DNA of 64,000 nt from the NCBI GenBank assembly GCA_003963305.1, contig RXJR01000012.1:1-64000 (forward strand). Direction: 5' to 3'. Shown one piece after another: positions 1-64,000 of this stretch. Source of the DNA: Candidatus Melainabacteria bacterium. Its GTDB lineage: Bacteria > Cyanobacteriota > Vampirovibrionia > Obscuribacterales > Obscuribacteraceae. Position 1 is the first letter of the stretch; every line of letters begins with the position of its first letter. Both the position numbers and the translations under genes were made by a program. Below the pieces are notes generated by a model, which saw only the letters and a program-made list of their open reading frames with translations, had not been told where the DNA came from and searched no databases.

Positions 1-110
1 AACCACTGCACGATGCTCAACCACTGCACGATGCTCAACCACTGCACGATGCTCAACCACTGCACGATGCTCAACCACTGCACGATGCTCAACCACAACA
101 CGATGCGCAA
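1..110. repeat. 18-bp tandem repeat, about six copies
   Basis: The unit AACCACTGCACGATGCTC is repeated exactly five times (1-90), followed by a diverged sixth copy (91-108). The array starts at the window edge, so its true length is unknown. The 18-bp period keeps reading frame, consistent with a coding hexapeptide repeat. Confidence 0.95.
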
Positions 111-140
111 CCACAACAAAACGTTGAGCCGAAGCCCTAG
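3..140 (+). CDS. C-terminal end of a protein with PLHDAQ hexapeptide repeats (5' end outside window)
   Basis: An open frame enters from the left edge and stops at TAG 138-140. It reads five copies of Pro-Leu-His-Asp-Ala-Gln, one variant copy (PQHDAQ) and a short tail PQQNVEPKP. The 18-bp DNA repeat is also open in other frames, so the frame choice is inferred: this one gives a polar, Pro/Gln-rich tail, and the GCT-to-GCG change in the last unit is silent here. The gene is convergent with nuoM, whose stop lies 12 bp away. Nothing can be said about the rest of the protein or its function. Confidence 0.4.
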   Translation, partial: PLHDAQPLHDAQPLHDAQPLHDAQPLHDAQPQHDAQPQQNVEPKP

Positions 141-152
141 AGTTGATACGCC

Positions 153-1748
153 TTATTGAACGTGTTGATTTTCCAGCATTCCAAGGTTCATGCGCTGTTG
201 AATCGAATAAGCAATACGGTCGGCAACCGGTCCATACTCTTTGATCAGAATGTTCGGGCAGATTCCCAGTATCAGAATCATTGCGCACATTGACCACGCC
301 AGAGCTTGTTCCAGACGTGTAGCATCGCTGAGATGACCAGCCCACTTCGGCTGTTCCGGACCATAGAAGAGTCTCTTCAATAGCCAGAGCATATAGCCGG
401 CAGTGAGGATTACACCAGTTGCTGCAAGCCAGATCCACAGCCTTGTAACTTCTGCTTCGGGACTTGCTTGCGCAATCCACGAAGTGTAAGAACCGTAGAA
501 CACAGCTACTTCGCCAACGAATCCTGACAAGCCTGGCAAGCCAAGGTTAGCCATCGCGCAGAACATCCAGAAGTAGAACACCATCGGCATCTGCTTGGCC
601 AGACCGCCACCAATTTCTGGAAGCAGTCGAGTGTGTGTTCGTTCGTAAACGACACCGACGAGGAAGAAGAGTGCAGCCGAGACGATACCGTGGCTGAGCA
701 TCTGGAAGATCGCTCCATTGATACCGGCGGCAGAGAGGCAGCCGATGCCGAGCAGGCAGAAGCCCATATGGCTGACGCTAGAGAAAGCGATGATGCGCTT
801 CATATCCTGCTGTACGAGACATGCCATTGCGCCCCAGACGATGTTGAACGCGCCGAGTGCCATGACCATCCAGCCATATTTGATCAGTACGAGCGGGAAG
901 AATCCCATGCAGATGCGGATCAGACCGTATCCGCCCATCTTGAGAAGCAGTCCAGCCAGAATCATTGATATCGGAGTTGGTGCTTCGACGTGCGCATCAG
1001 GCAACCATGTGTGGAATGGGAAAGATGGCAGCTTGATGATGAATGCCAGGAAGAATCCGAGGAACGCGATTACTTGCACGTGCGGTGCCAAAGTCGGAGC
1101 CAGACGAGTCAACTCGATGATGTTGAACGTGGCGCTTCCTGGACCTTCTGCAGCTAGCTGGAAGTAGAGATACAACAGCGCAGCCAGCATGAGAACGCCA
1201 CCAAAGAAGGTGTACAAGAGAAACTTCATGGCTGCGTAACTGCGTCTTGGACCGCCCCAGATGGCGATCAAGAAGTACATGGGCACCAGTTCGAATTCGT
1301 AGAAGATGAAGAATTGCAGCAGGTTGAGTGAACAGAAAACTCCCATCAGCGAGAAGGCGAGCAGCATCAGGAAGCTGTAGTACAACTTCGAGCGTGTCTC
1401 GCCGAGCTTGGCGCTCGCGTAGACGGAGAGCAGGGTCACAACAGCGGTCAATACACACAGACAGAGGCTCATGCCGTCCACACCGACGTAGTACTCAAGT
1501 GGGAACGGTGTTGAAATCCAGTGCGCTTTCGACTCGAATTGCAGCGCTACCTGGTTCGGATTGAACTGGAAAGCCATCATGCCGGCAGCGATACACATCA
1601 CTATCGACGTGATTCGCGCCACTGTTTTGGCAGCTGTTTCGCTCGACAACATGATGATGAATGCGCCTGCTAGCGGCAGGAAGAGCAAGATGTTTAGTAA
1701 GTTTGGTGCTTGTGTCATGATCCTGGCAACGTCAGTGCTAACCGGCAT
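153..1748 (-). CDS. nuoM: NADH-quinone oxidoreductase subunit M (complex I proton-pumping subunit)
   Basis: Antiporter-like membrane subunit of respiratory complex I (Mrp/NuoL-M-N family). The roughly 530 residues match the usual NuoM length, with about 14 hydrophobic helices. Family motifs are clear: FYEFELVPMY carries the conserved helix-5 glutamate, KLPSFPFHTWLPDAHVEAPT the conserved lysine region, and ILAGLLLKMGGYGL follows. The start is uncertain. ATG 1748 is used here; ATG 1718 (MTQAPNLLN) resembles other NuoM N-termini better, and neither has a strong ribosome-binding site. The gene is divergent from nuoL and convergent with the repeat protein on its left, so it is probably transcribed alone. 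Usually nuoL-M-N are co-directional. Confidence 0.95.
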   Translation of the reverse strand: MPVSTDVARIMTQAPNLLNILLFLPLAGAFIIMLSSETAAKTVARITSIVMCIAAGMMAFQFNPNQVALQFESKAHWISTPFPLEYYVGVDGMSLCLCVLTAVVTLLSVYASAKLGETRSKLYYSFLMLLAFSLMGVFCSLNLLQFFIFYEFELVPMYFLIAIWGGPRRSYAAMKFLLYTFFGGVLMLAALLYLYFQLAAEGPGSATFNIIELTRLAPTLAPHVQVIAFLGFFLAFIIKLPSFPFHTWLPDAHVEAPTPISMILAGLLLKMGGYGLIRICMGFFPLVLIKYGWMVMALGAFNIVWGAMACLVQQDMKRIIAFSSVSHMGFCLLGIGCLSAAGINGAIFQMLSHGIVSAALFFLVGVVYERTHTRLLPEIGGGLAKQMPMVFYFWMFCAMANLGLPGLSGFVGEVAVFYGSYTSWIAQASPEAEVTRLWIWLAATGVILTAGYMLWLLKRLFYGPEQPKWAGHLSDATRLEQALAWSMCAMILILGICPNILIKEYGPVADRIAYSIQQRMNLGMLENQHVQ

Positions 1749-2011
1749 CAAGTATATCGGGGCCGGCGCAGCCTCTCTACACTAAATAGTTTGATGAAGT
1801 TTGAAAGCCGACAGCTCCAACTCAGCTTTGGCCGCTAATTTAGGCGCTGGCGCACGTCTTTTCTGTTGATAACCATATTGAAGAATTATTGAATCGAAGA
1901 ATCTTTTCACACCGGTGCAACCTTCCTTTATCTAGCGTCTTCGCGCATGTATATTGTGTAACGTTTAAGTAGTGTGAGTCGACTTACCACTTTGAATTTG
2001 GAGTACCAGGT
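1749..2011. promoter_or_regulatory. Divergent promoter region between nuoM and nuoL
   Basis: This 263-bp non-coding stretch separates two divergent complex I genes and must hold both promoters. A TATATT at 1950-1955 could be the -10 box toward nuoL, but its -35 is poor. No operator-like palindrome stands out. Confidence 0.4.
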
Positions 2012-4054
2012 TTGTTTTCGCAAGAAGTTCTGCGGTCTTTCCTTAGTAACGCCGGTTGGATTGTCCTGGCGCCGTTCCTCGTCGGGCTGACAATCATCCT
2101 CTTCGCGAGGCGCTCAAAGCCGTTGTCAATGTGCCTTTCGCTGGGTGCAGTCATATACGGTTTCGCGCATTCGCTGCTCATTTTTTATGCGTTAAACCAA
2201 CCAGGTGTTACGGGTGGTGTCGTCCTTGACATGCCGTATTTCGTTTCTGCATCGCTCAATCTCCATGTTGGTGTTCTGGTTGACAACCTCGCGGCGATGA
2301 TGCTGATTGTCGTGACATGCGTGAGCTTGCTGGTGCAGATATATACGCATGGATATATGCGTGAAGATCCTGGCTACTCTCGCTTCTATTCCTATCTATC
2401 TTTGTTCACCGGTTCGATGCTCGGGTTGGTAATTTCTACCAATCTCTTCCAGATGTTCTTCTTCTGGGAGCTTGTAGGTGTTTGCAGTTACTTGCTGATC
2501 GGTTTCTGGTGGTACAAGGATTCGGCAGCCGCTGCCTGCGTCAAGGCTTTTGTCATTAATCGCGTTGGCGATTTCGGATTCCTTCTTGGAATTTTGATGT
2601 TGCTTGCCATTACTTCCGGTTATCAGCAAGGTCAACCAACCAACCTATGGGGTTCGACACCACTACTCTCTTTCTACGGCGCCGGCGGTGGTCCTGACCT
2701 GGCTGCGGTGATCAGACGTGCATACGACATCGGTGCCGTTACCTACTGGGGCGTCAACGGTCTGTTTGTAATGGCGTGTTTGATGTTCATGGGACCGATG
2801 GCCAAGTCTGCTCAATTCCCGCTGCATACCTGGCTTCCTGATGCTATGGAAGGTCCTACGCCGATTTCCGCACTGATCCACGCTGCCACCATGGTTGCTG
2901 CCGGTGTCTATTTGGTCGCGCGCGCTTACCCGATCTGGGTGGCACCACCTGAGGTTCACGGACAACCCGCACTCTTTGTAGTTGCAGCCACAGGCTGTCT
3001 CACCTCATTTATGGCCGCCACCATTGCCATGAGCCAGTTCGATATCAAGCGAACTCTGGCCTGGTCAACGGTATCTCAGCTTGGATACATGTTCGTCGGG
3101 CTGGGCGCTGGTGCGTTCACCGGCGGATTGTTCCACTTGTTCAACCACGCCTTCTTCAAAGCCATGCTCTTCTTATGCAGCGGCGCCGTCATCCACGGAC
3201 TGCACGGTGAGCAAGATATGCGCAACATGGGCGGACTGAAGAAAGATATGAAGGGCACTGCCATGTGCTTCCTCATTGGTTGTATCGCTATCTCAGGATT
3301 CCCGCCATTCAGCGGCTTTTTCTCAAAAGACGAAATCATCGCATCGGCGTGGAACTTCAACCACTTCATCGGCGGCATGATGATTCTCACCGCTGGCTTG
3401 ACCTCGTTCTACATGTTCCGCGCTTATTTCATGACCTTCTCGGGCTCATATCGCGGCGGCGACGTCAAACCGCACAATTCGGGACCAGCGATGGTTTATC
3501 CATTGATTGCTCTGTCCTTGCCATCAATGCTTTCCGGATTCCTCGGCGCTAACTTGAATTCCTTCGCCAGCATCAACTGGAGTGGGGAAGAAGGCGGCGT
3601 CTTTGCCAATCCGTTCGGCAGCTTCGTGTATTACTTGCATCCGCACTTTGAAGGTATCAACGGGCTGATTATGCTTGTTTCAATTGCCTTTGCTACAGCA
3701 GGATGGTTCGTTGCATTCGTCATGTACAGAGAAGGTAAGCTGAATTGGAATACCTCCATTGCAAACAGCAAGTCACCGTTGGTTGGCGGAGCTTATCGCT
3801 TCTCGTTCAACAAGTGGTACTTCGACGAAGTCTACACAGCCTTCTATCAAGCCGTTCTTAACATGTATAAGGCAGTGTGGAATTTCATCGACATGATGAT
3901 CGTCGACAACATAGTCAACGGCACCAGCCTGGTGACAGCCGCTCTCGGTCAGTTTTTGAAATATTCGCAGACTGGACGCGGTCAGTCTTACGCGCTCGTC
4001 ATCTTTGGATGGGTGGCGATATTGACTGTGGCTGCATATTTTATAAAACCGTAA
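2012..4054 (+). CDS. nuoL: NADH-quinone oxidoreductase subunit L (complex I proton-pumping subunit)
   Basis: Distal antiporter-like subunit of complex I, with the long lateral helix expected at the C-terminus. The length of 680 residues is normal. FFFWELVGVCSYLLIGFWW holds the conserved helix-5 glutamate (E153), and AKSAQFPLHTWLPDAMEGPT holds the conserved pump lysine (K265). HAATMVAAGVYLVAR and FNHAFFKAMLFL are further family motifs. The start is TTG at 2012, supported by GGAG at 2000-2003, eight bases upstream. It is divergent from nuoM and is followed after 20 bp by the His-rich membrane protein, probably in the same transcript. Confidence 0.95.
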   Translation: MFSQEVLRSFLSNAGWIVLAPFLVGLTIILFARRSKPLSMCLSLGAVIYGFAHSLLIFYALNQPGVTGGVVLDMPYFVSASLNLHVGVLVDNLAAMMLIVVTCVSLLVQIYTHGYMREDPGYSRFYSYLSLFTGSMLGLVISTNLFQMFFFWELVGVCSYLLIGFWWYKDSAAAACVKAFVINRVGDFGFLLGILMLLAITSGYQQGQPTNLWGSTPLLSFYGAGGGPDLAAVIRRAYDIGAVTYWGVNGLFVMACLMFMGPMAKSAQFPLHTWLPDAMEGPTPISALIHAATMVAAGVYLVARAYPIWVAPPEVHGQPALFVVAATGCLTSFMAATIAMSQFDIKRTLAWSTVSQLGYMFVGLGAGAFTGGLFHLFNHAFFKAMLFLCSGAVIHGLHGEQDMRNMGGLKKDMKGTAMCFLIGCIAISGFPPFSGFFSKDEIIASAWNFNHFIGGMMILTAGLTSFYMFRAYFMTFSGSYRGGDVKPHNSGPAMVYPLIALSLPSMLSGFLGANLNSFASINWSGEEGGVFANPFGSFVYYLHPHFEGINGLIMLVSIAFATAGWFVAFVMYREGKLNWNTSIANSKSPLVGGAYRFSFNKWYFDEVYTAFYQAVLNMYKAVWNFIDMMIVDNIVNGTSLVTAALGQFLKYSQTGRGQSYALVIFGWVAILTVAAYFIKP

Positions 4055-4074
4055 TTGTTGAGGATTGATCCGAT

Positions 4075-4476
4075 ATGTCTGACGAACCTAAACACGACGA
4101 TAAGGCGGAAGCCAAAACCGACGAGCACACGCACTCACACGGCGACGCTCAGGCGCAGGGTGACAGCCATGGACATGACGACAGCCACGGTCACGGAGAC
4201 AGTCATGGGCACGGCGACAGCCACGGGCACGGTCATGATGACCATGCTGTGCCGGCCGACGCCATACCAGAGAACAGCGCCTACGACTCGGTTCTGTCAA
4301 TGTTGGCACTGCTAGTCGGCGCCGCTCTTATTGGATTAATTGTTTACTGGTGTAGCTTAAAACCCGCTGTTGTTGCCGAGGGAGAAGCAGGCGCGGAACA
4401 CGGCGCACAGCACGCGGTTGAGCATGTGACCGAGCCGGCAACTGCTCCAAATTCAGCTCCGGCCGAGTCTCACTAG
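4075..4476 (+). CDS. Histidine-rich small membrane-anchored protein
   Basis: A 133-residue protein in three parts. Residues 1-60 are hydrophilic and hold a tandem (G)DSHGH repeat encoded at about 4162-4242. Residues about 72-95 form one hydrophobic helix (SVLSMLALLVGAALIGLIVY). The tail is Ala/Glu/His-rich. I recognise no family. His/Asp repeats of this kind typically bind Zn, Ni or Co, so metal buffering at the membrane is an inference. It lies 20 bp after nuoL, so it is probably co-transcribed with that complex I subunit. The start ATG 4075 follows GAGGA about 12 bp upstream. Codon use matches its neighbours, so the gene looks real despite the low complexity. Confidence 0.75.
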   Translation: MSDEPKHDDKAEAKTDEHTHSHGDAQAQGDSHGHDDSHGHGDSHGHGDSHGHGHDDHAVPADAIPENSAYDSVLSMLALLVGAALIGLIVYWCSLKPAVVAEGEAGAEHGAQHAVEHVTEPATAPNSAPAESH

Positions 4477-4699
4477 CTCTCAATCTGGCGTTACGTCAAG
4501 AGATTCACTTGCCATCCGTATGCTATCTTATTACGCTGGGAGTTCAGATTTGCACGCCCATAGCGACGCCGCTGTAGCAGGCGGCTGGATCAGTTGTAGT
4601 CAGCGAATTCACGGATTCGACTTAACTGCAATTCATTTATTCGGCAACGAGTAGACACGCTAAAAGAAAGTCCTGACATAAATTTGGTGAGGAGATCAA

Positions 4700-6694
4700 A
4701 TGCAGGAAGTCACAATCGGAATCGCAGGAGCTGCCGGAGACGGTCTGGACAAGTCCGGCGACACCCTTGCAAAAACATGCGGCAGACTCGGTCTTCATGT
4801 GTATGCATACAACAGTTATCAATCAATCATTCGCGGCGGACACATCTGGCTGCGAGTTCGCATTGGTTCAGACAAGGTCTATTCACACGGCGATCATTTG
4901 AACGCTGTGATTGCTCTCAATCAAGATTCAATCGAGCGTCACGCTCCAGAAATTGAAGAAGGTGGAGTGCTCGTTTTCAATTCGGACAAGTTCAAGTGCG
5001 ATCCTTCGCTGGTTAACAAAGGCGTGCAAGTTTTGCCACTGCCGATGAAGGAAATCACCGCCGAAGTCGAGAAAGAACACGGCGCATTGCAGCCAATCAT
5101 GCAAAACACGGTTGCTGTCGGCGCGATTCTCTATCTCGCTAATCTCGGTCTTGAAGAAGCATCAGGCGTTATGTCCGATACTTTCAGCCACAAAGGTCAG
5201 AAGGTTATCGACCTCAACGTCAGCTTGTTGAAGGTTGGATACGAATACGCCAAGAAGAACGCCAAAACATTCACCTCTGAGTGGAAGTTCTCGAAGAGAC
5301 GTCGTCCGTTCATCACAGGCAACGAAGCAATTGCTTTCGGTGCGACAGTAGCAGGATGCAAATTCTACTCTGCATATCCGATGACACCAGCGTCAACCAT
5401 TCTTCACTGGATGGTCAACCATGCCAAGCAAACCGGTGTTTGCATCAAGCAGGGCGAAGACGAAATCGCAGTAATCAACATGGCAATCGGAGCCGGTATC
5501 GCTGGCGCTCGTTCCATGTGCGCAACTGCAGGTGGTGGCTTTGCATTGATGACAGAAGCAATCGGAATGGCCGGCATCATGGAAGTGCCGGTCGTTTGCG
5601 TTGAAGTGCAGCGTGGCGGACCGTCAACCGGTCTTCCGACTAAGACTGAGCAAGCAGACTTGTATCAGTGCCTGGGCGCTTCGCAGGGCGAGTTCCCTCG
5701 TATCATCGTTCATCCATACGATGTCGCCGACGCCTATCAGACAACAATCGACGTATTCAACTACGCCGACAAATATCAGCTGCCAGTCATCATCATGTCT
5801 GACTTGCTCTTGTCGGAACACCCCGAAACCGTCGACCCAGACAAGTTCACGCATGATCCTAAGATCGACCGCGGCGAAATCGTCAAAGAGTGGAATCCTG
5901 AAGAGAACGGCAAGTTCAAGCGCTTCAAGTTCACTCAATCGGGCATCTCACCACGTGCATTGCCTGGTACCCCGAACACCGTGTTCGTCAACGCATCAGA
6001 CGATCACGACGAAGAAAGCATCCTGATTTCAGACATGTTCACTTCACCACCTGTACGCCGCATGATCATGCAGAAGCGTATGCGTAAGATGGAAAACCTG
6101 CTCAAGGAAATTCCAGCACCGCAACTCGGTGGCGAAAAAGACGCTGATGTCACGCTGGTTTGCTGGGGCTCCACATACGGTGCCGTCAGAGAAGCCGCTG
6201 AGCTTCTCACTGCTCAGGGAATTAAAACTAACTACCTGTGCATCAAGTGGATCGTTCCGTTCCACGCCAAAGAAGTTAGTGAGATTCTCAGCAATGCGAA
6301 GAAGAAGATTTCTGTTGAAGTCAACTTCACCAGCATGATGTCCAAGTACATCAAGGGCGAGACCGGCATCAGCATGGATCACCACATAAACAAATATGAT
6401 GGTGAGCCAATGGAGCCACACATGATCGTCAATGGTGTCAAAGAATATATCGCCAAGAAACAGATTAACCTCGAGTTGAGCGAGCTGGAAGCGAAAGAAA
6501 TCGCTTATCACTACTTGCGCACTCACTATGCTGAAAAGCTCCGTCCGACCAGCGTCACTCGTGAATCAGCCAATGGTCACGGTGAACCGGTTTACAACGT
6601 TGAGCTCTCTGAGCGCGCCACCGGTAATAAAGGTGGAACGATCAGAATCGGCACAATGACCGGCGCGACGTATTCGTTCGAAAAGCATGACTAG
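4700..6694 (+). CDS. korA: 2-oxoacid:ferredoxin oxidoreductase, fused gamma-alpha subunit (KorA type)
   Basis: With KorB, catalyses ferredoxin-linked oxidative decarboxylation of a 2-oxoacid to its acyl-CoA (2-oxoglutarate is most likely). Residues 1-190 are the gamma domain (GAAGDGLDKSGDTLAK near the start; SYQSIIRGGHIWLR). Residues 200-570 are the alpha pyrimidine-binding domain (YPMTPAS from residue 226, GAGIAGARSMCATAGGGFAL, VQRGGPSTGLPTKTEQADL). The gamma-alpha fusion is the usual layout of 2-oxoglutarate-type enzymes. ATG 4700 has a strong GAGGAG site. korB follows after 34 bp, forming a two-gene operon. Substrate choice among 2-oxoacids cannot be fixed from sequence alone. Confidence 0.93.
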   Translation: MQEVTIGIAGAAGDGLDKSGDTLAKTCGRLGLHVYAYNSYQSIIRGGHIWLRVRIGSDKVYSHGDHLNAVIALNQDSIERHAPEIEEGGVLVFNSDKFKCDPSLVNKGVQVLPLPMKEITAEVEKEHGALQPIMQNTVAVGAILYLANLGLEEASGVMSDTFSHKGQKVIDLNVSLLKVGYEYAKKNAKTFTSEWKFSKRRRPFITGNEAIAFGATVAGCKFYSAYPMTPASTILHWMVNHAKQTGVCIKQGEDEIAVINMAIGAGIAGARSMCATAGGGFALMTEAIGMAGIMEVPVVCVEVQRGGPSTGLPTKTEQADLYQCLGASQGEFPRIIVHPYDVADAYQTTIDVFNYADKYQLPVIIMSDLLLSEHPETVDPDKFTHDPKIDRGEIVKEWNPEENGKFKRFKFTQSGISPRALPGTPNTVFVNASDDHDEESILISDMFTSPPVRRMIMQKRMRKMENLLKEIPAPQLGGEKDADVTLVCWGSTYGAVREAAELLTAQGIKTNYLCIKWIVPFHAKEVSEILSNAKKKISVEVNFTSMMSKYIKGETGISMDHHINKYDGEPMEPHMIVNGVKEYIAKKQINLELSELEAKEIAYHYLRTHYAEKLRPTSVTRESANGHGEPVYNVELSERATGNKGGTIRIGTMTGATYSFEKHD

Positions 6695-6728
6695 TCGTTG
6701 CAATCGCAAAATTTTAAGAGGATAAAAG

Positions 6729-7607
6729 ATGGCAACTGTTATTGAACTCCCATTAGATACATACAAAGGACCAGTCGATCCAGACTGGTGTCCAGGTTGC
6801 GGCGACTTCGGCGTCTTGCGTTCAGTGCAAACAGCGGCTGGCCGACTCGGCATCAAGCCAGAGAATCTGTTGATTGTCTCTGGTATTGGTTGCTCGTCGA
6901 ACTTGCCCGGTTTCATTCACGCTTACGGCGTACACAGCTTGCACGGTCGCTCTGTGCCTGTAGCAACTGGTGCTCACCTGGCGAACACCGATTTGAAGGT
7001 AGTCATCACTGGTGGTGACGGAGACGGATACGGTATCGGCGTCGGTCACTTGATTCACGCGATGCGCAGAAACCTCGACGTTACTTACGTTGTGATGGAT
7101 AACCAGATCTACGGCTTGACCACTGGTCAGACCTCACCGACAACCGGTATCGGCATGAAGACCAAGTCGACACCGAACGGCAACTTTGAATCACCGTTGA
7201 ACCCGCTCGCTCTAGCCATTACTTCAGGCGCAACATTCGTTGCTCGTGGATTCTCTGGTGAAGCGAAGCAGTTGGCTGAATTGATTCAAGCCGGTATGGC
7301 GCACAGAGGCTTCTCGTTAATCGACGTGTTCAGCCCCTGCGTAACATACAACAAGGTCAACACTTATCCGTTCTTCAAAGAGCGCGTGTATAAGCTGGAA
7401 GACGAGAATTGGGAAACCGGCGATTTCCACAAGTCGCTTGCAAAAGCGTTCGAGTGGGGCGACAGAATTCCTCTGGGCGTCTTCTACAAGAGCGAGCAAC
7501 CAATTTACGAAGACAGCGAACCGGCCTTCAAGAATGGACCGCTCACCAAGCAGTCTCTCGGTTTGGACAAGAAAGTCTTCGATGAATTGATCGAAGAGAT
7601 GATCTAA
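6729..7607 (+). CDS. korB: 2-oxoacid:ferredoxin oxidoreductase, beta subunit (KorB type)
   Basis: Thiamine-pyrophosphate and [4Fe-4S] subunit that pairs with the upstream KorA. The TPP motif GGDGDGYGIG starts at residue 95. Four cysteines at residues 21, 24 (WCPGCG), 55 (GIGCSS) and 204 (SPCVTYNK) match the cluster ligands of this family. The length, 292 residues, is normal. AAGAGGAT lies 7-14 bp before ATG 6729. The operon ends at the strong hairpin terminator at 7658-7687. No pyruvate-type delta ferredoxin subunit is present, so electrons probably go to a separate ferredoxin. Confidence 0.93.
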   Translation: MATVIELPLDTYKGPVDPDWCPGCGDFGVLRSVQTAAGRLGIKPENLLIVSGIGCSSNLPGFIHAYGVHSLHGRSVPVATGAHLANTDLKVVITGGDGDGYGIGVGHLIHAMRRNLDVTYVVMDNQIYGLTTGQTSPTTGIGMKTKSTPNGNFESPLNPLALAITSGATFVARGFSGEAKQLAELIQAGMAHRGFSLIDVFSPCVTYNKVNTYPFFKERVYKLEDENWETGDFHKSLAKAFEWGDRIPLGVFYKSEQPIYEDSEPAFKNGPLTKQSLGLDKKVFDELIEEMI

Positions 7608-7618
7608 TTCCTGGAACG

Positions 7619-7643
7619 CATGGAACGCACTCGTCCCGAGTGC
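7619..7643 (+). repeat. Single diverged copy of the dispersed hairpin repeat
   Basis: This 25-bp stretch matches 22 of 25 positions of the core of the 32-bp array at 31554-31713. It forms the hairpin GCACTCG-TCC-CGAGTGC (7627-7643). Relative to the array, one stem pair is T-A instead of C-G, so both sides changed together. It lies in the 3' untranslated region of korB, just before the terminator. Confidence 0.7.
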
Positions 7644-7657
7644 ATCTAAAAATCACT

Positions 7658-7687
7658 GAAAAGCCCTCGATTATTCGGGGGCTTTTC
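7658..7687 (+). terminator. Rho-independent terminator of korAB
   Basis: Near-perfect hairpin: GAAAAGCCCTCGA pairs with the mirror sequence ending GGGCTTTTC around a TTAT loop. The A-run on the left and T-run on the right allow it to work in both directions. Confidence 0.85.
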
Positions 7688-7817
7688 ACTTCGTGCTCCA
7701 ACAGAATTGTTGAGCGAACATGACTTCGGTGTTCCCCCTTAAGGAACGCAGTGACCGGCTCATGATGTGGCGCAGCGTTGAAGTCGCGATCTAGTCCCGC
7801 TCAGACTGTAGGGACTC

Positions 7818-7872
7818 GTTGTAGTCCTGTTGTAGTCCTGATGTAGTCCCGATGGAGTCCCGATGGAGTCCC
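7818..7872. repeat. 11-bp tandem repeat, five copies
   Basis: Units GTTGTAGTCCT (x2), GATGTAGTCCC and GATGGAGTCCC (x2) run head to tail. The array is flanked by a direct repeat (7793-7811 and 7867-7886, AGTC..CGCTCAGA.TGTAG), and further out by GCGTTGAAGT at 7775-7784 and 7892-7901. The right-hand flank contains the stop codon and last codons of the minus-strand lipoprotein gene, so part of a gene end has been copied. Confidence 0.85.
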
Positions 7873-7875
7873 CGC

Positions 7876-10113
7876 TCAGAATGTAGCGTCTGCGTTGAAG
7901 TTGAGTTGTAACCCCGCCGTCACGGGGCGTGTCGTCAGATTCTTCAATTTCAGCGCATCGAAATTCTTCTTTCCATTTGGAAATAGTTTGACTTTCTTGT
8001 CATTAAATTCGAGGTGCAGTGGTTTGATTTTTTGAATGCTTTTCACGACCGCATTTCGTTCGGCCTTCTCCAGCAGTCCATCATTGACCTGCGACCAATC
8101 GAGATCAATATCATCAGGCAGTGGCAGATCTACCGAAGCGCTGTAGTCTAACTCGCTGTTGCTCAACGAATTGTTGGCGAGAATTTTGTAATTCACTACT
8201 CCCGTGCCTACTAGACGCGCAGAAGCTGACCATGGGCGTTTCTCCCATTTGGCTGGACCCTTTATGACTGAGAGAATTCCGCCTTTTTCGATTGTGCCTT
8301 TGGCGTCGGCATCACCGCTGGCTGTGAATTTCGCTACACCCGGTGAAGTCATCTCGATTTTATCGAGTCTTGGATCATGCAAGGTGATGTCACTGACAAC
8401 GGCGTTCCTGTATCGCCATTTCCGTTCGGCAAGCATTGTTTTATTGACCGGAAAGACCTTGTCGTCTGGCAGGTGTTCTTCGATTTGATCTTTGAGCGCT
8501 GCTGTCGGAATAACCACGCTGCAATTTCTGAGTTGAGCTCTGGAACTGCCGTTCTTAGATTCGACACTGAGCCCATTGACGGTCACGTCAGTTTTGTTTG
8601 ACCCAAAAAGATTCGAGTTGGCAACAGAGAAATTTATTTTGCCGTCGAGATCGACACCTTTGTCTATTTTCAAAATCATGTTGCCAGTTAAATTCGACAG
8701 ACCGAGTTTCATTGCGTTGCTGGAGAGTTTCGCCTGCCCTAGTTTAAGCGTCATTGGCAGAGTGCAAGTGATTCCTTCCTGATCCTTCACAAGGTCCATC
8801 GACATGCCCTTGGTGATGGAAAGTGTTGAGCCGCCAGATGTGTCGAGAGTGAATCCGTGATCGTCACTTCCCCAGCTTATCTGCCTCAGTTTGGCATTGC
8901 CGTTAGCTAGTGAAAGCTGCAAGTCACCGAACTTCGTAATTGATATTGGACCCACCAGTGCATCTGCGAGTTTGACGTTGACGTCCTCAGTCTGGCGGTG
9001 CATCGTGATATCTGCGTTAGCAGCCGGAACAAGATTTGGAGTGTTGAAATTAGTTTCCATCAACCCCTCCTCCTTCCTGTCTATGTCGAGCTTGGCGGGC
9101 ACAGAGCTCGGGAAATTGGCAAGTAAGTTCAACTTCGTATTGAGAATGTGCAAGATTGTCTTTTGCAAGACCATGTCTGACGAAAAGTGGATGGCCGGCT
9201 TGTCTGTACCTTCCGTTTTCTGCCAAACGAAGCGCTTTTCGTTTAACAGCACCACTTCAGCGTGTGCGTTTGATTTCTTTTCTCGTCCGAAACGATAGAT
9301 GCAGTCGGTAAGGCGAATTGGTTTTTGCTGACCTGGCGCCGTTAGCGTCACAACGCCGTTTTGACGTTTGGCGTTGAAGTTTATGAGCATCGACCCGCCG
9401 TTAAAATCCAGGTCGATTTTGGTGCCTCTGTAGGTGTTTTGATCGGCAAAATTTACGTCAACGATGCACTGACCGGTGTAGTTGAAATCAGAGTCGACAA
9501 TCAGGTCTTTAAATGTCAGTCGTGAGTTTTTGCCGATGTGAACGTGTTGCTTGCCGAGCTCCATAGTTGAGTTGGGGCGCATCTCCAACGATGACTTATT
9601 GATTGTCAATTCTGCAAACGCTTTCTTCCAGTCTCCGCCTCCTTCCGCCGCTACATCTTGATGTTCCAGAACATTGAAGATAAATATGCCGATCGTGCGA
9701 ACGATGTCGACGTCACCGGTGACGGTGCCTTTCTTGAGAATCAATTTTTCAGGCGCAGGAATTCCATTTACAGAAATAGGTTGAGATGTGGTTAGTTCAC
9801 CAGTAGCACCTTTGGTGCTGATTATGTTGGGATCATCAATGGGCAGTGTCAGTTTGAGAGTAAAAGTGGTATCAGGGGCGAATTTCATGGTTTTGTCGCG
9901 CACCATGAAAGAACCGCCTTTGAATTTCCCCGATGCTTCCAGATCGAATCGATCGGTTATGGCGGTGATTCGGCGCACAACCGGATCTTCCACTTTTATT
10001 CGAACATCGGCTTTGACAGTTTGTTTTTGAGGTTTGATTTCTGCGCAGCCGTGAACAAGCAGCATGGACGCAATCAGTGTGACAATCTGACGAAATATGT
10101 GGGTGTTATGCAC
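7876..10113 (-). CDS. Large predicted lipoprotein of unknown function, beta-strand rich
   Basis: A 745-residue protein with an N-terminal lipoprotein signal (IVTLIASMLLVHGC; the lipobox cysteine is about residue 23), so it should be lipid-anchored at the cell envelope. The rest alternates short hydrophobic and polar strands with many Asn/Gly turns and Lys/Asp pairs, as in elongated beta-sheet proteins of the AsmA/TamB or LptA-like type. That resemblance is structural guesswork; I recognise no defined domain. The GTG start at 10113 lacks a clear ribosome-binding site. It lies 24 bp downstream of the LCP-family gene on the same strand, so the pair is probably an operon with an envelope-assembly role. 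Confidence 0.75.
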   Translation of the reverse strand: MHNTHIFRQIVTLIASMLLVHGCAEIKPQKQTVKADVRIKVEDPVVRRITAITDRFDLEASGKFKGGSFMVRDKTMKFAPDTTFTLKLTLPIDDPNIISTKGATGELTTSQPISVNGIPAPEKLILKKGTVTGDVDIVRTIGIFIFNVLEHQDVAAEGGGDWKKAFAELTINKSSLEMRPNSTMELGKQHVHIGKNSRLTFKDLIVDSDFNYTGQCIVDVNFADQNTYRGTKIDLDFNGGSMLINFNAKRQNGVVTLTAPGQQKPIRLTDCIYRFGREKKSNAHAEVVLLNEKRFVWQKTEGTDKPAIHFSSDMVLQKTILHILNTKLNLLANFPSSVPAKLDIDRKEEGLMETNFNTPNLVPAANADITMHRQTEDVNVKLADALVGPISITKFGDLQLSLANGNAKLRQISWGSDDHGFTLDTSGGSTLSITKGMSMDLVKDQEGITCTLPMTLKLGQAKLSSNAMKLGLSNLTGNMILKIDKGVDLDGKINFSVANSNLFGSNKTDVTVNGLSVESKNGSSRAQLRNCSVVIPTAALKDQIEEHLPDDKVFPVNKTMLAERKWRYRNAVVSDITLHDPRLDKIEMTSPGVAKFTASGDADAKGTIEKGGILSVIKGPAKWEKRPWSASARLVGTGVVNYKILANNSLSNSELDYSASVDLPLPDDIDLDWSQVNDGLLEKAERNAVVKSIQKIKPLHLEFNDKKVKLFPNGKKNFDALKLKNLTTRPVTAGLQLNFNADATF

Positions 10114-10137
10114 CGGAGGTTCTCTATGACGGCGGTC

Positions 10138-11562
10138 TTACTGGCTGACTGCAGTCAATTCGGTACGCTTTTCAAGAGACGTGGGCGTAACCGGTTTAGC
10201 TGTGTTTGCCGTGAGAACAATAACAAAATCTGACGCGGCGTGCTCGTCTAAATTCACAACAACCGGAAATGACGCGAGCCCGGGCGATGACTCTAACAAT
10301 TTCTTGGTCAACAGATCGTCCGCCTTGTAGCTGTTCTGCACGATTTGCTCGTGTTGGCAGTCGCCTACATCAGCCCGTAAGACGTATTTTATTTTGTAAC
10401 CGGCAAGACCAAGTTGCTTTTCGTAAGCCCGGGCTGTTTTTTCGAAGCCTCTAGGGTATTTGATCGTAACTGTCGTCGGTTCCGCATTTGTTGAGGCATC
10501 AGGCATGGTGGCAGCATAAGCGCTGTTCGACGGAACGGACGGCGCGGCGGCAGTATCTGAGTCAGGCGTCATCGGATTGCCCGCCAACCGGTTCAATACG
10601 ACTGCTGAACCTTCATAATCGGGCAGCCAGTAGCTGCCGCCGTGAATGCAGGTCGCGTGTCCGGGCAGCGTCGCTGAAGCGATTTGATTCGGTTTGATAT
10701 CTTTGCCGAATGAGGCGATTTTTGCCATCTCTTCTGCAGACAAATCCGTCACAACATATTGGTTCGCTAGCTTGAAGAGCTCGGGCAGTTTCAAGAGCAC
10801 CGACGGTTCCTTAAATTTGTTGGCAAGAGCCCGCAAGAACCATTGCTGCCGCTCGGTTCGACCTATGTCTCCTCTAGGGTCATGCCGAAATCGCACGTAT
10901 TCTTCGGCCTGGACCGGGGTTAGCCTGTGGACGCCTGGCTCGAGAGCAACATGCAGCCCGCCGGCCCAGTCGTTGTAATGCATGGGGCGCTCGACGACCA
11001 CTTCTATCGGCCCAAGCACCTCAAATACTTTCTTCAGACCCTGTACATCAATGACCATGTAATGGTCGATTGGTATGTTGAAGTTCTCTTCTACAGTTTC
11101 GACTGATAACTTGGGTCCACCCAGCGCGTGTGCGGCGTTAATTTTGTCGACCCCGTGATCGCCAGCTAGCTTCAGCCGGCTATCTCTCGGAATGGAGATC
11201 ATGCCGACCTTCTGGCTTTCAGGATCGAGGCTGACCAGAATCATCGTGTCAGAGCGTGTTCCGGTGAAACGTTGAGTTCCGCGCCCATTGGAGTCGACTC
11301 CCATGAGCAGAACGTTCATGCGCTTTGACAGGGTTGGAATGACCGAAAGATGCTGAGCCGTCGATTGAATATCCTTGCCGACCTGTTCGATCTGCTGGAC
11401 TGTGCTGCGCTGCTGAACGACTGTCCTGACTGGTGCGGGGTACATGCTCTGCACATACCTGTTGCCGACCAGTCCCAGGCAGACGCCGATCGCGGTGGCG
11501 AGCAAAATTTGGCCGGAGGTGACCGGCCCGCCTGAAGATGAGCGATTGTCAGAAGACTTCAC
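10138..11562 (-). CDS. LytR-CpsA-Psr (LCP) family protein with C-terminal LytR_C domain
   Basis: LCP proteins transfer undecaprenyl-phosphate-linked glycans to peptidoglycan or other envelope acceptors. Residues about 15-35 form an N-terminal membrane anchor. The LCP domain then shows MNVLLMGVDSNGRG, TGTRSDTMILVSLDP and GMISIPRDSRL (pyrophosphate-binding Arg/Asp residues), DKINAAHALGG, and VRFRHDPRGDIGRTERQQ. After a Ser/Ala/Pro linker, the last 110 residues (VTIKYPRGFEKTARAYEKQL) look like a LytR_C domain. The start is GTG 11562, without an obvious ribosome-binding site. The downstream lipoprotein gene probably shares the transcript. Confidence 0.9.
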   Translation of the reverse strand: MKSSDNRSSSGGPVTSGQILLATAIGVCLGLVGNRYVQSMYPAPVRTVVQQRSTVQQIEQVGKDIQSTAQHLSVIPTLSKRMNVLLMGVDSNGRGTQRFTGTRSDTMILVSLDPESQKVGMISIPRDSRLKLAGDHGVDKINAAHALGGPKLSVETVEENFNIPIDHYMVIDVQGLKKVFEVLGPIEVVVERPMHYNDWAGGLHVALEPGVHRLTPVQAEEYVRFRHDPRGDIGRTERQQWFLRALANKFKEPSVLLKLPELFKLANQYVVTDLSAEEMAKIASFGKDIKPNQIASATLPGHATCIHGGSYWLPDYEGSAVVLNRLAGNPMTPDSDTAAAPSVPSNSAYAATMPDASTNAEPTTVTIKYPRGFEKTARAYEKQLGLAGYKIKYVLRADVGDCQHEQIVQNSYKADDLLTKKLLESSPGLASFPVVVNLDEHAASDFVIVLTANTAKPVTPTSLEKRTELTAVSQ

Positions 11563-11866
11563 TGGATGTCGACTACTGAAACGATTGCCTAATGGTAACG
11601 CCTGACAAGTTGGCTATACCACGCCAGGAATAACTTTTCCCAAGACTTTACCCAGTCTTATCAGAGGTTTTAAGGTGCAAGGTGATGACGCGGTTCGGGA
11701 GAATTTAATGGTTGACCGGTTTTGCTGTTGTCATGAGCGCCCCGGGCTTCGTCTGAAAAGTCCGCAAATCGGGTTGGGTGTTGAGCAGCCGTTCTTGCTA
11801 CAATCGGCTTACTGATTCATACACGGATAACGCATCGGACCGTTAATCGGATTTATCCTTTCTCGA
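11563..11866. promoter_or_regulatory. Divergent intergenic region (LCP gene / metalloprotease)
   Basis: 304 bp with no credible gene. It must hold promoters for both divergent genes. A TACAAT at 11799-11804 is a candidate -10 box for the rightward metalloprotease gene, but no good -35 sits at the right distance. Confidence 0.35.
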
Positions 11867-13105
11867 GTGGATATGACAGCTGTGAGCTCTGTGGAACCGC
11901 ATAAAGTACATGGACCGAGTGGGTTCTTAGAATTGCACGGACACATGTTGGTGGTCGACTACGGGCAGGTTTACATGGATGGAAACCCGGTCGGCTACTT
12001 GTTTGAAGACGGCTATTTGAATCAAGCGAAAATTACCAAACCAATTGAAGAGATTCATGGCTGCGTTTTTCGGGGCATCGACGCAAACGGAATCGCTCTT
12101 GAACTCCCGACCGCGAATAACGGACCGACCGGCAAGTTGACATACAACGGTGTCACCCTCAACGTCACCAACGGGCGTATCGGCACTCCTGATCACCGTC
12201 TTGTCGGTGAAATGGATGACGACGGCACCATTTATATTCGCGACACAGTCAACAAAGTGGCGCGCGTTAAGTTGGATGAAAACAGTCAGCTGACCACGAT
12301 TTTCGAAGGACACAAAAGTGATGGTGAGCCGTTCAAGCATGAATTTGTGCGACCACTATATCGCAAAGACAAGTCTTACAGCGACAACGAAATCATTCGT
12401 TATTTTGCTGATTTCGATAAGCTGAAAACAGCGCAGAAAAAGTATGTATGCGAAAGTATGAATATCTGGGCTGCGTCCGGTGTGCTGCAGGTGGTGCGAA
12501 AAAGTGAAGGCAATTGCATGCTGGGCAATGTGAAACATGGTGCTGCCGGGGTGACGGGGGTGCGCACAGGTTACGTCACTCTTGACCGGGAAGAATTCGA
12601 AAAGGAAATTACGCTCTTTGCGAAGTTTGGCTCATCGGCAGTCGTTTCCACCAGGTTTAAGCCATATCTCGAAGTGCGTATCAATCTCGTTGTCGCTCAT
12701 GAATTTGGCCACCAGCTCGAATTTTGCTTGTCTCAAGCAACCCAAAATCGGATTCGTGATTTGTATGAGGCGCGTGTTCGTTTGTGTGATAGCAAGCATC
12801 CGCTCCCTCCTGAGTACGAAGGCATGTCTGAACTACTGACACCACAGCAGGTGCCGGAACGTTTGTTCATTTCCGGTTATGCGCGCTCCAGCAAGCATGA
12901 ATATTGGGCTGAGTGTGTGGCTGCGTTTTCTGTCAAAGACAGTCGCGACTATTTGAAAAAGCTAGACCCCGAGATCTACGAGATCCTGCGAGAAGTTATT
13001 ACTAAGCCTGAAAACGTGATGAGAAGAGTGTTCTACGACAACGTTCTGGAACTGCAATCTAGCTTGCGCGTTGGCGGCGAACTAACTGCCAATCTGATTA
13101 ATTAG
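11867..13105 (+). CDS. Putative zincin-type metalloprotease (HEFGH motif), no signal peptide
   Basis: The C-terminal half carries a zinc-protease signature: AHEFGHQLE with H278, E279 and H282, then GYARSSKHEYWAECVAAF about 65 residues later, where E345 or E349 could be the third ligand. The Tyr plus Glu arrangement resembles the anthrax lethal factor-like (ATLF) branch. The N-terminal 170 residues are beta-rich repeats (GFLELHGHMLVVDYGQVY, GTIYIRDTVNKVARV) that I do not recognise. No signal peptide is seen, so the site of action is unclear. The start is GTG 11867 or ATG 11873. The next gene begins one base after this stop, so the two putative peptidases are probably translated together. Confidence 0.7.
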   Translation: MDMTAVSSVEPHKVHGPSGFLELHGHMLVVDYGQVYMDGNPVGYLFEDGYLNQAKITKPIEEIHGCVFRGIDANGIALELPTANNGPTGKLTYNGVTLNVTNGRIGTPDHRLVGEMDDDGTIYIRDTVNKVARVKLDENSQLTTIFEGHKSDGEPFKHEFVRPLYRKDKSYSDNEIIRYFADFDKLKTAQKKYVCESMNIWAASGVLQVVRKSEGNCMLGNVKHGAAGVTGVRTGYVTLDREEFEKEITLFAKFGSSAVVSTRFKPYLEVRINLVVAHEFGHQLEFCLSQATQNRIRDLYEARVRLCDSKHPLPPEYEGMSELLTPQQVPERLFISGYARSSKHEYWAECVAAFSVKDSRDYLKKLDPEIYEILREVITKPENVMRRVFYDNVLELQSSLRVGGELTANLIN

Positions 13106-13106
13106 T

Positions 13107-15485
13107 ATGGCTAATGAATTGATGAAATTGGGCCTGGTGTCGCTTTTGCTGTCATCATATTGCACCCCGTTGCTCTCTTTGGCTGCCGGATCCCCTGCAC
13201 TGCAGGCTATCGATCCATCACAAGCCAAGACTGATAAAGCACCTGCTGCAGCAGCGCCGCCACCAAGCCCGAACCCTCTCGGACGTGTCAATGGAACGCC
13301 TGTCTCGGGAAATCGTCAGCCTCCGGGTGTTCCTCAGGCACCATATCCGGTGCAGCCTGGTTATCCATACCCTTATCCTCCGGCTGGATATCAGTATCCG
13401 CCAGGGTATTATCCTCCGCCCGGTTACGCGTATCCGCCACAGGGATATCCAGCCGGGTATCCGCCGCAAGGTTATCCCCCTGTCTATCAGCAGCCTTACG
13501 GTCAGTCGGCTTACCCACCGCAGGGCTATGCCCCTCCGGCTTATCCGCAAACTGGTTATCCACCACAGGGCTATGCCCCTCCAGCTTATCCGCCGGCTCA
13601 ACAGGGATACCCTGCACAGCCCGGATACCCTGCACAGCCCGGATATCCTGCACAGCCAGGATTCCCAGCTCAGCAAAGCGCCTATCCGCCATCCGGATAT
13701 CCGCAAGCAACGTATCCACCCGCCGGTTCGTACCCGCCTCAAACGTATCCGCCTGCAAATGGTGCATATCCACCGGTCGGTGGAGGTCAACCCGCTGCGG
13801 GACAGCCTTCTTACAGTCAGCCGACAGCTCCCACGGTGAGTCGATCGCCATCCGGGTATCCCAGTGAAAACATGATTCCCGACTACAATAACCGAGCACT
13901 ACCGGCGGTGCCGCCGCGACCGCCTGGATCACCTGCTTTGCCACCGGGTGGTCAGGGTTGGGCAACGAATGTTCCGGTTCCGACGCCTGCAAACAGCGAC
14001 GAAGACAGAGTGATGCGGCTCGAGCAAACCGCGTTTGGATCGACCTATCCTGAGCACGAGGTTGAAGATCGCGTTGACCACCTTGAGAAGGAAGTTCTGG
14101 GCGGAAAATCTGATGGTTCGATGTCAGATCGTATCGCCAAACTGGAAGCCAAATTAGGCGGGGCGGGTGCGTTCGGACATACGAATACGCCGGGAGCGAG
14201 CACGCCTTCATCCAGCCTGCCTGCCTCGGGTCTTCCTTCATCGAGTCTTCCGGCGTCGGGACGTCCGTCATTACCTGTGTCTGGAACGCCTCTATCGAGC
14301 ATGCCACCTTCCACTGTGCCTTCATCGGCGCCAACTCTGTCTGATGTCGGCCCTGCTGATGCCGACCATGCCTCTGGTGACCGCGGAAGTCAATCGCAGG
14401 TGCCCTTCCCGGCTGCACAGGACGAGCAACAACCGCTAGCGGCGGTGGCTCAATCTCTGACCGGTCCGACTCCTGGTCAGGGTCTCTCGGCTGTGCCGCC
14501 CCAGAATCAGCCGTCCCAGAGCAAGCCGCCCCTGGGCATGCCGCCCCAGAGCAAGCCTCCGCAGGGCCAGCCGCCCCAGAGCAAGCCGCCCCAGAGCAAG
14601 CCTCCGCAGGGCAAGCCGTCACAGAGCAAGCCGCCCCTGAGCAAGCCCCCGCAGGGCCAGCCACCGTTGAGCGAGCCGGCGACGGGTACGCCGCCCACGG
14701 GAGCGCCCCTGCCGCACGTTCCTGTGACTTCGCCGCTTGAGCCTATTCCTCTACCTCAATCGTCGAAAGCGTCGGCGAATCAGCCTCCAGCTCCGGTTCG
14801 GGGCTCGGGTGCCCATCCCTCCAGGAACTCGGCGGCGCATCAGCCGAAAAATGCCGTCAATCCTCCTGAAGTTCAGGCAGTGGTGGACACAATTCCCTTC
14901 GATGCAAAAGCAGGAGATTATTTCGCCGCTGTAAAAAAGTTCGATGGCGACACTGTTGCACGTTGGACTTCGTTTCCTATAACGCTGAAATTGCCGGCTG
15001 AATCGCCCGATTCATGGAAGAAAAATCTGCACTTTGGCATTACGGAGTGGAATCGCTATATCCCCCTGCAAACCGTGACAGGTACAGAGAATTGTGACGT
15101 TGAAGTTTCATGGGTCAACAAATTGTTGCCTGGCGTGCTCGGTGTCACCCGTCTGACCACGCCGAAAAAGGGCAGTATTCACGTTGAAATCTGGCTCTTG
15201 CGACCGACTTTCTATCCGCCTGATGTTCCGGAGCATGCATTGCAGGTTGCCTTTCTTCACGAACTTGGTCATGCGATTGGCATATTCGGGCATAGCAGCG
15301 GTCAGGACGACCTTATGGCCAGCGCCGAACTGTCTCTAGCGGTGAAGGGCAAGGCATCAGCAAAGTCGTTGACCGTTGAACCTAAAGACCTGAACACGCT
15401 TAAGCAAATCTATAGTGCCCCTGCGCTGCCCAACAGTTTCATGCTTCCCGTTCCTCTCGAGTGGTCTCTTTCACCGCGACATTAA
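13107..15485 (+). CDS. Secreted putative metalloprotease with XYPPX and SKPPQ repeats
   Basis: 792 residues. An N-terminal signal peptide (LVSLLLSSYCTPLLSLAAG) is followed at residues about 70-230 by Tyr-Pro-Pro-Gln-Gly repeats of the XYPPX type, including GYPAQP hexapeptides. A short charged segment follows (RVMRLEQTAFGSTYPEHEVE, about 300-350), then a second low-complexity region of SKPPQ/GQPPQ repeats (about 470-520). The C-terminal domain has HELGHAIGIFGH at residues 718-729 and a possible Met-turn (DDLMAS). The last histidine sits one residue later than in classical HExxHxxGxxH matrixins, like the predicted Zn-dependent proteases of COG5549. The start ATG is one base after the previous stop. 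It is probably an exported, surface-associated peptidase. Confidence 0.8.
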   Translation: MANELMKLGLVSLLLSSYCTPLLSLAAGSPALQAIDPSQAKTDKAPAAAAPPPSPNPLGRVNGTPVSGNRQPPGVPQAPYPVQPGYPYPYPPAGYQYPPGYYPPPGYAYPPQGYPAGYPPQGYPPVYQQPYGQSAYPPQGYAPPAYPQTGYPPQGYAPPAYPPAQQGYPAQPGYPAQPGYPAQPGFPAQQSAYPPSGYPQATYPPAGSYPPQTYPPANGAYPPVGGGQPAAGQPSYSQPTAPTVSRSPSGYPSENMIPDYNNRALPAVPPRPPGSPALPPGGQGWATNVPVPTPANSDEDRVMRLEQTAFGSTYPEHEVEDRVDHLEKEVLGGKSDGSMSDRIAKLEAKLGGAGAFGHTNTPGASTPSSSLPASGLPSSSLPASGRPSLPVSGTPLSSMPPSTVPSSAPTLSDVGPADADHASGDRGSQSQVPFPAAQDEQQPLAAVAQSLTGPTPGQGLSAVPPQNQPSQSKPPLGMPPQSKPPQGQPPQSKPPQSKPPQGKPSQSKPPLSKPPQGQPPLSEPATGTPPTGAPLPHVPVTSPLEPIPLPQSSKASANQPPAPVRGSGAHPSRNSAAHQPKNAVNPPEVQAVVDTIPFDAKAGDYFAAVKKFDGDTVARWTSFPITLKLPAESPDSWKKNLHFGITEWNRYIPLQTVTGTENCDVEVSWVNKLLPGVLGVTRLTTPKKGSIHVEIWLLRPTFYPPDVPEHALQVAFLHELGHAIGIFGHSSGQDDLMASAELSLAVKGKASAKSLTVEPKDLNTLKQIYSAPALPNSFMLPVPLEWSLSPRH
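13345..13770 (+). repeat. Degenerate TATCC/CCGCC-rich coding repeats (XYPPX region)
   Basis: Many short imperfect repeats encode YPP(Q/A)GY. The cleanest is an 18-bp unit for GYPAQP repeated about four times at roughly 13605-13675. The array is coding and in frame throughout. Confidence 0.8.
14501..14670 (+). repeat. Degenerate coding repeats for (Q)SKPP(Q/L)
   Basis: Units close to GCCGCCCCAGAGCAAG recur about nine times and encode PPQSK/PPQGQ pentapeptides inside the secreted metalloprotease. The reading frame is kept. Confidence 0.75.
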
Positions 15486-15578
15486 ATGTGTCGGGCTCTG
15501 TCGAAAATTGTGTGGAGGCGTATAGACCTAACCACGCGATGGAAAAGCGCTTTGAAGACAGACCTAGAGGACTCAGTA

Positions 15579-15842
15579 ATGATGAACGAGCAAGCAACTC
15601 AAGCAACTTACGGTTCCGGTGCCGACAACAGTTTTTCGGCTGCAAGCAACTTCCTCTTCAACGCCGGCAGAGATGTAGCCAATTACTATGAAGGGAAGAC
15701 CGATTTGTTCACTATGGGCAGGGACATTCTCGGAAATACGAGAGATGGTGCCTTCGCTATTTTCGGCGCCGCCGGTGACAGAATGACAGCAAGATTTGAC
15801 CCCCGCAACACTTTCAACAATGCATTGTTGAACGGCTATTAA
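15579..15842 (+). CDS. Small protein of unknown function
   Basis: 87 residues starting at ATG 15579 (MMNEQATQATYGSGADNSF), with GAGG at 15566-15569 as ribosome-binding site. An upstream ATG at 15486, directly after the preceding stop, would add 31 Arg/Lys-rich residues. The shorter form is preferred because of its binding site. The sequence is polar with some aromatic residues (FLFNAGRDVANYYEGKTDLF) and a weakly hydrophobic GAFAIFGAAG stretch. There is no recognised domain. It lies 93 bp behind the secreted metalloprotease and before a terminator, so it is the last gene of that cluster. Confidence 0.65.
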   Translation: MMNEQATQATYGSGADNSFSAASNFLFNAGRDVANYYEGKTDLFTMGRDILGNTRDGAFAIFGAAGDRMTARFDPRNTFNNALLNGY

Positions 15843-15918
15843 AATTGTCCGCAGCAATTTCTTGCTGGATGATTCTATTGGATATTAAGACTGCCAGTGG
15901 CGTTTCAATAAAGGATCT

Positions 15919-15947
15919 AAAAGTTCCGGCTCCAGGTCGGAACTTTT
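15919..15947 (+). terminator. Rho-independent terminator
   Basis: AAAAGTTCCG and CGGAACTTTT form a 10-bp stem around a nine-base loop, followed by CTCTTT. It closes the metalloprotease/small protein cluster. Confidence 0.75.
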
Positions 15948-16003
15948 CTCTTTGGCGCTCGCCACTGTTTCAGAGACCAGGCAATTGCGCTGGATAGCGG
16001 CGC

Positions 16004-16009
16004 TACAAT
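16004..16009 (+). promoter_or_regulatory. Candidate -10 box implying a leaderless mRNA
   Basis: TACAAT ends seven bases before the ATG at 16016, so transcription would begin at or next to the start codon. No ribosome-binding site is visible. The -35 region is weak. Confidence 0.3.
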
Positions 16010-16015
16010 ATCTGT

Positions 16016-16624
16016 ATGTTGAATACTCATCTGTCTGCCGAACAAACTGGTCTTATCAAACTCGGCAATAAGTTCGAATATTGGACGATGCTCTGGAATT
16101 TGCTGGGGCTCGGAATATTCTCGTGGGCAATAAGTCTGCACCCCTCTATAGCTTTGCTTGGGATGCAGATTCTCTCGCTCATTCATCTCTTCGCCTCCGC
16201 TGTAATTCTCTCTCAGATCACTGGAATTGACAGATATCGAGAGCATCTTGCTTTGAAGGTAATTGCCTTCGCATATGGTGCCGCTACGTTGTATATGCTA
16301 TCCAAAACAGTTGTGAGTTTGATGATCGGAAAACATTACGACGACAATTATCTGGGCATTCTATGGCTGGGTGTGACATATTTTGTCATGTTGACTTTGT
16401 CTCGAAAAAAGCGACGAATTGGACATTCACTTCAAAATCAGCTATTCATCAATGTTTCGGACATGAATCGCGTTGATGCATATTTGGCGCTCGTAGTGGC
16501 CGCGGGACTGCTTCTCAGTGCCATTTGTAAGTTTTTCTGGGCTGATCCTGTGGCATCTCTGATTGTCGTTGGTTATATGTGTGAAGAAGGAATAGCCGCA
16601 TGGAAAGCCACAATTAGTTCTTAG
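16016..16624 (+). CDS. Minimal cation diffusion facilitator-like membrane protein
   Basis: 202 residues with about six hydrophobic helices. The ends resemble a stripped-down CDF (cation efflux) transmembrane domain: FEYWTMLWNLLGLGIF near residue 20, and ADPVASLIVVGYMCEEGIAAW at the C-terminus, which matches the last CDF helix. The cytoplasmic dimerisation domain of full CDF proteins is absent. The metal-binding HDxxD helix is represented only by SDMNRVDAYLALV, so transport activity is uncertain. It overlaps the convergent hydrolase gene by 11 bp at the 3' ends. The start at ATG 16016 is supported mainly by frame and by the candidate -10 box. Confidence 0.6.
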   Translation: MLNTHLSAEQTGLIKLGNKFEYWTMLWNLLGLGIFSWAISLHPSIALLGMQILSLIHLFASAVILSQITGIDRYREHLALKVIAFAYGAATLYMLSKTVVSLMIGKHYDDNYLGILWLGVTYFVMLTLSRKKRRIGHSLQNQLFINVSDMNRVDAYLALVVAAGLLLSAICKFFWADPVASLIVVGYMCEEGIAAWKATISS

Positions 16625-17546
16625 GCAGTGAGTTCATGAATTGTGCAATGCACGATTGGAATGCGGCCGATAGACAGATATCGTTGTGCCCGCTACCATC
16701 GAATTTGACAAACTTCTTTGGCTCGCTTGCGCCTGCAAATGACTTGTAGGCATGCTTGATGGGAAGCACTACATCAGCGTCTCCATGCATAATCAGTAAC
16801 GGTGGATGCGGTCCATGCAGGTATGCTACGTTATCCATCTCGACTCCATTGAAGCAGAAAGACGGATAGAGTTTAAGCCAAATCAAACGGTCTTTTGCTG
16901 CATCACTCAACGAAGAAAACCCAGACTGAATTACAATTGCTGCTGCTTTCCGATTCTGGGCTATATAGGTCGCCACACCAGATCCAAGAGATTCGCCGTA
17001 TAGAACGATGTTTTCTGGCTCATAGTGAAGAACATTGTGCACATAGTCGTATGCAGCCAGCCCGTCCTGTTTTACTGCTTCCACCGAGGGCTCGCCTGTA
17101 CTTTTCCCATAACCTTCGTAGTCATAGAGCAAGACTGAACCATTTGAATACAACAGTGGAGCGAGCAGCAACACTCTATTTGCAATATCGCCGCCATTTC
17201 CGTGATTCACTATAAAGATTTTAGTGGCGCCTGATTTTTTCCATAGCATGGCATTCAGTTTTTGCGTGCCACTAGGAATGGTGACGTCGATTTTCTTCGA
17301 TTTTGTGCTCGCCTCGATCTTGGCATAGATTGCCTTCATATCCGGAGCATTGCTGAATGGGACAAACAGCAAATGCTTATAAACGACCATTCCAATACTC
17401 GGAGACAGGACAATATACAAAAGAAGCAGTTTGGCTACGTCGAACTTTGACAGCTTGAAGGCATGGAAAAATTTTTCCTTTGCCGTCAGTGAAGATGTTA
17501 ATGAATTTTTGTCAGCAGGCATTGTGGAGTCGGCAGATAATTGCAT
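16614..17546 (-). CDS. Membrane-anchored alpha/beta hydrolase
   Basis: 310 residues. A hydrophobic segment at about 35-60 (VAKLLLLYIVLSPSIGMVVY) anchors the protein. The hydrolase domain shows the oxyanion motif NHGNGGD, YDYEGYGKSTGEPS, the nucleophile elbow GESLG with Ser186, the acid HGDADVVLPI and the catalytic His in DGSGHND. This is the ABHD12/13 or YqkD-like group of serine hydrolases, whose members cleave lipid or ester substrates; the actual substrate is unknown. The start at ATG 17546 (MQLSADSTMPAD) could be shifted to ATG 17522. Its 3' end overlaps the convergent CDF-like gene. Confidence 0.82.
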   Translation of the reverse strand: MQLSADSTMPADKNSLTSSLTAKEKFFHAFKLSKFDVAKLLLLYIVLSPSIGMVVYKHLLFVPFSNAPDMKAIYAKIEASTKSKKIDVTIPSGTQKLNAMLWKKSGATKIFIVNHGNGGDIANRVLLLAPLLYSNGSVLLYDYEGYGKSTGEPSVEAVKQDGLAAYDYVHNVLHYEPENIVLYGESLGSGVATYIAQNRKAAAIVIQSGFSSLSDAAKDRLIWLKLYPSFCFNGVEMDNVAYLHGPHPPLLIMHGDADVVLPIKHAYKSFAGASEPKKFVKFDGSGHNDICLSAAFQSCIAQFMNSLPKN

Positions 17547-17624
17547 GGCTGCGAAGTGACCTCATGTTCTGATTTTACAACCCTATTTGGTCTAAGCAGG
17601 TTTCTCCAGTTGCGGCCAAACAGT

Positions 17625-17654
17625 TTGGCAACTGTTGTTCGGAGGCTTTATAGT
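17625..17654 (+). promoter_or_regulatory. Sigma70-type promoter of the dihaem cytochrome gene
   Basis: TTGGCA at 17625-17630 and TATAGT at 17649-17654 are separated by 18 bp, placing the start of transcription near 17661, about 36 bp before the ATG. Confidence 0.5.
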
Positions 17655-17696
17655 GTAAGTCGATGCGTCACTGGGCAATAACTGTAGAGTAAGTGC

Positions 17697-18560
17697 ATGA
17701 GGAAAGTAGCATTGAAGCAAATATCGATAGCTTCGCTACATGTCCGGTCGCTCCTCATTTTTGCGATTTGCGTTATTCCGATTGTCGTCTCGCACCCGTG
17801 TAATGCGCAGAGTGGCAGCGATCCCGCGAAACTGGATGATAAGTCTCCGCACCTGGTGAAGGTTCCTACGTCCGGCTATGTCCCTGCGGCGACATCTGCA
17901 GAGAGCAAGCGTGGCCAGGCGCTTTTTCAGAATGTCGGTTGCATGTCCTGCCATTCCGTCCACAATGTCGGTGGTGATCTGGCTCCGATGCTAGATGGGG
18001 TCGGCGCTCGACGGAGCGAGGACTTCATGATTGCGCATCTTTCCAATTCTCCGGCTGCAATAGAACAATACAAAAATATGCGTGGGAAGAATTACATAAG
18101 TCCGTTGCCTCATTCGCGCTATTCGCTGGAGACAGTGAAGGCACTTGTCGCTTATTTGAAGACGATTCCTGAGCCGCCTGACGGGTTTGTTATCGAGCCG
18201 CACGTTCCGCGGCTTCCAGCTTCGCCCCCGTCGCCTTCCGGTCAAAAGTTTAAGCCCGAGAAAAGCTCTGAAAGCAGCATTGAGGGACAGAAAGTTTTTA
18301 ACAAACGAGGGTGTGTCGCATGTCATGCCGTTGGGGATGTCGGCGGATGGCTTGCCCCCCGATTAGATGGCGTCGGCGGTCGTCACTCCAGAGAATTCAT
18401 TCAGGCGCACGTAACCGACGCCCAGGCACATGCTGCAGCTCTTTCAACCAAGTCGGGCAAGGTATCTTCGAAGATGCCGCGATTGACACTTTCGCCGTTG
18501 GAATCAAAGCAAATTACCGATTATCTAATGACGTTGCCGGATCTCTCTAGTGATAAGTGA
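17697..18560 (+). CDS. Secreted dihaem c-type cytochrome
   Basis: 287 residues with a signal peptide (LLIFAICVIPIVVSHPCNA) and two homologous haem c domains. The first has GCMSCH (C82-H86) and LAPMLDGVGARRSEDFMIAH; the second has GCVACH (C206-H210) and LAPRLDGVGGRHSREFIQAH. This points to internal duplication. The second domain keeps a likely axial Met in SSKMPRL. The aligned stretch of the first (YISPLPH) has none, so its haem may be ligated differently. It is probably a periplasmic electron carrier. There is no oxidase partner next to it. The start is ATG 17697. Confidence 0.88.
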   Translation: MRKVALKQISIASLHVRSLLIFAICVIPIVVSHPCNAQSGSDPAKLDDKSPHLVKVPTSGYVPAATSAESKRGQALFQNVGCMSCHSVHNVGGDLAPMLDGVGARRSEDFMIAHLSNSPAAIEQYKNMRGKNYISPLPHSRYSLETVKALVAYLKTIPEPPDGFVIEPHVPRLPASPPSPSGQKFKPEKSSESSIEGQKVFNKRGCVACHAVGDVGGWLAPRLDGVGGRHSREFIQAHVTDAQAHAAALSTKSGKVSSKMPRLTLSPLESKQITDYLMTLPDLSSDK

Positions 18561-18600
18561 CGGGTGCTCTAAATTCCAGATGCGCAAGTGAAGAAGCATG

Positions 18601-18644
18601 CGTTCGTTGACAGGCTTGTTGGCGTTCGCTGACAGTTTTGTTGC
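18601..18644 (+). promoter_or_regulatory. Two 22-bp direct repeats upstream of the TPR gene
   Basis: CGTTCGTTGACAGGCTTGTTGG (split here as CGTTCGTTGACAGG + CTTGTTGG) is followed immediately by the variant CGTTCGCTGACAG + TTTTGTTGC. The 22-bp period is two helical turns. A TATACT -10 box lies at 18655-18660, so this could be an activator or repressor site overlapping the -35 region. Confidence 0.45.
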
Positions 18645-18718
18645 TGAAGATGCTTATACTATCGAGATCGTAGTGGGCATATTAGTGAGGGTTGGCAGAC
18701 AAAGGATTCTTCCGAGCT

Positions 18719-19996
18719 ATGGAAAGCACACAAGACACGATCACCTGGGATTCTTACATCAAGGCTGCATCTAAGGCGGCAGAACTATCGCAATATAGTG
18801 ATGCCGAAAAACTTTATCAGAAGGCTCTGGTGGAAGCTGAGACAGTCGGAAAGGAACGAGGTGACGGCAGCACAGACGATGTGAAGGCGCACATCTTGCT
18901 CTCCCTTGGAGATCTTTATTGGACTCAAGGGTGGCACGCTGAAGCCGAACAGGTCTACAAATCGGCACTTGATCTGCGTCAGAAAAATGAGGGAGAACAG
19001 TCACTCGGGGCCGCTGAGTGTCTGAATAAAATTGCCATGGTTTACAGAGCCCAGGGGCGCTATGGCGAGGTCGAACCTTACTTCCGTAAGGCTCTTGCGA
19101 TATACGAGGTTGCCGCTGATCCCGATGACTTGAAAGTGGCGAGCACGCTCGAAAGTCTTGCCGACTTCTATAAAGCTCATGGAAAGTACGCACAGGCAGA
19201 GCCACTTTTTCAAAAATCAGTTTCTATTCGCGAACGTGCTCTCGGCGAAGAGCACCCGAGTATCGGCGATGATCTGACAAATCTGGCACTCGTCTATCAT
19301 GCTTCTGGAAAGTACGACCATGCAGAACCGCTCTACGAGCGTGCCTTGAAAATCGCCGAAAACAATTGGGGCTCTGACCACCCGAGTGTTGCGACAGTTT
19401 TGAACTACCAGGCTGAGCTTTATCGAATGAAGAGTAAGTTCGAAGAGTCGGAGCGAGTGCATTGGCGTGCTCTGAAAATTCGGCAGAAGGCGCTTGGATT
19501 GGAGCACCCCAGTACTGCTCAAAGTTTGAGCAATCTGGCGCTTCTTTTTCATTTGCAGTGCAAATATCATCAAGCAGAGCCGCTCTATAAAACTTTGCTC
19601 GAAATCCGCACCAAAGATTGGGGTCCCAATCATATGCACGTTGCGGAAATTCTGAACAATTTAGCCGAGGTCTATCAGGATCAGGGCAATTGCGCGGAGG
19701 CTGAGCCACTGTACTGGCGCGCTTTGACGATTACGCAAGAAAACCTGGGGCAAGAGCATCCGAGTGTTGCGAAAGCACTTCGAAATCTTGCCGAATTGTA
19801 TGAAGAGCAAGCGAATTTCGATGAAGCTGATCGGCTCTATAAATGGGGCTTGGGCATGAGTGAATCATTGGGCACTGAACATCCCGATGTTGCAGCGCTA
19901 ATGTCGCGCTACGCCGCATTGCAGAAGAAGATGATGGATCACGAATTCGACGAAGACGCAGATGATGCGCCGCCATGGCGAGATAATTCGAACTGA
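18719..19996 (+). CDS. Tetratricopeptide repeat protein, kinesin light chain type
   Basis: About 425 residues made almost entirely of 42-residue TPR units of the TPR_10/TPR_12 class. The pattern YxxAEPLYxRALxIxExxLGxEHPSVAxxLxNLAxLYxxQGxY recurs eight or nine times from residue 25 on. Such proteins are protein-interaction scaffolds. No catalytic domain or signal peptide is seen. ATG 18719 is chosen (AAGGA about 12 bp upstream); TTG 18692 would add nine residues but has its binding site too close. It is convergent with the ABC-F gene, 17 bp away. The partner is unknown. Confidence 0.85.
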   Translation: MESTQDTITWDSYIKAASKAAELSQYSDAEKLYQKALVEAETVGKERGDGSTDDVKAHILLSLGDLYWTQGWHAEAEQVYKSALDLRQKNEGEQSLGAAECLNKIAMVYRAQGRYGEVEPYFRKALAIYEVAADPDDLKVASTLESLADFYKAHGKYAQAEPLFQKSVSIRERALGEEHPSIGDDLTNLALVYHASGKYDHAEPLYERALKIAENNWGSDHPSVATVLNYQAELYRMKSKFEESERVHWRALKIRQKALGLEHPSTAQSLSNLALLFHLQCKYHQAEPLYKTLLEIRTKDWGPNHMHVAEILNNLAEVYQDQGNCAEAEPLYWRALTITQENLGQEHPSVAKALRNLAELYEEQANFDEADRLYKWGLGMSESLGTEHPDVAALMSRYAALQKKMMDHEFDEDADDAPPWRDNSN

Positions 19997-20013
19997 GACG
20001 ATGCCAGTCTCCA

Positions 20014-21717
20014 CTAGATCTCCAGTATCCACCTCTCTGTGATTGTTTTATTGTGAACATGCCAGATGCGGTCCGGTGAGAGTTTTTCCAGAAAATATCT
20101 ATCGTGGCTTACAACTATCATTGCGCCATGATAAGCCTGCATTGCCTGTTCTAAACAGTCTATGGTCTCCAGATCGAGATGGTTCGTGGGTTCATCCATG
20201 ATAATCAAGTCGAGGTTGCAAGCCATAAAACTAGCGAGGACGAGCTTGGTGCGTTCCCCTCGGCTCAGTACTTCTGTCTTCTTGAAGACGTCGTTGCCGG
20301 CGAATTGAAATCTGTGCAACAGGGTTCGAATGTCACCGTCGGCGGTGAATTGGCTATGAGTTGAGTTTGTTCGCATAGTTGACGAAAAATCCGACATACG
20401 ATCATCGTGAAGCGCTATGAGAGCCTTAAATTGCTCGATTACTGTTTTGTTGTCTGCAAGTTGGCTGATTTCATGATGCTGTGGCAAGTAACCGAGCCTC
20501 AGTCCATTTTTGCCGGTTACTGTGCCAGCGGAAGGAGCTAATTCCCCCGTAAGCAGTTTCAGCAAAGTTGACTTGCCACTGCCATTGTCACCAGTGACTG
20601 CAATTCTTGATGAACCGACGATAGAGAGATTTAGATCTGAAAGAATCGTCTCTTCATTTTTGTATGTCAGATTCCGTGCTTCGATCAAATTTGATGAATG
20701 CTGATTGCAGCCGCTCAAGGATATTTTCGGGCGTTGCACAAATCTCGGACTTTCAATCTTTTCCAGATCCAGTATTTTCGTCAGCCGCGTTTCACGTGCC
20801 TTTGCCTTAGCAGCAACCTTCTTCGAACGACCGCGTAGATAATCGTTCTGTGTGCTTCGTTCGGTGGTTAGCGCCTGGTGTTTCACCGCTTGAATATCTG
20901 CAGTTAGCTTTTTTATCTTGATTTGCTGTTCTTTGAACTGGCGCAATTGACGGTCTTCTTCCTGGCGCTTGCGCTCTCTGAACCAGCTATAGTTGCCTGA
21001 GTAGTTTGTTATGCGAGAGTTGGTGCGATCGATTTCCAGAGTTCGAGTTGTGACGCGGTCGAGGAATGTTCGGTCGTGCGACACGATAATGCAGGCAGAT
21101 TTTGATTGCTGTAAATTTCTCTCGAGCCATTCCATACCTGCTTGGTCAAGATTGTTCGTTGGTTCATCGAGCATCATTAGATCTGCAGACTGCAACAGAA
21201 GCCGTCCCAGCGCTACTTTTGTCCGTTCGCCGCCGCTCAAAGTCTGAAAGTTGCGATAAATGTCGATGTTCGCAATGCCCAGCGACGCGATAATTTCGTT
21301 GAGTCGATTTTCCAATTCGTATCCGCCGTTAGCCTCAAATTCGGCGAATGCAGTGGCGTAACTATTCAGCAGATACTCTGTCACATTCGCCTTCGAGGGA
21401 CTTTTCTGCATCTCGCGTTCTAGAGATTGAAGCTTGTGAAGCGCGTCGAACCAGTCGTGCGCCAGATAGCTTCCAACGCTGATGTCGAGCAAATCGTCGA
21501 ATTGCTGCGGCAAGTATGTTGTTGAAAGCGGTTTAGGCACATGGATGTGTCCGGTATCCGCATCAATCAGCCCTGCTAGTATCTTCAACAGGGTAGATTT
21601 GCCGCTGCCGTTGGCTCCAACAACTCCTATCTTCTCGCCTTCTTTGACGGTCAGGTTGACTTGCTCGAAAAGCAGAGTTTCCCCGTAGTGTTTGCTTATG
21701 TTTGATATTCGCAGCAT
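20014..21717 (-). CDS. ABC-F family ATPase (ribosome-associated, two ABC domains)
   Basis: 567 residues with two ATP-binding cassettes and no membrane domain, the ABC-F layout. The first has Walker A GANGSGKST, signature LSGGERTKVAL and Walker B LMMLDEPTNNLD. The second has GDNGSGKST, LSRGERTKLVL and LIIMDEPTNHLD. A charged linker rich in Lys/Gln/Arg (RERKRQEEDRQLRQF, AAKAKARETRLTK) lies between them. Family members act on the ribosome, as translation factors or antibiotic-resistance proteins. The second signature, LSRGE rather than LSGGE, is a mild deviation. The start is ATG 21717 with GAAGGGA six bases upstream. The 500-bp upstream region has inverted repeats that might serve attenuation. 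Confidence 0.9.
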   Translation of the reverse strand: MLRISNISKHYGETLLFEQVNLTVKEGEKIGVVGANGSGKSTLLKILAGLIDADTGHIHVPKPLSTTYLPQQFDDLLDISVGSYLAHDWFDALHKLQSLEREMQKSPSKANVTEYLLNSYATAFAEFEANGGYELENRLNEIIASLGIANIDIYRNFQTLSGGERTKVALGRLLLQSADLMMLDEPTNNLDQAGMEWLERNLQQSKSACIIVSHDRTFLDRVTTRTLEIDRTNSRITNYSGNYSWFRERKRQEEDRQLRQFKEQQIKIKKLTADIQAVKHQALTTERSTQNDYLRGRSKKVAAKAKARETRLTKILDLEKIESPRFVQRPKISLSGCNQHSSNLIEARNLTYKNEETILSDLNLSIVGSSRIAVTGDNGSGKSTLLKLLTGELAPSAGTVTGKNGLRLGYLPQHHEISQLADNKTVIEQFKALIALHDDRMSDFSSTMRTNSTHSQFTADGDIRTLLHRFQFAGNDVFKKTEVLSRGERTKLVLASFMACNLDLIIMDEPTNHLDLETIDCLEQAMQAYHGAMIVVSHDRYFLEKLSPDRIWHVHNKTITERWILEI

Positions 21718-21732
21718 AAAATTTCCCTTCAC

Positions 21733-22246
21733 AATAGAATTTGCTCAGGAAGGCGAATCTGTGCGGCACCATTTGCGGTGCATAACTTCACGAGGCAAGA
21801 CAAGCTTGCGTCACGATGATTATGCATCCTGATGGCGCCCGTGGCTTATTGTTGAGACGTTGCTCTGCGGGTTTGCAGCCGACTATTGCAATTTTAAGTG
21901 CGAAAGCACGAGCAATAATTAGTGTGAGATCCCACACGTGTTTACAAAACAACGCCGCCACAAGCCAGACCATTCACTTGCATCGAAGTGAACTATTTCC
22001 TGAAACCTGCTTAGCGACTTGCTTTGTCAATCATCGTGGGCGTTCCTCTGTATGATGTTCCGGTCTTTTACCGGTGAAATTTTGGTGCGTTTTCTGCAAC
22101 GCAGATTTTCAATATACATTAAGACTACATCTAAGTCAAAGTTGCTACAGGCAATTTTACGCTCATTTTATAGTGACTCCGCCAAACTTTAGAGGCTCAG
22201 CCATAGAACTAATGAAGTGGCTGCATCCGATTTTTGAGGTTTTCTG
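21733..22246. other. 514-bp intergenic region between ABC-F gene and small protein
   Basis: No credible gene. An inverted repeat TGCATAA (21779-21785) / TTATGCA (21820-21826) encloses a smaller GCAAG/CTTGC pair, forming a nested hairpin in the probable 5' leader of the leftward ABC-F gene. A 61-codon frame at 21788-21973 (minus) overlaps it, but lacks a good ribosome-binding site. The right half must hold the promoter of the rightward gene at 22247. Confidence 0.4.
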
Positions 22247-22534
22247 ATGAGCATACACGAAGCCCGTCCCGAGCGAATTAGTAGCGCAGCCGTCGAGTCA
22301 CATGGCGCAGCAGCAGCAGCAGCAGCTCATTCTGCTTTCCACGCTGAAGCTTACGGTGCTTTTGGTAGAAGTAGTTCTCAATCTGAGAGACAAGCATTAG
22401 CGAGTAACGACAAGTCACCGGAGCACTACGTTCCCGCACCGGGAGAGATCGTTCATAACGGTCATTTTGTGGACGAAAAGGGCGAAAAAGTGCCTGTGCT
22501 CATCATCGAGCAGCCTTTCGACGACTTTAAGTAA
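22247..22534 (+). CDS. Small Ala-rich protein of unknown function
   Basis: 95 residues, start ATG 22247 with GAGG seven bases upstream. Residues 21-27 are a run of seven alanines, encoded by six GCA codons and one GCT (22307-22327), effectively a trinucleotide microsatellite. The C-terminal half (PGEIVHNGHFVDEKGEKVPV then LIIEQPFDDF) looks structured and resembles a small beta-fold. There is no signal peptide or known domain. It is convergent with the FAD oxidoreductase gene. Confidence 0.65.
   Translation: MSIHEARPERISSAAVESHGAAAAAAAHSAFHAEAYGAFGRSSSQSERQALASNDKSPEHYVPAPGEIVHNGHFVDEKGEKVPVLIIEQPFDDFK
22307..22324 (+). repeat. (GCA)6 trinucleotide repeat
   Basis: Six perfect GCA units in frame encode alanines. 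Slippage here would lengthen or shorten the Ala tract without a frameshift. Confidence 0.85.
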
Positions 22535-22601
22535 GTTTCGCCTATTGCTGTGATGACGTGCTGCGAAGACTGTTTCCACTCGCTTTTTTCTGGCTGCAGT
22601 T

Positions 22602-24062
22602 TTATCTAACTGCTGTCACCGCAGCGGTAGTGGTTGTCGCTGCCGCAGGTTTGACGGCTTCTTTCACTTTTTTGCGCACGCCTTCACCGGCCAGAAGTCC
22701 ACTACTTGCTGCTTGTCCTACACCGCGCGTCCAGCTGCTCGAGTCGCCGATGATGAACAGGTTCGGAATGGTAGTTTCCATGTTTTTGTTGACAGTGATG
22801 GAGTCCGGATAGCTCTTGCATTCCGGCGCATACAGCAATGTGGAGTCGTCGGCAACGCCGGGGCAGATTTTGTTGAGTGCATCGAGATACTCGACAATGC
22901 CCTCCAAAATGCGATGTGGATATGCCAGCGAAATGTCTCCGCATTCCGCCTCCAGCGTCGCTTTGATCAAGTTGTTGGTCAGGCTTTTGGTTCTGCGTCC
23001 TGCGCGTAAGTCGCCGAGCCGCTGAATCAGCGGTCCGCCGCCGGCAAGCATGTTGGCGATCTTAGCAATCGTCTGTGAGTAAAGCTGCGGATCTTTGAAC
23101 GGTCTCGTGAATGTTTTCGATACGAGTACGGCGAAGTTGTTGTTCTCCGATTTTTCGTACATTTTCGAGTGTCCATTGACCAGCACATAGTCGCGGTGAT
23201 TCTCGGGAGTGACGAAGCCTTTTGGATTCGAACAGAAGTTACGCACGACGTCGTTTGCGTGTTTGCTTCGATAATAGAGTTTTGGTTCGTAGAAGCGTTT
23301 GTCGACTTCTTCGGTGAAATAGCAGCTCGTTTCGACGCGCACGCCGATATCGACCTGGCCCGGGTGAATATCCAGCTGTTTGTAAAACTCTTGCTGTGTT
23401 AGCCAGGTGGCACCGCCACGTCCGACAGAAAGAATGCAGTAATCGTAAGCTTCTGAACCCTCGTCTTGTCCGGGATTTCTGTACCGCGAGTGCTGAACGA
23501 CGAATTGTTCGCCTTTGCGTGAGACTGAGTCGACCTTTGTATCCCAGTGGAAGATTATGTTCGGTCCCTTCTGGATGATTTCGTCGAGAATGCTCGAATT
23601 GATGGCTGGCGCGTTGTCGGAGCCGCAGTGCAGCAACTCCTGGTAGTGATAGACCATGCCTGCTATCGTGGCTTTCTTCTTGATCCACTCTAAATCTTCG
23701 CCATTGGGGCTGACCACGGGAATTTCGCACGGAGCGTGGTCCAGAATTGTCGTGCGGATTGTGTCTAACCGCTTTTGCAGTTCTTGCTGCCCGATCAAGT
23801 CATAAAGGCGTCCGCCGATTACAGGCGAGGCAGAGAGAATAACTTTGAAATCGTTCCAGCTGCCCGCCGATTGCCCCGGTGCGCAGTAGCTGCACGCTTT
23901 GGGCGGGCAAACGGTCAACTTACCCTGGTCGATCGGGCATGCATATCGCTTCTCGTAGACAGGTCCAACATCGAATACGTGTACTTCAACGTCGGCTCCT
24001 GCTAATTCCTTTAACGCAAAGAGACCTGACGCACCTAAACCTACAAGAGCTAGTTTTTGCAT
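22602..24062 (-). CDS. FAD-dependent oxidoreductase (COG2509-like)
   Basis: 486 residues. An N-terminal Rossmann FAD-binding motif (LALVGLGASGLFALKEL, GxGxxG) and a C-terminal FAD-contact motif (PNLFIIGDSSSWTRGVGQAA) frame the protein as in the uncharacterised FAD-dependent dehydrogenases of COG2509. A cysteine-rich stretch near residues 40-65 (RYACPIDQGKLTVCPPKAC then SYCAPG) has four cysteines; related proteins have cysteines here too, possibly for a metal or cluster. Substrate unknown. ATG 24062 is preceded by GAAAGAGGTA, a fair ribosome-binding site. The Ala/Thr/Val-rich C-terminal tail is unusual. Confidence 0.8.
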   Translation of the reverse strand: MQKLALVGLGASGLFALKELAGADVEVHVFDVGPVYEKRYACPIDQGKLTVCPPKACSYCAPGQSAGSWNDFKVILSASPVIGGRLYDLIGQQELQKRLDTIRTTILDHAPCEIPVVSPNGEDLEWIKKKATIAGMVYHYQELLHCGSDNAPAINSSILDEIIQKGPNIIFHWDTKVDSVSRKGEQFVVQHSRYRNPGQDEGSEAYDYCILSVGRGGATWLTQQEFYKQLDIHPGQVDIGVRVETSCYFTEEVDKRFYEPKLYYRSKHANDVVRNFCSNPKGFVTPENHRDYVLVNGHSKMYEKSENNNFAVLVSKTFTRPFKDPQLYSQTIAKIANMLAGGGPLIQRLGDLRAGRRTKSLTNNLIKATLEAECGDISLAYPHRILEGIVEYLDALNKICPGVADDSTLLYAPECKSYPDSITVNKNMETTIPNLFIIGDSSSWTRGVGQAASSGLLAGEGVRKKVKEAVKPAAATTTTAAVTAVR

Positions 24063-24397
24063 TACCTCTTTCTACTTTGTTGACTGTTAGTTGAAACTAA
24101 TGAAACTTAAAAATCTGACTGGCGCCCGGAATTGCGACATCTGGCACCGGTTGACCACTTATCAATATATCACCGTTTACCGCTTTTGCCGCGCTTTTCT
24201 CTTCAAAACTAAACGAAACTCAATGTCTGGCGAGCCGCATTAGCCGCATCTCACGGGGCTTTGAGAGGCTGGCTCGTGATCTCGTCGTCGGAGTGACGAC
24301 GATAGCGATGCTTCGGTTTCCTCTTGCTGGCACCAATAGCGGTGCGTTGCAGGCGATTGCTGAGAAATAGGTAAGCCAATATAAGTCTTGCAACGAA
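24063..24397. other. 335-bp divergent intergenic region with hairpin
   Basis: No gene seen. It separates the leftward FAD oxidoreductase from the rightward amylomaltase and should hold both promoters. A perfect 8-bp hairpin TCGTCGTC-GGAGT-GACGACGA lies at 24282-24302. It has no T-run, so it is not a typical terminator. Confidence 0.4.
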
Positions 24398-26494
24398 ATG
24401 GATGAGGTTCCGACTCCAAATCACTCCGCTCTGTACAATACGTTGCTGTTATTTCGCGACCGAGCGCAGTATGCTCCACACAATCAAATGCCAATAAAAG
24501 AATCTTCTGCCGCTTCGCCAATGAGCAAACAAAAACCCGGAATCAGAACATACTGCCCTGTGCAGTTGGAAGTGCGGGAAGCGCTATCGCTTTTGGGCAC
24601 TGACCGGCTCGTTCTTGCCATACATGACCAGAGTTTTCCCAGTGCTGCTGAGGAAGAGATCGGCAGAGGCTCACCATACACAGAAGGTGGTACCAGGTTT
24701 ATTCACTTCATTCGGTCCCTGGGATTTACAGGTATTCAGTTTGGACCGCAGGGAAAAACTTCGCAAGGAAATCCATCACCTTACGATGGAACACTTTTTT
24801 CTAAGAGCGAATTGTCGATATCTCTCAAAGCCCTTGTTGAAAATCCAGAGTGGTGCGGCTTACTGGACATGGCCACTGTAACTGAAATTGTTGCGGCGTG
24901 CCCAGCTTCAAGTCCACAGAAGAAGGGGGCTTTCGATTACAAGTATGCATGGCATGCACAGCAAGCTGCTTTGCGAAAAGCCTTCAAAAAATTCATGAAC
25001 AGTGAACGCGAAGTGCCGGATCTCTGGAATTCCTTCAATGAGTGGACAGAGGCGCAGCGCGCACTGGGAGAGGATTGGCTTTTCCGCGACGCTATTTTCG
25101 AAGTGTTGACAATTGAGTACGGAACAGATGATTGGCGACGGTGGTCTCTCCTTGATCAGCGGCTGTTCGATCCTGCGCCGGGCGACGAAGCCGCCAGTCA
25201 AGCTCGTCTGAGTGATTTACGTGAGCAGCAAGGTGATGAAATTCGCTTCTATTTTTTCTGCCAGTTTGTCGTTCACACTCAGCATGCGGCGTTGCAGAAG
25301 TTCGCGGCTGACATCGGCTTGCGCTTCTACGGCGATTTGCAGATTGGCTATTCATCGTGCGATACGTGGAGTTGCAGGCACCTTTTCTTGCCCGGCTACT
25401 TGATGGGTGCTCCGCCAAGTCGGACTAACCCTGATGGACAGCCGTGGGGATTCCCTGTTCTGGACCCTCGCAAATATTATGCCGATGGAAAAAGTTCAAA
25501 CTCGAACGATGGAGATGAGCCTCTTGGCCCAGCGCTCTCTCAGTTTAAGAGTCGTATTCAGAAAATGTTGAAAGAGTTTGATGGTATCAGGTTGGATCAT
25601 CCTCACGGGTTGGTTTGCCCGTGGGTTTATAACAGCACTGATTCCAACGCACTACACGCGGTGCAAAACGGGGCGCGTTTGTTTGCATCGCCAGACGTAG
25701 AAGGGCACACTAATCTCGCGAATTTCGCCATCGCACAGAAAGAGCAACTGAATCCAGACAAGGACACTCCCAGGTACGCTGACAACTGGGTGGTTGAGTT
25801 ACGCGATGAACAGGTTGCAAGATTCGCTGTGTTGATTGACCTGGTTATCGATGTAATGTCCCGGCAGGGTTCACCCGCATCTGATGTTGTTTGCGAGGTT
25901 TTGAGCACCTGTCCGTACCCTCTCCGACGAGTAATGGAGCGGCATTCGCTTGGACGGTTTAGAGTCACCCAGAAAGCTAGCTTGACTAATACCGACGACG
26001 GATATCGCAGTGAGAACGCAAAGCCTTCCGATTGGATAATGGTTGGTAATCACGATACGAAGCCAGCCTGGCGTATCGTCAATGACTGGAAAAAATCGGG
26101 TGAGATCGAGGCGAGAGCTAAATACATGGCTGAGCGTCTTGAGCCGGATGCTGAAAAACGCGCCGATTTCGCTGCTGAGTTGATTCGGAATCCAAATCGG
26201 TTGTGCGAGGCAATGTTCGCAGATCTGTTTGCCAGTCCGGCTCGCAATGTTTCGATCTTCTTTCCCGATTTGCTCGGTATGACAGATGTTTATAACGAGC
26301 CAGGCACCATTAGCGATACTAACTGGTCCCTGCGGGTTCCGCATGATTATGAATCTTTGTATCACGAAAGACTCAGCGCAGGCGCAGCGATTTCCATTCC
26401 ACGCGCTCTCATTATGGCGCTTCATGCCAGGTATCCGGAGCCCACTGCCGAGGTGACCGATTTGATTGAAAGGCTCAAAGCGGTACCGGCTTAG
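24398..26494 (+). CDS. malQ: 4-alpha-glucanotransferase (amylomaltase, GH77)
   Basis: Transfers alpha-1,4-glucan chains in maltodextrin and glycogen turnover. GH77 motifs are present in order: GIQFGPQGKTSQGNPSPYDG, IGLRFYGDLQIGYSSCDTW, WGFPVLDP, then DGIRLDHPHGL with the nucleophile aspartate, CEVLSTCP with the acid/base glutamate, and VGNHDTKPAW. The length, 698 residues, is somewhat longer than the usual 500, partly from an N-terminal extension and an insertion around residues 180-260. The start at ATG 24398 has no clear binding site; ATG 24488 is possible. The last 43 bp of the gene, including the stop, are repeated twice downstream. Confidence 0.88.
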   Translation: MDEVPTPNHSALYNTLLLFRDRAQYAPHNQMPIKESSAASPMSKQKPGIRTYCPVQLEVREALSLLGTDRLVLAIHDQSFPSAAEEEIGRGSPYTEGGTRFIHFIRSLGFTGIQFGPQGKTSQGNPSPYDGTLFSKSELSISLKALVENPEWCGLLDMATVTEIVAACPASSPQKKGAFDYKYAWHAQQAALRKAFKKFMNSEREVPDLWNSFNEWTEAQRALGEDWLFRDAIFEVLTIEYGTDDWRRWSLLDQRLFDPAPGDEAASQARLSDLREQQGDEIRFYFFCQFVVHTQHAALQKFAADIGLRFYGDLQIGYSSCDTWSCRHLFLPGYLMGAPPSRTNPDGQPWGFPVLDPRKYYADGKSSNSNDGDEPLGPALSQFKSRIQKMLKEFDGIRLDHPHGLVCPWVYNSTDSNALHAVQNGARLFASPDVEGHTNLANFAIAQKEQLNPDKDTPRYADNWVVELRDEQVARFAVLIDLVIDVMSRQGSPASDVVCEVLSTCPYPLRRVMERHSLGRFRVTQKASLTNTDDGYRSENAKPSDWIMVGNHDTKPAWRIVNDWKKSGEIEARAKYMAERLEPDAEKRADFAAELIRNPNRLCEAMFADLFASPARNVSIFFPDLLGMTDVYNEPGTISDTNWSLRVPHDYESLYHERLSAGAAISIPRALIMALHARYPEPTAEVTDLIERLKAVPA

Positions 26495-26587
26495 ACTTTT
26501 CGATTTGATTGGGTGGCGCTCGATCGGATCGGCTTAGACCTTGTCGATTTGATTGAATGGTTCTCGAGCGCACCGGATTTAGACTAT
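26458..26587 (+). repeat. 43-44 bp tandem repeat, three diverged copies, spanning the malQ stop
   Basis: Copies begin with CGATTTGATTG at 26458, 26501 and 26545, and each ends near (A/G)G(C/A)TTAGAC. The first copy is the coding end of malQ. The other two are non-coding and have diverged. The gene's 3' end was evidently duplicated twice in tandem. Confidence 0.8.
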
Positions 26588-26668
26588 TGCCGGTTGAAAT
26601 AATCGTATTTGCGTTGTAGGCTGTCAGCTTCATTTTGAAGAACCGAATTCGCAGTTAAGGAGAGCTAG

Positions 26669-27685
26669 ATGTCGAACCATTTCACTGGACTGAGCCTTGG
26701 ACCTCCTCTTGGTGACCAGAGGCTCGATTTGTGTGACCTCTATGCCTTTCAGTCGCCCAAAGATTCATCTAGAACGGTTTTGATTCTCAATGCAAATCCG
26801 CAAGCTGATGCGTTGCATCCTGATGCGATTTACAGATTGGCTGTGGACAATAATGGCGATTTGCTCAACGATATTGCCTTCAGCTTTGTCTTTTCGAAGC
26901 CTGAAGGTGGAAAGCAGACGTACAGCGTCTTTGTCGCGAAAGGTGAGGAGTCGAGATCTGCTGAGGCTGTCGGAACGAAGGTCGTTTCCGATGCAGAGGT
27001 TTCGTTCGGACAGACGCCGAATATTGTAAAAGCTGGACAGTACACCTTTTTTGCTGGCGCTCGAAGTGATGCGTTTTTCTTTGACTACGACGGCATCAAA
27101 AATTTGTACACAGAGAGAGGCGAAAAGAACTTTACCGCGCTGAATTATGAGCCCGGAAAATCCCCATGGACTGGAGTTGACTCGAATACAGAAGCCAATG
27201 TTTGCTCGATGGCTGTTGAATTGCCGACGAGCGAACTGCAAGCGAATCCGATGGTACGCATCTGGGGGCGCTGCAGCATTCGTGAGAACGGTAAGCTTGT
27301 GCACGTAGATCGCGCCGGTCACCCTTCCGTTAGCAGTTTTTTCAACACTGATGAAACTAAAGAAGAGTACAACGCCAGTGAACCGGTCAATGACTACAAG
27401 CGATGGCTTGAGCTTTTCGTGCACTTGATGGGTCACACGGGTGACTACACGCGAGAAGAAGCGATCAAGGCGATTGAGGACACGAGTTTGTTGCCTGATA
27501 TGCTTTGCTTCGATCCATCCAAGCCAGCTGCTTATCCGAATGGTCGCACGTTCAAAGACGATGTGATCAATGCCCGCCTGGCATTTTTATCGAAGGGTGA
27601 AATTCCGCCTGATGGTCTGAAGCCGCACACTGATACGCTGCAGGAGTTCCCTTATCTTGGAACGCCTCATGCGTTGAAGGGATAG
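26669..27685 (+). CDS. DUF4331 family protein
   Basis: 338 residues matching the DUF4331 pattern: MSNHFTGLSLGPPLGDQRLD then CDLYAF at the N-terminus, ILNANPQADALHPDAIYRL, a beta-rich centre (FSFVFSKPEG, YTFFAGARSDAFFFD) and a C-terminal RTFKDDVINARL. The family's function is unknown. Many members are exported, but no signal peptide is seen here. ATG 26669 has a good AGGAG site six bases upstream. It stands alone after malQ, with a terminator 20 bp past its stop. Confidence 0.85.
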   Translation: MSNHFTGLSLGPPLGDQRLDLCDLYAFQSPKDSSRTVLILNANPQADALHPDAIYRLAVDNNGDLLNDIAFSFVFSKPEGGKQTYSVFVAKGEESRSAEAVGTKVVSDAEVSFGQTPNIVKAGQYTFFAGARSDAFFFDYDGIKNLYTERGEKNFTALNYEPGKSPWTGVDSNTEANVCSMAVELPTSELQANPMVRIWGRCSIRENGKLVHVDRAGHPSVSSFFNTDETKEEYNASEPVNDYKRWLELFVHLMGHTGDYTREEAIKAIEDTSLLPDMLCFDPSKPAAYPNGRTFKDDVINARLAFLSKGEIPPDGLKPHTDTLQEFPYLGTPHALKG

Positions 27686-27707
27686 CAGCTTCAGAGCGTG
27701 TTATGTC

Positions 27708-27740
27708 CGCGCCTAGGCGGAACAAGGCGGGCGCGTTTTT
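27708..27740 (+). terminator. Rho-independent terminator of the DUF4331 gene
   Basis: CGCGCC (27708-27713) pairs with GGCGCG (27730-27735), directly followed by TTTTTG. A smaller alternative hairpin TCCGC/GCGGA overlaps it. Confidence 0.55.
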
Positions 27741-27780
27741 GTTTCCTGTTTGAGCGGCCCTTACTGCGTGTTGCCTGCGC

Positions 27781-28755
27781 CTATGCTCCGGCCTTTGCGC
27801 CGGCATAATCACTAGCTTCGTTGAGCAGTGCAAGTGATGTCCTATCCAGCTCAATAATTGTCGATGCGATCAAATCTTCCAACTGTTTTTCGTTTGTTGC
27901 ACTTACTATCGGTGCTGTGACGGAAGGCTGCGCCATCAGCCATGCGAGTGCCACCGCTGATGGTGTTGAGTCGACAGTCTTCGCTACTTTCTCGAGCGCA
28001 TCGACTACTCTGAATCCTCGTTCATTCATATATTTTTCGACGCGTGAACCTCGGTCGCTTTTTGACATATCCTCTGATTTCTTGTATTTCCCGGTGAGGA
28101 ATCCGCTTGCCAGCGAGAAATAGCTGATCACTGCGATGTTCTCTTTTAAACAAAGCGGAGCGAGATTCATTTCGAAGTCTTCGCGCTCCAACAAGTTATA
28201 CAGAGGCTGAAGACTTTCGTAACGCGGAAATTTTTTGTCGGCGCTTACTCTCAGTGATTCGTTCAATCGTTCCTTTGTGTAGTTCGATGCACCGATGACG
28301 CGTACTTTCCCGGCTTTGACGAGATCGGCATAGGCTCCGAGCGTTTCTTCTACGGGCGTGCTTTCGTCATCTTTGTGTGACTGGTAAAGATCGACGTAAT
28401 CCGTTTTTAGTCGCATTAGTGAGGCGTCAATCGACTTTCTGATGTAGTCTTTGCGCAGCCCGCTTTTACCCGGTGCCATTTCCATTCCGACTTTGGTTGC
28501 GAGAATGACCTGGTCGCGGTTTTTTCGCTCTTTAAACCATTTGCCAATCAACGTTTCTGATTCACCGCCCTGGTTTCCTGGCACCCAGGTCGAGTAGATA
28601 TCAGCGGTATCGATGAAATTGATTCCGGCTTCCAGGCAGCGATCTAGAAGTTTGAAAGATAGTTTCTCGTCAGTTACCGTCCATCCGAAGACATTGGCTC
28701 CGAAGCATAAAACAGATACGTTGAGTTCGCTGTTGCCGAGCTTTTTCTGACGCAT
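27781..28755 (-). CDS. Aldo/keto reductase
   Basis: 324 residues from ATG 28755 (MRQKKLGNSELNVSVLCFGA), a normal AKR length; the frame continues upstream, but this start fits the family. The (beta/alpha)8 reductase signature is complete: FIDTADIYS (Asp/Tyr), LATKVG (Lys), DLYQSHKDD (His), IGASNYTKERL, and the C-terminal NADPH-binding region VTAPIVSATNEKQLEDL. It reduces aldehydes or ketones with NADPH; the substrate is unknown. It is convergent with the DUF4331 gene. A second, more distant AKR lies at 52500-53516. Confidence 0.9.
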   Translation of the reverse strand: MRQKKLGNSELNVSVLCFGANVFGWTVTDEKLSFKLLDRCLEAGINFIDTADIYSTWVPGNQGGESETLIGKWFKERKNRDQVILATKVGMEMAPGKSGLRKDYIRKSIDASLMRLKTDYVDLYQSHKDDESTPVEETLGAYADLVKAGKVRVIGASNYTKERLNESLRVSADKKFPRYESLQPLYNLLEREDFEMNLAPLCLKENIAVISYFSLASGFLTGKYKKSEDMSKSDRGSRVEKYMNERGFRVVDALEKVAKTVDSTPSAVALAWLMAQPSVTAPIVSATNEKQLEDLIASTIIELDRTSLALLNEASDYAGAKAGA

Positions 28756-29371
28756 ATATTGTCTTTTATCCCCATCTATATTGATTCTTGTTCCCTGATA
28801 TTCGGGGCATTGTAGCAGCACCCTTTCACAGCGGTTTCAGTCCTATAACACGCACTTGCACGCTTAATCTTAAACCTGCAAAAAGCACCGTTTGAGGGAT
28901 AGCATTTCGGAAGATCTTTTGATAGATATAAGTAATGGAAGGTTTCGCATCCTTCCGGTTTAGGTCAATACGTTTGGAGGCATTCCTAGCGACCATCCTA
29001 AGCGAATAAAAAAATACGAATTTCATCAAATAACACCAGCGCATATAAGCTGGATGAACGACGTATTAGGGCAGCTGCACGAACTTGCGGCTGCACTGTC
29101 GTCTTTAATTGTTTGTGTGGTGTTACACTTGTCTGCACCACTGGTGGTGCCCAAATCAATCGGATGTATTAACCCCTTTGCGGCTTTGGCCAAAGCGCAC
29201 GTCATTTTTTTCGCGCGCAGAGATTTCTCGCTATCTAAATTGCCTTGTCTCTATTTTTTCGGTGCTATTCCTGCATAGATTCTTTGCTAATGAAAAGATG
29301 ACTTAGCCCACAAGACGGGTTTTCAGGCTGCTAAAATGTGCCTCTCCCAATCTTTTCAAGGTAGGTCTATT
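28756..29371. other. 616-bp intergenic region, AT-rich, no clear gene
   Basis: The stretch between the divergent aldo/keto reductase and M13 peptidase genes is AT-rich. Short open frames at 28826-29044 (minus) and 29054-29278 (plus) lack ribosome-binding sites and recognisable sequence. It should hold both promoters. I see no palindrome, tRNA or repeat. Confidence 0.5.
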
Positions 29372-31432
29372 TTGCTTCGGATATCGAATTTTCTCAGCCG
29401 CACGGCAATTGCCGGCACTTTGACTGTTATTTCAGCTTTATTGGTTCCGGTCTGCGCCGCTCCGGAAAAGTCGTCCACGATAAATGTCGCCAACATGGAT
29501 AAGAGTGTCGCTCCTTGCAAGGATTTTTTCCGATACGCAAATGGCACCTGGCTGAAAAATACTCCGATCCCAGACGAATATGCCAACTGGGGCGTTTTGA
29601 ACATTATTAACGAGCAGAATCTGAACCGCGTCCATAAGATTCTTGAGGATGCCGCCGCCAAAACCAACCTCGAGCCTGGAAGCGTCGAGAAGAAAATCGG
29701 TGATTTTTGGTACAGCGGCATGGATACCAAAAAAATCGAAGCTGACGGTGCTAAGCCGCTTAAAACTGCGTTTAAACGGATAAATGCCATTGCGAATCTT
29801 GCTGACCTGCAATCGGAGATCGCCCATCTAAACCCCCTGGGCAGCGCCGAGCTCTTCAGGTTTTCAGCCGATCAGGATTATAAAGACAGTTCTCAATATA
29901 TAGGCTCAGCCTGGCAGGGCGGGTTGGGACTGCCTGACCGCGACTACTACACGGGTACAGACGAAGATTCTAAGAAGAAACGTGCCGAGTACGTGGAGCA
30001 CATCGAGAAATTGTTTGAGTTGTTGGGCGACAGTAAGACTGTTGCAGCCGAAAAAGCCAAGAAAGTTATGGCTATAGAGATGACACTCGCTGAAGCCAGC
30101 ATGAAAAACGAAGACACGAGAAAGCCTGAGAACATCTATCACAAGATGACCGTTGCTGAATTCGATAAGTTGACACCGCATTTCTCCTGGACCCGCTACT
30201 TAACGGAAATTGGTCATCCAAATATTCAGTACATTACCGTCGGGCAGCCTGAATTTTTCAAAGTCCTGGATAGTCAGTTGGAAAAGGTTCCGCTGCAGGA
30301 TTGGAAAGATTATTTGACTTTTCATTTGATAGATGACGCTGCACCATATCTGTCATCTCAGTTCGAAAATGAAGATTTCCATTTCCATGGGCATCTTTTA
30401 GAAGGCAAAAAGGTGATCATGCCCCGTTGGAAGCGCGTCGTCGAGGCGACCAACAGTGCGCTCGGTGAGGCGGTGGGCGAAGTTTATGTCCGCACAGCAT
30501 TTCCTCCTGAGTCTAAAAAGAAGGCACTGGAACTCGTGAATCAATTGCGTGATGTGCTTAAGAACGATTTGACGAGCCTGGAGTGGATGAGCCCTGAGAC
30601 TCGCAAAAATGCACTCGTCAAAATCGATGCTTTTGCTGAGAAAATTGGCTACCCTGATAAATGGCGTGATTATTCTAAGTTACACATCAGTCGTGATGGT
30701 AGTTATCTGGGTAACGTAACCCGCGCGAACGAGTTTGAGTTTAATCGTCAGTTGAGTAAAATCGGTAAACCAATCGACCGAACCGAATGGTTTATGAACG
30801 CGCATACGGTGAACGCCTACTACAGTCCGGAAATGAACGAGATTGTCTTTCCTGCTGGTATTTTGCAGCCGCCCGTTTTTGACGTCAAAGCCGACGATGC
30901 CACTAATCTTGGTGGCATGGGAATGGTTATCGGCCACGAAATGACTCATGGTTTCGACGATCAAGGCAGCAAATTCGACGCCAAAGGAAATCTCCATAAC
31001 TGGTGGACAGATGAGGATATGAAGCAATTCGAGAGTCGTGTCGATCTGATTCGCAATCAGTATGATGGCTATGTCGTTGCCGGCGATACTCATCTAAAAG
31101 GAAAGCTCGTTTCTGGTGAAGCTGCAGCGGATCTTGGCGGTATGACTATCGCTTACAAGACGCTGGAGAAGATCTTGGGCGATAAACCGCGCGAGAAAGA
31201 CGCAAATGGATTTACACCTGAGCAGAGATTCTTTCTTGCTTTTGCGCAATGCTGGGCGACAAATTATCGTCCGGAGCGTGAGCGCCTGATTGCGAAAACG
31301 AATCCACATCCAACCGCGGAATACCGAGTCAACGGCACGCTTGCGAACATGGATGCATTTGAGAAGGCTTTCCCCTGCGATGGAAAAGATTCGATGATGC
31401 TGCCGCCTGAGAAGCGCTGCAGATTGTGGTGA
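29372..31432 (+). CDS. Secreted M13 family zinc metallopeptidase (neprilysin/PepO-like)
   Basis: Oligopeptidase of about 686 residues, the normal M13 length. The start is probably TTG 29372 with AAGGTAGG upstream; ATG 29336 would add 12 residues. A signal peptide (TAIAGTLTVISALLVPVCAA) exports it. The catalytic region shows NAYYSPEMNEIVFPAGIL, GHEMTHGFDD (H522, E523, H526) and the third zinc ligand E583 in SGEAAADLGGM. The C-terminus EKRCRLW follows the usual ending close to C-x-W. The length and motifs are intact, so it should be active in the periplasm or outside. Confidence 0.93.
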   Translation: MLRISNFLSRTAIAGTLTVISALLVPVCAAPEKSSTINVANMDKSVAPCKDFFRYANGTWLKNTPIPDEYANWGVLNIINEQNLNRVHKILEDAAAKTNLEPGSVEKKIGDFWYSGMDTKKIEADGAKPLKTAFKRINAIANLADLQSEIAHLNPLGSAELFRFSADQDYKDSSQYIGSAWQGGLGLPDRDYYTGTDEDSKKKRAEYVEHIEKLFELLGDSKTVAAEKAKKVMAIEMTLAEASMKNEDTRKPENIYHKMTVAEFDKLTPHFSWTRYLTEIGHPNIQYITVGQPEFFKVLDSQLEKVPLQDWKDYLTFHLIDDAAPYLSSQFENEDFHFHGHLLEGKKVIMPRWKRVVEATNSALGEAVGEVYVRTAFPPESKKKALELVNQLRDVLKNDLTSLEWMSPETRKNALVKIDAFAEKIGYPDKWRDYSKLHISRDGSYLGNVTRANEFEFNRQLSKIGKPIDRTEWFMNAHTVNAYYSPEMNEIVFPAGILQPPVFDVKADDATNLGGMGMVIGHEMTHGFDDQGSKFDAKGNLHNWWTDEDMKQFESRVDLIRNQYDGYVVAGDTHLKGKLVSGEAAADLGGMTIAYKTLEKILGDKPREKDANGFTPEQRFFLAFAQCWATNYRPERERLIAKTNPHPTAEYRVNGTLANMDAFEKAFPCDGKDSMMLPPEKRCRLW

Positions 31433-31553
31433 TCTGAACGGTAATTATTGGAACTTTCAATCAGAATTCGGTGTCCTGTTTCTACGCCGAGTTCTGATTT
31501 GAATTTGAATTGGAATTTTGAATCGACTCGGAAATATAGATTGATAAGGTGCA

Positions 31554-31713
31554 GTGTGTCATGGAGCGCGCCCGTCCCGGGTGCCGTGTGTCATGGAGCG
31601 CGCCCGTCCCGGGTGCCGTGTGTCATGGAGCGCACCCGTCCCGGGTGCCGTGTGTCATGGAGCGCGCCCGTCCCGGGTGCCGTGTGTCATGGAGCGCACC
31701 CGTCCCGGGTGCC
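31554..31713. repeat. 32-bp tandem repeat, five copies, each with a hairpin
   Basis: Five head-to-tail units (31554, 31586, 31618, 31650, 31682) are identical except for one A/G position. Each contains GC(A/G)CCCG-TCC-CGGGTGC, a 7-bp stem with a 3-base loop. The A/G variation keeps pairing (A-T or G-T). There are no spacers. The array is 120 bp past the M13 peptidase stop. A diverged copy lies at 7619-7643. Confidence 0.95.
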
Positions 31714-31790
31714 GTTGCTTAACAGCATCAATATTGGTCAACTCAATCCAAGTTAGAGACTGACGATAGTCGGAACTCAGGGAGAAAATT

Positions 31791-32171
31791 ATGCCTCGAG
31801 GAAGTAAAGACAAATACACAGACAAACAGAAACGAATGGCTGAGCATATAGAAAAAAGCTACGAAGATAAGGGCGTCGGAGATGATGAAGCTGAGCGCCG
31901 CGCCTGGGCGACCGTCAACAAAGAAACTGGTGGTGGTGAGAAAAAGGGTGGCGGCGGAACTACTAAGTCTGCGTCCGAGAAGAAAGCTGCTCGCAAAGAT
32001 GTAGGAAAACGTGCAGCGGCGAGTCGTAAAAAGAATGCAAGCGCGAAAAAATCTCGCGCAAAGAAATCGACTGGTACAAAAAGGAAATCAGCGGCAAAGA
32101 AATCGGCATCGTCAACAAAGTCAGGTGCGAAAAAGAAATCGGCGAGTACAAGAAAGAAATCGGCTAGCTAA
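31791..32171 (+). CDS. Small basic protein with histone H1-like tail
   Basis: 126 residues. The N-terminal 50 (MPRGSKDKYTDKQKRMAEHI, ERRAWATVNKETGGG) match a small family often annotated as plasmid stabilisation protein. The rest is a Lys/Ala/Ser-rich tail (KKSASSTKSGAKKKSASTRK), as in bacterial H1-like proteins. Binding to DNA or RNA through the tail is likely; no catalytic function is expected. ATG 31791 has a GGGAG site 9 bp upstream. Its 3' end overlaps a small convergent gene by four bases. Confidence 0.8.
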   Translation: MPRGSKDKYTDKQKRMAEHIEKSYEDKGVGDDEAERRAWATVNKETGGGEKKGGGGTTKSASEKKAARKDVGKRAAASRKKNASAKKSRAKKSTGTKRKSAAKKSASSTKSGAKKKSASTRKKSAS

Positions 32172-32389
32172 TTGTGAGTCAGAGGCGGGAGACCGACACC
32201 GTAGTCTGAGCGTTGAGGTGCTCTTTGTGATGCGCTGTGCGAACCAATTAGTTCGTTAGACAACTTCTCATTTCGATTGTTCTTTTGATTTCTTCCAGAA
32301 TCGATTGTTGATTCGTGCCCTTTATTGTTGAGAACAAGTCCGTCAGCCATTTTGCGGAAGAAATCGTGAACTTGAGCTGAAGTGTTCAT
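32168..32389 (-). CDS. Possible small protein of unknown function
   Basis: 73 residues (MNTSAQVHDFFRKMADGLVL ... GVGLPPLTHN). The ATG at 32389 is preceded by AAAGGA seven bases upstream, a good ribosome-binding site, which is the main reason to believe it. The sequence is polar with many Asn/Arg/Ser and no known domain. It is convergent with the H1-like gene and downstream of, but far from, the papain-like gene on the same strand. Confidence 0.4.
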   Translation of the reverse strand: MNTSAQVHDFFRKMADGLVLNNKGHESTIDSGRNQKNNRNEKLSNELIGSHSASQRAPQRSDYGVGLPPLTHN

Positions 32390-32520
32390 TGGTAATTCCT
32401 TTAAAAATCAAATGCCGCGTGCGAGGGTCCGAACGGCTAGCGGCAGTTCTCGAAGGGGATGGGGTTGTTCGGGATGTTTTAAATATAGACGGCATTTGTG
32501 ACTTAATTGTCACCCGGGCG

Positions 32521-32580
32521 TTTAACCTTGCGCAGCCTGGTTTAACCTTTCGCGACCTGGTCTAAACTTGCGCAGCCTGG
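32521..32580. repeat. 20-bp tandem repeat, three copies
   Basis: Units TTTAACCTTGCGCAGCCTGG, TTTAACCTTTCGCGACCTGG and TCTAAACTTGCGCAGCCTGG run head to tail. They lie about 90 bp past the stop of the minus-strand papain-like gene. The rest of 32390-32668 holds no gene that I can see. Confidence 0.85.
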
Positions 32581-32668
32581 TCATGGTCCAAGCCGTTCTT
32601 GGGCGTATTCGCGCCGCTGCATCAGGTCTGTAGTCTTCTCTGGCTGGTTCGGTTGGCCAGGAGCAGTG

Positions 32669-34111
32669 CTATCGGCGTGGCTTGTTGGTAAACATCGAAT
32701 CGTGCAAATCTTGTAACGGCACGTTTTGTAGATCCTGCTGCCGACCCCATTGATTTGAAATTTGTACAGTCTGGGTTTCTGGGTTGTAGCCCGTTACTGA
32801 TAAGACGTGCGCGCCGCGCATATTGCGGTTGCGGAACATCGGTCCGTCAGCTTCGACACCCAGGACAATTGGAAAGTTGTTTGTTGCTCTAGCTCGTTCC
32901 AGTGCTTGAGCAAGCTCCCGCACATTGCTTACTACTGTAGTACCATCGGCTGCATGCGCGTCTCCGGCACGGCTATGTCCGATGATGTAGTTCTCCCCCA
33001 AGCCCAGACTTTCGCCCATTCGATTGATTCTTGGGAGATTCATACCGATGAATCGGCGTGCTGCTCTTGCTGCTGCGGGTGAAACACGGTCGTTGTCGGA
33101 TATGACAATTCCTTCCCCGGTGGGCGCCATAGCGTCTGGGTTAGCCATAGCTCGCATGTCTCTTTGCACATACCGGACGTTAGGATTGCCTCTCTGGTAA
33201 AAGTCGTTCAGGACTGCTACATCAAAAATCTGACTGGCATAGTTTCTTAAACCATCGCCGTTTGAAGGCAGCACTCTGGCTTCACTATCGGGTAGAAGCG
33301 AAGTGCGATCTAAGGTGGGTCTGAAACCCGGTGTGCTTGTGAAGCTGCCTGTCAATCCAACTTCTGCGACGATTGCTGCAGCCCGTGCTGGATTGAGTGT
33401 ATTGAGTCGTTCTTCCAGTACTGTCACGTTGCAGGTTTCGTGTCTGCCCTGGTCAATCTCGCTGGGTCTGGCGGCATTATCGAGAATCCCCGTAGCTAAC
33501 AATTGCCGTTGCGCGAGTGTCAGCGGTGAGGTTCGATTGCGGTCTTGCAGAAGTCGTTGGGTTGCCTCGTAAACTCCTGCTATTTGCTCGTTTGAGAGTG
33601 GAGGCGTGCGATTTTCGAGCACTCGCATGCTTTCCGTTATGTCTCGAGCCATTTGACGCGGCATTCGGCTTATTTCGTTAGTCAATGCGGTGCGTCGAGC
33701 CGCTAGGTCTTCATCTGTAACCGGTATGGGTGCAGCTGTTTCCCTGATTGATTCAGGCGGCGGGGTTCTGCCTTGGATTTGGCGGTCAGCAGGAGTGCTG
33801 GCTCCGAGTTCCGCAGGGCTGTTGGCTCCGATTTCCCCGGTGCTGCTGATTCTGAGTTCTTGCGGTGCGTTTATTCTCGTGGCGCCATTGGTTCTGATTT
33901 CTTGCGGCGCAGCTGTATAAAGTGCGTCAGGTGAGCCGAAATCGATTGCGCCCGACTGATCGATGATAGGTTCAGTGCGAACAGGACCGCCCCTCATAGC
34001 GCGTGCTTGAAAGATTTGCATGTCGGAGAGTGAGACCAGTGACTGGTTTCGGTCGAATTGCTCCGTCGGCCAGGCGCGATCATCCGCCCGAGTCGATATT
34101 CTATCGCTCAT
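32669..34111 (-). CDS. Putative papain-like cysteine peptidase, no signal peptide
   Basis: 480 residues. The N-terminal 130 are disordered and rich in Pro/Thr/Ile-Asn repeats (ATRINAPQELRISSTGEIGA). The C-terminal domain has the papain-like (clan CA) arrangement: DQGRHETCN with Q221 and C227, GAHVLSVTGYN with H435, and SNQWG with N453. The spacing of about 208 residues between Cys and His fits calpain-like folds. No signal peptide is seen, so export would need another route, or the target is internal. The start at ATG 34111 lacks a clear binding site. It is divergent from a thermolysin-like gene, also without a signal peptide. Confidence 0.65.
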   Translation of the reverse strand: MSDRISTRADDRAWPTEQFDRNQSLVSLSDMQIFQARAMRGGPVRTEPIIDQSGAIDFGSPDALYTAAPQEIRTNGATRINAPQELRISSTGEIGANSPAELGASTPADRQIQGRTPPPESIRETAAPIPVTDEDLAARRTALTNEISRMPRQMARDITESMRVLENRTPPLSNEQIAGVYEATQRLLQDRNRTSPLTLAQRQLLATGILDNAARPSEIDQGRHETCNVTVLEERLNTLNPARAAAIVAEVGLTGSFTSTPGFRPTLDRTSLLPDSEARVLPSNGDGLRNYASQIFDVAVLNDFYQRGNPNVRYVQRDMRAMANPDAMAPTGEGIVISDNDRVSPAAARAARRFIGMNLPRINRMGESLGLGENYIIGHSRAGDAHAADGTTVVSNVRELAQALERARATNNFPIVLGVEADGPMFRNRNMRGAHVLSVTGYNPETQTVQISNQWGRQQDLQNVPLQDLHDSMFTNKPRR

Positions 34112-34471
34112 GTTTTTAAAATCCGGGTTAGTAAAAGGAGACTATTAGAACTTATCGGTTTGCTGTGACAAAGTTATGGCGCGTTTCTTATCCCTGATCC
34201 CAAGCCCGAAGCACCGCCGGCTTGCCTCCTCTTGGAAATTAAGGTGATTTGCGTAGTTCCCCCACTAGGCTTGTACGTTTTTAGCAATTATTCTGTGTTC
34301 CTCTCCAGTCAACTTTTCCTTCCAAGCATTCTCATCTGAGAGAACAAGCGAACAAGCACTCCCCGCCTCCACGAGGGATGCGAATCGCACACGCTCCGGC
34401 TGACGAACGCAACCAGGCTCCCTCCCAGGGGCAGCTCGGCTATGGCATGGATTATTTCAGAAGGTGTAAAA
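34112..34471. promoter_or_regulatory. 360-bp divergent region between the two protease genes
   Basis: No gene is seen. It should hold promoters for the leftward papain-like and the rightward thermolysin-like gene. No strong palindrome or repeat was found. Confidence 0.35.
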
Positions 34472-36172
34472 ATGGGAAAACCTGAATCGGAAATCGGCAA
34501 AGGAAACAATGTCCCTAATAACGTAGAACAACAGACTCTCCTGAGTCAGCAAGTGCAGTCACAAGCGCAGCGCGATGCCATGACTGCTGCACCTTCTGGT
34601 GCAGGAGAAAGAATCTGGGATGTCACCAAAGAAGGCATTTCCAAAATTCCTGAGGGTTTCATTAATTCACTCGATCCACACAACATTTTGCCTAACGTCG
34701 GTATGGGTGTCGCCATCGGTGCCGCGGCAAGGCTGATTTTGCCTGAGGCTGGACCGGTCGGAAAGGTAGCGGGGGCAGCGTTGGGAGCCTACTTCGTCGG
34801 GGAACCGCTGGTGAAGTCGTATTCTCTGGCTCTCGCAGCAAAAAATATGAACGACATGCACATCGCATCTGACCATCTAGGTAACACGTTGGGTGGAATG
34901 CCTGTAGCGATGGTGGAAGGCGGAATCGGTGCGAAGATCGGCTCGGGTCTGATGGGTAGAGCGCTAGCTACTGAAGCCGCTGCACCATTCACAAACTGGA
35001 AAGCAAGTATGTACGGCAAGGCTGATATCAGCATGCAATCTGGAATGGCGAGCGTTCGCAATACGATGTTCGAAAGACTTGGAGTTGGCACTCCTGATGC
35101 CGGTCCTTACGCTCAAGGAATCGTTCCTCCATACATGCTCGAAACTCTGGCGAAGAATAATCCTGGAAATCCTGACTATTTAGCTACAATCAAGCGCGCT
35201 AACGACATGAGAGCAGCTGGTCAATTCGCTTCGAGGAACACTGCTCGCACTAACGAAAGCGGTGCTCGTGAAGTATATGATGCGGGCGGTGAAGAGATTC
35301 ATCCTGGAAAACTGATCCGCAAAGAAGGTCAGGGACCAACTGGAAATTCTGATGTCGACAACGCTTATGACTACACTGGTGATGTCCGGAAATATTATAA
35401 GGAAGTTCATGGCCGTGATTCGATTGATGGAAAGGGGATGAAACTTTCTTCTACCGTTAACTATGGAGATAACTTCGAAAACGCTTTCTGGGATGGTCAA
35501 CAAATGACCTACGGACGACCAGGTGCGCAGAGTCCATTCAAGACATTCATTCAACGTATGATCACCGGTCATGAAATGACTCATGGTGTCACAGAATTCG
35601 AAGCTAACGTGACATATCGTGGTCAGCCCGGAGCTCTCAATGAAAGTCATTCCGACGTGTTTGGTGCGCTGGTTGAACAACGCGCCCTCGGACAGACCGC
35701 TGATAAAGCGAACTGGTTGGTTGGCGATGGCATCTGGAAAGAAGGTGTTAATGGACGTGCTCTGCGCGACATGAAGAATCCTGGAACTGCCTACGACGAT
35801 CCACAACTCGGTAAAGATCCTCAACCTGCACATATGCGCGATTTTGTTCGCACCAGTAGAGATAATGGTGGCGTGCATATCAACTCGGGTATTCCAAACA
35901 AGGCATTCGCCGACTTCGCTACTGCAGTTGGTGGCAACGCCTGGGAAGCACCTGGGAAGATCTGGTACGAAGCTCGCGCAAATGCCGGCTCTGATCCATC
36001 GTTTGCTCAATTCGCCTATCAGACAATTGAAGCTGCTAAGCGCATTAGCCCGAACGATGTGCCGAAGTTGGAGAAAGCCTGGTCTGATGTTGGCGTGACT
36101 CCATCAGCAAAAGCCGCTGCTGACGTTACACCTATCGTTGTCAACGATAATTCAGACAAGAAGTCCGCATAG
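34472..36172 (+). CDS. Thermolysin-like M4 metallopeptidase without signal peptide
   Basis: 566 residues from ATG 34472, which has AAGGTG six bases upstream (a longer frame starts at 34442). The catalytic domain is clear: GHEMTHGVTEFEA (H367, E368, H371), the third zinc ligand E391 in LNESHSDVFGALVE, the catalytic His469 in DNGGVHINSGIPNKAF and a C-terminal helical lobe. The usual secreted M4 layout (signal peptide plus FTP/PepSY propeptide) is missing. Instead, residues 1-200 contain Gly/Ala-rich hydrophobic stretches (NVGMGVAIGAAARLILPEAG, GKVAGAALGAYFVG). This may mark a membrane-active or differently exported protease. Confidence 0.85.
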   Translation: MGKPESEIGKGNNVPNNVEQQTLLSQQVQSQAQRDAMTAAPSGAGERIWDVTKEGISKIPEGFINSLDPHNILPNVGMGVAIGAAARLILPEAGPVGKVAGAALGAYFVGEPLVKSYSLALAAKNMNDMHIASDHLGNTLGGMPVAMVEGGIGAKIGSGLMGRALATEAAAPFTNWKASMYGKADISMQSGMASVRNTMFERLGVGTPDAGPYAQGIVPPYMLETLAKNNPGNPDYLATIKRANDMRAAGQFASRNTARTNESGAREVYDAGGEEIHPGKLIRKEGQGPTGNSDVDNAYDYTGDVRKYYKEVHGRDSIDGKGMKLSSTVNYGDNFENAFWDGQQMTYGRPGAQSPFKTFIQRMITGHEMTHGVTEFEANVTYRGQPGALNESHSDVFGALVEQRALGQTADKANWLVGDGIWKEGVNGRALRDMKNPGTAYDDPQLGKDPQPAHMRDFVRTSRDNGGVHINSGIPNKAFADFATAVGGNAWEAPGKIWYEARANAGSDPSFAQFAYQTIEAAKRISPNDVPKLEKAWSDVGVTPSAKAAADVTPIVVNDNSDKKSA

Positions 36173-36183
36173 TTTGCCGCTAG

Positions 36184-36210
36184 TCCATCGGCATGATACA
36201 TGTCGATGGA
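36184..36210 (+). terminator. Hairpin after the M4 peptidase gene
   Basis: TCCATCG-G-CATG and CATG-T-CGATGGA form a 12-bp stem with one G-T pair around an ATA loop, 11 bp past the stop. Only a short AT-rich tail follows, so termination strength is uncertain. Confidence 0.5.
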
Positions 36211-36242
36211 TTTACTAACCTGTCACAGTCTTAGATATTTTT

Positions 36243-36386
36243 ATGGACCCGCACCTGTTCTTTACGCTGACCGATCCGGAATGGTCTGCGATATATACTG
36301 TGCTGGCTTTGGCATTTGTGGTATTTTCAATCATTTTAGTGGCGGTCTGCTGGTGGAAAGACGACGATTACCGCGGCTACAAGTGA
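36243..36386 (+). CDS. 47-residue single-pass membrane microprotein
   Basis: MDPHLFFTLTDPEWSAIYTV leads into one hydrophobic helix (AIYTVLALAFVVFSIILVAV) and a charged end CWWKDDDYRGYK. The layout is that of a small membrane subunit: polar N-terminus, one helix of about 20 residues, aromatic/charged interface. No family is recognised. No strong ribosome-binding site precedes ATG 36243. The stop is 12 bp before the next gene's start, and the sequence looks too ordered for chance. Confidence 0.55.
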   Translation: MDPHLFFTLTDPEWSAIYTVLALAFVVFSIILVAVCWWKDDDYRGYK

Positions 36387-36398
36387 GCAACTCGCATT

Positions 36399-38006
36399 TT
36401 GGATAAGCTTGCATACCTGTGTTTAATTGTGTGGTGTCTGGCGGCACCGATAGTTCCCGCATTTGCTGACGCGACTGCGTCGAACTGGCAAACGTACCAA
36501 TCGCCGTCTGAACCATTCTCAATTAATTATCCTGCGGGTTGGCACGTCAGCTCCGATCCAAAGACGGGGCGCATTGACATTAATGACAGTACATCAGGAT
36601 GCCAGCTTTTGGTTCTTCCATTCTCTATGGATTCTGCATTGCCGCCAGACAAAGCATCGAGCATTTTTGCAGCTTTTCTGCACGCGTTTGCGCCTTCCGA
36701 ATCGTGGTCGAATCCTGAGGTTCTGAATCCAACGACTTTGCGTTCGGTGCACTCTGATGAGACGTTTAAAGCTGCGGCTGTTTTCGTTTTTAGTGGCAGC
36801 GGTCAAGGCACGCAAGGAAAGTTTTGCATAGCAAAAATGCCCAGGAATGTTGCGGCGGAATCTATGAATCTTTTTGCCGAAATGATGAATAGTTTGAAGT
36901 TCACAGGGACGAATTCAGAGGGCAGTAAGCAATTGCCGGGTAACAGTTTGAACAACTCGCTGGGCGGTGGTTCTAAGGAATTGCCAGGGAGTGGTTCAAA
37001 GGAATTGCTTAGCGGTTCGAACCAAATGATGGGAGCTCTTCCGCCTACTCCCTTTGCTGGATACCAGCCGTTCGCAGATCCAGACGAACATTCCTTCACT
37101 TGCGAAGTGCCAATTGGTTGGAAAGTTGAAGGCGGATTGACTCGCGCATCTTCAATTGACGCTCGGCCCTGGGTGAAAGCAACATCTCCGGATGGCTTGA
37201 TTGTAGCGTTTATTGGTGATGGAAAGATTCCGCCATATTCCATGCCTACTGCTACAGGAACTATGTTGGGGTTCGGTGTTGGTGCTAAATATGGCGGCGG
37301 TGAGGTCCGTTCGTATGTGCCTGCGCGTAAATATGTCGAGCAATACGTGCGCAACAGCTTGGGGCATTATCTCTCGAACATTCAAGTTGTAGAAGCTTAC
37401 GATCATCCCGATGTTGCTGCTGCGGTCAATGGCACCGTAGGTGCCACCAAGTCGGAAGCTGCGTCGATTAAGTTTACCGGAATGTACAAGGATATTCCCG
37501 CTGTCGGATATTACTTAGTCTCAACCAAAGCAACTGTCGCTTACGGCACCGGAATGTGGTGGGTGTCTCTAATTGCCGGCGAACTGAGCCCCGCCGACAG
37601 AGCGGATGGCGGTTTGAGTGTGATTTTGCATATGCTTCAATCTTTCAAAATGGACCCCGTCTGGTCAGGGCAATCCGTTGCAAATGCTGGTGCTGTCTCG
37701 CGACAATACACGCAGCAAAGTCAGGCTGTATCGAACTCCATTATGAATCGATATTGGAGCCAGCAAGCCGCTAATGACGCTAATCATGCCGCTTACTGGG
37801 GGCGACAGGCGGCACAAGATCACGCAGCAGATAACTTTTCCGACTACATTCGCGGTCAGCAAACAGTAGAAGATCCAGGTACAGGAACACAATACAAGGT
37901 CAATTATGGGCCCCAGTATCATTGGATGGATGGCGCGGGCAATTATACCGGCACCAATTATGGTGCTCCTGGTCCGGACTGGCGCCAACTCATGAACGTA
38001 CCATAG
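36399..38006 (+). CDS. Secreted protein with PsbP/Mog1-like domains
   Basis: 535 residues. The TTG start at 36399 leads into a signal peptide (LAYLCLIVWCLAAPIVPAFA). A first alpha/beta domain (SPSEPFSINYPAGWHVSSD) resembles PsbP/Mog1-type folds. A Gly/Ser/Leu linker with repeated GGSKELPGSGSKELLSGSN follows at residues 170-210. A second similar domain begins FTCEVPIGWKVEGG. The C-terminal 100 residues have a motif seen in other bacterial proteins (NFSDYIRGQQTVEDPGTGTQ, GPQYHWMDGAGNY). Function unknown; probably periplasmic or surface. It is convergent with the next gene, with 20 bp between the stops. Confidence 0.75.
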   Translation: MDKLAYLCLIVWCLAAPIVPAFADATASNWQTYQSPSEPFSINYPAGWHVSSDPKTGRIDINDSTSGCQLLVLPFSMDSALPPDKASSIFAAFLHAFAPSESWSNPEVLNPTTLRSVHSDETFKAAAVFVFSGSGQGTQGKFCIAKMPRNVAAESMNLFAEMMNSLKFTGTNSEGSKQLPGNSLNNSLGGGSKELPGSGSKELLSGSNQMMGALPPTPFAGYQPFADPDEHSFTCEVPIGWKVEGGLTRASSIDARPWVKATSPDGLIVAFIGDGKIPPYSMPTATGTMLGFGVGAKYGGGEVRSYVPARKYVEQYVRNSLGHYLSNIQVVEAYDHPDVAAAVNGTVGATKSEAASIKFTGMYKDIPAVGYYLVSTKATVAYGTGMWWVSLIAGELSPADRADGGLSVILHMLQSFKMDPVWSGQSVANAGAVSRQYTQQSQAVSNSIMNRYWSQQAANDANHAAYWGRQAAQDHAADNFSDYIRGQQTVEDPGTGTQYKVNYGPQYHWMDGAGNYTGTNYGAPGPDWRQLMNVP

Positions 38007-38026
38007 GTTCTGCTTTACTGCTTCTT

Positions 38027-38683
38027 CTACTTGTTTATTGCAGGACCGGTAAAGATGTGCGCTTCCCAGTCGCCAGAATTTGCTGATGCTTTCGGCTTTT
38101 GATTTTTGTCCGCAAAAGGCTGTGCGCTCCATTTCCCCTTAGCTATAACCGGCGTCAGTTCTGTCGCAGGCGTAAATGTGCCGTCATATTGGGCGGGTGG
38201 ATTGACCTGCGTGCCTTTGTAAGTGCGCTTGAAGGTCAGTCCATTGTGCTCCGTCAACGTGCCGGTCAATAAGACATCACCGTATTCATCGACACCGCTT
38301 GCGCTAAGAGACGAACCTTTCTGCGTTACTTTTACCGCCATGATGTGAGTCTTCGGCGAGCTTCCTTCGTGTACCTTTATGTTCCAGGTACCAGTTAGAT
38401 TTATACTTGCGACAGCAGCTTTGGTGGAGTCTTTGGCTTCGGAGCCTTTGGTTTTGGAGCCTTTGGAATTGGCGTCTTTGGAATTGGCGTCTTTGGCCCC
38501 GGCGCTTTTGTTAGGAGCGCTTTTGGACCCGATCGTGCCAGTATTTGTCGGCTTAGCTGAAACCTTAGCCGCTTGCTGCCCCTGCGTTGGTGCGGCTAGT
38601 GCCGCTCGCTCTGATGCTGTTGTTACCGTCAGCGCTGCTAGTGCTGTAGCCATGACATATTTGGTGCGGTTCATTCCGTGCAT
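38027..38683 (-). CDS. Secreted small beta-barrel-like protein with pentapeptide-lysine linker
   Basis: 218 residues. A signal peptide (YVMATALAALTVTTASERAA) is followed by a linker with lysine every fifth residue (KSAGAKDANSKDANSKGSK), encoded by the 15-bp repeat at 38432-38521. The C-terminal 110 residues form a lipocalin-like beta-pattern (INLTGTWNIKVHEG, GDVLLTGTLTEHNGLTFKRT). No known family is certain. ATG 38683 has CTGGAG upstream. The gene lies 19 bp after plsC and may be the last gene of the long minus-strand envelope operon. Confidence 0.7.
   Translation of the reverse strand: MHGMNRTKYVMATALAALTVTTASERAALAAPTQGQQAAKVSAKPTNTGTIGSKSAPNKSAGAKDANSKDANSKGSKTKGSEAKDSTKAAVASINLTGTWNIKVHEGSSPKTHIMAVKVTQKGSSLSASGVDEYGDVLLTGTLTEHNGLTFKRTYKGTQVNPPAQYDGTFTPATELTPVIAKGKWSAQPFADKNQKPKASANSGDWEAHIFTGPAINK
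38432..38521. repeat. 15-bp tandem repeat, six copies (coding)
   Basis: Units of the form TTTGG....GG(A/C)G.C run without gaps. On the minus strand they encode xxxxK pentapeptides in the secreted protein. Confidence 0.85.
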
Positions 38684-38702
38684 TCAAACTCCAGATAGCT
38701 GT

Positions 38703-39959
38703 TCAGGAAAGGTGAATCGGTTTTCGATATTGATCGAGACTGGTGAGCATCTCTGAAATTTGGATGGAAATTTCTTCGGTTACTTTCCCGATGGTGGCTT
38801 TCTTAGCTGATTTATAGTCAGCGTAGCGCTCCGACAAATTAATCGGAACACCAACATCCATAAGCACAATTCGCGAGCCTCTGAATGAGGGTTCTCGGGT
38901 GCGCAGAATTTCGCGTTCAAGTCGATCTAAGATATCTGCGAATCGTTCCTGAGTCATGTTGTCTTTTAAATAGCCGTCGTAAATTGCTATGAAATTAACA
39001 ACTCGATCCAGGTCGTTGTAGAATCCTCGCAATGTGGATGCCCGCTCTTCATGCACTTTTCGCTCGTACTCCGAGAAGTCCTTTTCCGGCGCATAAATGA
39101 AATCATCGACGTGATTGCGGAGTATGCGCACCATTTCCAGTTGGCGAACATTTGTTGGTAATTCGATTTGCAATTGATGACCGACGTTTGTCAAAATCGA
39201 TTGTCTCAGCGCCGATACCCTCTCGTTCAAATCGGCACCAGTCTGGGGTTTCATTCCGTATTCTTTTTCGAGGGTGAGAAGCAATTTCTCTGAAATCGCA
39301 CGCAGCCTCTGGTACACCGATGCGCCACTGACTGTCTTGATTCCGAGATTGGCCTCGAGTGCGCTGAGAGTAATTTTCAGTCCGTTCTCAATGTTCTTGG
39401 GATACGTATACTTGATCGCGATCGGCATCAGATAGACTGGCTCAAGAGCCGCACCAGCAGCATGTTTTGCTAGTTCTTCTACCGCCCAGAACGTTAGCTG
39501 TGCCGCGCCTGATTCGAGCGGCATAAGAGTGTCATTTTGACGTGAAATTTCTCCCTCGGGAAAGAGCACCAGTTTGTTCTTTCCTTCTGTAAGAATTTTC
39601 TTTGTCATCTTGAAGGATTCGCGATCTGCGGCTCCCCTCACCACTGAGTAGCAACCCAGGTGCTGAAGCCACCAACCATTGAAGCCGTTCTGCCAGTCGA
39701 AGACTTCGCGCGCCGCGACATAGTTGAACGTCTCACCAGCCAGGCGAGAAAATTCGAACATGACTTGCGGATCATGTCTGTTTGAATGATTCGGACAAAT
39801 CAAGGCGCGCTTGCCTTTATATGACTTGAATCTCTCTAATGCTCCAGGTGCCAGTTGCACTTTGGTGTCACAGAGACCAAATTTCATGTACAACGGCAAA
39901 GTTAGGTTCACCAGCGCAATCAGCGGTGGGCTATCCAGTGGTGGTCTGAAATCTAGCAT
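38703..39959 (-). CDS. PlsC-type 1-acylglycerol-3-phosphate acyltransferase family protein
   Basis: 418 residues. The acyltransferase domain shows the catalytic HX4D motif in CPNHSNRHDP (H58, D63), the GxxxxR-type block LGCYSVVRGAADRESF, and the substrate-binding LFPEGEISRQND. Family members transfer acyl groups in glycerophospholipid synthesis. The 180-residue C-terminal extension, helical and charged (DDFIYAPEKDFSEYERKVHE), is not typical of short PlsC proteins, so the exact acceptor is uncertain. ATG 39959 has no close ribosome-binding site. It is co-oriented with the deacetylase upstream (197-bp gap) and the small secreted protein downstream. Confidence 0.85.
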   Translation of the reverse strand: MLDFRPPLDSPPLIALVNLTLPLYMKFGLCDTKVQLAPGALERFKSYKGKRALICPNHSNRHDPQVMFEFSRLAGETFNYVAAREVFDWQNGFNGWWLQHLGCYSVVRGAADRESFKMTKKILTEGKNKLVLFPEGEISRQNDTLMPLESGAAQLTFWAVEELAKHAAGAALEPVYLMPIAIKYTYPKNIENGLKITLSALEANLGIKTVSGASVYQRLRAISEKLLLTLEKEYGMKPQTGADLNERVSALRQSILTNVGHQLQIELPTNVRQLEMVRILRNHVDDFIYAPEKDFSEYERKVHEERASTLRGFYNDLDRVVNFIAIYDGYLKDNMTQERFADILDRLEREILRTREPSFRGSRIVLMDVGVPINLSERYADYKSAKKATIGKVTEEISIQISEMLTSLDQYRKPIHLS

Positions 39960-40156
39960 CGTTTGTTTGGGTTTCCCCGCGAGGTTCTTCGAACTTATGC
40001 GAGTATATCAAGTCGCTCGAAGCACACCATCTTGCCAACTGGAAATGGCCAGGGTGAATCGCCCGAATGAGTTGCCAATCAATTGACCGCGTGGAAGTTC
40101 TAAAGTGAACCGGAGTCGAACTTTTATTCGCCTGAAGCCTTTGACAGGACTTCCTA

Positions 40157-40855
40157 TCAGCTGGAGAGGTTTGTGCCAACCGGCGCGAATGTATAACCGG
40201 CTCTCCTGGCGAATTCGATTACGCCACGCGTCGCTTCCAGTGTTTGATGTGGGAACCATTTTTCATGCAGAACAATCAGCGCTCCGTCATGCAATTTACG
40301 AGCGATTCGCGAAACGACCTTGCTGTGTCCAAGCGGCAGCCAATCTTCCGAGACGCAGCTCCAGTACACTGGCTTCATGCCTCGTTCTTTCAAGCAATCT
40401 GCAACACGCGCGTCGAGCACCCCATATGGTGCTCGGAATAAAACAGGACTTTCGCCTGTTGCCTGCAAAATCACGTCATTAGTTTTTTGAATTTCTTTCT
40501 CGATTCTATTGGTCGTCAAAAGCGGCATGAATTCATGATGCTGCGTGTGATTGGCGATGATGTGTCCGGCATCTGCCAATTGTTTGACCAGCTCTGGATG
40601 TCTCTCTGCGTGCTCACCAATCAAGAAAAAGGTAGCGGGAATGTTTTCTTTCGCCAATAACTCAATCAATTGAGGCGTTGTTTCTGGGTGCGGACCATCG
40701 TCATAGGTCAGGTAAAGACGCGGATGCTCTCCGTTATTCTCCTGGTGACCAGCCCAATAACCCGAAGGCAAGAGGCGCTTGCCGAGCCAGGTTAGCATAT
40801 CCATTTTCGCGTGGGTCCAATCGTCTGAGAAATCGCTTTTGTGTTGATCAGACAT
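40157..40855 (-). CDS. Polysaccharide deacetylase (NodB homology, CE4)
   Basis: 232 residues with the CE4 motifs in order: LTYDDGPHPET (catalytic and metal Asp), IIANHTQHHEF (metal His pair), FRAPYG, WSCVSEDW and ALIVLHEKW (catalytic His). It removes N-acetyl groups from a glycan, most likely peptidoglycan or exopolysaccharide. No clear signal peptide is seen at the N-terminus, which is unusual for an envelope enzyme. The gene starts inside the end of the DUF4388 gene (8-bp overlap, ATGTCTGA), so the two are translationally coupled. Confidence 0.9.
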   Translation of the reverse strand: MSDQHKSDFSDDWTHAKMDMLTWLGKRLLPSGYWAGHQENNGEHPRLYLTYDDGPHPETTPQLIELLAKENIPATFFLIGEHAERHPELVKQLADAGHIIANHTQHHEFMPLLTTNRIEKEIQKTNDVILQATGESPVLFRAPYGVLDARVADCLKERGMKPVYWSCVSEDWLPLGHSKVVSRIARKLHDGALIVLHEKWFPHQTLEATRGVIEFARRAGYTFAPVGTNLSS

Positions 40856-41669
40856 TTGCTGTTTCGCTCATCTTCGTAGTGTTTTGGATGAGCAAATGAA
40901 TTGCCCGTCTCGCCTTATCTCCTACTTCAGACGATCGGCGCTGGGCAATTGATTCAATAGCGCTGGCAAATGCATAAAATCTTTCGATTGACATGTGCGT
41001 TGATTTTGGATGAGGCAACAGGCTGCGCATGTATCCGCGCAGGTTATTGCTTTCCTTTTCGCTTAAAGGTTGAACTATGTCAAGTAGTGAGCGCAGGCTC
41101 TTAAGGCTCACCAGAGGAGTTTGATAAGTCAGGGCAGAGCGGGAAAGGGCTCGATGCAGAAGCACGCACTGGGGTAACGGCGCGCCTCTGTCGTTGTCAC
41201 CACGGGGAACTGCCAGCAGGAAGTCGTTCCATTTAGGGAAGTCGTAGAGGACGTGCAGGAGTGAGTCGACCTTGCGACCGTCGCTGGCTTGCATAGGCAG
41301 CATGCCGTAGATGAACGGACGAGATTCGCATTTATCGACATCTTTAGAGACGTTGAGCATGACACCGGACAAACTTGACGCTCGAACGATGATGGCTTGC
41401 TCGTTTAGTTGTGAAATGCGGCCAGGCGCGAAACTGACTTCTTTCATCGCATATTCCTGACATAAAAGCATGTCCAGAACTGCGTCTCCGACGATTGCGC
41501 CAAACTCAGCGGTGGTTACGTTACCGGTGACGAAATAGATTGTGCTCTCAGGAAGTTGTCGGCCAAACGAGATAGTGAGAATGCCAGTGACTTTCTCAAG
41601 GCTGAGGAATTGCATCACATTGAAAATCGTGCCTTCCCGAACAGATGTAATGTGAAAGTTAATGCCCAC
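40848..41669 (-). CDS. DUF4388 (PATAN-like) domain protein
   Basis: About 273 residues. The N-terminal 100 resemble DUF4388/PATAN domains (FNVMQFLSLEKVTGILTIS, STIYFVTGNVTTAEFG), found in cyanobacterial and deltaproteobacterial signalling proteins. The rest is helical and unrecognised. The start is probably GTG 41669, with GGGGA five bases upstream; TTG 41693 is possible. It follows murE by 51-75 bp and is coupled to the deacetylase gene, which hints at control of cell-wall modification; that link is an inference. Confidence 0.7.
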   Translation of the reverse strand: MGINFHITSVREGTIFNVMQFLSLEKVTGILTISFGRQLPESTIYFVTGNVTTAEFGAIVGDAVLDMLLCQEYAMKEVSFAPGRISQLNEQAIIVRASSLSGVMLNVSKDVDKCESRPFIYGMLPMQASDGRKVDSLLHVLYDFPKWNDFLLAVPRGDNDRGAPLPQCVLLHRALSRSALTYQTPLVSLKSLRSLLDIVQPLSEKESNNLRGYMRSLLPHPKSTHMSIERFYAFASAIESIAQRRSSEVGDKARRAIHLLIQNTTKMSETANV

Positions 41670-41744
41670 GTGATTCCCCGACTTAGGCAGCAAGTCAGCC
41701 AGCGCCAGTTTAAATTATACCCACAGCGTCAGGGGATGCCCGCT

Positions 41745-43292
41745 TTATCGGGCAGCTTTCAGACGATCTGAGAGAGCGTTTCTTACTTCGATTCTATCGT
41801 CAAAATCGATTGTTCTGTCGGCCAGTATCTGATAAGTCTCGTGTCCTTTGCCCGCAACGACGACAATATCTCGATTAGTGGCTTCCTTAATTGCAAGAGC
41901 GATTGCTCTGGCGCGGTCTTCCTCAACGTGCAGATTCGTTGTTCGCTTAATGCCACCCAGAATATTGTCGATAATCGACTTTGGTACTTCTGAACGTGGA
42001 TTATCCGAGGTGACTATTACCAGGTCTGCAAGCCGATCGGCTATTCCACCCATTTGTGGACGCTTGGTCGCGTCACGATCGCCGCCACAACCGAACACGA
42101 CGATCAATTTCCCATCAGCAGGAACCAGTGCACGTGCGGCTTTTAGAACGTTTTCAAGACCGTCTGGCGTGTGTGCGTAATCGACGAGACAGAGTGGTTC
42201 TTCCGTCTTTCCGCCTGTGGTAACGGTTTCGAATCGTCCCGAAACACCTGTGAACTCTTCCAGGGCGTCTTTGCAAATTTCGAGATCCACTCCTTCTGCC
42301 AGGCAAATCAGAAGTGCGGCCATGACGTTGTAGACGTTAAACCGTCCGTTCAGGTGGAGGCGCAAATCCAGCTCGCCGTGCGGAGTCTCAAGCGTGAGGT
42401 CTGTGCCTCGAAAATCGAAGGATGCATTTTTGACGTACATGTCGCCCTTGTCCCAACCGTAGGTCCAGACCCGCACATCTGAGTCTTTCACTGCTTTGAC
42501 GAACTCGGGAGCCAATTCGTCGTCTCCGTTGATTACGGCTGTCTTGTTTGGCTGGCGGCTTTTGACGAGCATCTCGAAGAGAATTCGTTTGGCCTGCCAG
42601 TAGTTTTCCATTGTCTTGTGGAAGTCAAGGTGGTCCTGGGTAATGTTCGTTAAGCACGCCACCGCGAAGTCGCAGGCACGAACTCTTTCCAGCGCAAGCG
42701 CATGACTCGACACTTCCATGGCGACGTGAGCAACATTGTGGCCGGCCATGTCTGACAGCAGCGCCTGCAGATCTGATGCCTGCGGGGTTGTGTGATGGGT
42801 GTCGAGATATTGTGAAGGTTGATTCGCTTCTGACCAGCGAGCTCCTAGCGTGCCAATCAAGCCGATTTTGCGATGGTCTTCCAGAAAAATGTTTTCAATG
42901 AGATGCGTCGTTGTTGTCTTTCCGTTTGTGCCGGTTACGCCAATCAAGCGGATCTTGCTGCTCGGTTCATCGTGATAGTAAGCCGCCAGATCGGCTAGTG
43001 CAGCGCGCACGTCCGGCACTTTGACGTATGGAACCGGCAAGGTCTCTTTGTTCTCACGCTGCGAAACGATGCAGCCGGCACCCAGCTTTATAGCGTCGCT
43101 GATGAACTTGTTGCCGTCGAACTTCTCGCCTTCGATACAGACGAAAGCATCACCTGGTTGCACTTTGCGCGAGTCGTAGCAAACACCGGAAAAAGTCGCA
43201 GCCGAAGACGACTGCGACTCTGATGACAAAACGCCCCCAATTCGTTCAAGCGCAGGCAGAAGCTGCTTGGCTGGACGCGACTGGGTCGACAC
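41745..43292 (-). CDS. murE: UDP-N-acetylmuramoyl-L-alanyl-D-glutamate--2,6-diaminopimelate ligase
   Basis: Adds the third residue to the peptidoglycan stem peptide in the cytoplasm. The length of 515 residues is normal. Motifs: the ATP loop GVTGTNGKTTTTHL, the UMAG-binding DTHHTTP, EVSSHALALERV, and DNPRSE at residue 430. DNPR-type sequence selects meso-diaminopimelate rather than lysine, so the wall is DAP type. GTG 43292 shares its first base with the rpmA stop, so translation is coupled to ribosomal protein L27. Such a murE-rpmA link is uncommon. Confidence 0.95.
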   Translation of the reverse strand: MSTQSRPAKQLLPALERIGGVLSSESQSSSAATFSGVCYDSRKVQPGDAFVCIEGEKFDGNKFISDAIKLGAGCIVSQRENKETLPVPYVKVPDVRAALADLAAYYHDEPSSKIRLIGVTGTNGKTTTTHLIENIFLEDHRKIGLIGTLGARWSEANQPSQYLDTHHTTPQASDLQALLSDMAGHNVAHVAMEVSSHALALERVRACDFAVACLTNITQDHLDFHKTMENYWQAKRILFEMLVKSRQPNKTAVINGDDELAPEFVKAVKDSDVRVWTYGWDKGDMYVKNASFDFRGTDLTLETPHGELDLRLHLNGRFNVYNVMAALLICLAEGVDLEICKDALEEFTGVSGRFETVTTGGKTEEPLCLVDYAHTPDGLENVLKAARALVPADGKLIVVFGCGGDRDATKRPQMGGIADRLADLVIVTSDNPRSEVPKSIIDNILGGIKRTTNLHVEEDRARAIALAIKEATNRDIVVVAGKGHETYQILADRTIDFDDRIEVRNALSDRLKAAR

Positions 43293-43543
43293 TATACTGG
43301 ATAAACGTTCGCAAGCTTGGCGCCGCGACGCATTTCGAACTTGATGACGCCTGATGCGATGGCATACAGGGTGTCATCGCTGCCGATTCTTACGTTCACG
43401 CCCGGGTGAATCTTCGTTCCGCGTTGACGAACGATGATGTTTCCTGCGATTACGTGCTCGCCGCCGTATCTCTTAACTCCGAGGCGTTTGGGTTGGCTAT
43501 CGCGTCCGTTGCGAGTAGAACCGCCGCCCTTCTTATGTGCCAT
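43292..43543 (-). CDS. rpmA: 50S ribosomal protein L27
   Basis: 83 residues starting [20 protein letters not shown], then [20 protein letters not shown], the standard L27 sequence. The N-terminal tail reaches the peptidyl-transferase centre. No cleavable extension is present, unlike in Firmicutes. It lies 44 bp after rplU with an intervening hairpin and AGGAG binding site. Confidence 0.97.
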
Positions 43544-43561
43544 GACTTATCACTCCTGTTC

Positions 43562-43579
43562 ATGCGCTTTTCCGCGCAT
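43562..43579 (-). promoter_or_regulatory. Hairpin between rplU and rpmA
   Basis: ATGCGC-TTTTCC-GCGCAT forms a perfect 6-bp stem in the intercistronic space, just upstream of the rpmA ribosome-binding site. It may protect or tune translation; there is no T-run for termination. Confidence 0.45.
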
Positions 43580-43587
43580 ACTTTTGA

Positions 43588-44055
43588 TTAGCTCTTGCTT
43601 TTCTTTTCGCTTGCTTTAGGCGCAGCTTTTTTCTCGGCTGGCTTCTTCTCGGCGGCTTTGGCTTTCTTCGGCTCTGCAGCTGTTTTGTCAGCAGCCTTCG
43701 CCGGTTTGCCTTGACGCTCTTCAGCCTTGGCGAGCACTTTGTCTTTCAATTCAATTGTATCGATCAAAATGCGTGTGTAATGCTGTCTGTGTCCTTGTTT
43801 CTTACGTGTGCCTTTCTTTGGCTTCATGTGATAAACAATGACTTTTTTAGTCTTGTGGTGGGAAAGAATTTTTCCACTTACCTTGGCGCCTTCGATGAAA
43901 GGGGCGCCCAATGTGGAGTTGGCACCGTCGACAATCATCAAGATTTTGTCGAATACGAAAGCAGTTCCTGCTTCACCTTCAGTCAAATCGACGTCGACGA
44001 AACGACCAGCTTCTAGCTGATACTGCCTTCCGCAAGCTTCTACTATGGCAAACAT
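43588..44055 (-). CDS. rplU: 50S ribosomal protein L21 with Lys/Ala-rich C-terminal extension
   Basis: 155 residues. The first 100 are a standard L21 ([40 protein letters not shown]). Residues 105-155 form a Lys/Ala/Glu/Pro-rich tail ([20 protein letters not shown]) beyond the usual length of about 103. ATG 44055 has GGAG eight bases upstream. It is the first gene of the likely operon rplU-rpmA-murE-DUF4388-deacetylase. Confidence 0.96.
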
Positions 44056-44451
44056 CTTTTTGTCTCCGATCCTCTCTCTACTTGTCCGTGCTGGGTTGTC
44101 CCTGCGGCGATGCCGACTCGATGCCGATTCGCTTACTAATCAGTAAATTCGTCAGCAAAGTTTTGCTGCCCATTGAACTTTTTGCGGCTACCTTACGTAT
44201 TTCAAGTAGCGGGCAATGAAGCTCATTCCGGCACAATTGAAGAAGAATACTATCAAATACTAACCTGGAGGGTCAAATCAAGAATTTCCTAACAACTGCC
44301 GGGCAGCGCATTCGGCGCTTTATACAGCATAATTGTTGTTCCAGTCTGGCAAAAGCCGATCCGGGCTGAACGTAAAGCTGCGCTTAATCATTGTTACGTG
44401 CCTTGCGCCCACGTCCTTAGTAGTCCACGCACAGTCAGGAGGAGCAGCAAG
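44056..44451. other. 396-bp divergent intergenic region upstream of rplU
   Basis: It holds the leftward rplU promoter and the rightward promoter for the small protein at 44452. A short direct repeat CGATGCCGA occurs at about 44107 and 44118. GGAGGG at about 44267 precedes only a non-AUG frame of 30 codons, which I do not call. No tRNA or clear riboswitch is seen. Confidence 0.35.
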
Positions 44452-44673
44452 ATGGCTGAGAAAGAAGAAACCGAGTTGGGCAGAAGCAAAGAGCCTGTCA
44501 CTCCCGCTCAGCATCTCATGCATCTGCTGACAATTGGTTGGAGTCCCACTTCTCCCCTCATTCAAAGATATGTGGCTGAGAATGGGTTGTCTCGGGACCT
44601 GTCGCAGTGGCAAGCCATTCAGGGAGACTTCGCTTCACGCCAGCCTGCCAAGCCTGCCGGCAAGCAAAAATGA
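44452..44673 (+). CDS. Small protein of unknown function
   Basis: 73 residues from ATG 44452, with an AGGAGG site ten bases upstream that decides this start over the upstream in-frame ATG 44398. The sequence PAQHLMHLLTIGWSPTSPLI then QRYVAENGLSRDLSQWQ looks like a compact helical domain, ending in a basic Pro/Lys tail. There is no known family. It precedes the peroxiredoxin gene by 110 bp. Confidence 0.65.
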   Translation: MAEKEETELGRSKEPVTPAQHLMHLLTIGWSPTSPLIQRYVAENGLSRDLSQWQAIQGDFASRQPAKPAGKQK

Positions 44674-44783
44674 GCCCGGTTTCCTAATTGTGCAATTTCC
44701 ATTAACACTTTCCACTTTTAGACTCATTCGATCTAAGCTTTTTCATTAACTAATCCCCACCATTGTCGTCGGAGTAAGTCTCT

Positions 44784-45323
44784 ATGTTGCAAGTTGGAAA
44801 AAGAGCTCCAGATTTTGACATGCCCTCAACCAAGGACATGAAAGGTCTCAAAGAGAACGTTCGTTTGTCAGACTACAAGGGCAAGTTCCTTGTTATGTTC
44901 TTCTATCCATTGGATTTCACTTTCGTCTGCCCAACAGAATTGAAAGCATTCAGCCATAAATATGATGAATTGAAGAAAGCCGGTGCTGAAGTATTGGCAG
45001 TATCGACTGACTCTGTATTCAGTCACCGCGCCTGGATCAACACTCCAGAAGACAAGGGTGGACTCGGTTCACTCAACTACGTACTCGCTTCAGACATCAC
45101 CAAAGATGTTAGCCGCGACTACGGTGTATTGATGGAAGACAAAGGCATCGCTCTGCGTGGCTTGTTCATCATCGATCCAGATGGCATCCTCCAGTATCAA
45201 GTTGTACACAGCCTCAACATCGGACGCAGCGTCGACGAAACACTTCGTGTACTCGAAGCTCTCAAGACCGGCGGACTTTGCGGCGCTGACTGGAAGCCAG
45301 GTCAAAAACCATTGACCGTCTAA
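44784..45323 (+). CDS. Typical 2-Cys peroxiredoxin (AhpC/TSA family)
   Basis: Reduces hydrogen peroxide and organic peroxides in the cytoplasm. The length, 179 residues, is slightly shorter than the usual 190. The peroxidatic Cys49 is in DFTFVCPTE and the resolving Cys166 in GGLCGADWKPG. SHRAWINTP and DPDGILQYQVVHSLNIGRSV are further family motifs. The C-terminus stops soon after the resolving Cys and lacks a YF motif, so it is probably a robust type. A terminator follows at once, so it is probably monocistronic. Confidence 0.95.
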   Translation: MLQVGKRAPDFDMPSTKDMKGLKENVRLSDYKGKFLVMFFYPLDFTFVCPTELKAFSHKYDELKKAGAEVLAVSTDSVFSHRAWINTPEDKGGLGSLNYVLASDITKDVSRDYGVLMEDKGIALRGLFIIDPDGILQYQVVHSLNIGRSVDETLRVLEALKTGGLCGADWKPGQKPLTV

Positions 45324-45343
45324 TCACGTCAAGAACGAATTGC

Positions 45344-45374
45344 GAACCGCCGGGTCTCTTGGCCCGGCGGTTTC
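45344..45374 (+). terminator. Rho-independent terminator of the peroxiredoxin gene
   Basis: GAACCGCCGGG pairs with CCCGGCGGTTTC around TCTCTTGG, a GC-rich stem of ten or more pairs with a short T-run. Confidence 0.85.
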
Positions 45375-45517
45375 ATTTAGATAAGAATTGGAACTTGGCT
45401 ATGTCGAAACGCTGATTATCTGCCTACCAGCGTTAAAATTATTAGGCGATGCGTGACTGAATGGACGAGTTGCGCAAGTTGGAAAGAATGCCGGTCATGT
45501 CCGGCCAAGGAGGAACC

Positions 45518-45991
45518 ATGCCGCTTCGTATGGACAGTCCGTTGCCTTCGCTCAAAGGCGGCACCGACTGGTTCAATTCAGCTCCTATCACTGATGAAGA
45601 GTTGAAAGGATCGCCAGTGCTCATACACTTCTGGGCAATCAGCTGCGGTACTTGCAAAGAATCATTGCCTGACGTAAGCCAGTGGATTGAGAAATACGGC
45701 CCGCAGGGATTGAAAGTAATCGCCGTCCACATGCCGCGCCAGGAAAGTGATACCAAGGTCGAAGACGTCAAGGCTGCTATCGAAGAGTACGAAGTCAAGC
45801 AACCATGCGTCGTTGATAACTGGCACGAAATCACGGATGCCTTCGAAAATAAGTATGTACCTGCCTTCTATCTCTTCGACAGAGAAGGCAAGATGCGCGA
45901 TTTCAAAGCCGGTGAAAAAGCACCGAAGATGGTGGCACAGGCAATCGAGCGCATCATGTCCGAAGCTCCTGTGAAAGAAGAAGCTAAGTAA
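45518..45991 (+). CDS. Thioredoxin-like protein (TlpA/ResA type, CGTC motif)
   Basis: About 157 residues from ATG 45518, which has AAGGAGG four bases upstream; ATG 45461 would add 19 residues. The thioredoxin fold is clear: PVLIHFWAISCGTCKESLPD with the active pair C-G-T-C, LKVIAVHMPRQE, and the cis-Pro region YVPAFYLFDREGKMRDF. No signal peptide or membrane anchor is seen, unlike most TlpA/ResA proteins, so it is probably a cytoplasmic reductant. It sits after the peroxiredoxin but beyond its terminator; a role in peroxide reduction is possible but unproven. Confidence 0.85.
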   Translation: MPLRMDSPLPSLKGGTDWFNSAPITDEELKGSPVLIHFWAISCGTCKESLPDVSQWIEKYGPQGLKVIAVHMPRQESDTKVEDVKAAIEEYEVKQPCVVDNWHEITDAFENKYVPAFYLFDREGKMRDFKAGEKAPKMVAQAIERIMSEAPVKEEAK

Positions 45992-46071
45992 GACGGGCGC
46001 AATACTCCACGCGCGGACCAGATTCAGGTGAATGCCGAATCGGTCTGTTGCATCATAATCAGGTGATGATA

Positions 46072-47349
46072 ATGACTACAGCCGCTGTTGCAACACGTTC
46101 ACAACAAATATTCGAGCGAGCCAAGTCGGTGATTCCTGGCGGAGTCAATTCACCTGTGCGCTCATGCAAATCGGTTGGTTCCGATCCTATTTTTATGGAT
46201 CGGGCAGACGGACCTCATTTGTACGATATCGATGGTAATCGCTACATAGATTACGTCGGCTCCTGGGGTCCGATGATTCTCGGACACCGTCACCCTCGAG
46301 TGCTTGAAGCGATCGAGTTGACACTCAAGCAAGGAACCAGTTTCGGTGCTCCGTCTAGAGCCGAAGTAGAGATGGCTGAACTGGTCTGCAAACTGATGCC
46401 GTCAGTTGAGATGGTACGCATGGTCAATTCCGGAACAGAAGCAACCATGTCTGCTATTCGTCTGGCTCGTGCTTTCACTAAGCGCACCATGATTGTCAAA
46501 TTTGACGGCTGCTATCACGGGCATGCCGATTCATTCCTGGTTAAAGCAGGTTCGGGATTGGCAACGTTGGGCATCTCCAGTTCGCCGGGCGCTCCTGAAG
46601 AAATCACCAAGCTGACAATGTCCATTCCTTTCAATGATGTCAGTGCCTTGAAGAAAACATTCGATGCGCATGGAAAAGAGATTGCAGCGGTTATTCTCGA
46701 GCCGATCGTTGGCAATGCCGGATTGATTCTTCCGGAAGAAAACTATCTCTCCAAAATTCGCGATCTCTGCACCGAACATGGTGCGCTTCTGATATTCGAC
46801 GAAGTCATGACTGGTTTTCGTGTCGCGCTGGGCGGTGCCCAGGAGTTGTATAAGATCAAGCCTGATTTGACGACTCTTGGAAAAATTATCGGCGGCGGAT
46901 TGCCAGTCGGCGCCTATGGTGGAAGAAAGGACATCATGGAAATGATTGCTCCATCCGGTCCCGTTTATCAAGCCGGCACATTGTCTGGAAATCCTCTTGC
47001 TATGGCAGCTGGCATTGCGCAATTGAAGACATTGCAGGCGCCGGGCACTTATGCTCATCTGGAGCAAAACACACAGCGCTTAGCTGACGGTCTGAAAGGA
47101 CTTTCTAAATCAATTCAGGTCGTCTCTGTACCTGGAATGTTAGGTGTGTTTTTCAGCAACAAACCAGTAACTGATTTTGAGAGCGCCCAAAAGTGTGACA
47201 CCGAGCAGTTCGCAAAAGTCTGGCGCAGTTTGATCGAAAAAGGTGTTTACTGGCCGCCGTCGCAATTCGAAGCCGCATTTATTTCTCTGGTTCACACCAA
47301 GAATGATATTGATGCCACCATCGAAGCATTTAAAGAAGCGATCAAGTAA
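46072..47349 (+). CDS. hemL: Glutamate-1-semialdehyde 2,1-aminomutase
   Basis: PLP enzyme of the C5 pathway, converting glutamate-1-semialdehyde to 5-aminolevulinate for tetrapyrroles. About 425 residues, normal length. Motifs: VIPGGVNSPVRSCKSVG, NSGTEATMSAIRLARAFT, CYHGHADSFLVKAGSG, the cofactor-binding LIFDEVMTGFRV, and the PLP lysine K271 in LGKIIGGGLPVGAYGG. ATG 46072 is supported by AGGTGA five bases upstream; upstream in-frame codons are less likely starts. It stands alone. The C5 route fits the haem requirement of the dihaem cytochrome. Confidence 0.95.
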   Translation: MTTAAVATRSQQIFERAKSVIPGGVNSPVRSCKSVGSDPIFMDRADGPHLYDIDGNRYIDYVGSWGPMILGHRHPRVLEAIELTLKQGTSFGAPSRAEVEMAELVCKLMPSVEMVRMVNSGTEATMSAIRLARAFTKRTMIVKFDGCYHGHADSFLVKAGSGLATLGISSSPGAPEEITKLTMSIPFNDVSALKKTFDAHGKEIAAVILEPIVGNAGLILPEENYLSKIRDLCTEHGALLIFDEVMTGFRVALGGAQELYKIKPDLTTLGKIIGGGLPVGAYGGRKDIMEMIAPSGPVYQAGTLSGNPLAMAAGIAQLKTLQAPGTYAHLEQNTQRLADGLKGLSKSIQVVSVPGMLGVFFSNKPVTDFESAQKCDTEQFAKVWRSLIEKGVYWPPSQFEAAFISLVHTKNDIDATIEAFKEAIK

Positions 47350-47393
47350 TCGCGATTGTTAGAATCGGTCAAATCACAGGATAGTTCGAACCG

Positions 47394-48167
47394 CTACTTC
47401 AAGTTGATCGACGAAACGACTTTATCGAGCACGTCCAGACTTGGCGAATATTTGTCGCGCGATAATTTCTGGCAGTACTGATTGCTTTTTTTGATTGGCA
47501 GACCATTAGGCAGTCCAGTAGCTTTAACGGGCCAGAAGAATGAGACGTAATACTTCGAATCGGCGGTAATCCCCTGAAACGCATAAATAAAATCAGATGC
47601 GGAAAGCGGCGGGTCCCCATTACCGTAAGCCGTAACGAACGATACGCCAGTGCCACCATTTTTATTAAAAGTCAAATATTTTTCCTGCAAATGACAAAAC
47701 TGTGCGCCATCTGATTCTGGCAGAACAGGTATTTCTTCAACGCCCGTTGATGATTTGTTGGCTATGATTTTTCGCAGCATAGCAATCTGCTTGTCGAATT
47801 CGACTTTCTTGTTTTTGGGAAAGATGGCACGATATTCGGCTAGTGGATAAACCAGTAAATGTGGCTGAGAGAAATCGTTATCACCATACTTGCTCTTTTT
47901 TCCGTCAAAAGAAACATAGATGTGTTTTGGTGCTCCATTTAAGTAGATGATCTCTTCATCGGGTTCGTATTTTTCGGCAGCTCGGATCTCGACTTTCACC
48001 GTTTTCGCGACGCCCGTCGCATCCAGTTCAACTTTCAGCTTATCGACGCTGCTAGCGGCGGATGGGGGCTTACTGGGAGGAGCGGCGAGGCTAGCTGTGT
48101 TCGTCAGTAGCGAAGTTCCCATGCAGGTTGCTAGCAGTACTGCACATGCCAACTTCTTGAATGCCAT
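47394..48167 (-). CDS. Secreted protein of unknown function
   Basis: 257 residues from ATG 48167 with GGAG nine bases upstream; the frame is open further upstream, but this start gives a clean signal peptide (KLACAVLLATCMGTSLLTNT, then ASLAAPPSK). The mature part is alpha/beta (DKLKVELDATGVAKTVKVEI, HIYVSFDGKKSKYGDNDF, YYVSFFWPVKATGLPNGLPI) with two or three cysteines. No recognised domain; parts resemble secreted inhibitor-like or PsbP-like folds, but not enough to name. It is convergent with hemL. Confidence 0.7.
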   Translation of the reverse strand: MAFKKLACAVLLATCMGTSLLTNTASLAAPPSKPPSAASSVDKLKVELDATGVAKTVKVEIRAAEKYEPDEEIIYLNGAPKHIYVSFDGKKSKYGDNDFSQPHLLVYPLAEYRAIFPKNKKVEFDKQIAMLRKIIANKSSTGVEEIPVLPESDGAQFCHLQEKYLTFNKNGGTGVSFVTAYGNGDPPLSASDFIYAFQGITADSKYYVSFFWPVKATGLPNGLPIKKSNQYCQKLSRDKYSPSLDVLDKVVSSINLK

Positions 48168-48363
48168 CTTTTGATTCTCCGGAAAGTGAACCCAAGCCAG
48201 GGAATATACCATCTCCTGGTTTAAAACGTGCGCGTGTATCTGGTTGACACCGCAGACTGCGTCCATGCTGCCTGATCTGTTCACGTACACAGCGTGTTCA
48301 CGCACCCGCATTAGTGTTTTAGGAGGAGAACACTTTGTTAACTCTTCGAGTTGAGGTGGCGGT
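48168..48363. promoter_or_regulatory. Divergent region with TGTTCACG direct repeats
   Basis: TGTTCACG occurs at 48278-48285 and 48295-48302, a 17-bp period, upstream of the rightward small gene. TTGACA at 48244-48249 could be a -35 box, but no matching -10 is seen. Confidence 0.3.
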
Positions 48364-48606
48364 ATGAACGAAACAACAGAAACCAAAAACTGGCCAGACC
48401 TGGCGATTGGTCTTTTCGAAAGGTTAACGGGTCGAGGAGCTGAGATTTGCTACGACTTCCGCAATATGGAAGTGCAGGTGCCAAGCAAGGTCGGCACCGA
48501 CGCCGATCACGCTTTGTGGAAAGTGAATGGCGTGCTCATTATCAGGACATGCGAAACCAATTCTCATCAAGGCAAATCAAGCTCGAACGGTCGAGAAAAT
48601 GAGTAG
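48364..48606 (+). CDS. Small protein of unknown function
   Basis: 80 residues from ATG 48364 with GAGGTGG upstream. MNETTETKNWPDLAIGLFER leads into a short predicted alpha/beta stretch (GAEICYDFRNMEVQVPSK, LWKVNGVLIIRTCE). No known family. Its last eight bases overlap the start of the next gene (ATGAGTAG), so the two are translationally coupled and likely work together. Confidence 0.65.
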   Translation: MNETTETKNWPDLAIGLFERLTGRGAEICYDFRNMEVQVPSKVGTDADHALWKVNGVLIIRTCETNSHQGKSSSNGRENE

Positions 48607-48943
48607 GATTGAGGTTCTGGGAGCCTTAATTGCCGAAAGTCAAACAGGCAAAATAAGCCTGAAAGCCGATGGTGAAAGTTGCCAACTTATCTGCAACAAC
48701 TTCCCCAAAAGCGCATTGCTGTCTAATGTTCTCTTTCTCGCGGAAGAAGAAAACAGACAGCGACTGAAGAATTGTCACTCAAGCTTCGCAGCATTAGGCT
48801 TGTCGGTGGATGTGCTTGTGAAAGGCACGGTCGTCGCTAAGATGGGCAGAGAGGCTCAACCGGGTGTGCTGTCCAGACTTCTGGGGATGGGATCGATAGA
48901 ACTTAGAGTCATCCCTTTTATGGCAAGTATCCTCACGACTTAA
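48599..48943 (+). CDS. Small protein of unknown function, coupled to the preceding gene
   Basis: 114 residues from ATG 48599 (MSRIEVLGALIAESQTGKIS). The C-terminal part, VDVLVKGTVVAKMGREAQPG then VLSRLLGMGSIELRV, recalls a motif I associate with small uncharacterised bacterial proteins, but I cannot name a family. No signal peptide is present. It sits between the coupled 80-residue gene and the SRPBCC gene, all co-directional within 1.1 kb. Confidence 0.7.
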   Translation: MSRIEVLGALIAESQTGKISLKADGESCQLICNNFPKSALLSNVLFLAEEENRQRLKNCHSSFAALGLSVDVLVKGTVVAKMGREAQPGVLSRLLGMGSIELRVIPFMASILTT

Positions 48944-48963
48944 GTGGTTTAGGTGCTTGGTTC

Positions 48964-49503
48964 ATGGTGGTGGTTCTGCATCTGAGGCTTTGGTTGGAAT
49001 ACATCAAGATCACCGGTGGCACGTTGAAAACACAACACAAAATATTCAAAAAATCCTCAACGATACCAGCAAGCGCAGAAGAGGTTTTCGATTGGCATAC
49101 GCAACCAGACGCGCTTCTCAAGCTCACGCCGCCGTGGATTAAATGTCGCGTCAAACCGACGCGCGATGGCATTCACGATGGCAATCGAGTACTGCTCAAG
49201 ATTCGCCGGGGACCAATTTGCATAAACTGGTTGGCCGAACAGCGAAACGTGGAAGTAGCCAGACGTTTCGAAGACATTCAGATCTATGGACCGTTTGGCT
49301 ATTGGCACCACGTCCATCGCTTCATTCCGATAGATTCAAGCCACTGCATACTCGAAGATAGCATCGAATACGACATGAAACTGAAGCCGCTTCTCAACCC
49401 GCTCGCTGGTCTGCTGGTGGAGCCGGATTTAGAGAGGTTGTTCGCGTTTAGACACGCGGTGACTATTGCGCAATTCGAGAAGAAACCGAGCAACAAGTTC
49501 TGA
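48964..49503 (+). CDS. SRPBCC (START-like) family protein
   Basis: Up to 179 residues. The core IPASAEEVFDWHTQPDALLK then LTPPWIKCRV is the start of an SRPBCC ligand-binding fold (COG4276-like), continuing with WLAEQRNVEVARRFEDIQ, FGYWHHVHRFIPID and the C-terminal helix LERLFAFRHAVTIAQF. These proteins bind hydrophobic ligands. ATG 48964 has AGGTG eight bases upstream, but its first 20 residues are oddly hydrophobic; TTG 49024 is an alternative start. It is the third gene in a small co-directional cluster. Confidence 0.8.
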   Translation: MVVVLHLRLWLEYIKITGGTLKTQHKIFKKSSTIPASAEEVFDWHTQPDALLKLTPPWIKCRVKPTRDGIHDGNRVLLKIRRGPICINWLAEQRNVEVARRFEDIQIYGPFGYWHHVHRFIPIDSSHCILEDSIEYDMKLKPLLNPLAGLLVEPDLERLFAFRHAVTIAQFEKKPSNKF

Positions 49504-49556
49504 CTGAGGCTGACTTTGTTTCTCTGTGACAGTATCTCTAATGCCTTCGCTGCTCA

Positions 49557-50816
49557 TTATCGATGAGTTCCGGCAATCGATTTTTTCAAGTCCTCATGTT
49601 CGAACGCGGAAGACATGCGTTCAATTTCACTGGATTTGATTCCTAAACCTGCGGCTACGACAGACCAGGATGACACTGCCATTCCGACTTCATACGCTAT
49701 AGCCCGAGCTTCCGGAGCACTGAGATCAAAATATGCGGCTACTTCAAGCGCCAGGTCCAGTGAGGCCGTAGCATCGTCAAGATCAATGGATGTACTGAGT
49801 ATGCGCGGTCTAATATCAATCGGCACAGGATTTAAATCGTATGCTGGCGATAACTGCCAGCCAGCGGTATCACCGTATAAAAAGCCATGATTACGCAAGT
49901 GGTCATCGGTATTGGAAATAAGTATGTTCAGGACCACGCGTCTCCAAAGTTGCTGCAAATCATGTTCTACGTTGCGCCCGTTCTGTCGTAACGCGTCCAC
50001 GATGTCCAGATAGCTTTTTTGTTCGTTGTCCTTCGCACCGAGCATGCTCATAGCTGATACAAATGGGATACGTCTTTCATTTTGACGGTCGAATCTGCGT
50101 AAAAGAAGAATGTCCCTGTTTCCAATCTTTTCTAATCTCCATGGAGGTACGTTGATACCAGATTTAGTGGCAAGTGTAAGAGCTACTGCTTCCCACCGTG
50201 ATGTATCGATCTCATCGCCATCATGCGGGAATTTTGCGATAGCCAGATGTGCATCTTTATCTCGCACTGATGCTTTTGGCCGTGCTCCTCCAAGAGATGA
50301 GCCTGGTGCTAGCAACAATCGCATATCGTCGTCAGATTCTTTGTCCCGCAGCACGTGTTGAGCTGCGGTAAGGAGTTTCGGGAGATCGACTAACGGTGGA
50401 ATTTTGCTTGTTGGGTCATTTGCTAAAAATGGTCCGCCAGCGGTTTTAGCGAATCGCAGCGCTCCCTGTCGAGTCTCGTCATCAACCAATAACAGGTAGT
50501 CGATTTCACGTAATGTGCGTGGAGTTTTTCCTTCACTTTTAGCTCGCCGCCTTTCAGCCCGGCGCATGAGCGCGCGACCCCATCTGTCGGGGGCCGAATC
50601 GCCAATGGCACCAAAAAGTGCTCGATCATTGCTGTGAAACGGTCCAGGACCGAGTGCTAGTGCGGGTTCCAGCGAGAAGTGCACTGGATTCAAAAGCCAG
50701 TCTCTGTCATATTCAAACGACGCGGTGTGCTTATCGTTGCGTGTTCTGGTCCAAAGTTTGCCGACGAGGTGGGTTTTCTCGAACAAATCTATATAGACCA
50801 GTGTTTCGCTTTCCAT
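49557..50816 (-). CDS. hipA: HipA-family serine/threonine kinase toxin
   Basis: 419 residues from ATG 50816, which shares one base with the hipB stop (TGATG). The N-terminal subdomain (LVYIDLFEKTHLVGKLWTRT) and the kinase domain are both present. The phosphate-binding loop region is GSSLGGARPKASV (near residue 170), the catalytic NTDDHLRNHGF is near residue 300, and LSPAYDLNP supplies the metal-binding Asp. Known HipA toxins phosphorylate aminoacyl-tRNA synthetases and induce persistence; the target here is unknown. All key motifs are intact, so it should be active. Its partner HipB lies directly upstream. Confidence 0.92.
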   Translation of the reverse strand: MESETLVYIDLFEKTHLVGKLWTRTRNDKHTASFEYDRDWLLNPVHFSLEPALALGPGPFHSNDRALFGAIGDSAPDRWGRALMRRAERRRAKSEGKTPRTLREIDYLLLVDDETRQGALRFAKTAGGPFLANDPTSKIPPLVDLPKLLTAAQHVLRDKESDDDMRLLLAPGSSLGGARPKASVRDKDAHLAIAKFPHDGDEIDTSRWEAVALTLATKSGINVPPWRLEKIGNRDILLLRRFDRQNERRIPFVSAMSMLGAKDNEQKSYLDIVDALRQNGRNVEHDLQQLWRRVVLNILISNTDDHLRNHGFLYGDTAGWQLSPAYDLNPVPIDIRPRILSTSIDLDDATASLDLALEVAAYFDLSAPEARAIAYEVGMAVSSWSVVAAGLGIKSSEIERMSSAFEHEDLKKSIAGTHR

Positions 50817-51160
50817 CACGAACCACCGGCTTCATCTTGCGATTTGGCTTTACGAAGTCTTATTCGTTTAGGCAGTCGTTCTTCATCAAGCTGGCGCCCA
50901 AGTGAATCTTGGCTTACATCAGCAAGGTCGTTGACTCGTTCAATCATTCCGAGAGCGAATAGAATCGTTGCATAAGTGCCAAATGAAACGTTTGGGTCAC
51001 CATTCTCGACGTTATACAACGTCATGCGGCTGATTGAAGCTCTTTCGGCGAGAACTTTTGTTGGAATGCGGCGACGCAATCGAGCGTCGCGGATGTCTTG
51101 TCCGAGTTTGCGAACAGCGCGTTTGACTGGGTTGGGAATGTGCGGATTGATTTTTTGCAT
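50816..51160 (-). CDS. hipB: HipB-like antitoxin, XRE-type helix-turn-helix protein
   Basis: 114 residues. The HTH lies at about 20-75 (LGQDIRDARLRRRIPTKVLA, ISRMTLYNVENGDPNVSFGT). A charged C-terminal tail follows (RLPKRIRLRKAKSQDEAGG). It binds the operator and neutralises HipA. The gene is first in the operon, and the TGATG junction couples translation. Upstream are palindromes with AGGTCAA half-sites, the likely autoregulatory operators. Confidence 0.9.
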   Translation of the reverse strand: MQKINPHIPNPVKRAVRKLGQDIRDARLRRRIPTKVLAERASISRMTLYNVENGDPNVSFGTYATILFALGMIERVNDLADVSQDSLGRQLDEERLPKRIRLRKAKSQDEAGGS

Positions 51161-51179
51161 AACGTCTAATTTGTTTGCT

Positions 51180-51272
51180 CTTATATGTTTTACTGTAAAC
51201 GATACTTGACCTAAAGTCGAGCCCGTTTTGATGTTATGCTCGTGAATGTAAGGTCAAGTATGATTGACCTTA
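51180..51272 (-). promoter_or_regulatory. hipBA promoter with AGGTCAA operator half-sites
   Basis: ATACTTGACCT (51202-51212) and its exact reverse complement AGGTCAAGTAT (51251-51261) form an 11-bp inverted repeat. The second site is part of a tighter palindrome TAAGGTCAA-N6-TTGACCTTA (51249-51272). Another palindrome, TTTAC-T-GTAAA, lies at 51189-51199. A leftward -10 box TATAAG (51180-51185) places the first site over its -35 region, as expected for repression by HipB. Confidence 0.65.
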
Positions 51273-51340
51273 TAGTTTATATGGACATCTATATTAGGCC
51301 TTATGTTGCTCGTCCATTGATTCGGGGCATGCTGGACGCT

Positions 51341-52252
51341 TTAAGCCGATGCCAGCTGTTTGAAACGACCGACATCGCGCTTTGGTGGTTCGCCAAAAGT
51401 GCGTTTGTATTCTCGGCTGAATTGAGAAGCATCGTCGTATCCAACCATTTCGGCGGCGGTGCTGGCATCGATGTCTTCCGTCAGTAAGAGACGTCGTGCT
51501 TCCTGCAGGCGAAGGGTCTTCTGGAATTGCAGTGGGCTCATTGAAGTGGCTGTTTTGAAATGTTGATGGAAGCTGGATACGCTCATCCCCAGTTCCTGAG
51601 CCAGACCTTCTATATTGATATTTTGATTGTATTTGCTTCGCAATATCTGTACTGCTTTAGTGATTCTGTGCGCGTTTCCGCCAAACACCGCCATTTGTCG
51701 CAGTCTCGGACCCTGATCGCTTTTGAGTAATCTGTAGATGATTTCACGCATCACCATAGGCGATATCACTCGATAATCGTCGCTATTGTCTGTAAGTCTG
51801 AACAATCTCAACAGTGCGTCGAGCAGTTCGTCTTGCAGGCTGCCTACTGCCATTGATTTCACGCTGGCCTCGTTTCGTCCTGCTGAGATACCCGTTTCGA
51901 CGATTACAGAAGCTATTGTGGTAGGGTCGAACTCTAATTTAAATCCCAGGTAAGGCTTTGCAGGCGTAGCTTCTACCACCTGGCTGACAACCGGAATATC
52001 CATCGATATGAGCAGATAATTGGTAGGGTCATACCTCAACCGTTCTTCACCGAATGTCACTTCTTTCGCGCCCTGCGCAATCACGCACATAGAAGGCGAG
52101 TATAGCCCGTGCTTCGGTGCAGTTGGATTCGACCAGCGATAACATTCCAGGTTGTCGACGACACAGTTCGTGCCTTCCTCGACTGTAAGTGCGGCTAGTT
52201 TTTCAACGAGTTCTTTCTGGTTGGCGTCGAAACGGCTGTTTTTGGCGTTCAT
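51341..52252 (-). CDS. AraC family transcriptional regulator
   Basis: 303 residues. The N-terminal half (GLYSPSMCVIAQGAKEVTFG, YLLISMDIPVVSQVVEATPA) is an AraC_N cupin-like sensing domain. The C-terminal half has the two AraC HTH motifs (INIEGLAQELGMSVSSFHQH, AAEMVGYDDASQFSREYKRT). It is divergent from the aldo/keto reductase and alcohol dehydrogenase genes, the classic layout of a regulator and its targets in aldehyde or alcohol response; regulation of these targets is an inference. ATG 52252 lacks a strong binding site. Confidence 0.92.
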   Translation of the reverse strand: MNAKNSRFDANQKELVEKLAALTVEEGTNCVVDNLECYRWSNPTAPKHGLYSPSMCVIAQGAKEVTFGEERLRYDPTNYLLISMDIPVVSQVVEATPAKPYLGFKLEFDPTTIASVIVETGISAGRNEASVKSMAVGSLQDELLDALLRLFRLTDNSDDYRVISPMVMREIIYRLLKSDQGPRLRQMAVFGGNAHRITKAVQILRSKYNQNINIEGLAQELGMSVSSFHQHFKTATSMSPLQFQKTLRLQEARRLLLTEDIDASTAAEMVGYDDASQFSREYKRTFGEPPKRDVGRFKQLASA

Positions 52253-53516
<1,264 letters not shown>

Positions 53517-53580
53517 AGAATTTGTGCCATCAGGTGCGCAGAGATGAAAGTCTCGCGAGGACTCGAACAGGAGAATTGTA

Positions 53581-54636
53581 ATGACCAAAACAGCTATAAA
53601 AACCAAAGCGTATGCTACTACCGGTGCGCACGAAGAAGTTAAACCATTCGAAATAGAGCGGCGCGAGCCTGGTCCTAACGATGTTTTGATTGACATCAAA
53701 TTCTGCGGCGTATGCCATTCTGATGTGCATCAGGCTCGAGATGAGTGGGGTGGTTCTATTTTTCCAATGGTGCCGGGCCACGAAATTACTGGAGTCGTTG
53801 AAAGAGTCGGCGAAAAGGTCAAAAACTTTAAACCTGGCGATCGCGTCGGTGTCGGCTGTATGGTTGATTCCTGCAAAGAGTGTGGATCTTGCGCGGACGG
53901 CGATGAAAACTACTGCGAAAAAGGAAATGTTCAGACCTACAATGCCATTGGCCACGATAATGTTCCGACGTTAGGCGGATACTCCGAAAGAATTACGGTT
54001 CATGAGCGATTCGTTGCGCGTATACCAGACAACTTGCCGCTTGATAAAGCGGCACCGCTACTCTGCGCTGGTATCACCACCTATTCACCTCTTATCCACT
54101 GGAAAGCTGGTCCAGGCAAAGCAGTGGGTGTAGTTGGGCTCGGCGGACTCGGTCACATGGGCGTAAAACTAGCTAACGCACTTGGTGCAGAGGTTACTGT
54201 AATCAGTCGCACGAATAGTAAGAAGTCCGACGCGGAAGCGATGGGCGCGAAGCATTTCATCGCAACTTCTGAGCCATCTGCGGTCGAAAATTCGAAAGGA
54301 AAGTTCGACCTGATTATCAATACAGTCTCTTCTGCTGCTGATATGAACTCATATCTTGGAATGTTGAAACGTGATGGCGTGATGATTCTGGTTGGTGCAC
54401 CCAGCGAACCGTTGCCTATTGAAGCTTTCAGTCTGATTCCACGCCGCATTTCGCTGGCTGGTTCGACAATTGGCGGCATGCGTGAGACCCAGGAAATGCT
54501 GGACTTCTGCGGCAGGCACGGTATCACATCCGATATCGAAGTTATTCCAATTCAGAAAATCAATGAAGCTTACGAACGTATGCTCAAGAGTGACGTGCGA
54601 TATCGATTTGTCATTGACATTGCGTCGCTGAAGTAA
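53581..54636 (+). CDS. Zinc-dependent alcohol dehydrogenase (cinnamyl alcohol dehydrogenase/YahK-like)
   Basis: 351 residues, medium-chain dehydrogenase. Catalytic zinc ligands are in CGVCHSDVHQ and MVPGHEITG. The structural zinc site has four cysteines in CKECGSCADGDENYC. The NAD(P)-binding motif is GVVGLGGLGHMGVKLANALG. The sequence is close to NADP-dependent aldehyde reductases of the YahK type, which convert aldehydes to alcohols. ATG 53581 has AGGAG seven bases upstream. It is probably co-transcribed with the aldo/keto reductase. A perfect inverted repeat lies 46 bp past its stop. Confidence 0.94.
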   Translation: MTKTAIKTKAYATTGAHEEVKPFEIERREPGPNDVLIDIKFCGVCHSDVHQARDEWGGSIFPMVPGHEITGVVERVGEKVKNFKPGDRVGVGCMVDSCKECGSCADGDENYCEKGNVQTYNAIGHDNVPTLGGYSERITVHERFVARIPDNLPLDKAAPLLCAGITTYSPLIHWKAGPGKAVGVVGLGGLGHMGVKLANALGAEVTVISRTNSKKSDAEAMGAKHFIATSEPSAVENSKGKFDLIINTVSSAADMNSYLGMLKRDGVMILVGAPSEPLPIEAFSLIPRRISLAGSTIGGMRETQEMLDFCGRHGITSDIEVIPIQKINEAYERMLKSDVRYRFVIDIASLK

Positions 54637-54682
54637 ACCCCAGGCTGAGCGAACGCGAGCCACCTCAACGCCTTACAAATTA

Positions 54683-54715
54683 GAAGCGCTTGAATCTTGT
54701 GATATCAAGCGCTTC
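54683..54715. terminator. Perfect 11-bp inverted repeat after the dehydrogenase gene
   Basis: GAAGCGCTTGA (54683-54693) and TCAAGCGCTTC (54705-54715) form an 11-bp stem with an 11-base loop. There is no T-run, so it could end the upstream operon or act as a binding site for the gene starting at 54786. Confidence 0.5.
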
Positions 54716-54785
54716 GTTCGCGTAGGTGTTGTTGCACACCGAGGTTGGATCGAATAAATTGATGCGGTCTGTCTGGGGAGAATAT

Positions 54786-56858
54786 ATGCGAAAAGGTTTC
54801 CAACTAGTAGCAAGCGTCTGCGCCGCTCTTGTGTTCGGCTCGTCCACAATGTCAGCGCAACCGGCACTTGCAACTATTGCGCCTGATTCGACTAACAAGC
54901 CAGTTCACCAACTTTCGCCGATGGTAATTGGTAATGGATTTGGTTTTGCCGTCGTCAATCCCAGTTGCGAAGTGACAAGATTCTATGCACATCCGTATCG
55001 TTTCGAGCGACCGAACGAGGACGTTTCAAAGGACGGCGATTCAACGGCTAACTATTTCAAAAAGGCGGTCTGGAGTAATTCGGGAGCAACCAAATCTCCA
55101 GTGCTCGAATATGTAGGGCAGTCTCATGTGCTTGCGTCACACAATGGTAGCGAGACGAATTATTTTTTCAATCCTTTTGGTGTCAAACACAATGTTTTCG
55201 TTTTGCTCAACCAGTCGATTCCTGCGACTACGAAACATGCTGTTCCTACCACTACGAAAGGTTCTGTTCCCACAACTGAGAACGGCTCTGCTAGTGCGAC
55301 TGGGAACGGTTCTGTCAAGCCGTCAGTAGAGCCGTTTTTGTCAGTTGAATGGTCTGCGCCGATTGAAAAAGAAGAAACTCTTACGATCTCCGGGCGCTCA
55401 ACGCGTATTCTACAACTCAAGGGAATCAAGGAACCGATTGCGGTCCTGTCCACTGCTTTGGACGGTCGTGAGTTGGTTTCTTCTACAAAGCTAGTCGGTG
55501 CTGGTTGGGCATTTATTTCTGCAGATGACCGTAAATCTCTGGAAACAGCAGTGCAAGACTTTATTCGCTGGCAACAAGGGGATGTTGGTAAAAGTCTGGT
55601 GGATCGCGAGGTAAAGAGTCTTGACGATTGGCGTCTGCCACCACGGGTTAAATTTGCAAACGATAAGGAAAGGCTGTTGTGGCGCCAGAGTGAAACGTTT
55701 TTGCGTATGGCGCAAATTCAGGAACCTGACATCGACGGTCGGCATAGCAAAGGATTGATTCTAGCCAGTTTGCCCGATGGCGTCTGGTTTACGCCCTGGG
55801 TCAGAGATATGGCTTATGCGCTTGTTGCGCTAACTCGCATGGGACATACAGCGGAAGCGAGAGAAGCGATCCTCGGCTATTTCAATGCCCGCCCGGTAGG
55901 CAGATGGAAGAATGAGACTAAAGGGCTTGACTATCAGATTTCTGTGACTCGATATTATGGTGATGGTTCAGAGGAAGCAGATTATTCCGGATTACAAACG
56001 CCAAACGTTGAGTTCGACGACTGGGGGCTGGCACTGTGGACGGTGGCAGAGTACTGGCAGAAAACTCATGACCTTAGCTTGTTGACCGCTAAAACTTACA
56101 GAGGTCCCCTCTATGAGTCGATGCGCGACTACGTTGTAATGCCGTTGCTGGGTAATCTCGATCCAGTCGGAAACGGTGGACTGATAGTTGCGGCAGACTC
56201 CTCTTGCTGGGAGGAGCATCAGCAGAATAAGCGGCATCATGCTTTTGACAGCATAACCGCGATCAACGGACTGCGTGGATTTCTAGAAATTGCAAAGGCG
56301 AAACATGACGATAAAACTGTTCAACTCGTTAGCGACAAAATTAAGGCGCTGGAAATTGGCTTCAAATCTGCATTTGTGAAGGATAACTCGATTAGAGGCA
56401 CCGTTGAAACAAGTTTCAAAAATGAGATTGATGGCTCCGTGCTTGAGGCCTTCAACATGGGCGTGATTTCGGATCCTGCGGTGATGAAAGGCACCATCGA
56501 TAAACTGGAACTTTTGAAGACGGCTTCTGGCGGATACCGTCGCGTGCGCGGCAGTACGAACTATGAGAAACACGAGTTCCTATTTATCAATTTCCTTTTG
56601 GCTAGAGTTCTTAACGCCCAAGCCGAAAAGTTGACCGCTCCAGCTGCGGAGAGGGCAAGAGCAGCGGCGATTTTGAGCGACATGGTTGAAAGTGCCGTAA
56701 TCGATCATGGACTGATTCCAGAGATGTATGTATCTGAAAAGTCTTCTGACTATCCGGGAGAAATAGGCGCTCCAGCCGGTTCCATCCCCATGGTCGGTTA
56801 TGGCGCGGGTATTTATGCCATCACACTTCTAGAACGAGAAAACGCATCAGCAAAATGA
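54786..56858 (+). CDS. Secreted GH15-like (glucoamylase-type) glycoside hydrolase
   Basis: 690 residues from ATG 54786 with GGGGAG six bases upstream. A signal peptide (FQLVASVCAALVFGSSTMSA) is followed by a beta-rich domain, interrupted at residues 147-178 by four octapeptide repeats (TTTKGSVP type). The C-terminal (alpha/alpha)6 domain has DGVWFTPWVRDMAYALVALT, DWGLALWTVAEYWQKTHDLS, SSCWEEHQQNKRHHAFDSI (with the likely catalytic Glu) and GYRRVRGSTNYEKHEFLFI. This is the GH15/glucoamylase-like layout. Alpha-glucan or related substrates are inferred. Confidence 0.75.
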   Translation: MRKGFQLVASVCAALVFGSSTMSAQPALATIAPDSTNKPVHQLSPMVIGNGFGFAVVNPSCEVTRFYAHPYRFERPNEDVSKDGDSTANYFKKAVWSNSGATKSPVLEYVGQSHVLASHNGSETNYFFNPFGVKHNVFVLLNQSIPATTKHAVPTTTKGSVPTTENGSASATGNGSVKPSVEPFLSVEWSAPIEKEETLTISGRSTRILQLKGIKEPIAVLSTALDGRELVSSTKLVGAGWAFISADDRKSLETAVQDFIRWQQGDVGKSLVDREVKSLDDWRLPPRVKFANDKERLLWRQSETFLRMAQIQEPDIDGRHSKGLILASLPDGVWFTPWVRDMAYALVALTRMGHTAEAREAILGYFNARPVGRWKNETKGLDYQISVTRYYGDGSEEADYSGLQTPNVEFDDWGLALWTVAEYWQKTHDLSLLTAKTYRGPLYESMRDYVVMPLLGNLDPVGNGGLIVAADSSCWEEHQQNKRHHAFDSITAINGLRGFLEIAKAKHDDKTVQLVSDKIKALEIGFKSAFVKDNSIRGTVETSFKNEIDGSVLEAFNMGVISDPAVMKGTIDKLELLKTASGGYRRVRGSTNYEKHEFLFINFLLARVLNAQAEKLTAPAAERARAAAILSDMVESAVIDHGLIPEMYVSEKSSDYPGEIGAPAGSIPMVGYGAGIYAITLLERENASAK
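55224..55319 (+). repeat. 24-bp tandem repeat, four copies (coding octapeptides)
   Basis: Four diverged 24-bp units from 55224 encode ATTKHAVP, TTTKGSVP, TTENGSAS and ATGNGSVK in the GH15-like protein, a Thr/Ser-rich insertion. Confidence 0.7.
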
Positions 56859-56892
56859 TAGTACTTCGGCGAAAGGATAGACTTGCCGCAGC

Positions 56893-56919
56893 AAACAGGT
56901 AGAACTTGAACTACCGTTT
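56893..56919 (+). terminator. Terminator between convergent GH15-like and thioredoxin-fold genes
   Basis: AAACAGGTAG and CTACCGTTT pair around AACTTGAA, with one bulged base, and a T-run follows. It overlaps the stop codon of the minus-strand gene, so it may serve both directions. Confidence 0.5.
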
Positions 56920-58836
56920 TGAAGCTTTACGTCTCGCCCATTCTGTCATGCCCTGATTGACGAAGTATTGGAGTGTATCAGCAGCTTCCTTCTCTGAGTA
57001 ATCCTTTTTCCGCTTCGGATCCACAAATCCTTTATGTCGTTCTGGAATGATCTCCTCAAGACCATTTCGGTTCCGATCATTGGGCACTGGTCGGGCAAAC
57101 TTCGTGATTGGCACTCCTTGATCTGCGCCGAGGCTTAGAGCCAGATCTTCCGTGTTTTCATAGAGCACACGAATGACTGCCGCCTTGCCTTTTAGCGCTT
57201 CTTCTTGTTCCTTCATTGCCGGCGCCATTTCATGACATGGTCCGCATGATGTCGAGCCGATTTTAACGATGACAGGCAGTCCTTTGTCTGCAGCATCCTG
57301 AAGCGCCTTGTAGTATTCTTCAGGCGTTTTAACAGCTTTTTCTTCGTCCTCTTTTATGAGTGCTTTGAATCGCTCGACTTCAGCTTTTTTCTTTGTTGCT
57401 GCGTCCGCTTCAGCTATCTCCTTTTCTTTTGCCGTTCGCACCCTTGCTTCTTCGGCTTTCCTGGCTGCTTCTACTGCGTCGGGTTTTTCTTCCGGCGTCG
57501 GTGGTTCGTTTGGTTTTGGCGGTTGAACCGGCTTCTGCTGTTCATTTGGTTTCGTTGATTGAACGGGCTTGGAGGATTTTTTTCCATCGCCTCCATACTG
57601 ATAGAGATCAGGATTTGTTGGAGATGCGTTCGGTTGCGTGCCCTCAGGTGTGGTGTCTGATTTCTTGCCATCACCACCGTACTGGAAGAGATCTCGTGGA
57701 GGTTTGGCTTGACCGAGTTTGGGCAACAAGCTCTCTATCTGATCTGCTGGAATTCCGGTTGCTTCGATCCTCTTTATCAATGCTGGATTTTGATAGAGTG
57801 ATGGGTCTCTCAACGCCGCTGAATCGATCCAGCGACTGCCGATCTCGCGGAATTTCTGTTGGCGCTCGGGGTTCGTCTCGGTTTGTCCCCATTCTAAGCA
57901 TGCAACACCGAGAGCGGCTCTTGATGCTGCTTTGGCGTTCTTCACGAAGGTCAGATTAGCCTGATCTTGTGCTAGTTTCTGGAACTCGGGTGAATCCTGC
58001 GGTGTTGTCGCCAGCGCCTTTGCAATGCGGTCCTGCTCGGCCTGAATAACCTTTGGAGTAAATCTGTCGGCGGCATCTATAGCTCCGTGGAAATGCCGTT
58101 CCGCATCGTGCCAGTCTTTCGATTCGCTTGCTGCTTTCAGTTCTTTCGCGATGGTCGCACGTGCACTTTCGAACGTCGGAAGCTTTTTGTCGGTGCCGTC
58201 TCCCGTTTCCGATTTCTCCGCTTTCTCGACCAGGGCTTCGGGATTGAATTTCCCTGTGTACGATTCTTGCTTGCCCTTTGCTTCTGATATAGCCTGGTTG
58301 AACGATGCGATCATGGAACGATCGGCGCCTTGCCACCGGAAATTAGGTGACTCGGGCTGGATAGAACCGTCTGCTCCAGGCTTGACAGAGAACACAAGCG
58401 ACACTGCAGCGTTGTGACCACCGGCAAGTTGGCCGTCGGCGAATTTGGCCAGCGCTGGATCTTTCGTTTTAGCTCGGTCGATGTAGACGTATACAGCATC
58501 TTTCGCTGCGCCATTCTTGGCGTCGGGCAAAGAATTTTCTATTAACTGTCTTGAGTTGTTATTCTCGAATCCACCAAAGATTGCCACAACTGGTTTACCA
58601 GTACGAGCGGCTTCTTTGTAGGCTTCCTGGTAATTGTCCTGAGTGTATTTGAAGTTACTTTTGATCATGCGATCGTAGTCAGCACGAGATTGCCCGTCGA
58701 CTGCGATCACCGTTCCCTGGGAACCGTCGGCAATGCTGAAGCCATCGTTGAGCGGCTGATAGTTGCGCCTGTTGTTGAAAAAGGCTTGCTGTCTCTGCTG
58801 CTCTTGAAAGTCTTGATGATAAATATTTGGACGCAC
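56911..58836 (-). CDS. Two-domain thioredoxin-fold protein with Pro-rich linker
   Basis: 641 residues. Residues 55-190 look like a thioredoxin fold without active cysteines (AYKEAARTGKPVVAIFGGFE). A helical region follows, then two copies of (F/Y)QYGGDGKKS (about 390-430), a Lys/Pro/Gln-rich linker (KPVQPPKPNEPPTPEEKPD) and a charged coiled-coil. The last 130 residues form a second thioredoxin fold with the active motif GSTSCGPCHEMAP. There is no signal peptide. The start GTG 58836 lacks a ribosome-binding site and could be further in. It may be a redox scaffold; the partner is unknown. Confidence 0.8.
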   Translation of the reverse strand: MRPNIYHQDFQEQQRQQAFFNNRRNYQPLNDGFSIADGSQGTVIAVDGQSRADYDRMIKSNFKYTQDNYQEAYKEAARTGKPVVAIFGGFENNNSRQLIENSLPDAKNGAAKDAVYVYIDRAKTKDPALAKFADGQLAGGHNAAVSLVFSVKPGADGSIQPESPNFRWQGADRSMIASFNQAISEAKGKQESYTGKFNPEALVEKAEKSETGDGTDKKLPTFESARATIAKELKAASESKDWHDAERHFHGAIDAADRFTPKVIQAEQDRIAKALATTPQDSPEFQKLAQDQANLTFVKNAKAASRAALGVACLEWGQTETNPERQQKFREIGSRWIDSAALRDPSLYQNPALIKRIEATGIPADQIESLLPKLGQAKPPRDLFQYGGDGKKSDTTPEGTQPNASPTNPDLYQYGGDGKKSSKPVQSTKPNEQQKPVQPPKPNEPPTPEEKPDAVEAARKAEEARVRTAKEKEIAEADAATKKKAEVERFKALIKEDEEKAVKTPEEYYKALQDAADKGLPVIVKIGSTSCGPCHEMAPAMKEQEEALKGKAAVIRVLYENTEDLALSLGADQGVPITKFARPVPNDRNRNGLEEIIPERHKGFVDPKRKKDYSEKEAADTLQYFVNQGMTEWARRKASKR

Positions 58837-59042
58837 AAACTGTGAGTCAGGTCTATCGTACCGGGGTTGAACCCGGACTGGATAGCATACTTCGCCGCCT
58901 CAAGCCATGTCTAATCACCTGTTGTCCACACTGCTACGAGTTTGAGCCTAAAGCAACTTTGTTGCTAAATTGTGCCTTTTTGTGGAATCTGTGCCTGGGC
59001 GATTGGCTCAGCTATTTTGCTTACTGCTGTGGGCGGTTTGAG

Positions 59043-60941
59043 TCAGGCGTTCGGATACCTTTCTTTTAACTGTTGACTTTCCTCTTCTGTCTTTTCGGAT
59101 TCTTTATTTCTGCCCATGGCTTTTAGCAAGGCTGCATAATCTGATTTCATCTGCCAACTTTCCAATGGCACGTCGTCTTTTGCAAAGCCCTTGTTCTTAT
59201 ATTGCTGAATCAGTTCAGCATGCTTGACCATCCCTTGCTTTAAGTGCTCTTCTGCTTCTTCGTATCGACCGTTGTCTCTGAGAAAGCAGCCGTATTTGTG
59301 ATGAATTCGACTCATTGAGCTAACTTCAGATTTTGCTTCTTCCAGATCTCTTGCGTCAGTTAAAGCGCGGAGGAAAGTTCTTTCAGCGACTTTCGCATCG
59401 CCTTTCATGGAGTGTGCTTCTGCCAGGCTTACCAGTAAATCGCAGCGACGATTGATATCGTGCAGTTCATTCCCGAGCAGCCGGAGGGCTTTCTCAAACT
59501 CTTCGCAGGCGCTGACCGGGTCGGATTTTTTGAGCGCCGCTTGTGCTTTGAGCGAGTGCCTGGCAATTTCAGCTGATTTGTTCGCCGCTGTGTTGATGCT
59601 TTTAAAAGCTTCTCCAAAGCCTGGGATTAGTTTATTCATCCGATCCATTCTTTCGGCTTGCGATTTTTGTATTTCCTCAAGCTTTTCGTCTAGTGCCTTT
59701 AACCTCTCTTCCGGTGAGGCATTTCTATCTATCATTGGTGTTTGCCTGGCAGCTTCCCTTTCACTCTGCAAGAGATCGCGGTAGCCTTCTGGAAGAGCGT
59801 CGTAGAGAAGCTTTTCTGACTCCGCTGTGTATCTGTTGTAGTTCTCGTTGTCTTTCATGCTCAAGTAAACTTGGGCTTTGGAACTGAGCAGGATATAGTG
59901 CTCTCTTTTAAAATATTGATTGTCTTGCCATCGTCCCAGTGCATGGTCGATAACAATCATTGCTTCTTCCGAGTTCGCATGTTTGGTTACGGTACGCATG
60001 AAAGACGGTGTTAACGCTCTGGCCAGCGCTGCTATATCTTGCAGGCAAAAGTAATCAAAATCACAATCAAACGCCATGGACAGGTCATCTTGATTGTAGG
60101 CCGGAATAATTCCTAATTGCACCATCCGCTCTCGCCATCTTGAAATCGGCACCATCTTCGGATTTTGTTTTAGTTTCAGTACTTGTTGCTCAATGTCACT
60201 ATCTGTAATGGCATATTTTGTTCTGTGTTTTTCCGGCAGGGGCTCTTCATCATTGATGCGCCTGGCAGCAATTTCCCAGACTAATATGTTTCGCAACAAT
60301 GATGCGTCGAATCGAGTCGTGTCCGGCACCGGATCTTCTTCGCTGGGTTCCGGCACTTCCGTCGCCGTACCGGTGCAGAAGCGGCAGCGTTCGTCATCAT
60401 CTTTGATTACTGGCTCTGCACAGTGGCTGCATTTTTTACCCTTCTGAATTTCATTGACTCGCATCTCGTACTCGGCGATAATTTCGCCCACTGTAAGTTC
60501 CAGAAGTTGCAAGCGCTCGTCAGCGCAAATTTTTGCCAGTGGTATCTGCTCTCCATGTAGACTCAATAAAACATCCCATACCAACCCGAGTTCAGCCATG
60601 GTCGGAGGATTAGGTTGACAGTTGCTACTGCTCCTGTCGTTCCTGCGAAATTCGTCAGGGGTTACGTCTGGTTTAAGTCCGATGTGTGGTGCTGGGGTGT
60701 CTTCATCGGCGAACTGTATACGCTTTCGGAATGGTTCCGGCATCTGGTCGAGAATGGCATAGAAATTCGGCAGCCAGTGAGCTGCGTTTGTAATCAAGAC
60801 GCTGACGTTTCTAGGACGTTTTGCTGCCAGGAGCTTGCTGCCGACAGGTTTTCGGCAATATTTGCAATAGTACGCATCCTTACGGATGTTTCCGTTGCAT
60901 TCCGGGCACCATTTGTATTCATGGTCTGAGAACGTAAACAT
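59043..60941 (-). CDS. Zinc-ribbon protein with TPR-like C-terminus
   Basis: 632 residues. The first 35 hold a double-Cys zinc ribbon (WCPECNGNIRKDAYYCKYC). A second one lies near residue 175 (CSHCAEPVIKDDDERCRFC). The middle is helical and unrecognised. From about 440 a coiled-coil (LKALDEKLEEIQKSQAERMD) leads into TPR-like repeats (SACEEFEKALRLLGNELHDI, NGRYEEAEEHLKQGMVKHAE). It is probably a cytoplasmic protein-protein or nucleic-acid interaction factor. ATG 60941 has GGAG upstream. It is co-directional with comF (123-bp gap) and the thioredoxin-fold gene. Confidence 0.75.
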   Translation of the reverse strand: MFTFSDHEYKWCPECNGNIRKDAYYCKYCRKPVGSKLLAAKRPRNVSVLITNAAHWLPNFYAILDQMPEPFRKRIQFADEDTPAPHIGLKPDVTPDEFRRNDRSSSNCQPNPPTMAELGLVWDVLLSLHGEQIPLAKICADERLQLLELTVGEIIAEYEMRVNEIQKGKKCSHCAEPVIKDDDERCRFCTGTATEVPEPSEEDPVPDTTRFDASLLRNILVWEIAARRINDEEPLPEKHRTKYAITDSDIEQQVLKLKQNPKMVPISRWRERMVQLGIIPAYNQDDLSMAFDCDFDYFCLQDIAALARALTPSFMRTVTKHANSEEAMIVIDHALGRWQDNQYFKREHYILLSSKAQVYLSMKDNENYNRYTAESEKLLYDALPEGYRDLLQSEREAARQTPMIDRNASPEERLKALDEKLEEIQKSQAERMDRMNKLIPGFGEAFKSINTAANKSAEIARHSLKAQAALKKSDPVSACEEFEKALRLLGNELHDINRRCDLLVSLAEAHSMKGDAKVAERTFLRALTDARDLEEAKSEVSSMSRIHHKYGCFLRDNGRYEEAEEHLKQGMVKHAELIQQYKNKGFAKDDVPLESWQMKSDYAALLKAMGRNKESEKTEEESQQLKERYPNA

Positions 60942-61064
60942 TGATCAGTTACTCTCCGGTTGCATTCGAAACCGTGCTGCCGATTAACTGTTTTTCTACC
61001 CATATTTCGACCTGGTACCGCTCCTGGACGGTTGGATTTTGTTAGCTCTACAACAAATTGTCCA

Positions 61065-61907
61065 TTAACTTTTCGATTCGCTGCCCTGAGATCTATCGTT
61101 GCCATTTATCTGTTTTGTACGCAACATCGCTCGTGCCACCGTGAGTGCTACCACGTTGACTGCACCACATCGAAGTGCTTCGCGAGCACATTCAGAGAGC
61201 GTGGCTCCTGAGGTGCATACGTCGTCTATTAAGACGACTGAACGTCCAATCAGTTTGGACGGATTGCCGACAAAGGCATTTTCAAGATTTTTGAATCGCT
61301 CAGCTTTTTCCAGGCTTTGTTGTGGCGTGGTAGCTCGTCGTCTTTTAAGAGCACCGCGCAGAACCGGCAGGTCGAGAACGCTGGATACTTCTTTAGCCAG
61401 TAAATCTGCCTGGTTGAATCCCCGCTCGAATTCTTTTCGCCAGTGCAGCGGAACTGCTACCAGCACTGCATTTTCTCGCTTCAGTAGTATTGATGCCATG
61501 CGCCAGCCGCTCAGCATGACGGCGGCTAGATCAGGCGCAATCAATCGATCGCCTTCATACTTAAGTGCGTGAATCAAGCTGCGGATTTCACCGACGTAAG
61601 GCGCACCACTGACGATGGCGAACGATTTGTCGCCTTCGTGTTCGTAAAAACCCATCAAAGGTGTTTCGCTTGAAATGCCTTGCCAGCATTCTGCACATAG
61701 GGCGCGTGAATACTTTGGAATATTGTCGATCCATCGATGAAGAGTGGCGGGTCGAGCTTCATTGCGGAAGTCTTGCAAATCTTGCAGAAGTTGCCCTCTG
61801 GCCAGCATTACGCGTTCGCAGATGCGGCAGTTCTCTTCACTGAGGAATGAATAGAAGAAATCCACAAATTGGTCAATCACTGATGTTATAAGAAATTTTG
61901 TTGTCAC
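61065..61907 (-). CDS. comF: ComF family protein (phosphoribosyltransferase-like)
   Basis: 280 residues. The N-terminal zinc-binding cysteines are in ENCRICERV and ALCAECWQG. A phosphoribosyltransferase fold follows, with VPLHWRKEFERGFNQADLLA, RATTPQQSLEKAERFKNLEN and the PRPP loop VVLIDDVCTSGATLSECA. This is the ComFC/GntX family, required for natural transformation in several bacteria. The GTG start at 61907 is supported by AAAGGAGG seven bases upstream. A prs gene making PRPP lies 1.5 kb away on the other strand. Confidence 0.92.
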   Translation of the reverse strand: MTTKFLITSVIDQFVDFFYSFLSEENCRICERVMLARGQLLQDLQDFRNEARPATLHRWIDNIPKYSRALCAECWQGISSETPLMGFYEHEGDKSFAIVSGAPYVGEIRSLIHALKYEGDRLIAPDLAAVMLSGWRMASILLKRENAVLVAVPLHWRKEFERGFNQADLLAKEVSSVLDLPVLRGALKRRRATTPQQSLEKAERFKNLENAFVGNPSKLIGRSVVLIDDVCTSGATLSECAREALRCGAVNVVALTVARAMLRTKQINGNDRSQGSESKS

Positions 61908-62064
61908 GGCATGCCTCCTTTGAACGCGCTACTTCCTTTCGAACTCTCTACTTTATGTACGTTTGAAAGGCAAAATTAGTTCAATTTGGCTGCAAAAAAG
62001 TGAACCTGCTAGACTCGTGTCTCCACCCCTTCCCTAACTGTGAAATACGCGATAGTAATAACCA

Positions 62065-63333
62065 ATGCTTAAACAACTAGATGCTCCTGGGTTAATTAAG
62101 AACGCCGAAAGGAAATTGCGTGATCTCTTCGATTCTGTCGATGAAGTTGCCACGATCAATCAAAAAAGAGTGCTCAACGCATTTCGTGAGCATCGGTTGA
62201 CTGAAGAATATTTTGCTGAGCGCACGGGGTACGGTCGTAATGATCCTGGTCGCGAGACGATAGACAAGATATTTGCATCGATTTTTGAGTGCGATTCTGC
62301 CGCAGTGCGCATGCAGTTCGTCTCCGGAACCCATGCTATCGCCTGCGCATTGCTAGGTAATTTGCACGCAGGCGACACGATTCTCTCTTTGACCGGGCAG
62401 CCGTATGACACGTTGAAAGAAGTAATTGGTTTGGAGGGGGATGAGCCGGGCAACTTGCTCTCTCTGGGAGTCAAATACTCTGAGATCGACCTTGACCCCG
62501 CCGACGAAAGCGATGCCGGCTTGACTGAGAAGATTCGTCAGGCGGCGCCTGCTGGCAGATGCATGTTCTACATCCAGAAGTCTTGCGGCTACAGCATTGC
62601 CAGGCGCAGTTTCAATAATGAAGATATTGCCAGATTGAGCAAAGCCGCAAAGTCTATCCATCAGGACTGTATCGTCTTTGTCGACAATTGCTACGGGGAG
62701 TTTGTCGAAGCCAGTGAGCCTACGGCAGTCGGTGCGAATCTTCTAGCCGGGTCCTTAATCAAGAATCCAGGTGGCGGGCTGGCCATCACGGGTGGTTATG
62801 TGGCAGGCGACGCAGTTTTAGTTGAGAGAGCATTAAACCGGCTGACTTCACCTGGCATCGGCGGACATCTGGGCTTGACTTACAACCAGAACCGGCTTGT
62901 CCTGCAGGGGTTGTTTATGGCTCCGGCAGTGGTTTCAAACGCGGTCAAGGGAGCCATGCTCTTTGCTTCGGTATTGGCCGAATTAGGTTGCGAAGTGAAG
63001 CCAGACGCGCTGACCAGGCGGTCAGACATAATCCAGGCGATAAAGTTTGCCAATCCGGACCAGCTTGTCAATTTCTGCCGTGCCATACAGAAAGGCTCAC
63101 CAGTTAACTCACACGTGGTTCCTGAGCCATCGCTTATGCCTGGATATCAGGACCCTGTGATCATGGCCGCCGGCACTTTCGTGGAGGGCGCCACAATCGA
63201 GCTGTCTGCAGATGGGCCACTTCGCCCTCCTTTTGCCGTGTTTGTGCAAGGTGGCCTTACATATCTGCATGTTAAGTGTGTGCTCGAAGAGGCTATAACC
63301 CTGAGTGCTAGGGGCGAAATGCCGTTTTTCTAG
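62065..63333 (+). CDS. Methionine gamma-lyase-like PLP enzyme (aluminium-resistance family)
   Basis: 422 residues of the Cys/Met-metabolism PLP superfamily, Met_gamma_lyase (PF06838) branch. Motifs: VRMQFVSGTHAIACALLGNL, LSLTGQPYDTLKEVIGL, CIVFVDNCYGEFVEASEP with the PLP Asp, the PLP lysine K233 in GSLIKNPGGGLAITGGYVAG, and SPGIGGHLGLTYNQNR. Members are often annotated as methionine gamma-lyase or aluminium-resistance protein; the physiological substrate is unsettled. ATG 62065 has no clear binding site. prs follows after 92 bp. Confidence 0.92.
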   Translation: MLKQLDAPGLIKNAERKLRDLFDSVDEVATINQKRVLNAFREHRLTEEYFAERTGYGRNDPGRETIDKIFASIFECDSAAVRMQFVSGTHAIACALLGNLHAGDTILSLTGQPYDTLKEVIGLEGDEPGNLLSLGVKYSEIDLDPADESDAGLTEKIRQAAPAGRCMFYIQKSCGYSIARRSFNNEDIARLSKAAKSIHQDCIVFVDNCYGEFVEASEPTAVGANLLAGSLIKNPGGGLAITGGYVAGDAVLVERALNRLTSPGIGGHLGLTYNQNRLVLQGLFMAPAVVSNAVKGAMLFASVLAELGCEVKPDALTRRSDIIQAIKFANPDQLVNFCRAIQKGSPVNSHVVPEPSLMPGYQDPVIMAAGTFVEGATIELSADGPLRPPFAVFVQGGLTYLHVKCVLEEAITLSARGEMPFF

Positions 63334-63378
63334 AACTAAAGCTTTGCTCATTGGCTTTAAGCGGCGCCAGTTCTTCTT

Positions 63379-63384
63379 TACAAT
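63379..63384 (+). promoter_or_regulatory. Candidate -10 box upstream of prs
   Basis: TACAAT with TTTAAG 17 bp upstream (a poor -35) would start transcription near 63391, between the lyase stop and the prs start. Confidence 0.35.
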
Positions 63385-63425
63385 AGTGGGGCACCACTGT
63401 GGGGGATACGCTCTTGGTAGCCGAG

Positions 63426-64000
63426 ATGCCAGCCGCCAGGCAAATAGTAATTCCGGGCTCGAAATCGAATTTGTTGATTTTGTCCGGTACTTCAAATCCA
63501 GAACTAGCGAAGGAAGTTGCTGATTATCTGGAGTTGACCGTTGCACCGGTCAAAATTTCACCGTTTTCAGACGGCGAAATCTATGTGCAAGTTCAAGAGA
63601 GTGTCAGGGGGCAAGACTGTTTTGTAGTGCAGCCCACATGCACGCCGGTCAATGAGAACCTGATGGAATTGCTGATTCTGCTTGATGCCTTAAAAAGAGC
63701 ATCGGCTGGTCGAATCACAGTAGTGATGCCTTATTACGGCTACGGAAGACAAGACAGAAAAGCTGCCGGTCGTGAAGCGATTACAGCCAAATTGATCGCT
63801 GACTTGTTAACCACTGCTGGTGCGCAAAGGGTAGTCACCCTCGACCTGCATGCACCGCAAATCATGGGCTTCTTCAATATTCTCGTCGACCATCTCTATG
63901 CCAGCCCGGTGCTGCTCGAATATGTTCGTTCTCTTAATCAGACCGACCTCGTCCTCGTCAGCCCTGACGTCGGCGGCGTGTCGCGCGCCCGAGCCTTTGC
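63426..64000 (+). CDS. prs: Ribose-phosphate pyrophosphokinase, 5' part (runs off the right edge)
   Basis: Makes PRPP from ribose-5-phosphate and ATP for nucleotides, His and Trp. The visible 191 residues include ILSGTSNPELAKEVADYLEL, SPFSDGEIYVQVQESVRGQD, VVMPYYGYGRQDRKAAGREA (ATP binding), VVTLDLHAPQIMGFF (metal-binding His) and VSPDVGGVSRARAFA (PRPP loop start). The frame is open to the window end. ATG 63426 is used; GTG 63399 would add nine residues. Neither has a strong ribosome-binding site. Confidence 0.95.
   Translation, partial: MPAARQIVIPGSKSNLLILSGTSNPELAKEVADYLELTVAPVKISPFSDGEIYVQVQESVRGQDCFVVQPTCTPVNENLMELLILLDALKRASAGRITVVMPYYGYGRQDRKAAGREAITAKLIADLLTTAGAQRVVTLDLHAPQIMGFFNILVDHLYASPVLLEYVRSLNQTDLVLVSPDVGGVSRARAF

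Follow-up and report, generated by a model that had tools for sequence, protein, structure and literature searches.

What kind of element stands as a tandem array of hairpins behind one gene of a Candidatus Melainabacteria bacterium, recurs as a single hairpin behind another, and has exchanged a base pair in its stem between the two sites while still being able to fold? The DNA considered here, referred to as the window, is a stretch of 64,000 nucleotides (positions 1 to 64,000 of contig C12) from a genome of 7.48 Mb. An initial annotation of the window had described five 32-bp units, each possessing a 7-bp stem and a TCC loop, and both inspection of the sequence and TRF analysis confirmed this description (positions 31548 to 31715; period 32, 5.2 copies, 97% match). 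The neighboring genes are likewise those that had been named, a korB-like gene ending at position 7607 and an M13 peptidase gene ending at position 31432. The features of the two sites are as follows:

31548 to 31715, forward strand: tandem array of five units of a repetitive extragenic palindrome (REP) with a 32-bp period, composed of a 23-bp REP core and a locus-specific 9-bp spacer, CGTGTGTCA (TRF, spacer comparison)
31562 to 31584, forward strand: REP core 1, foot TGGAGC, stem GCGCCCG/CGGGTGC (one G·T), loop TCC
31594 to 31616, forward strand: REP core 2, stem GCGCCCG/CGGGTGC
31626 to 31648, forward strand: REP core 3, stem GCACCCG/CGGGTGC
31658 to 31680, forward strand: REP core 4, stem GCGCCCG/CGGGTGC
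31690 to 31712, forward strand: REP core 5, stem GCACCCG/CGGGTGC
29336 to 31432, forward strand: M13 family peptidase gene upstream of the array (context only)
7621 to 7643, forward strand: single REP core, foot TGGAAC, stem GCACTCG/CGAGTGC, loop TCC, 13 bp past the stop codon of the korB-like gene
7612 to 7620, forward strand: partial duplicate of the REP foot, TGGAACGCA, directly 5' of the single copy (from the sequence)
6729 to 7607, forward strand: gene for a 2-oxoacid:ferredoxin oxidoreductase beta subunit (korB-like; TPP_enzyme_C, PFO_beta_C) upstream of the single copy (context only)
7658 to 7688, forward strand: separate GC-rich hairpin with A/T flanks, AAAAGCCCTCGATTATTCGGGGGCTTTTC, outside the REP (spotted by eye)

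The window contains six exact matches to the core and one match with three mismatches, compared with 0.25 expected from dinucleotide shuffles. All stems of the array conform to GC(A/G)CCCG(TCC)CGGGTGC, with the G form, which creates a G·T wobble, present in three of the five units. As had been claimed, the single copy is identical to CATGGAGCGCACCCGTCCCGGGTGC at 22 of 25 positions, and a paired exchange of C-G for T-A accounts for two of its three differences. The A/G variant of the array had also been taken to preserve the structure; it does still pair, as a G·T wobble, but it is not compensatory, since only one side of the stem has changed. Because G·T and A·C mismatches are about equally common across the copies, this wobble provides no evidence for maintenance of the structure at the level of RNA. 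We looked for a T-run after the hairpins and found none, and their identification as terminators was therefore rejected. Judged by its sequence, the separate hairpin at 7658 to 7688 appears to be a likelier terminator of the korB-like gene than the REP; a terminator consensus scan did not flag it.

Other tandem repeats are present in the window. A degenerate 11-bp repeat (TGTAGTCCCGA; 7812 to 7880) separates the single REP from the gene that follows it and has only one or two related sites in a 2.05-Mb sample of the genome. An 18-bp repeat (AACCACTGCACGATGCTC; 1 to 114, 6.3 copies) occupies the very start of both the window and the contig, and two further tandem repeats, with units of 20 bp (32520 to 32581) and 44 bp (26458 to 26585), are found near gene ends.

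The hairpins of the window have numerous counterparts in the remainder of the genome. The pattern TGGARCGC-NNN-CGTCYCG-NNN-GC has 131 exact copies (62 forward, 69 reverse), while a reversed-pattern control had none, and a narrower pattern that tolerated up to three mismatches gave 171 matches; overall, we estimate the copy number at about 170–200. The consensus for the genome reads CATGGARCGC-NNN-CGTCYCG-NNN-GC, with CATGGARC as the foot, and a single foot-plus-loop consensus spans every stem type that we encountered. At the fourth base of the foot, G was found 68 times, A 18 times, C four times, and T three times. The context of the copies was surveyed in 2.05 Mb of chosen, hit-rich contigs, so that the 97 copies in 38 loci counted there (one to eight per locus) do not represent a genome-wide density. 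Among 59 pairs of neighboring copies in this sample, 56 were direct and only three inverted, an arrangement other than the doublets of two inverted REPs with a short spacer that characterize REPINs as moving units. Strict inverted doublets of a REPIN-like type, with plus and minus copies about 107–113 bp apart, are present in two other genomes (Acidobacteria SZAS-13, G102, and G110). Neighbors within arrays shared their stem type in 53 of the 59 pairs, and the spacers were much more alike within arrays (0.91) than between them (0.46), which indicates that the arrays grew in place through tandem duplication of the repeat together with its local flank.

Each copy is a short GC-rich palindrome, the strand of which folds into a hairpin with a 7-bp stem and a 3-nt loop. 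Three pairs in the center of the stem are free to vary, and in 59 of 66 exact-core copies from the 2.05-Mb sample all three are Watson-Crick pairs (65 of 66 if G·T is allowed), even though the stem triplets include ACC, ACG, AGC, AGT, CCG, ACT, GCC, and GTC. For an alignment of 36 distinct sequences from six genomes that carry the family, 97.2% of the cells were paired (78.5% in shuffles), double changes occupied 45 cells (13.9 in shuffles), and the covariation score was 0.464, compared with 0.105 in shuffles and at most 0.127 in slid controls. Variation in this alignment is confined to the three central pairs, and the constancy of its core positions reflects the selection of the hits, since the search pattern had fixed them; a near-constant core was also seen in mismatch-tolerant and foot-only scans. 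Mismatched copies were of the G·T and A·C kinds in five and two loci of this genome, respectively, and numbered seven and eight in other genomes. These data demonstrate that the sequence of the stem changes freely while its two sides stay matched, in agreement with the earlier proposal that the structure is preserved; further copies do not break it as often as they keep it.

An enzyme that could account for such repeats is encoded by the same genome. PF01797 has one match above its cut-off, and this is the only Y1 transposase gene that we detected. Its product, a REP-associated tyrosine transposase (RAYT) of 206 amino acids encoded on contig C24, possesses the motifs NHVH, WQ, and YIENNP, scores 92.2 bits against NF047646 (REP_Tyr_transpos; cut-off 80), and aligns with the E. 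coli TnpAREP structure 4er8 (E = 1e-10). Several copies of the repeat follow the gene on one strand and others precede it on the opposite strand, so that the gene is flanked by inverted copies, all of them of the ACG stem type. With one Y1 gene in place of many near-identical transposase copies, an identity as an IS200/IS605 element was rejected.

Among 99 relatives, the repeat is patchily distributed and present in six; of two further species in the genus, one has no copies. In the sister species, we detected neither copies of the repeat nor a RAYT, and the region 3' of its korB-like gene lacks the repeat; because intergenic DNA has diverged too far to be aligned, this comparison yields presence or absence and not a clean empty site. 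RAYTs with 42–55% identity to that of the window's genome are encoded by four relatives (G022, G024, G028, and G045), and GGAGC-foot hairpins stand inverted on both sides of the gene in each of these genomes, as they do in the genome under study. Foot and 7-bp stem length are kept in these adjoining hairpins, and the stems are genome-specific (GGA/TCC, CGG/CCG, and GGG/CCC). A fifth relative (G002) contains a broken RAYT; GGAGC-foot hairpins with a 7-bp stem precede this gene, and one more hairpin, inverted, stands where the contig ends. Weaker RAYT homologues of the relatives (below 45 bits) had no GGAGC-foot hairpins; GTRG feet, or none, were found next to them. The second RAYT of G024 (L279; 1425 to 2188) is accompanied by long hairpins with stems of 10 and 19 bp and by a one-sided GTAG-like foot, a sequence context that makes a second guide switch possible. 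About 120 copies with a GGGAGC foot are present in the fragmented assembly of G016, where the only RAYT found has GTAG-type flanks; a RAYT of the GGANC type, which was not detected there, may have been lost or may fall into a gap of the assembly.

To look beyond these relatives, we scanned 84,980 species genomes for the exact core. Among the matches listed, of which there were at least 143, the free positions were fully complementary in 106 of 143, compared with about 1 in 64 by chance. Twenty genomes with such complementary matches were found to hold 2–222 copies each (reversed control: 0), and RAYT homologues were present in 18 of these 20 repeat-selected genomes, some of which carry several. 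RAYTs with GGARC hairpins on their flanks were seen in members of Acidobacteria, Verrucomicrobiales, Lentisphaerae, and magnetospirilla (Alphaproteobacteria); the branch is present in at least four phyla. Since these genomes had been picked by the repeat itself, we added 199 Acidobacteriota genomes drawn by taxonomy; in this set, GGANC hairpins stood on both sides, inverted, at 17 of 30 RAYT loci, whereas both-side GTRG hairpins and two control pentamers were each found at none of the 30. The fourth base of the foot varies (GGAGC, GGAAC, GGACC, GGATC), and one RAYT (L357) has a GGG stem on one flank and a GGA stem on the other.

In the same Acidobacteriota sample, several RAYT genes and their REPs were found in frame within long host reading frames (L301, L343, L344, L339, L342, and L360). 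At L301 (451 to 3327, reverse strand), the RAYT resides within an AMP-binding protein (acyl/acetyl-CoA synthetase) whose domains are present on both sides of it in one frame of 958 amino acids. It lies inside DUF1156/D12-type adenine methylases at L339 and at L343/L344, in positions that differ between them, and inside other DNA methylase-like proteins, judged by eye, at L342 and L360. About 11 of 53 RAYT matches in this set fall in open frames longer than 900 amino acids.

Because the sole detected Y1 transposase of the genome is a RAYT with inverted copies of the repeat on both sides, and because this arrangement recurs in relatives and in other phyla, we conclude that the hairpins of the window belong to an extensive family of small REPs that is part of a RAYT system. 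The REP-like character that the initial annotation had suggested is thereby borne out by copy number, covariation, location, and the RAYT gene between inverted copies.

The type of foot follows the phylogeny of the enzyme. A maximum-likelihood tree was built from 44 RAYTs, and in it a single change parts the 15 that were labeled GGARC from the 12 that were labeled GTRG, including loci with a hairpin scored on one side only, when L279 is left unlabeled (support 97/94; 98% of bootstrap trees; 0 of 500 shuffles). If L279, which lies inside the GGANC clade, is counted as a different type, two changes are needed; both-side GTRG hairpins were not found at any RAYT of this clade. At the positions that correspond to E100-H101 of E. 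coli TnpAREP, a region with residues that contact the guide (PMC6006769), all 18 clade members have D-R, which occurs in two of 12 GTRG-flanked RAYTs (L297 and L306), the others having mostly E-H or D-H. Since D, and sometimes R, is known at these positions in GTAG subclasses 2.5 and 2.7 (PMC6006769), and since L297 and L306 share the pair, D-R is a lead and not a proof for the reading of the foot. The near-perfect agreement between foot and clade offers natural pairs for learning how the enzyme reads its guide.

We consider it very probable that the elements are REPs of a RAYT/REP system that are recognized as a folded single strand and moved by the RAYT, with arrays arising through tandem duplication and the central stem drifting in pairs. 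The recognition site would consist of the 5-nt foot GGANC directly 5' of the 7-bp stem and a loop of 3–4 nt, usually TCY; the outer G-C and C-G pairs of the stem would be fixed and the inner C-G and G-C pairs mostly so, with the three free pairs between them. The RAYT, an HUH-type Y1 nuclease, would bind the folded strand through the foot, the loop, and the ends of the stem, cut beside the hairpin, and bring the element or a copy of it into intergenic DNA, where arrays such as that at 31548 to 31715 would then enlarge in place as REP and local spacer are duplicated in tandem. TnpAREP holds its single-stranded substrate in folded form, through the foot and through irregularities of the loop or stem, and cleaves it close by (PMC8266576, PMC6006769). 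A constant foot, constant stem ends and loop, and a freely varying but paired center are what recognition of this kind would leave, and by this analogy the repeat is probably carried between sites by its matching single-strand DNA cutting enzyme. We further propose, as an idea that falls just short of an even chance, that one branch of RAYTs, spread across phyla, has come to use GGANC in place of GTRG as its single-strand guide, with D-R as the candidate determinant, and that this branch reads the central stem for its pairing and not for its sequence. The central stem could then drift by paired changes, and one enzyme could maintain the many stem types that stand beside it in a genome.

The paired changes could also be the work of mutation in a RAYT-borne REP and not of selection for recognition, through template switching at quasi-palindromes or gene conversion between arms or copies. 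Quasi-palindrome correction is an established process. Under this explanation, both arms would be expected to change together with few intermediates, as they do, G·T and A·C intermediates would be about equally frequent, as a DNA process would give, and the sharing of stem types within arrays would follow. We regard it as a sizeable possibility that is nonetheless less likely than not, since the outer pairs, the foot, and mostly the loop are fixed over several phyla while the center varies, which argues for a recognition constraint at least there. Of comparable standing is the possibility that each stem type was spread by a RAYT of its own, all but one of which have been lost, so that the surviving enzyme is stem-specific. 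That the surviving gene adjoins only ACG-type copies, that a sister genome retains a degraded RAYT with another stem type, and that other genomes possess several RAYTs are all consistent with such a history. Against it stand the foot-plus-loop consensus common to all stem types of the genome and the differing stems on the two flanks of the RAYT at L357. Since a single RAYT is present here together with six or more stem types, this genome permits a direct test of what a RAYT recognizes.

The placement of the copies bears on two explanations that do not involve a RAYT. With genes called by a simple codon-usage script, overlap with coding sequences was strongly depleted (two of 35 loci called in a CDS; p = 5e-17 for intergenic placement). 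Convergent intergenic regions harbored 14 of 33 loci (18% expected; p about 0.001), and the nearest gene end was a stop codon in 24 of 33 intergenic loci (45% expected; p about 0.001), in line with the location near the 3' ends of genes that had been noted for the two sites of the window. The enrichment in convergent regions, and the fact that enterobacterial REPs bind host proteins (PMC6006769), would fit a site of host function near gene ends, such as binding of nucleoid proteins, gyrase, or integration host factor, or the control of supercoiling; we hold this to be very unlikely, because a core host function is expected to be conserved and the repeat is patchy even within its genus. An RNA element that stabilizes or attenuates transcript 3' ends, its stem kept by selection on the RNA, would suit the proximity to stop codons and the ability of the strand to fold, and had been suggested previously, but this role is not supported and highly improbable: the two orientations of the repeat to its nearest gene do not differ significantly in number over the 33 intergenic loci (20:13, p = 0.30), G·U-compatible mismatches are no commoner than A·C, a T-run is lacking, the window has no match in Rfam, and the RAYT flanks and the clade linkage would be left unexplained.

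How does the RAYT-borne family relate to systems that have been described before? In the literature, REPs are defined by the tag GT(A/G)G (PMC3733652, PMC3686654, PMC6006769), and because surveys searched for this tag, a GGANC branch would be missed by them. Measured against the strict definition, the elements are palindromic, intergenic, and present in high copy number, and have GGANC in the place of the GTRG foot; their enzyme possesses the HUH motif and the catalytic tyrosine, scores above the cut-off of its family, and is flanked by inverted copies, as is characteristic of a RAYT/REPtron. In the main texts of openly available papers, we found no REP with a GGANC or GGAGC foot that goes with a single RAYT clade; an earlier description elsewhere is possible. 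Departures from the usual form are on record for class 3, in the foot (CnGA), and for subclass 2.6, in the structure.

Like the GTAG-tagged REPs of E. coli, Pseudomonas, and Stenotrophomonas, the family has a conserved 5' foot that is followed by a short palindrome, high copy number, intergenic location, inverted copies around the RAYT, and stem types with complementary changes (PMC3733652); it differs from them in its foot, in the wide variation of stems in one genome with one RAYT, and in its mostly direct arrays. Some REPs of P. fluorescens read GTAGGAGC (PMC3686654), so the GGAGC foot may have descended from a longer head of this kind. The RAYT carries the NHVH, WQ, and YIxNNP signature of TnpAREP subclass 2.4 (Bertels group 4), which is known from Cyanobacteria and various phyla; however, the REPs of that subclass, for which GT(A/G)G served as the search tag, are either long or equipped with two feet (PMC6006769), while those described here are short and have a GGANC foot. 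TnpAY1 class 3 occurs in overlapping phyla (Planctomycetes, Acidobacteria, and Proteobacteria) and has atypical high-copy REPs in Solibacter (about 600), but its CnGA foot and Y....Q motif are absent here, so that membership was rejected, and its W[TA] contrasts with the WQ and YIENNP motifs of our enzyme. Acidobacteria such as K. versatilis also possess TIRYT genes, which are likewise Y1 transposases with flanking repeats other than GTAG (PMC3733652); the repeats in question are terminal, inverted, and long, and GGGGWSAS motifs occur in some of them, whereas the RAYTs of the branch described here are framed by short GGANC hairpins.
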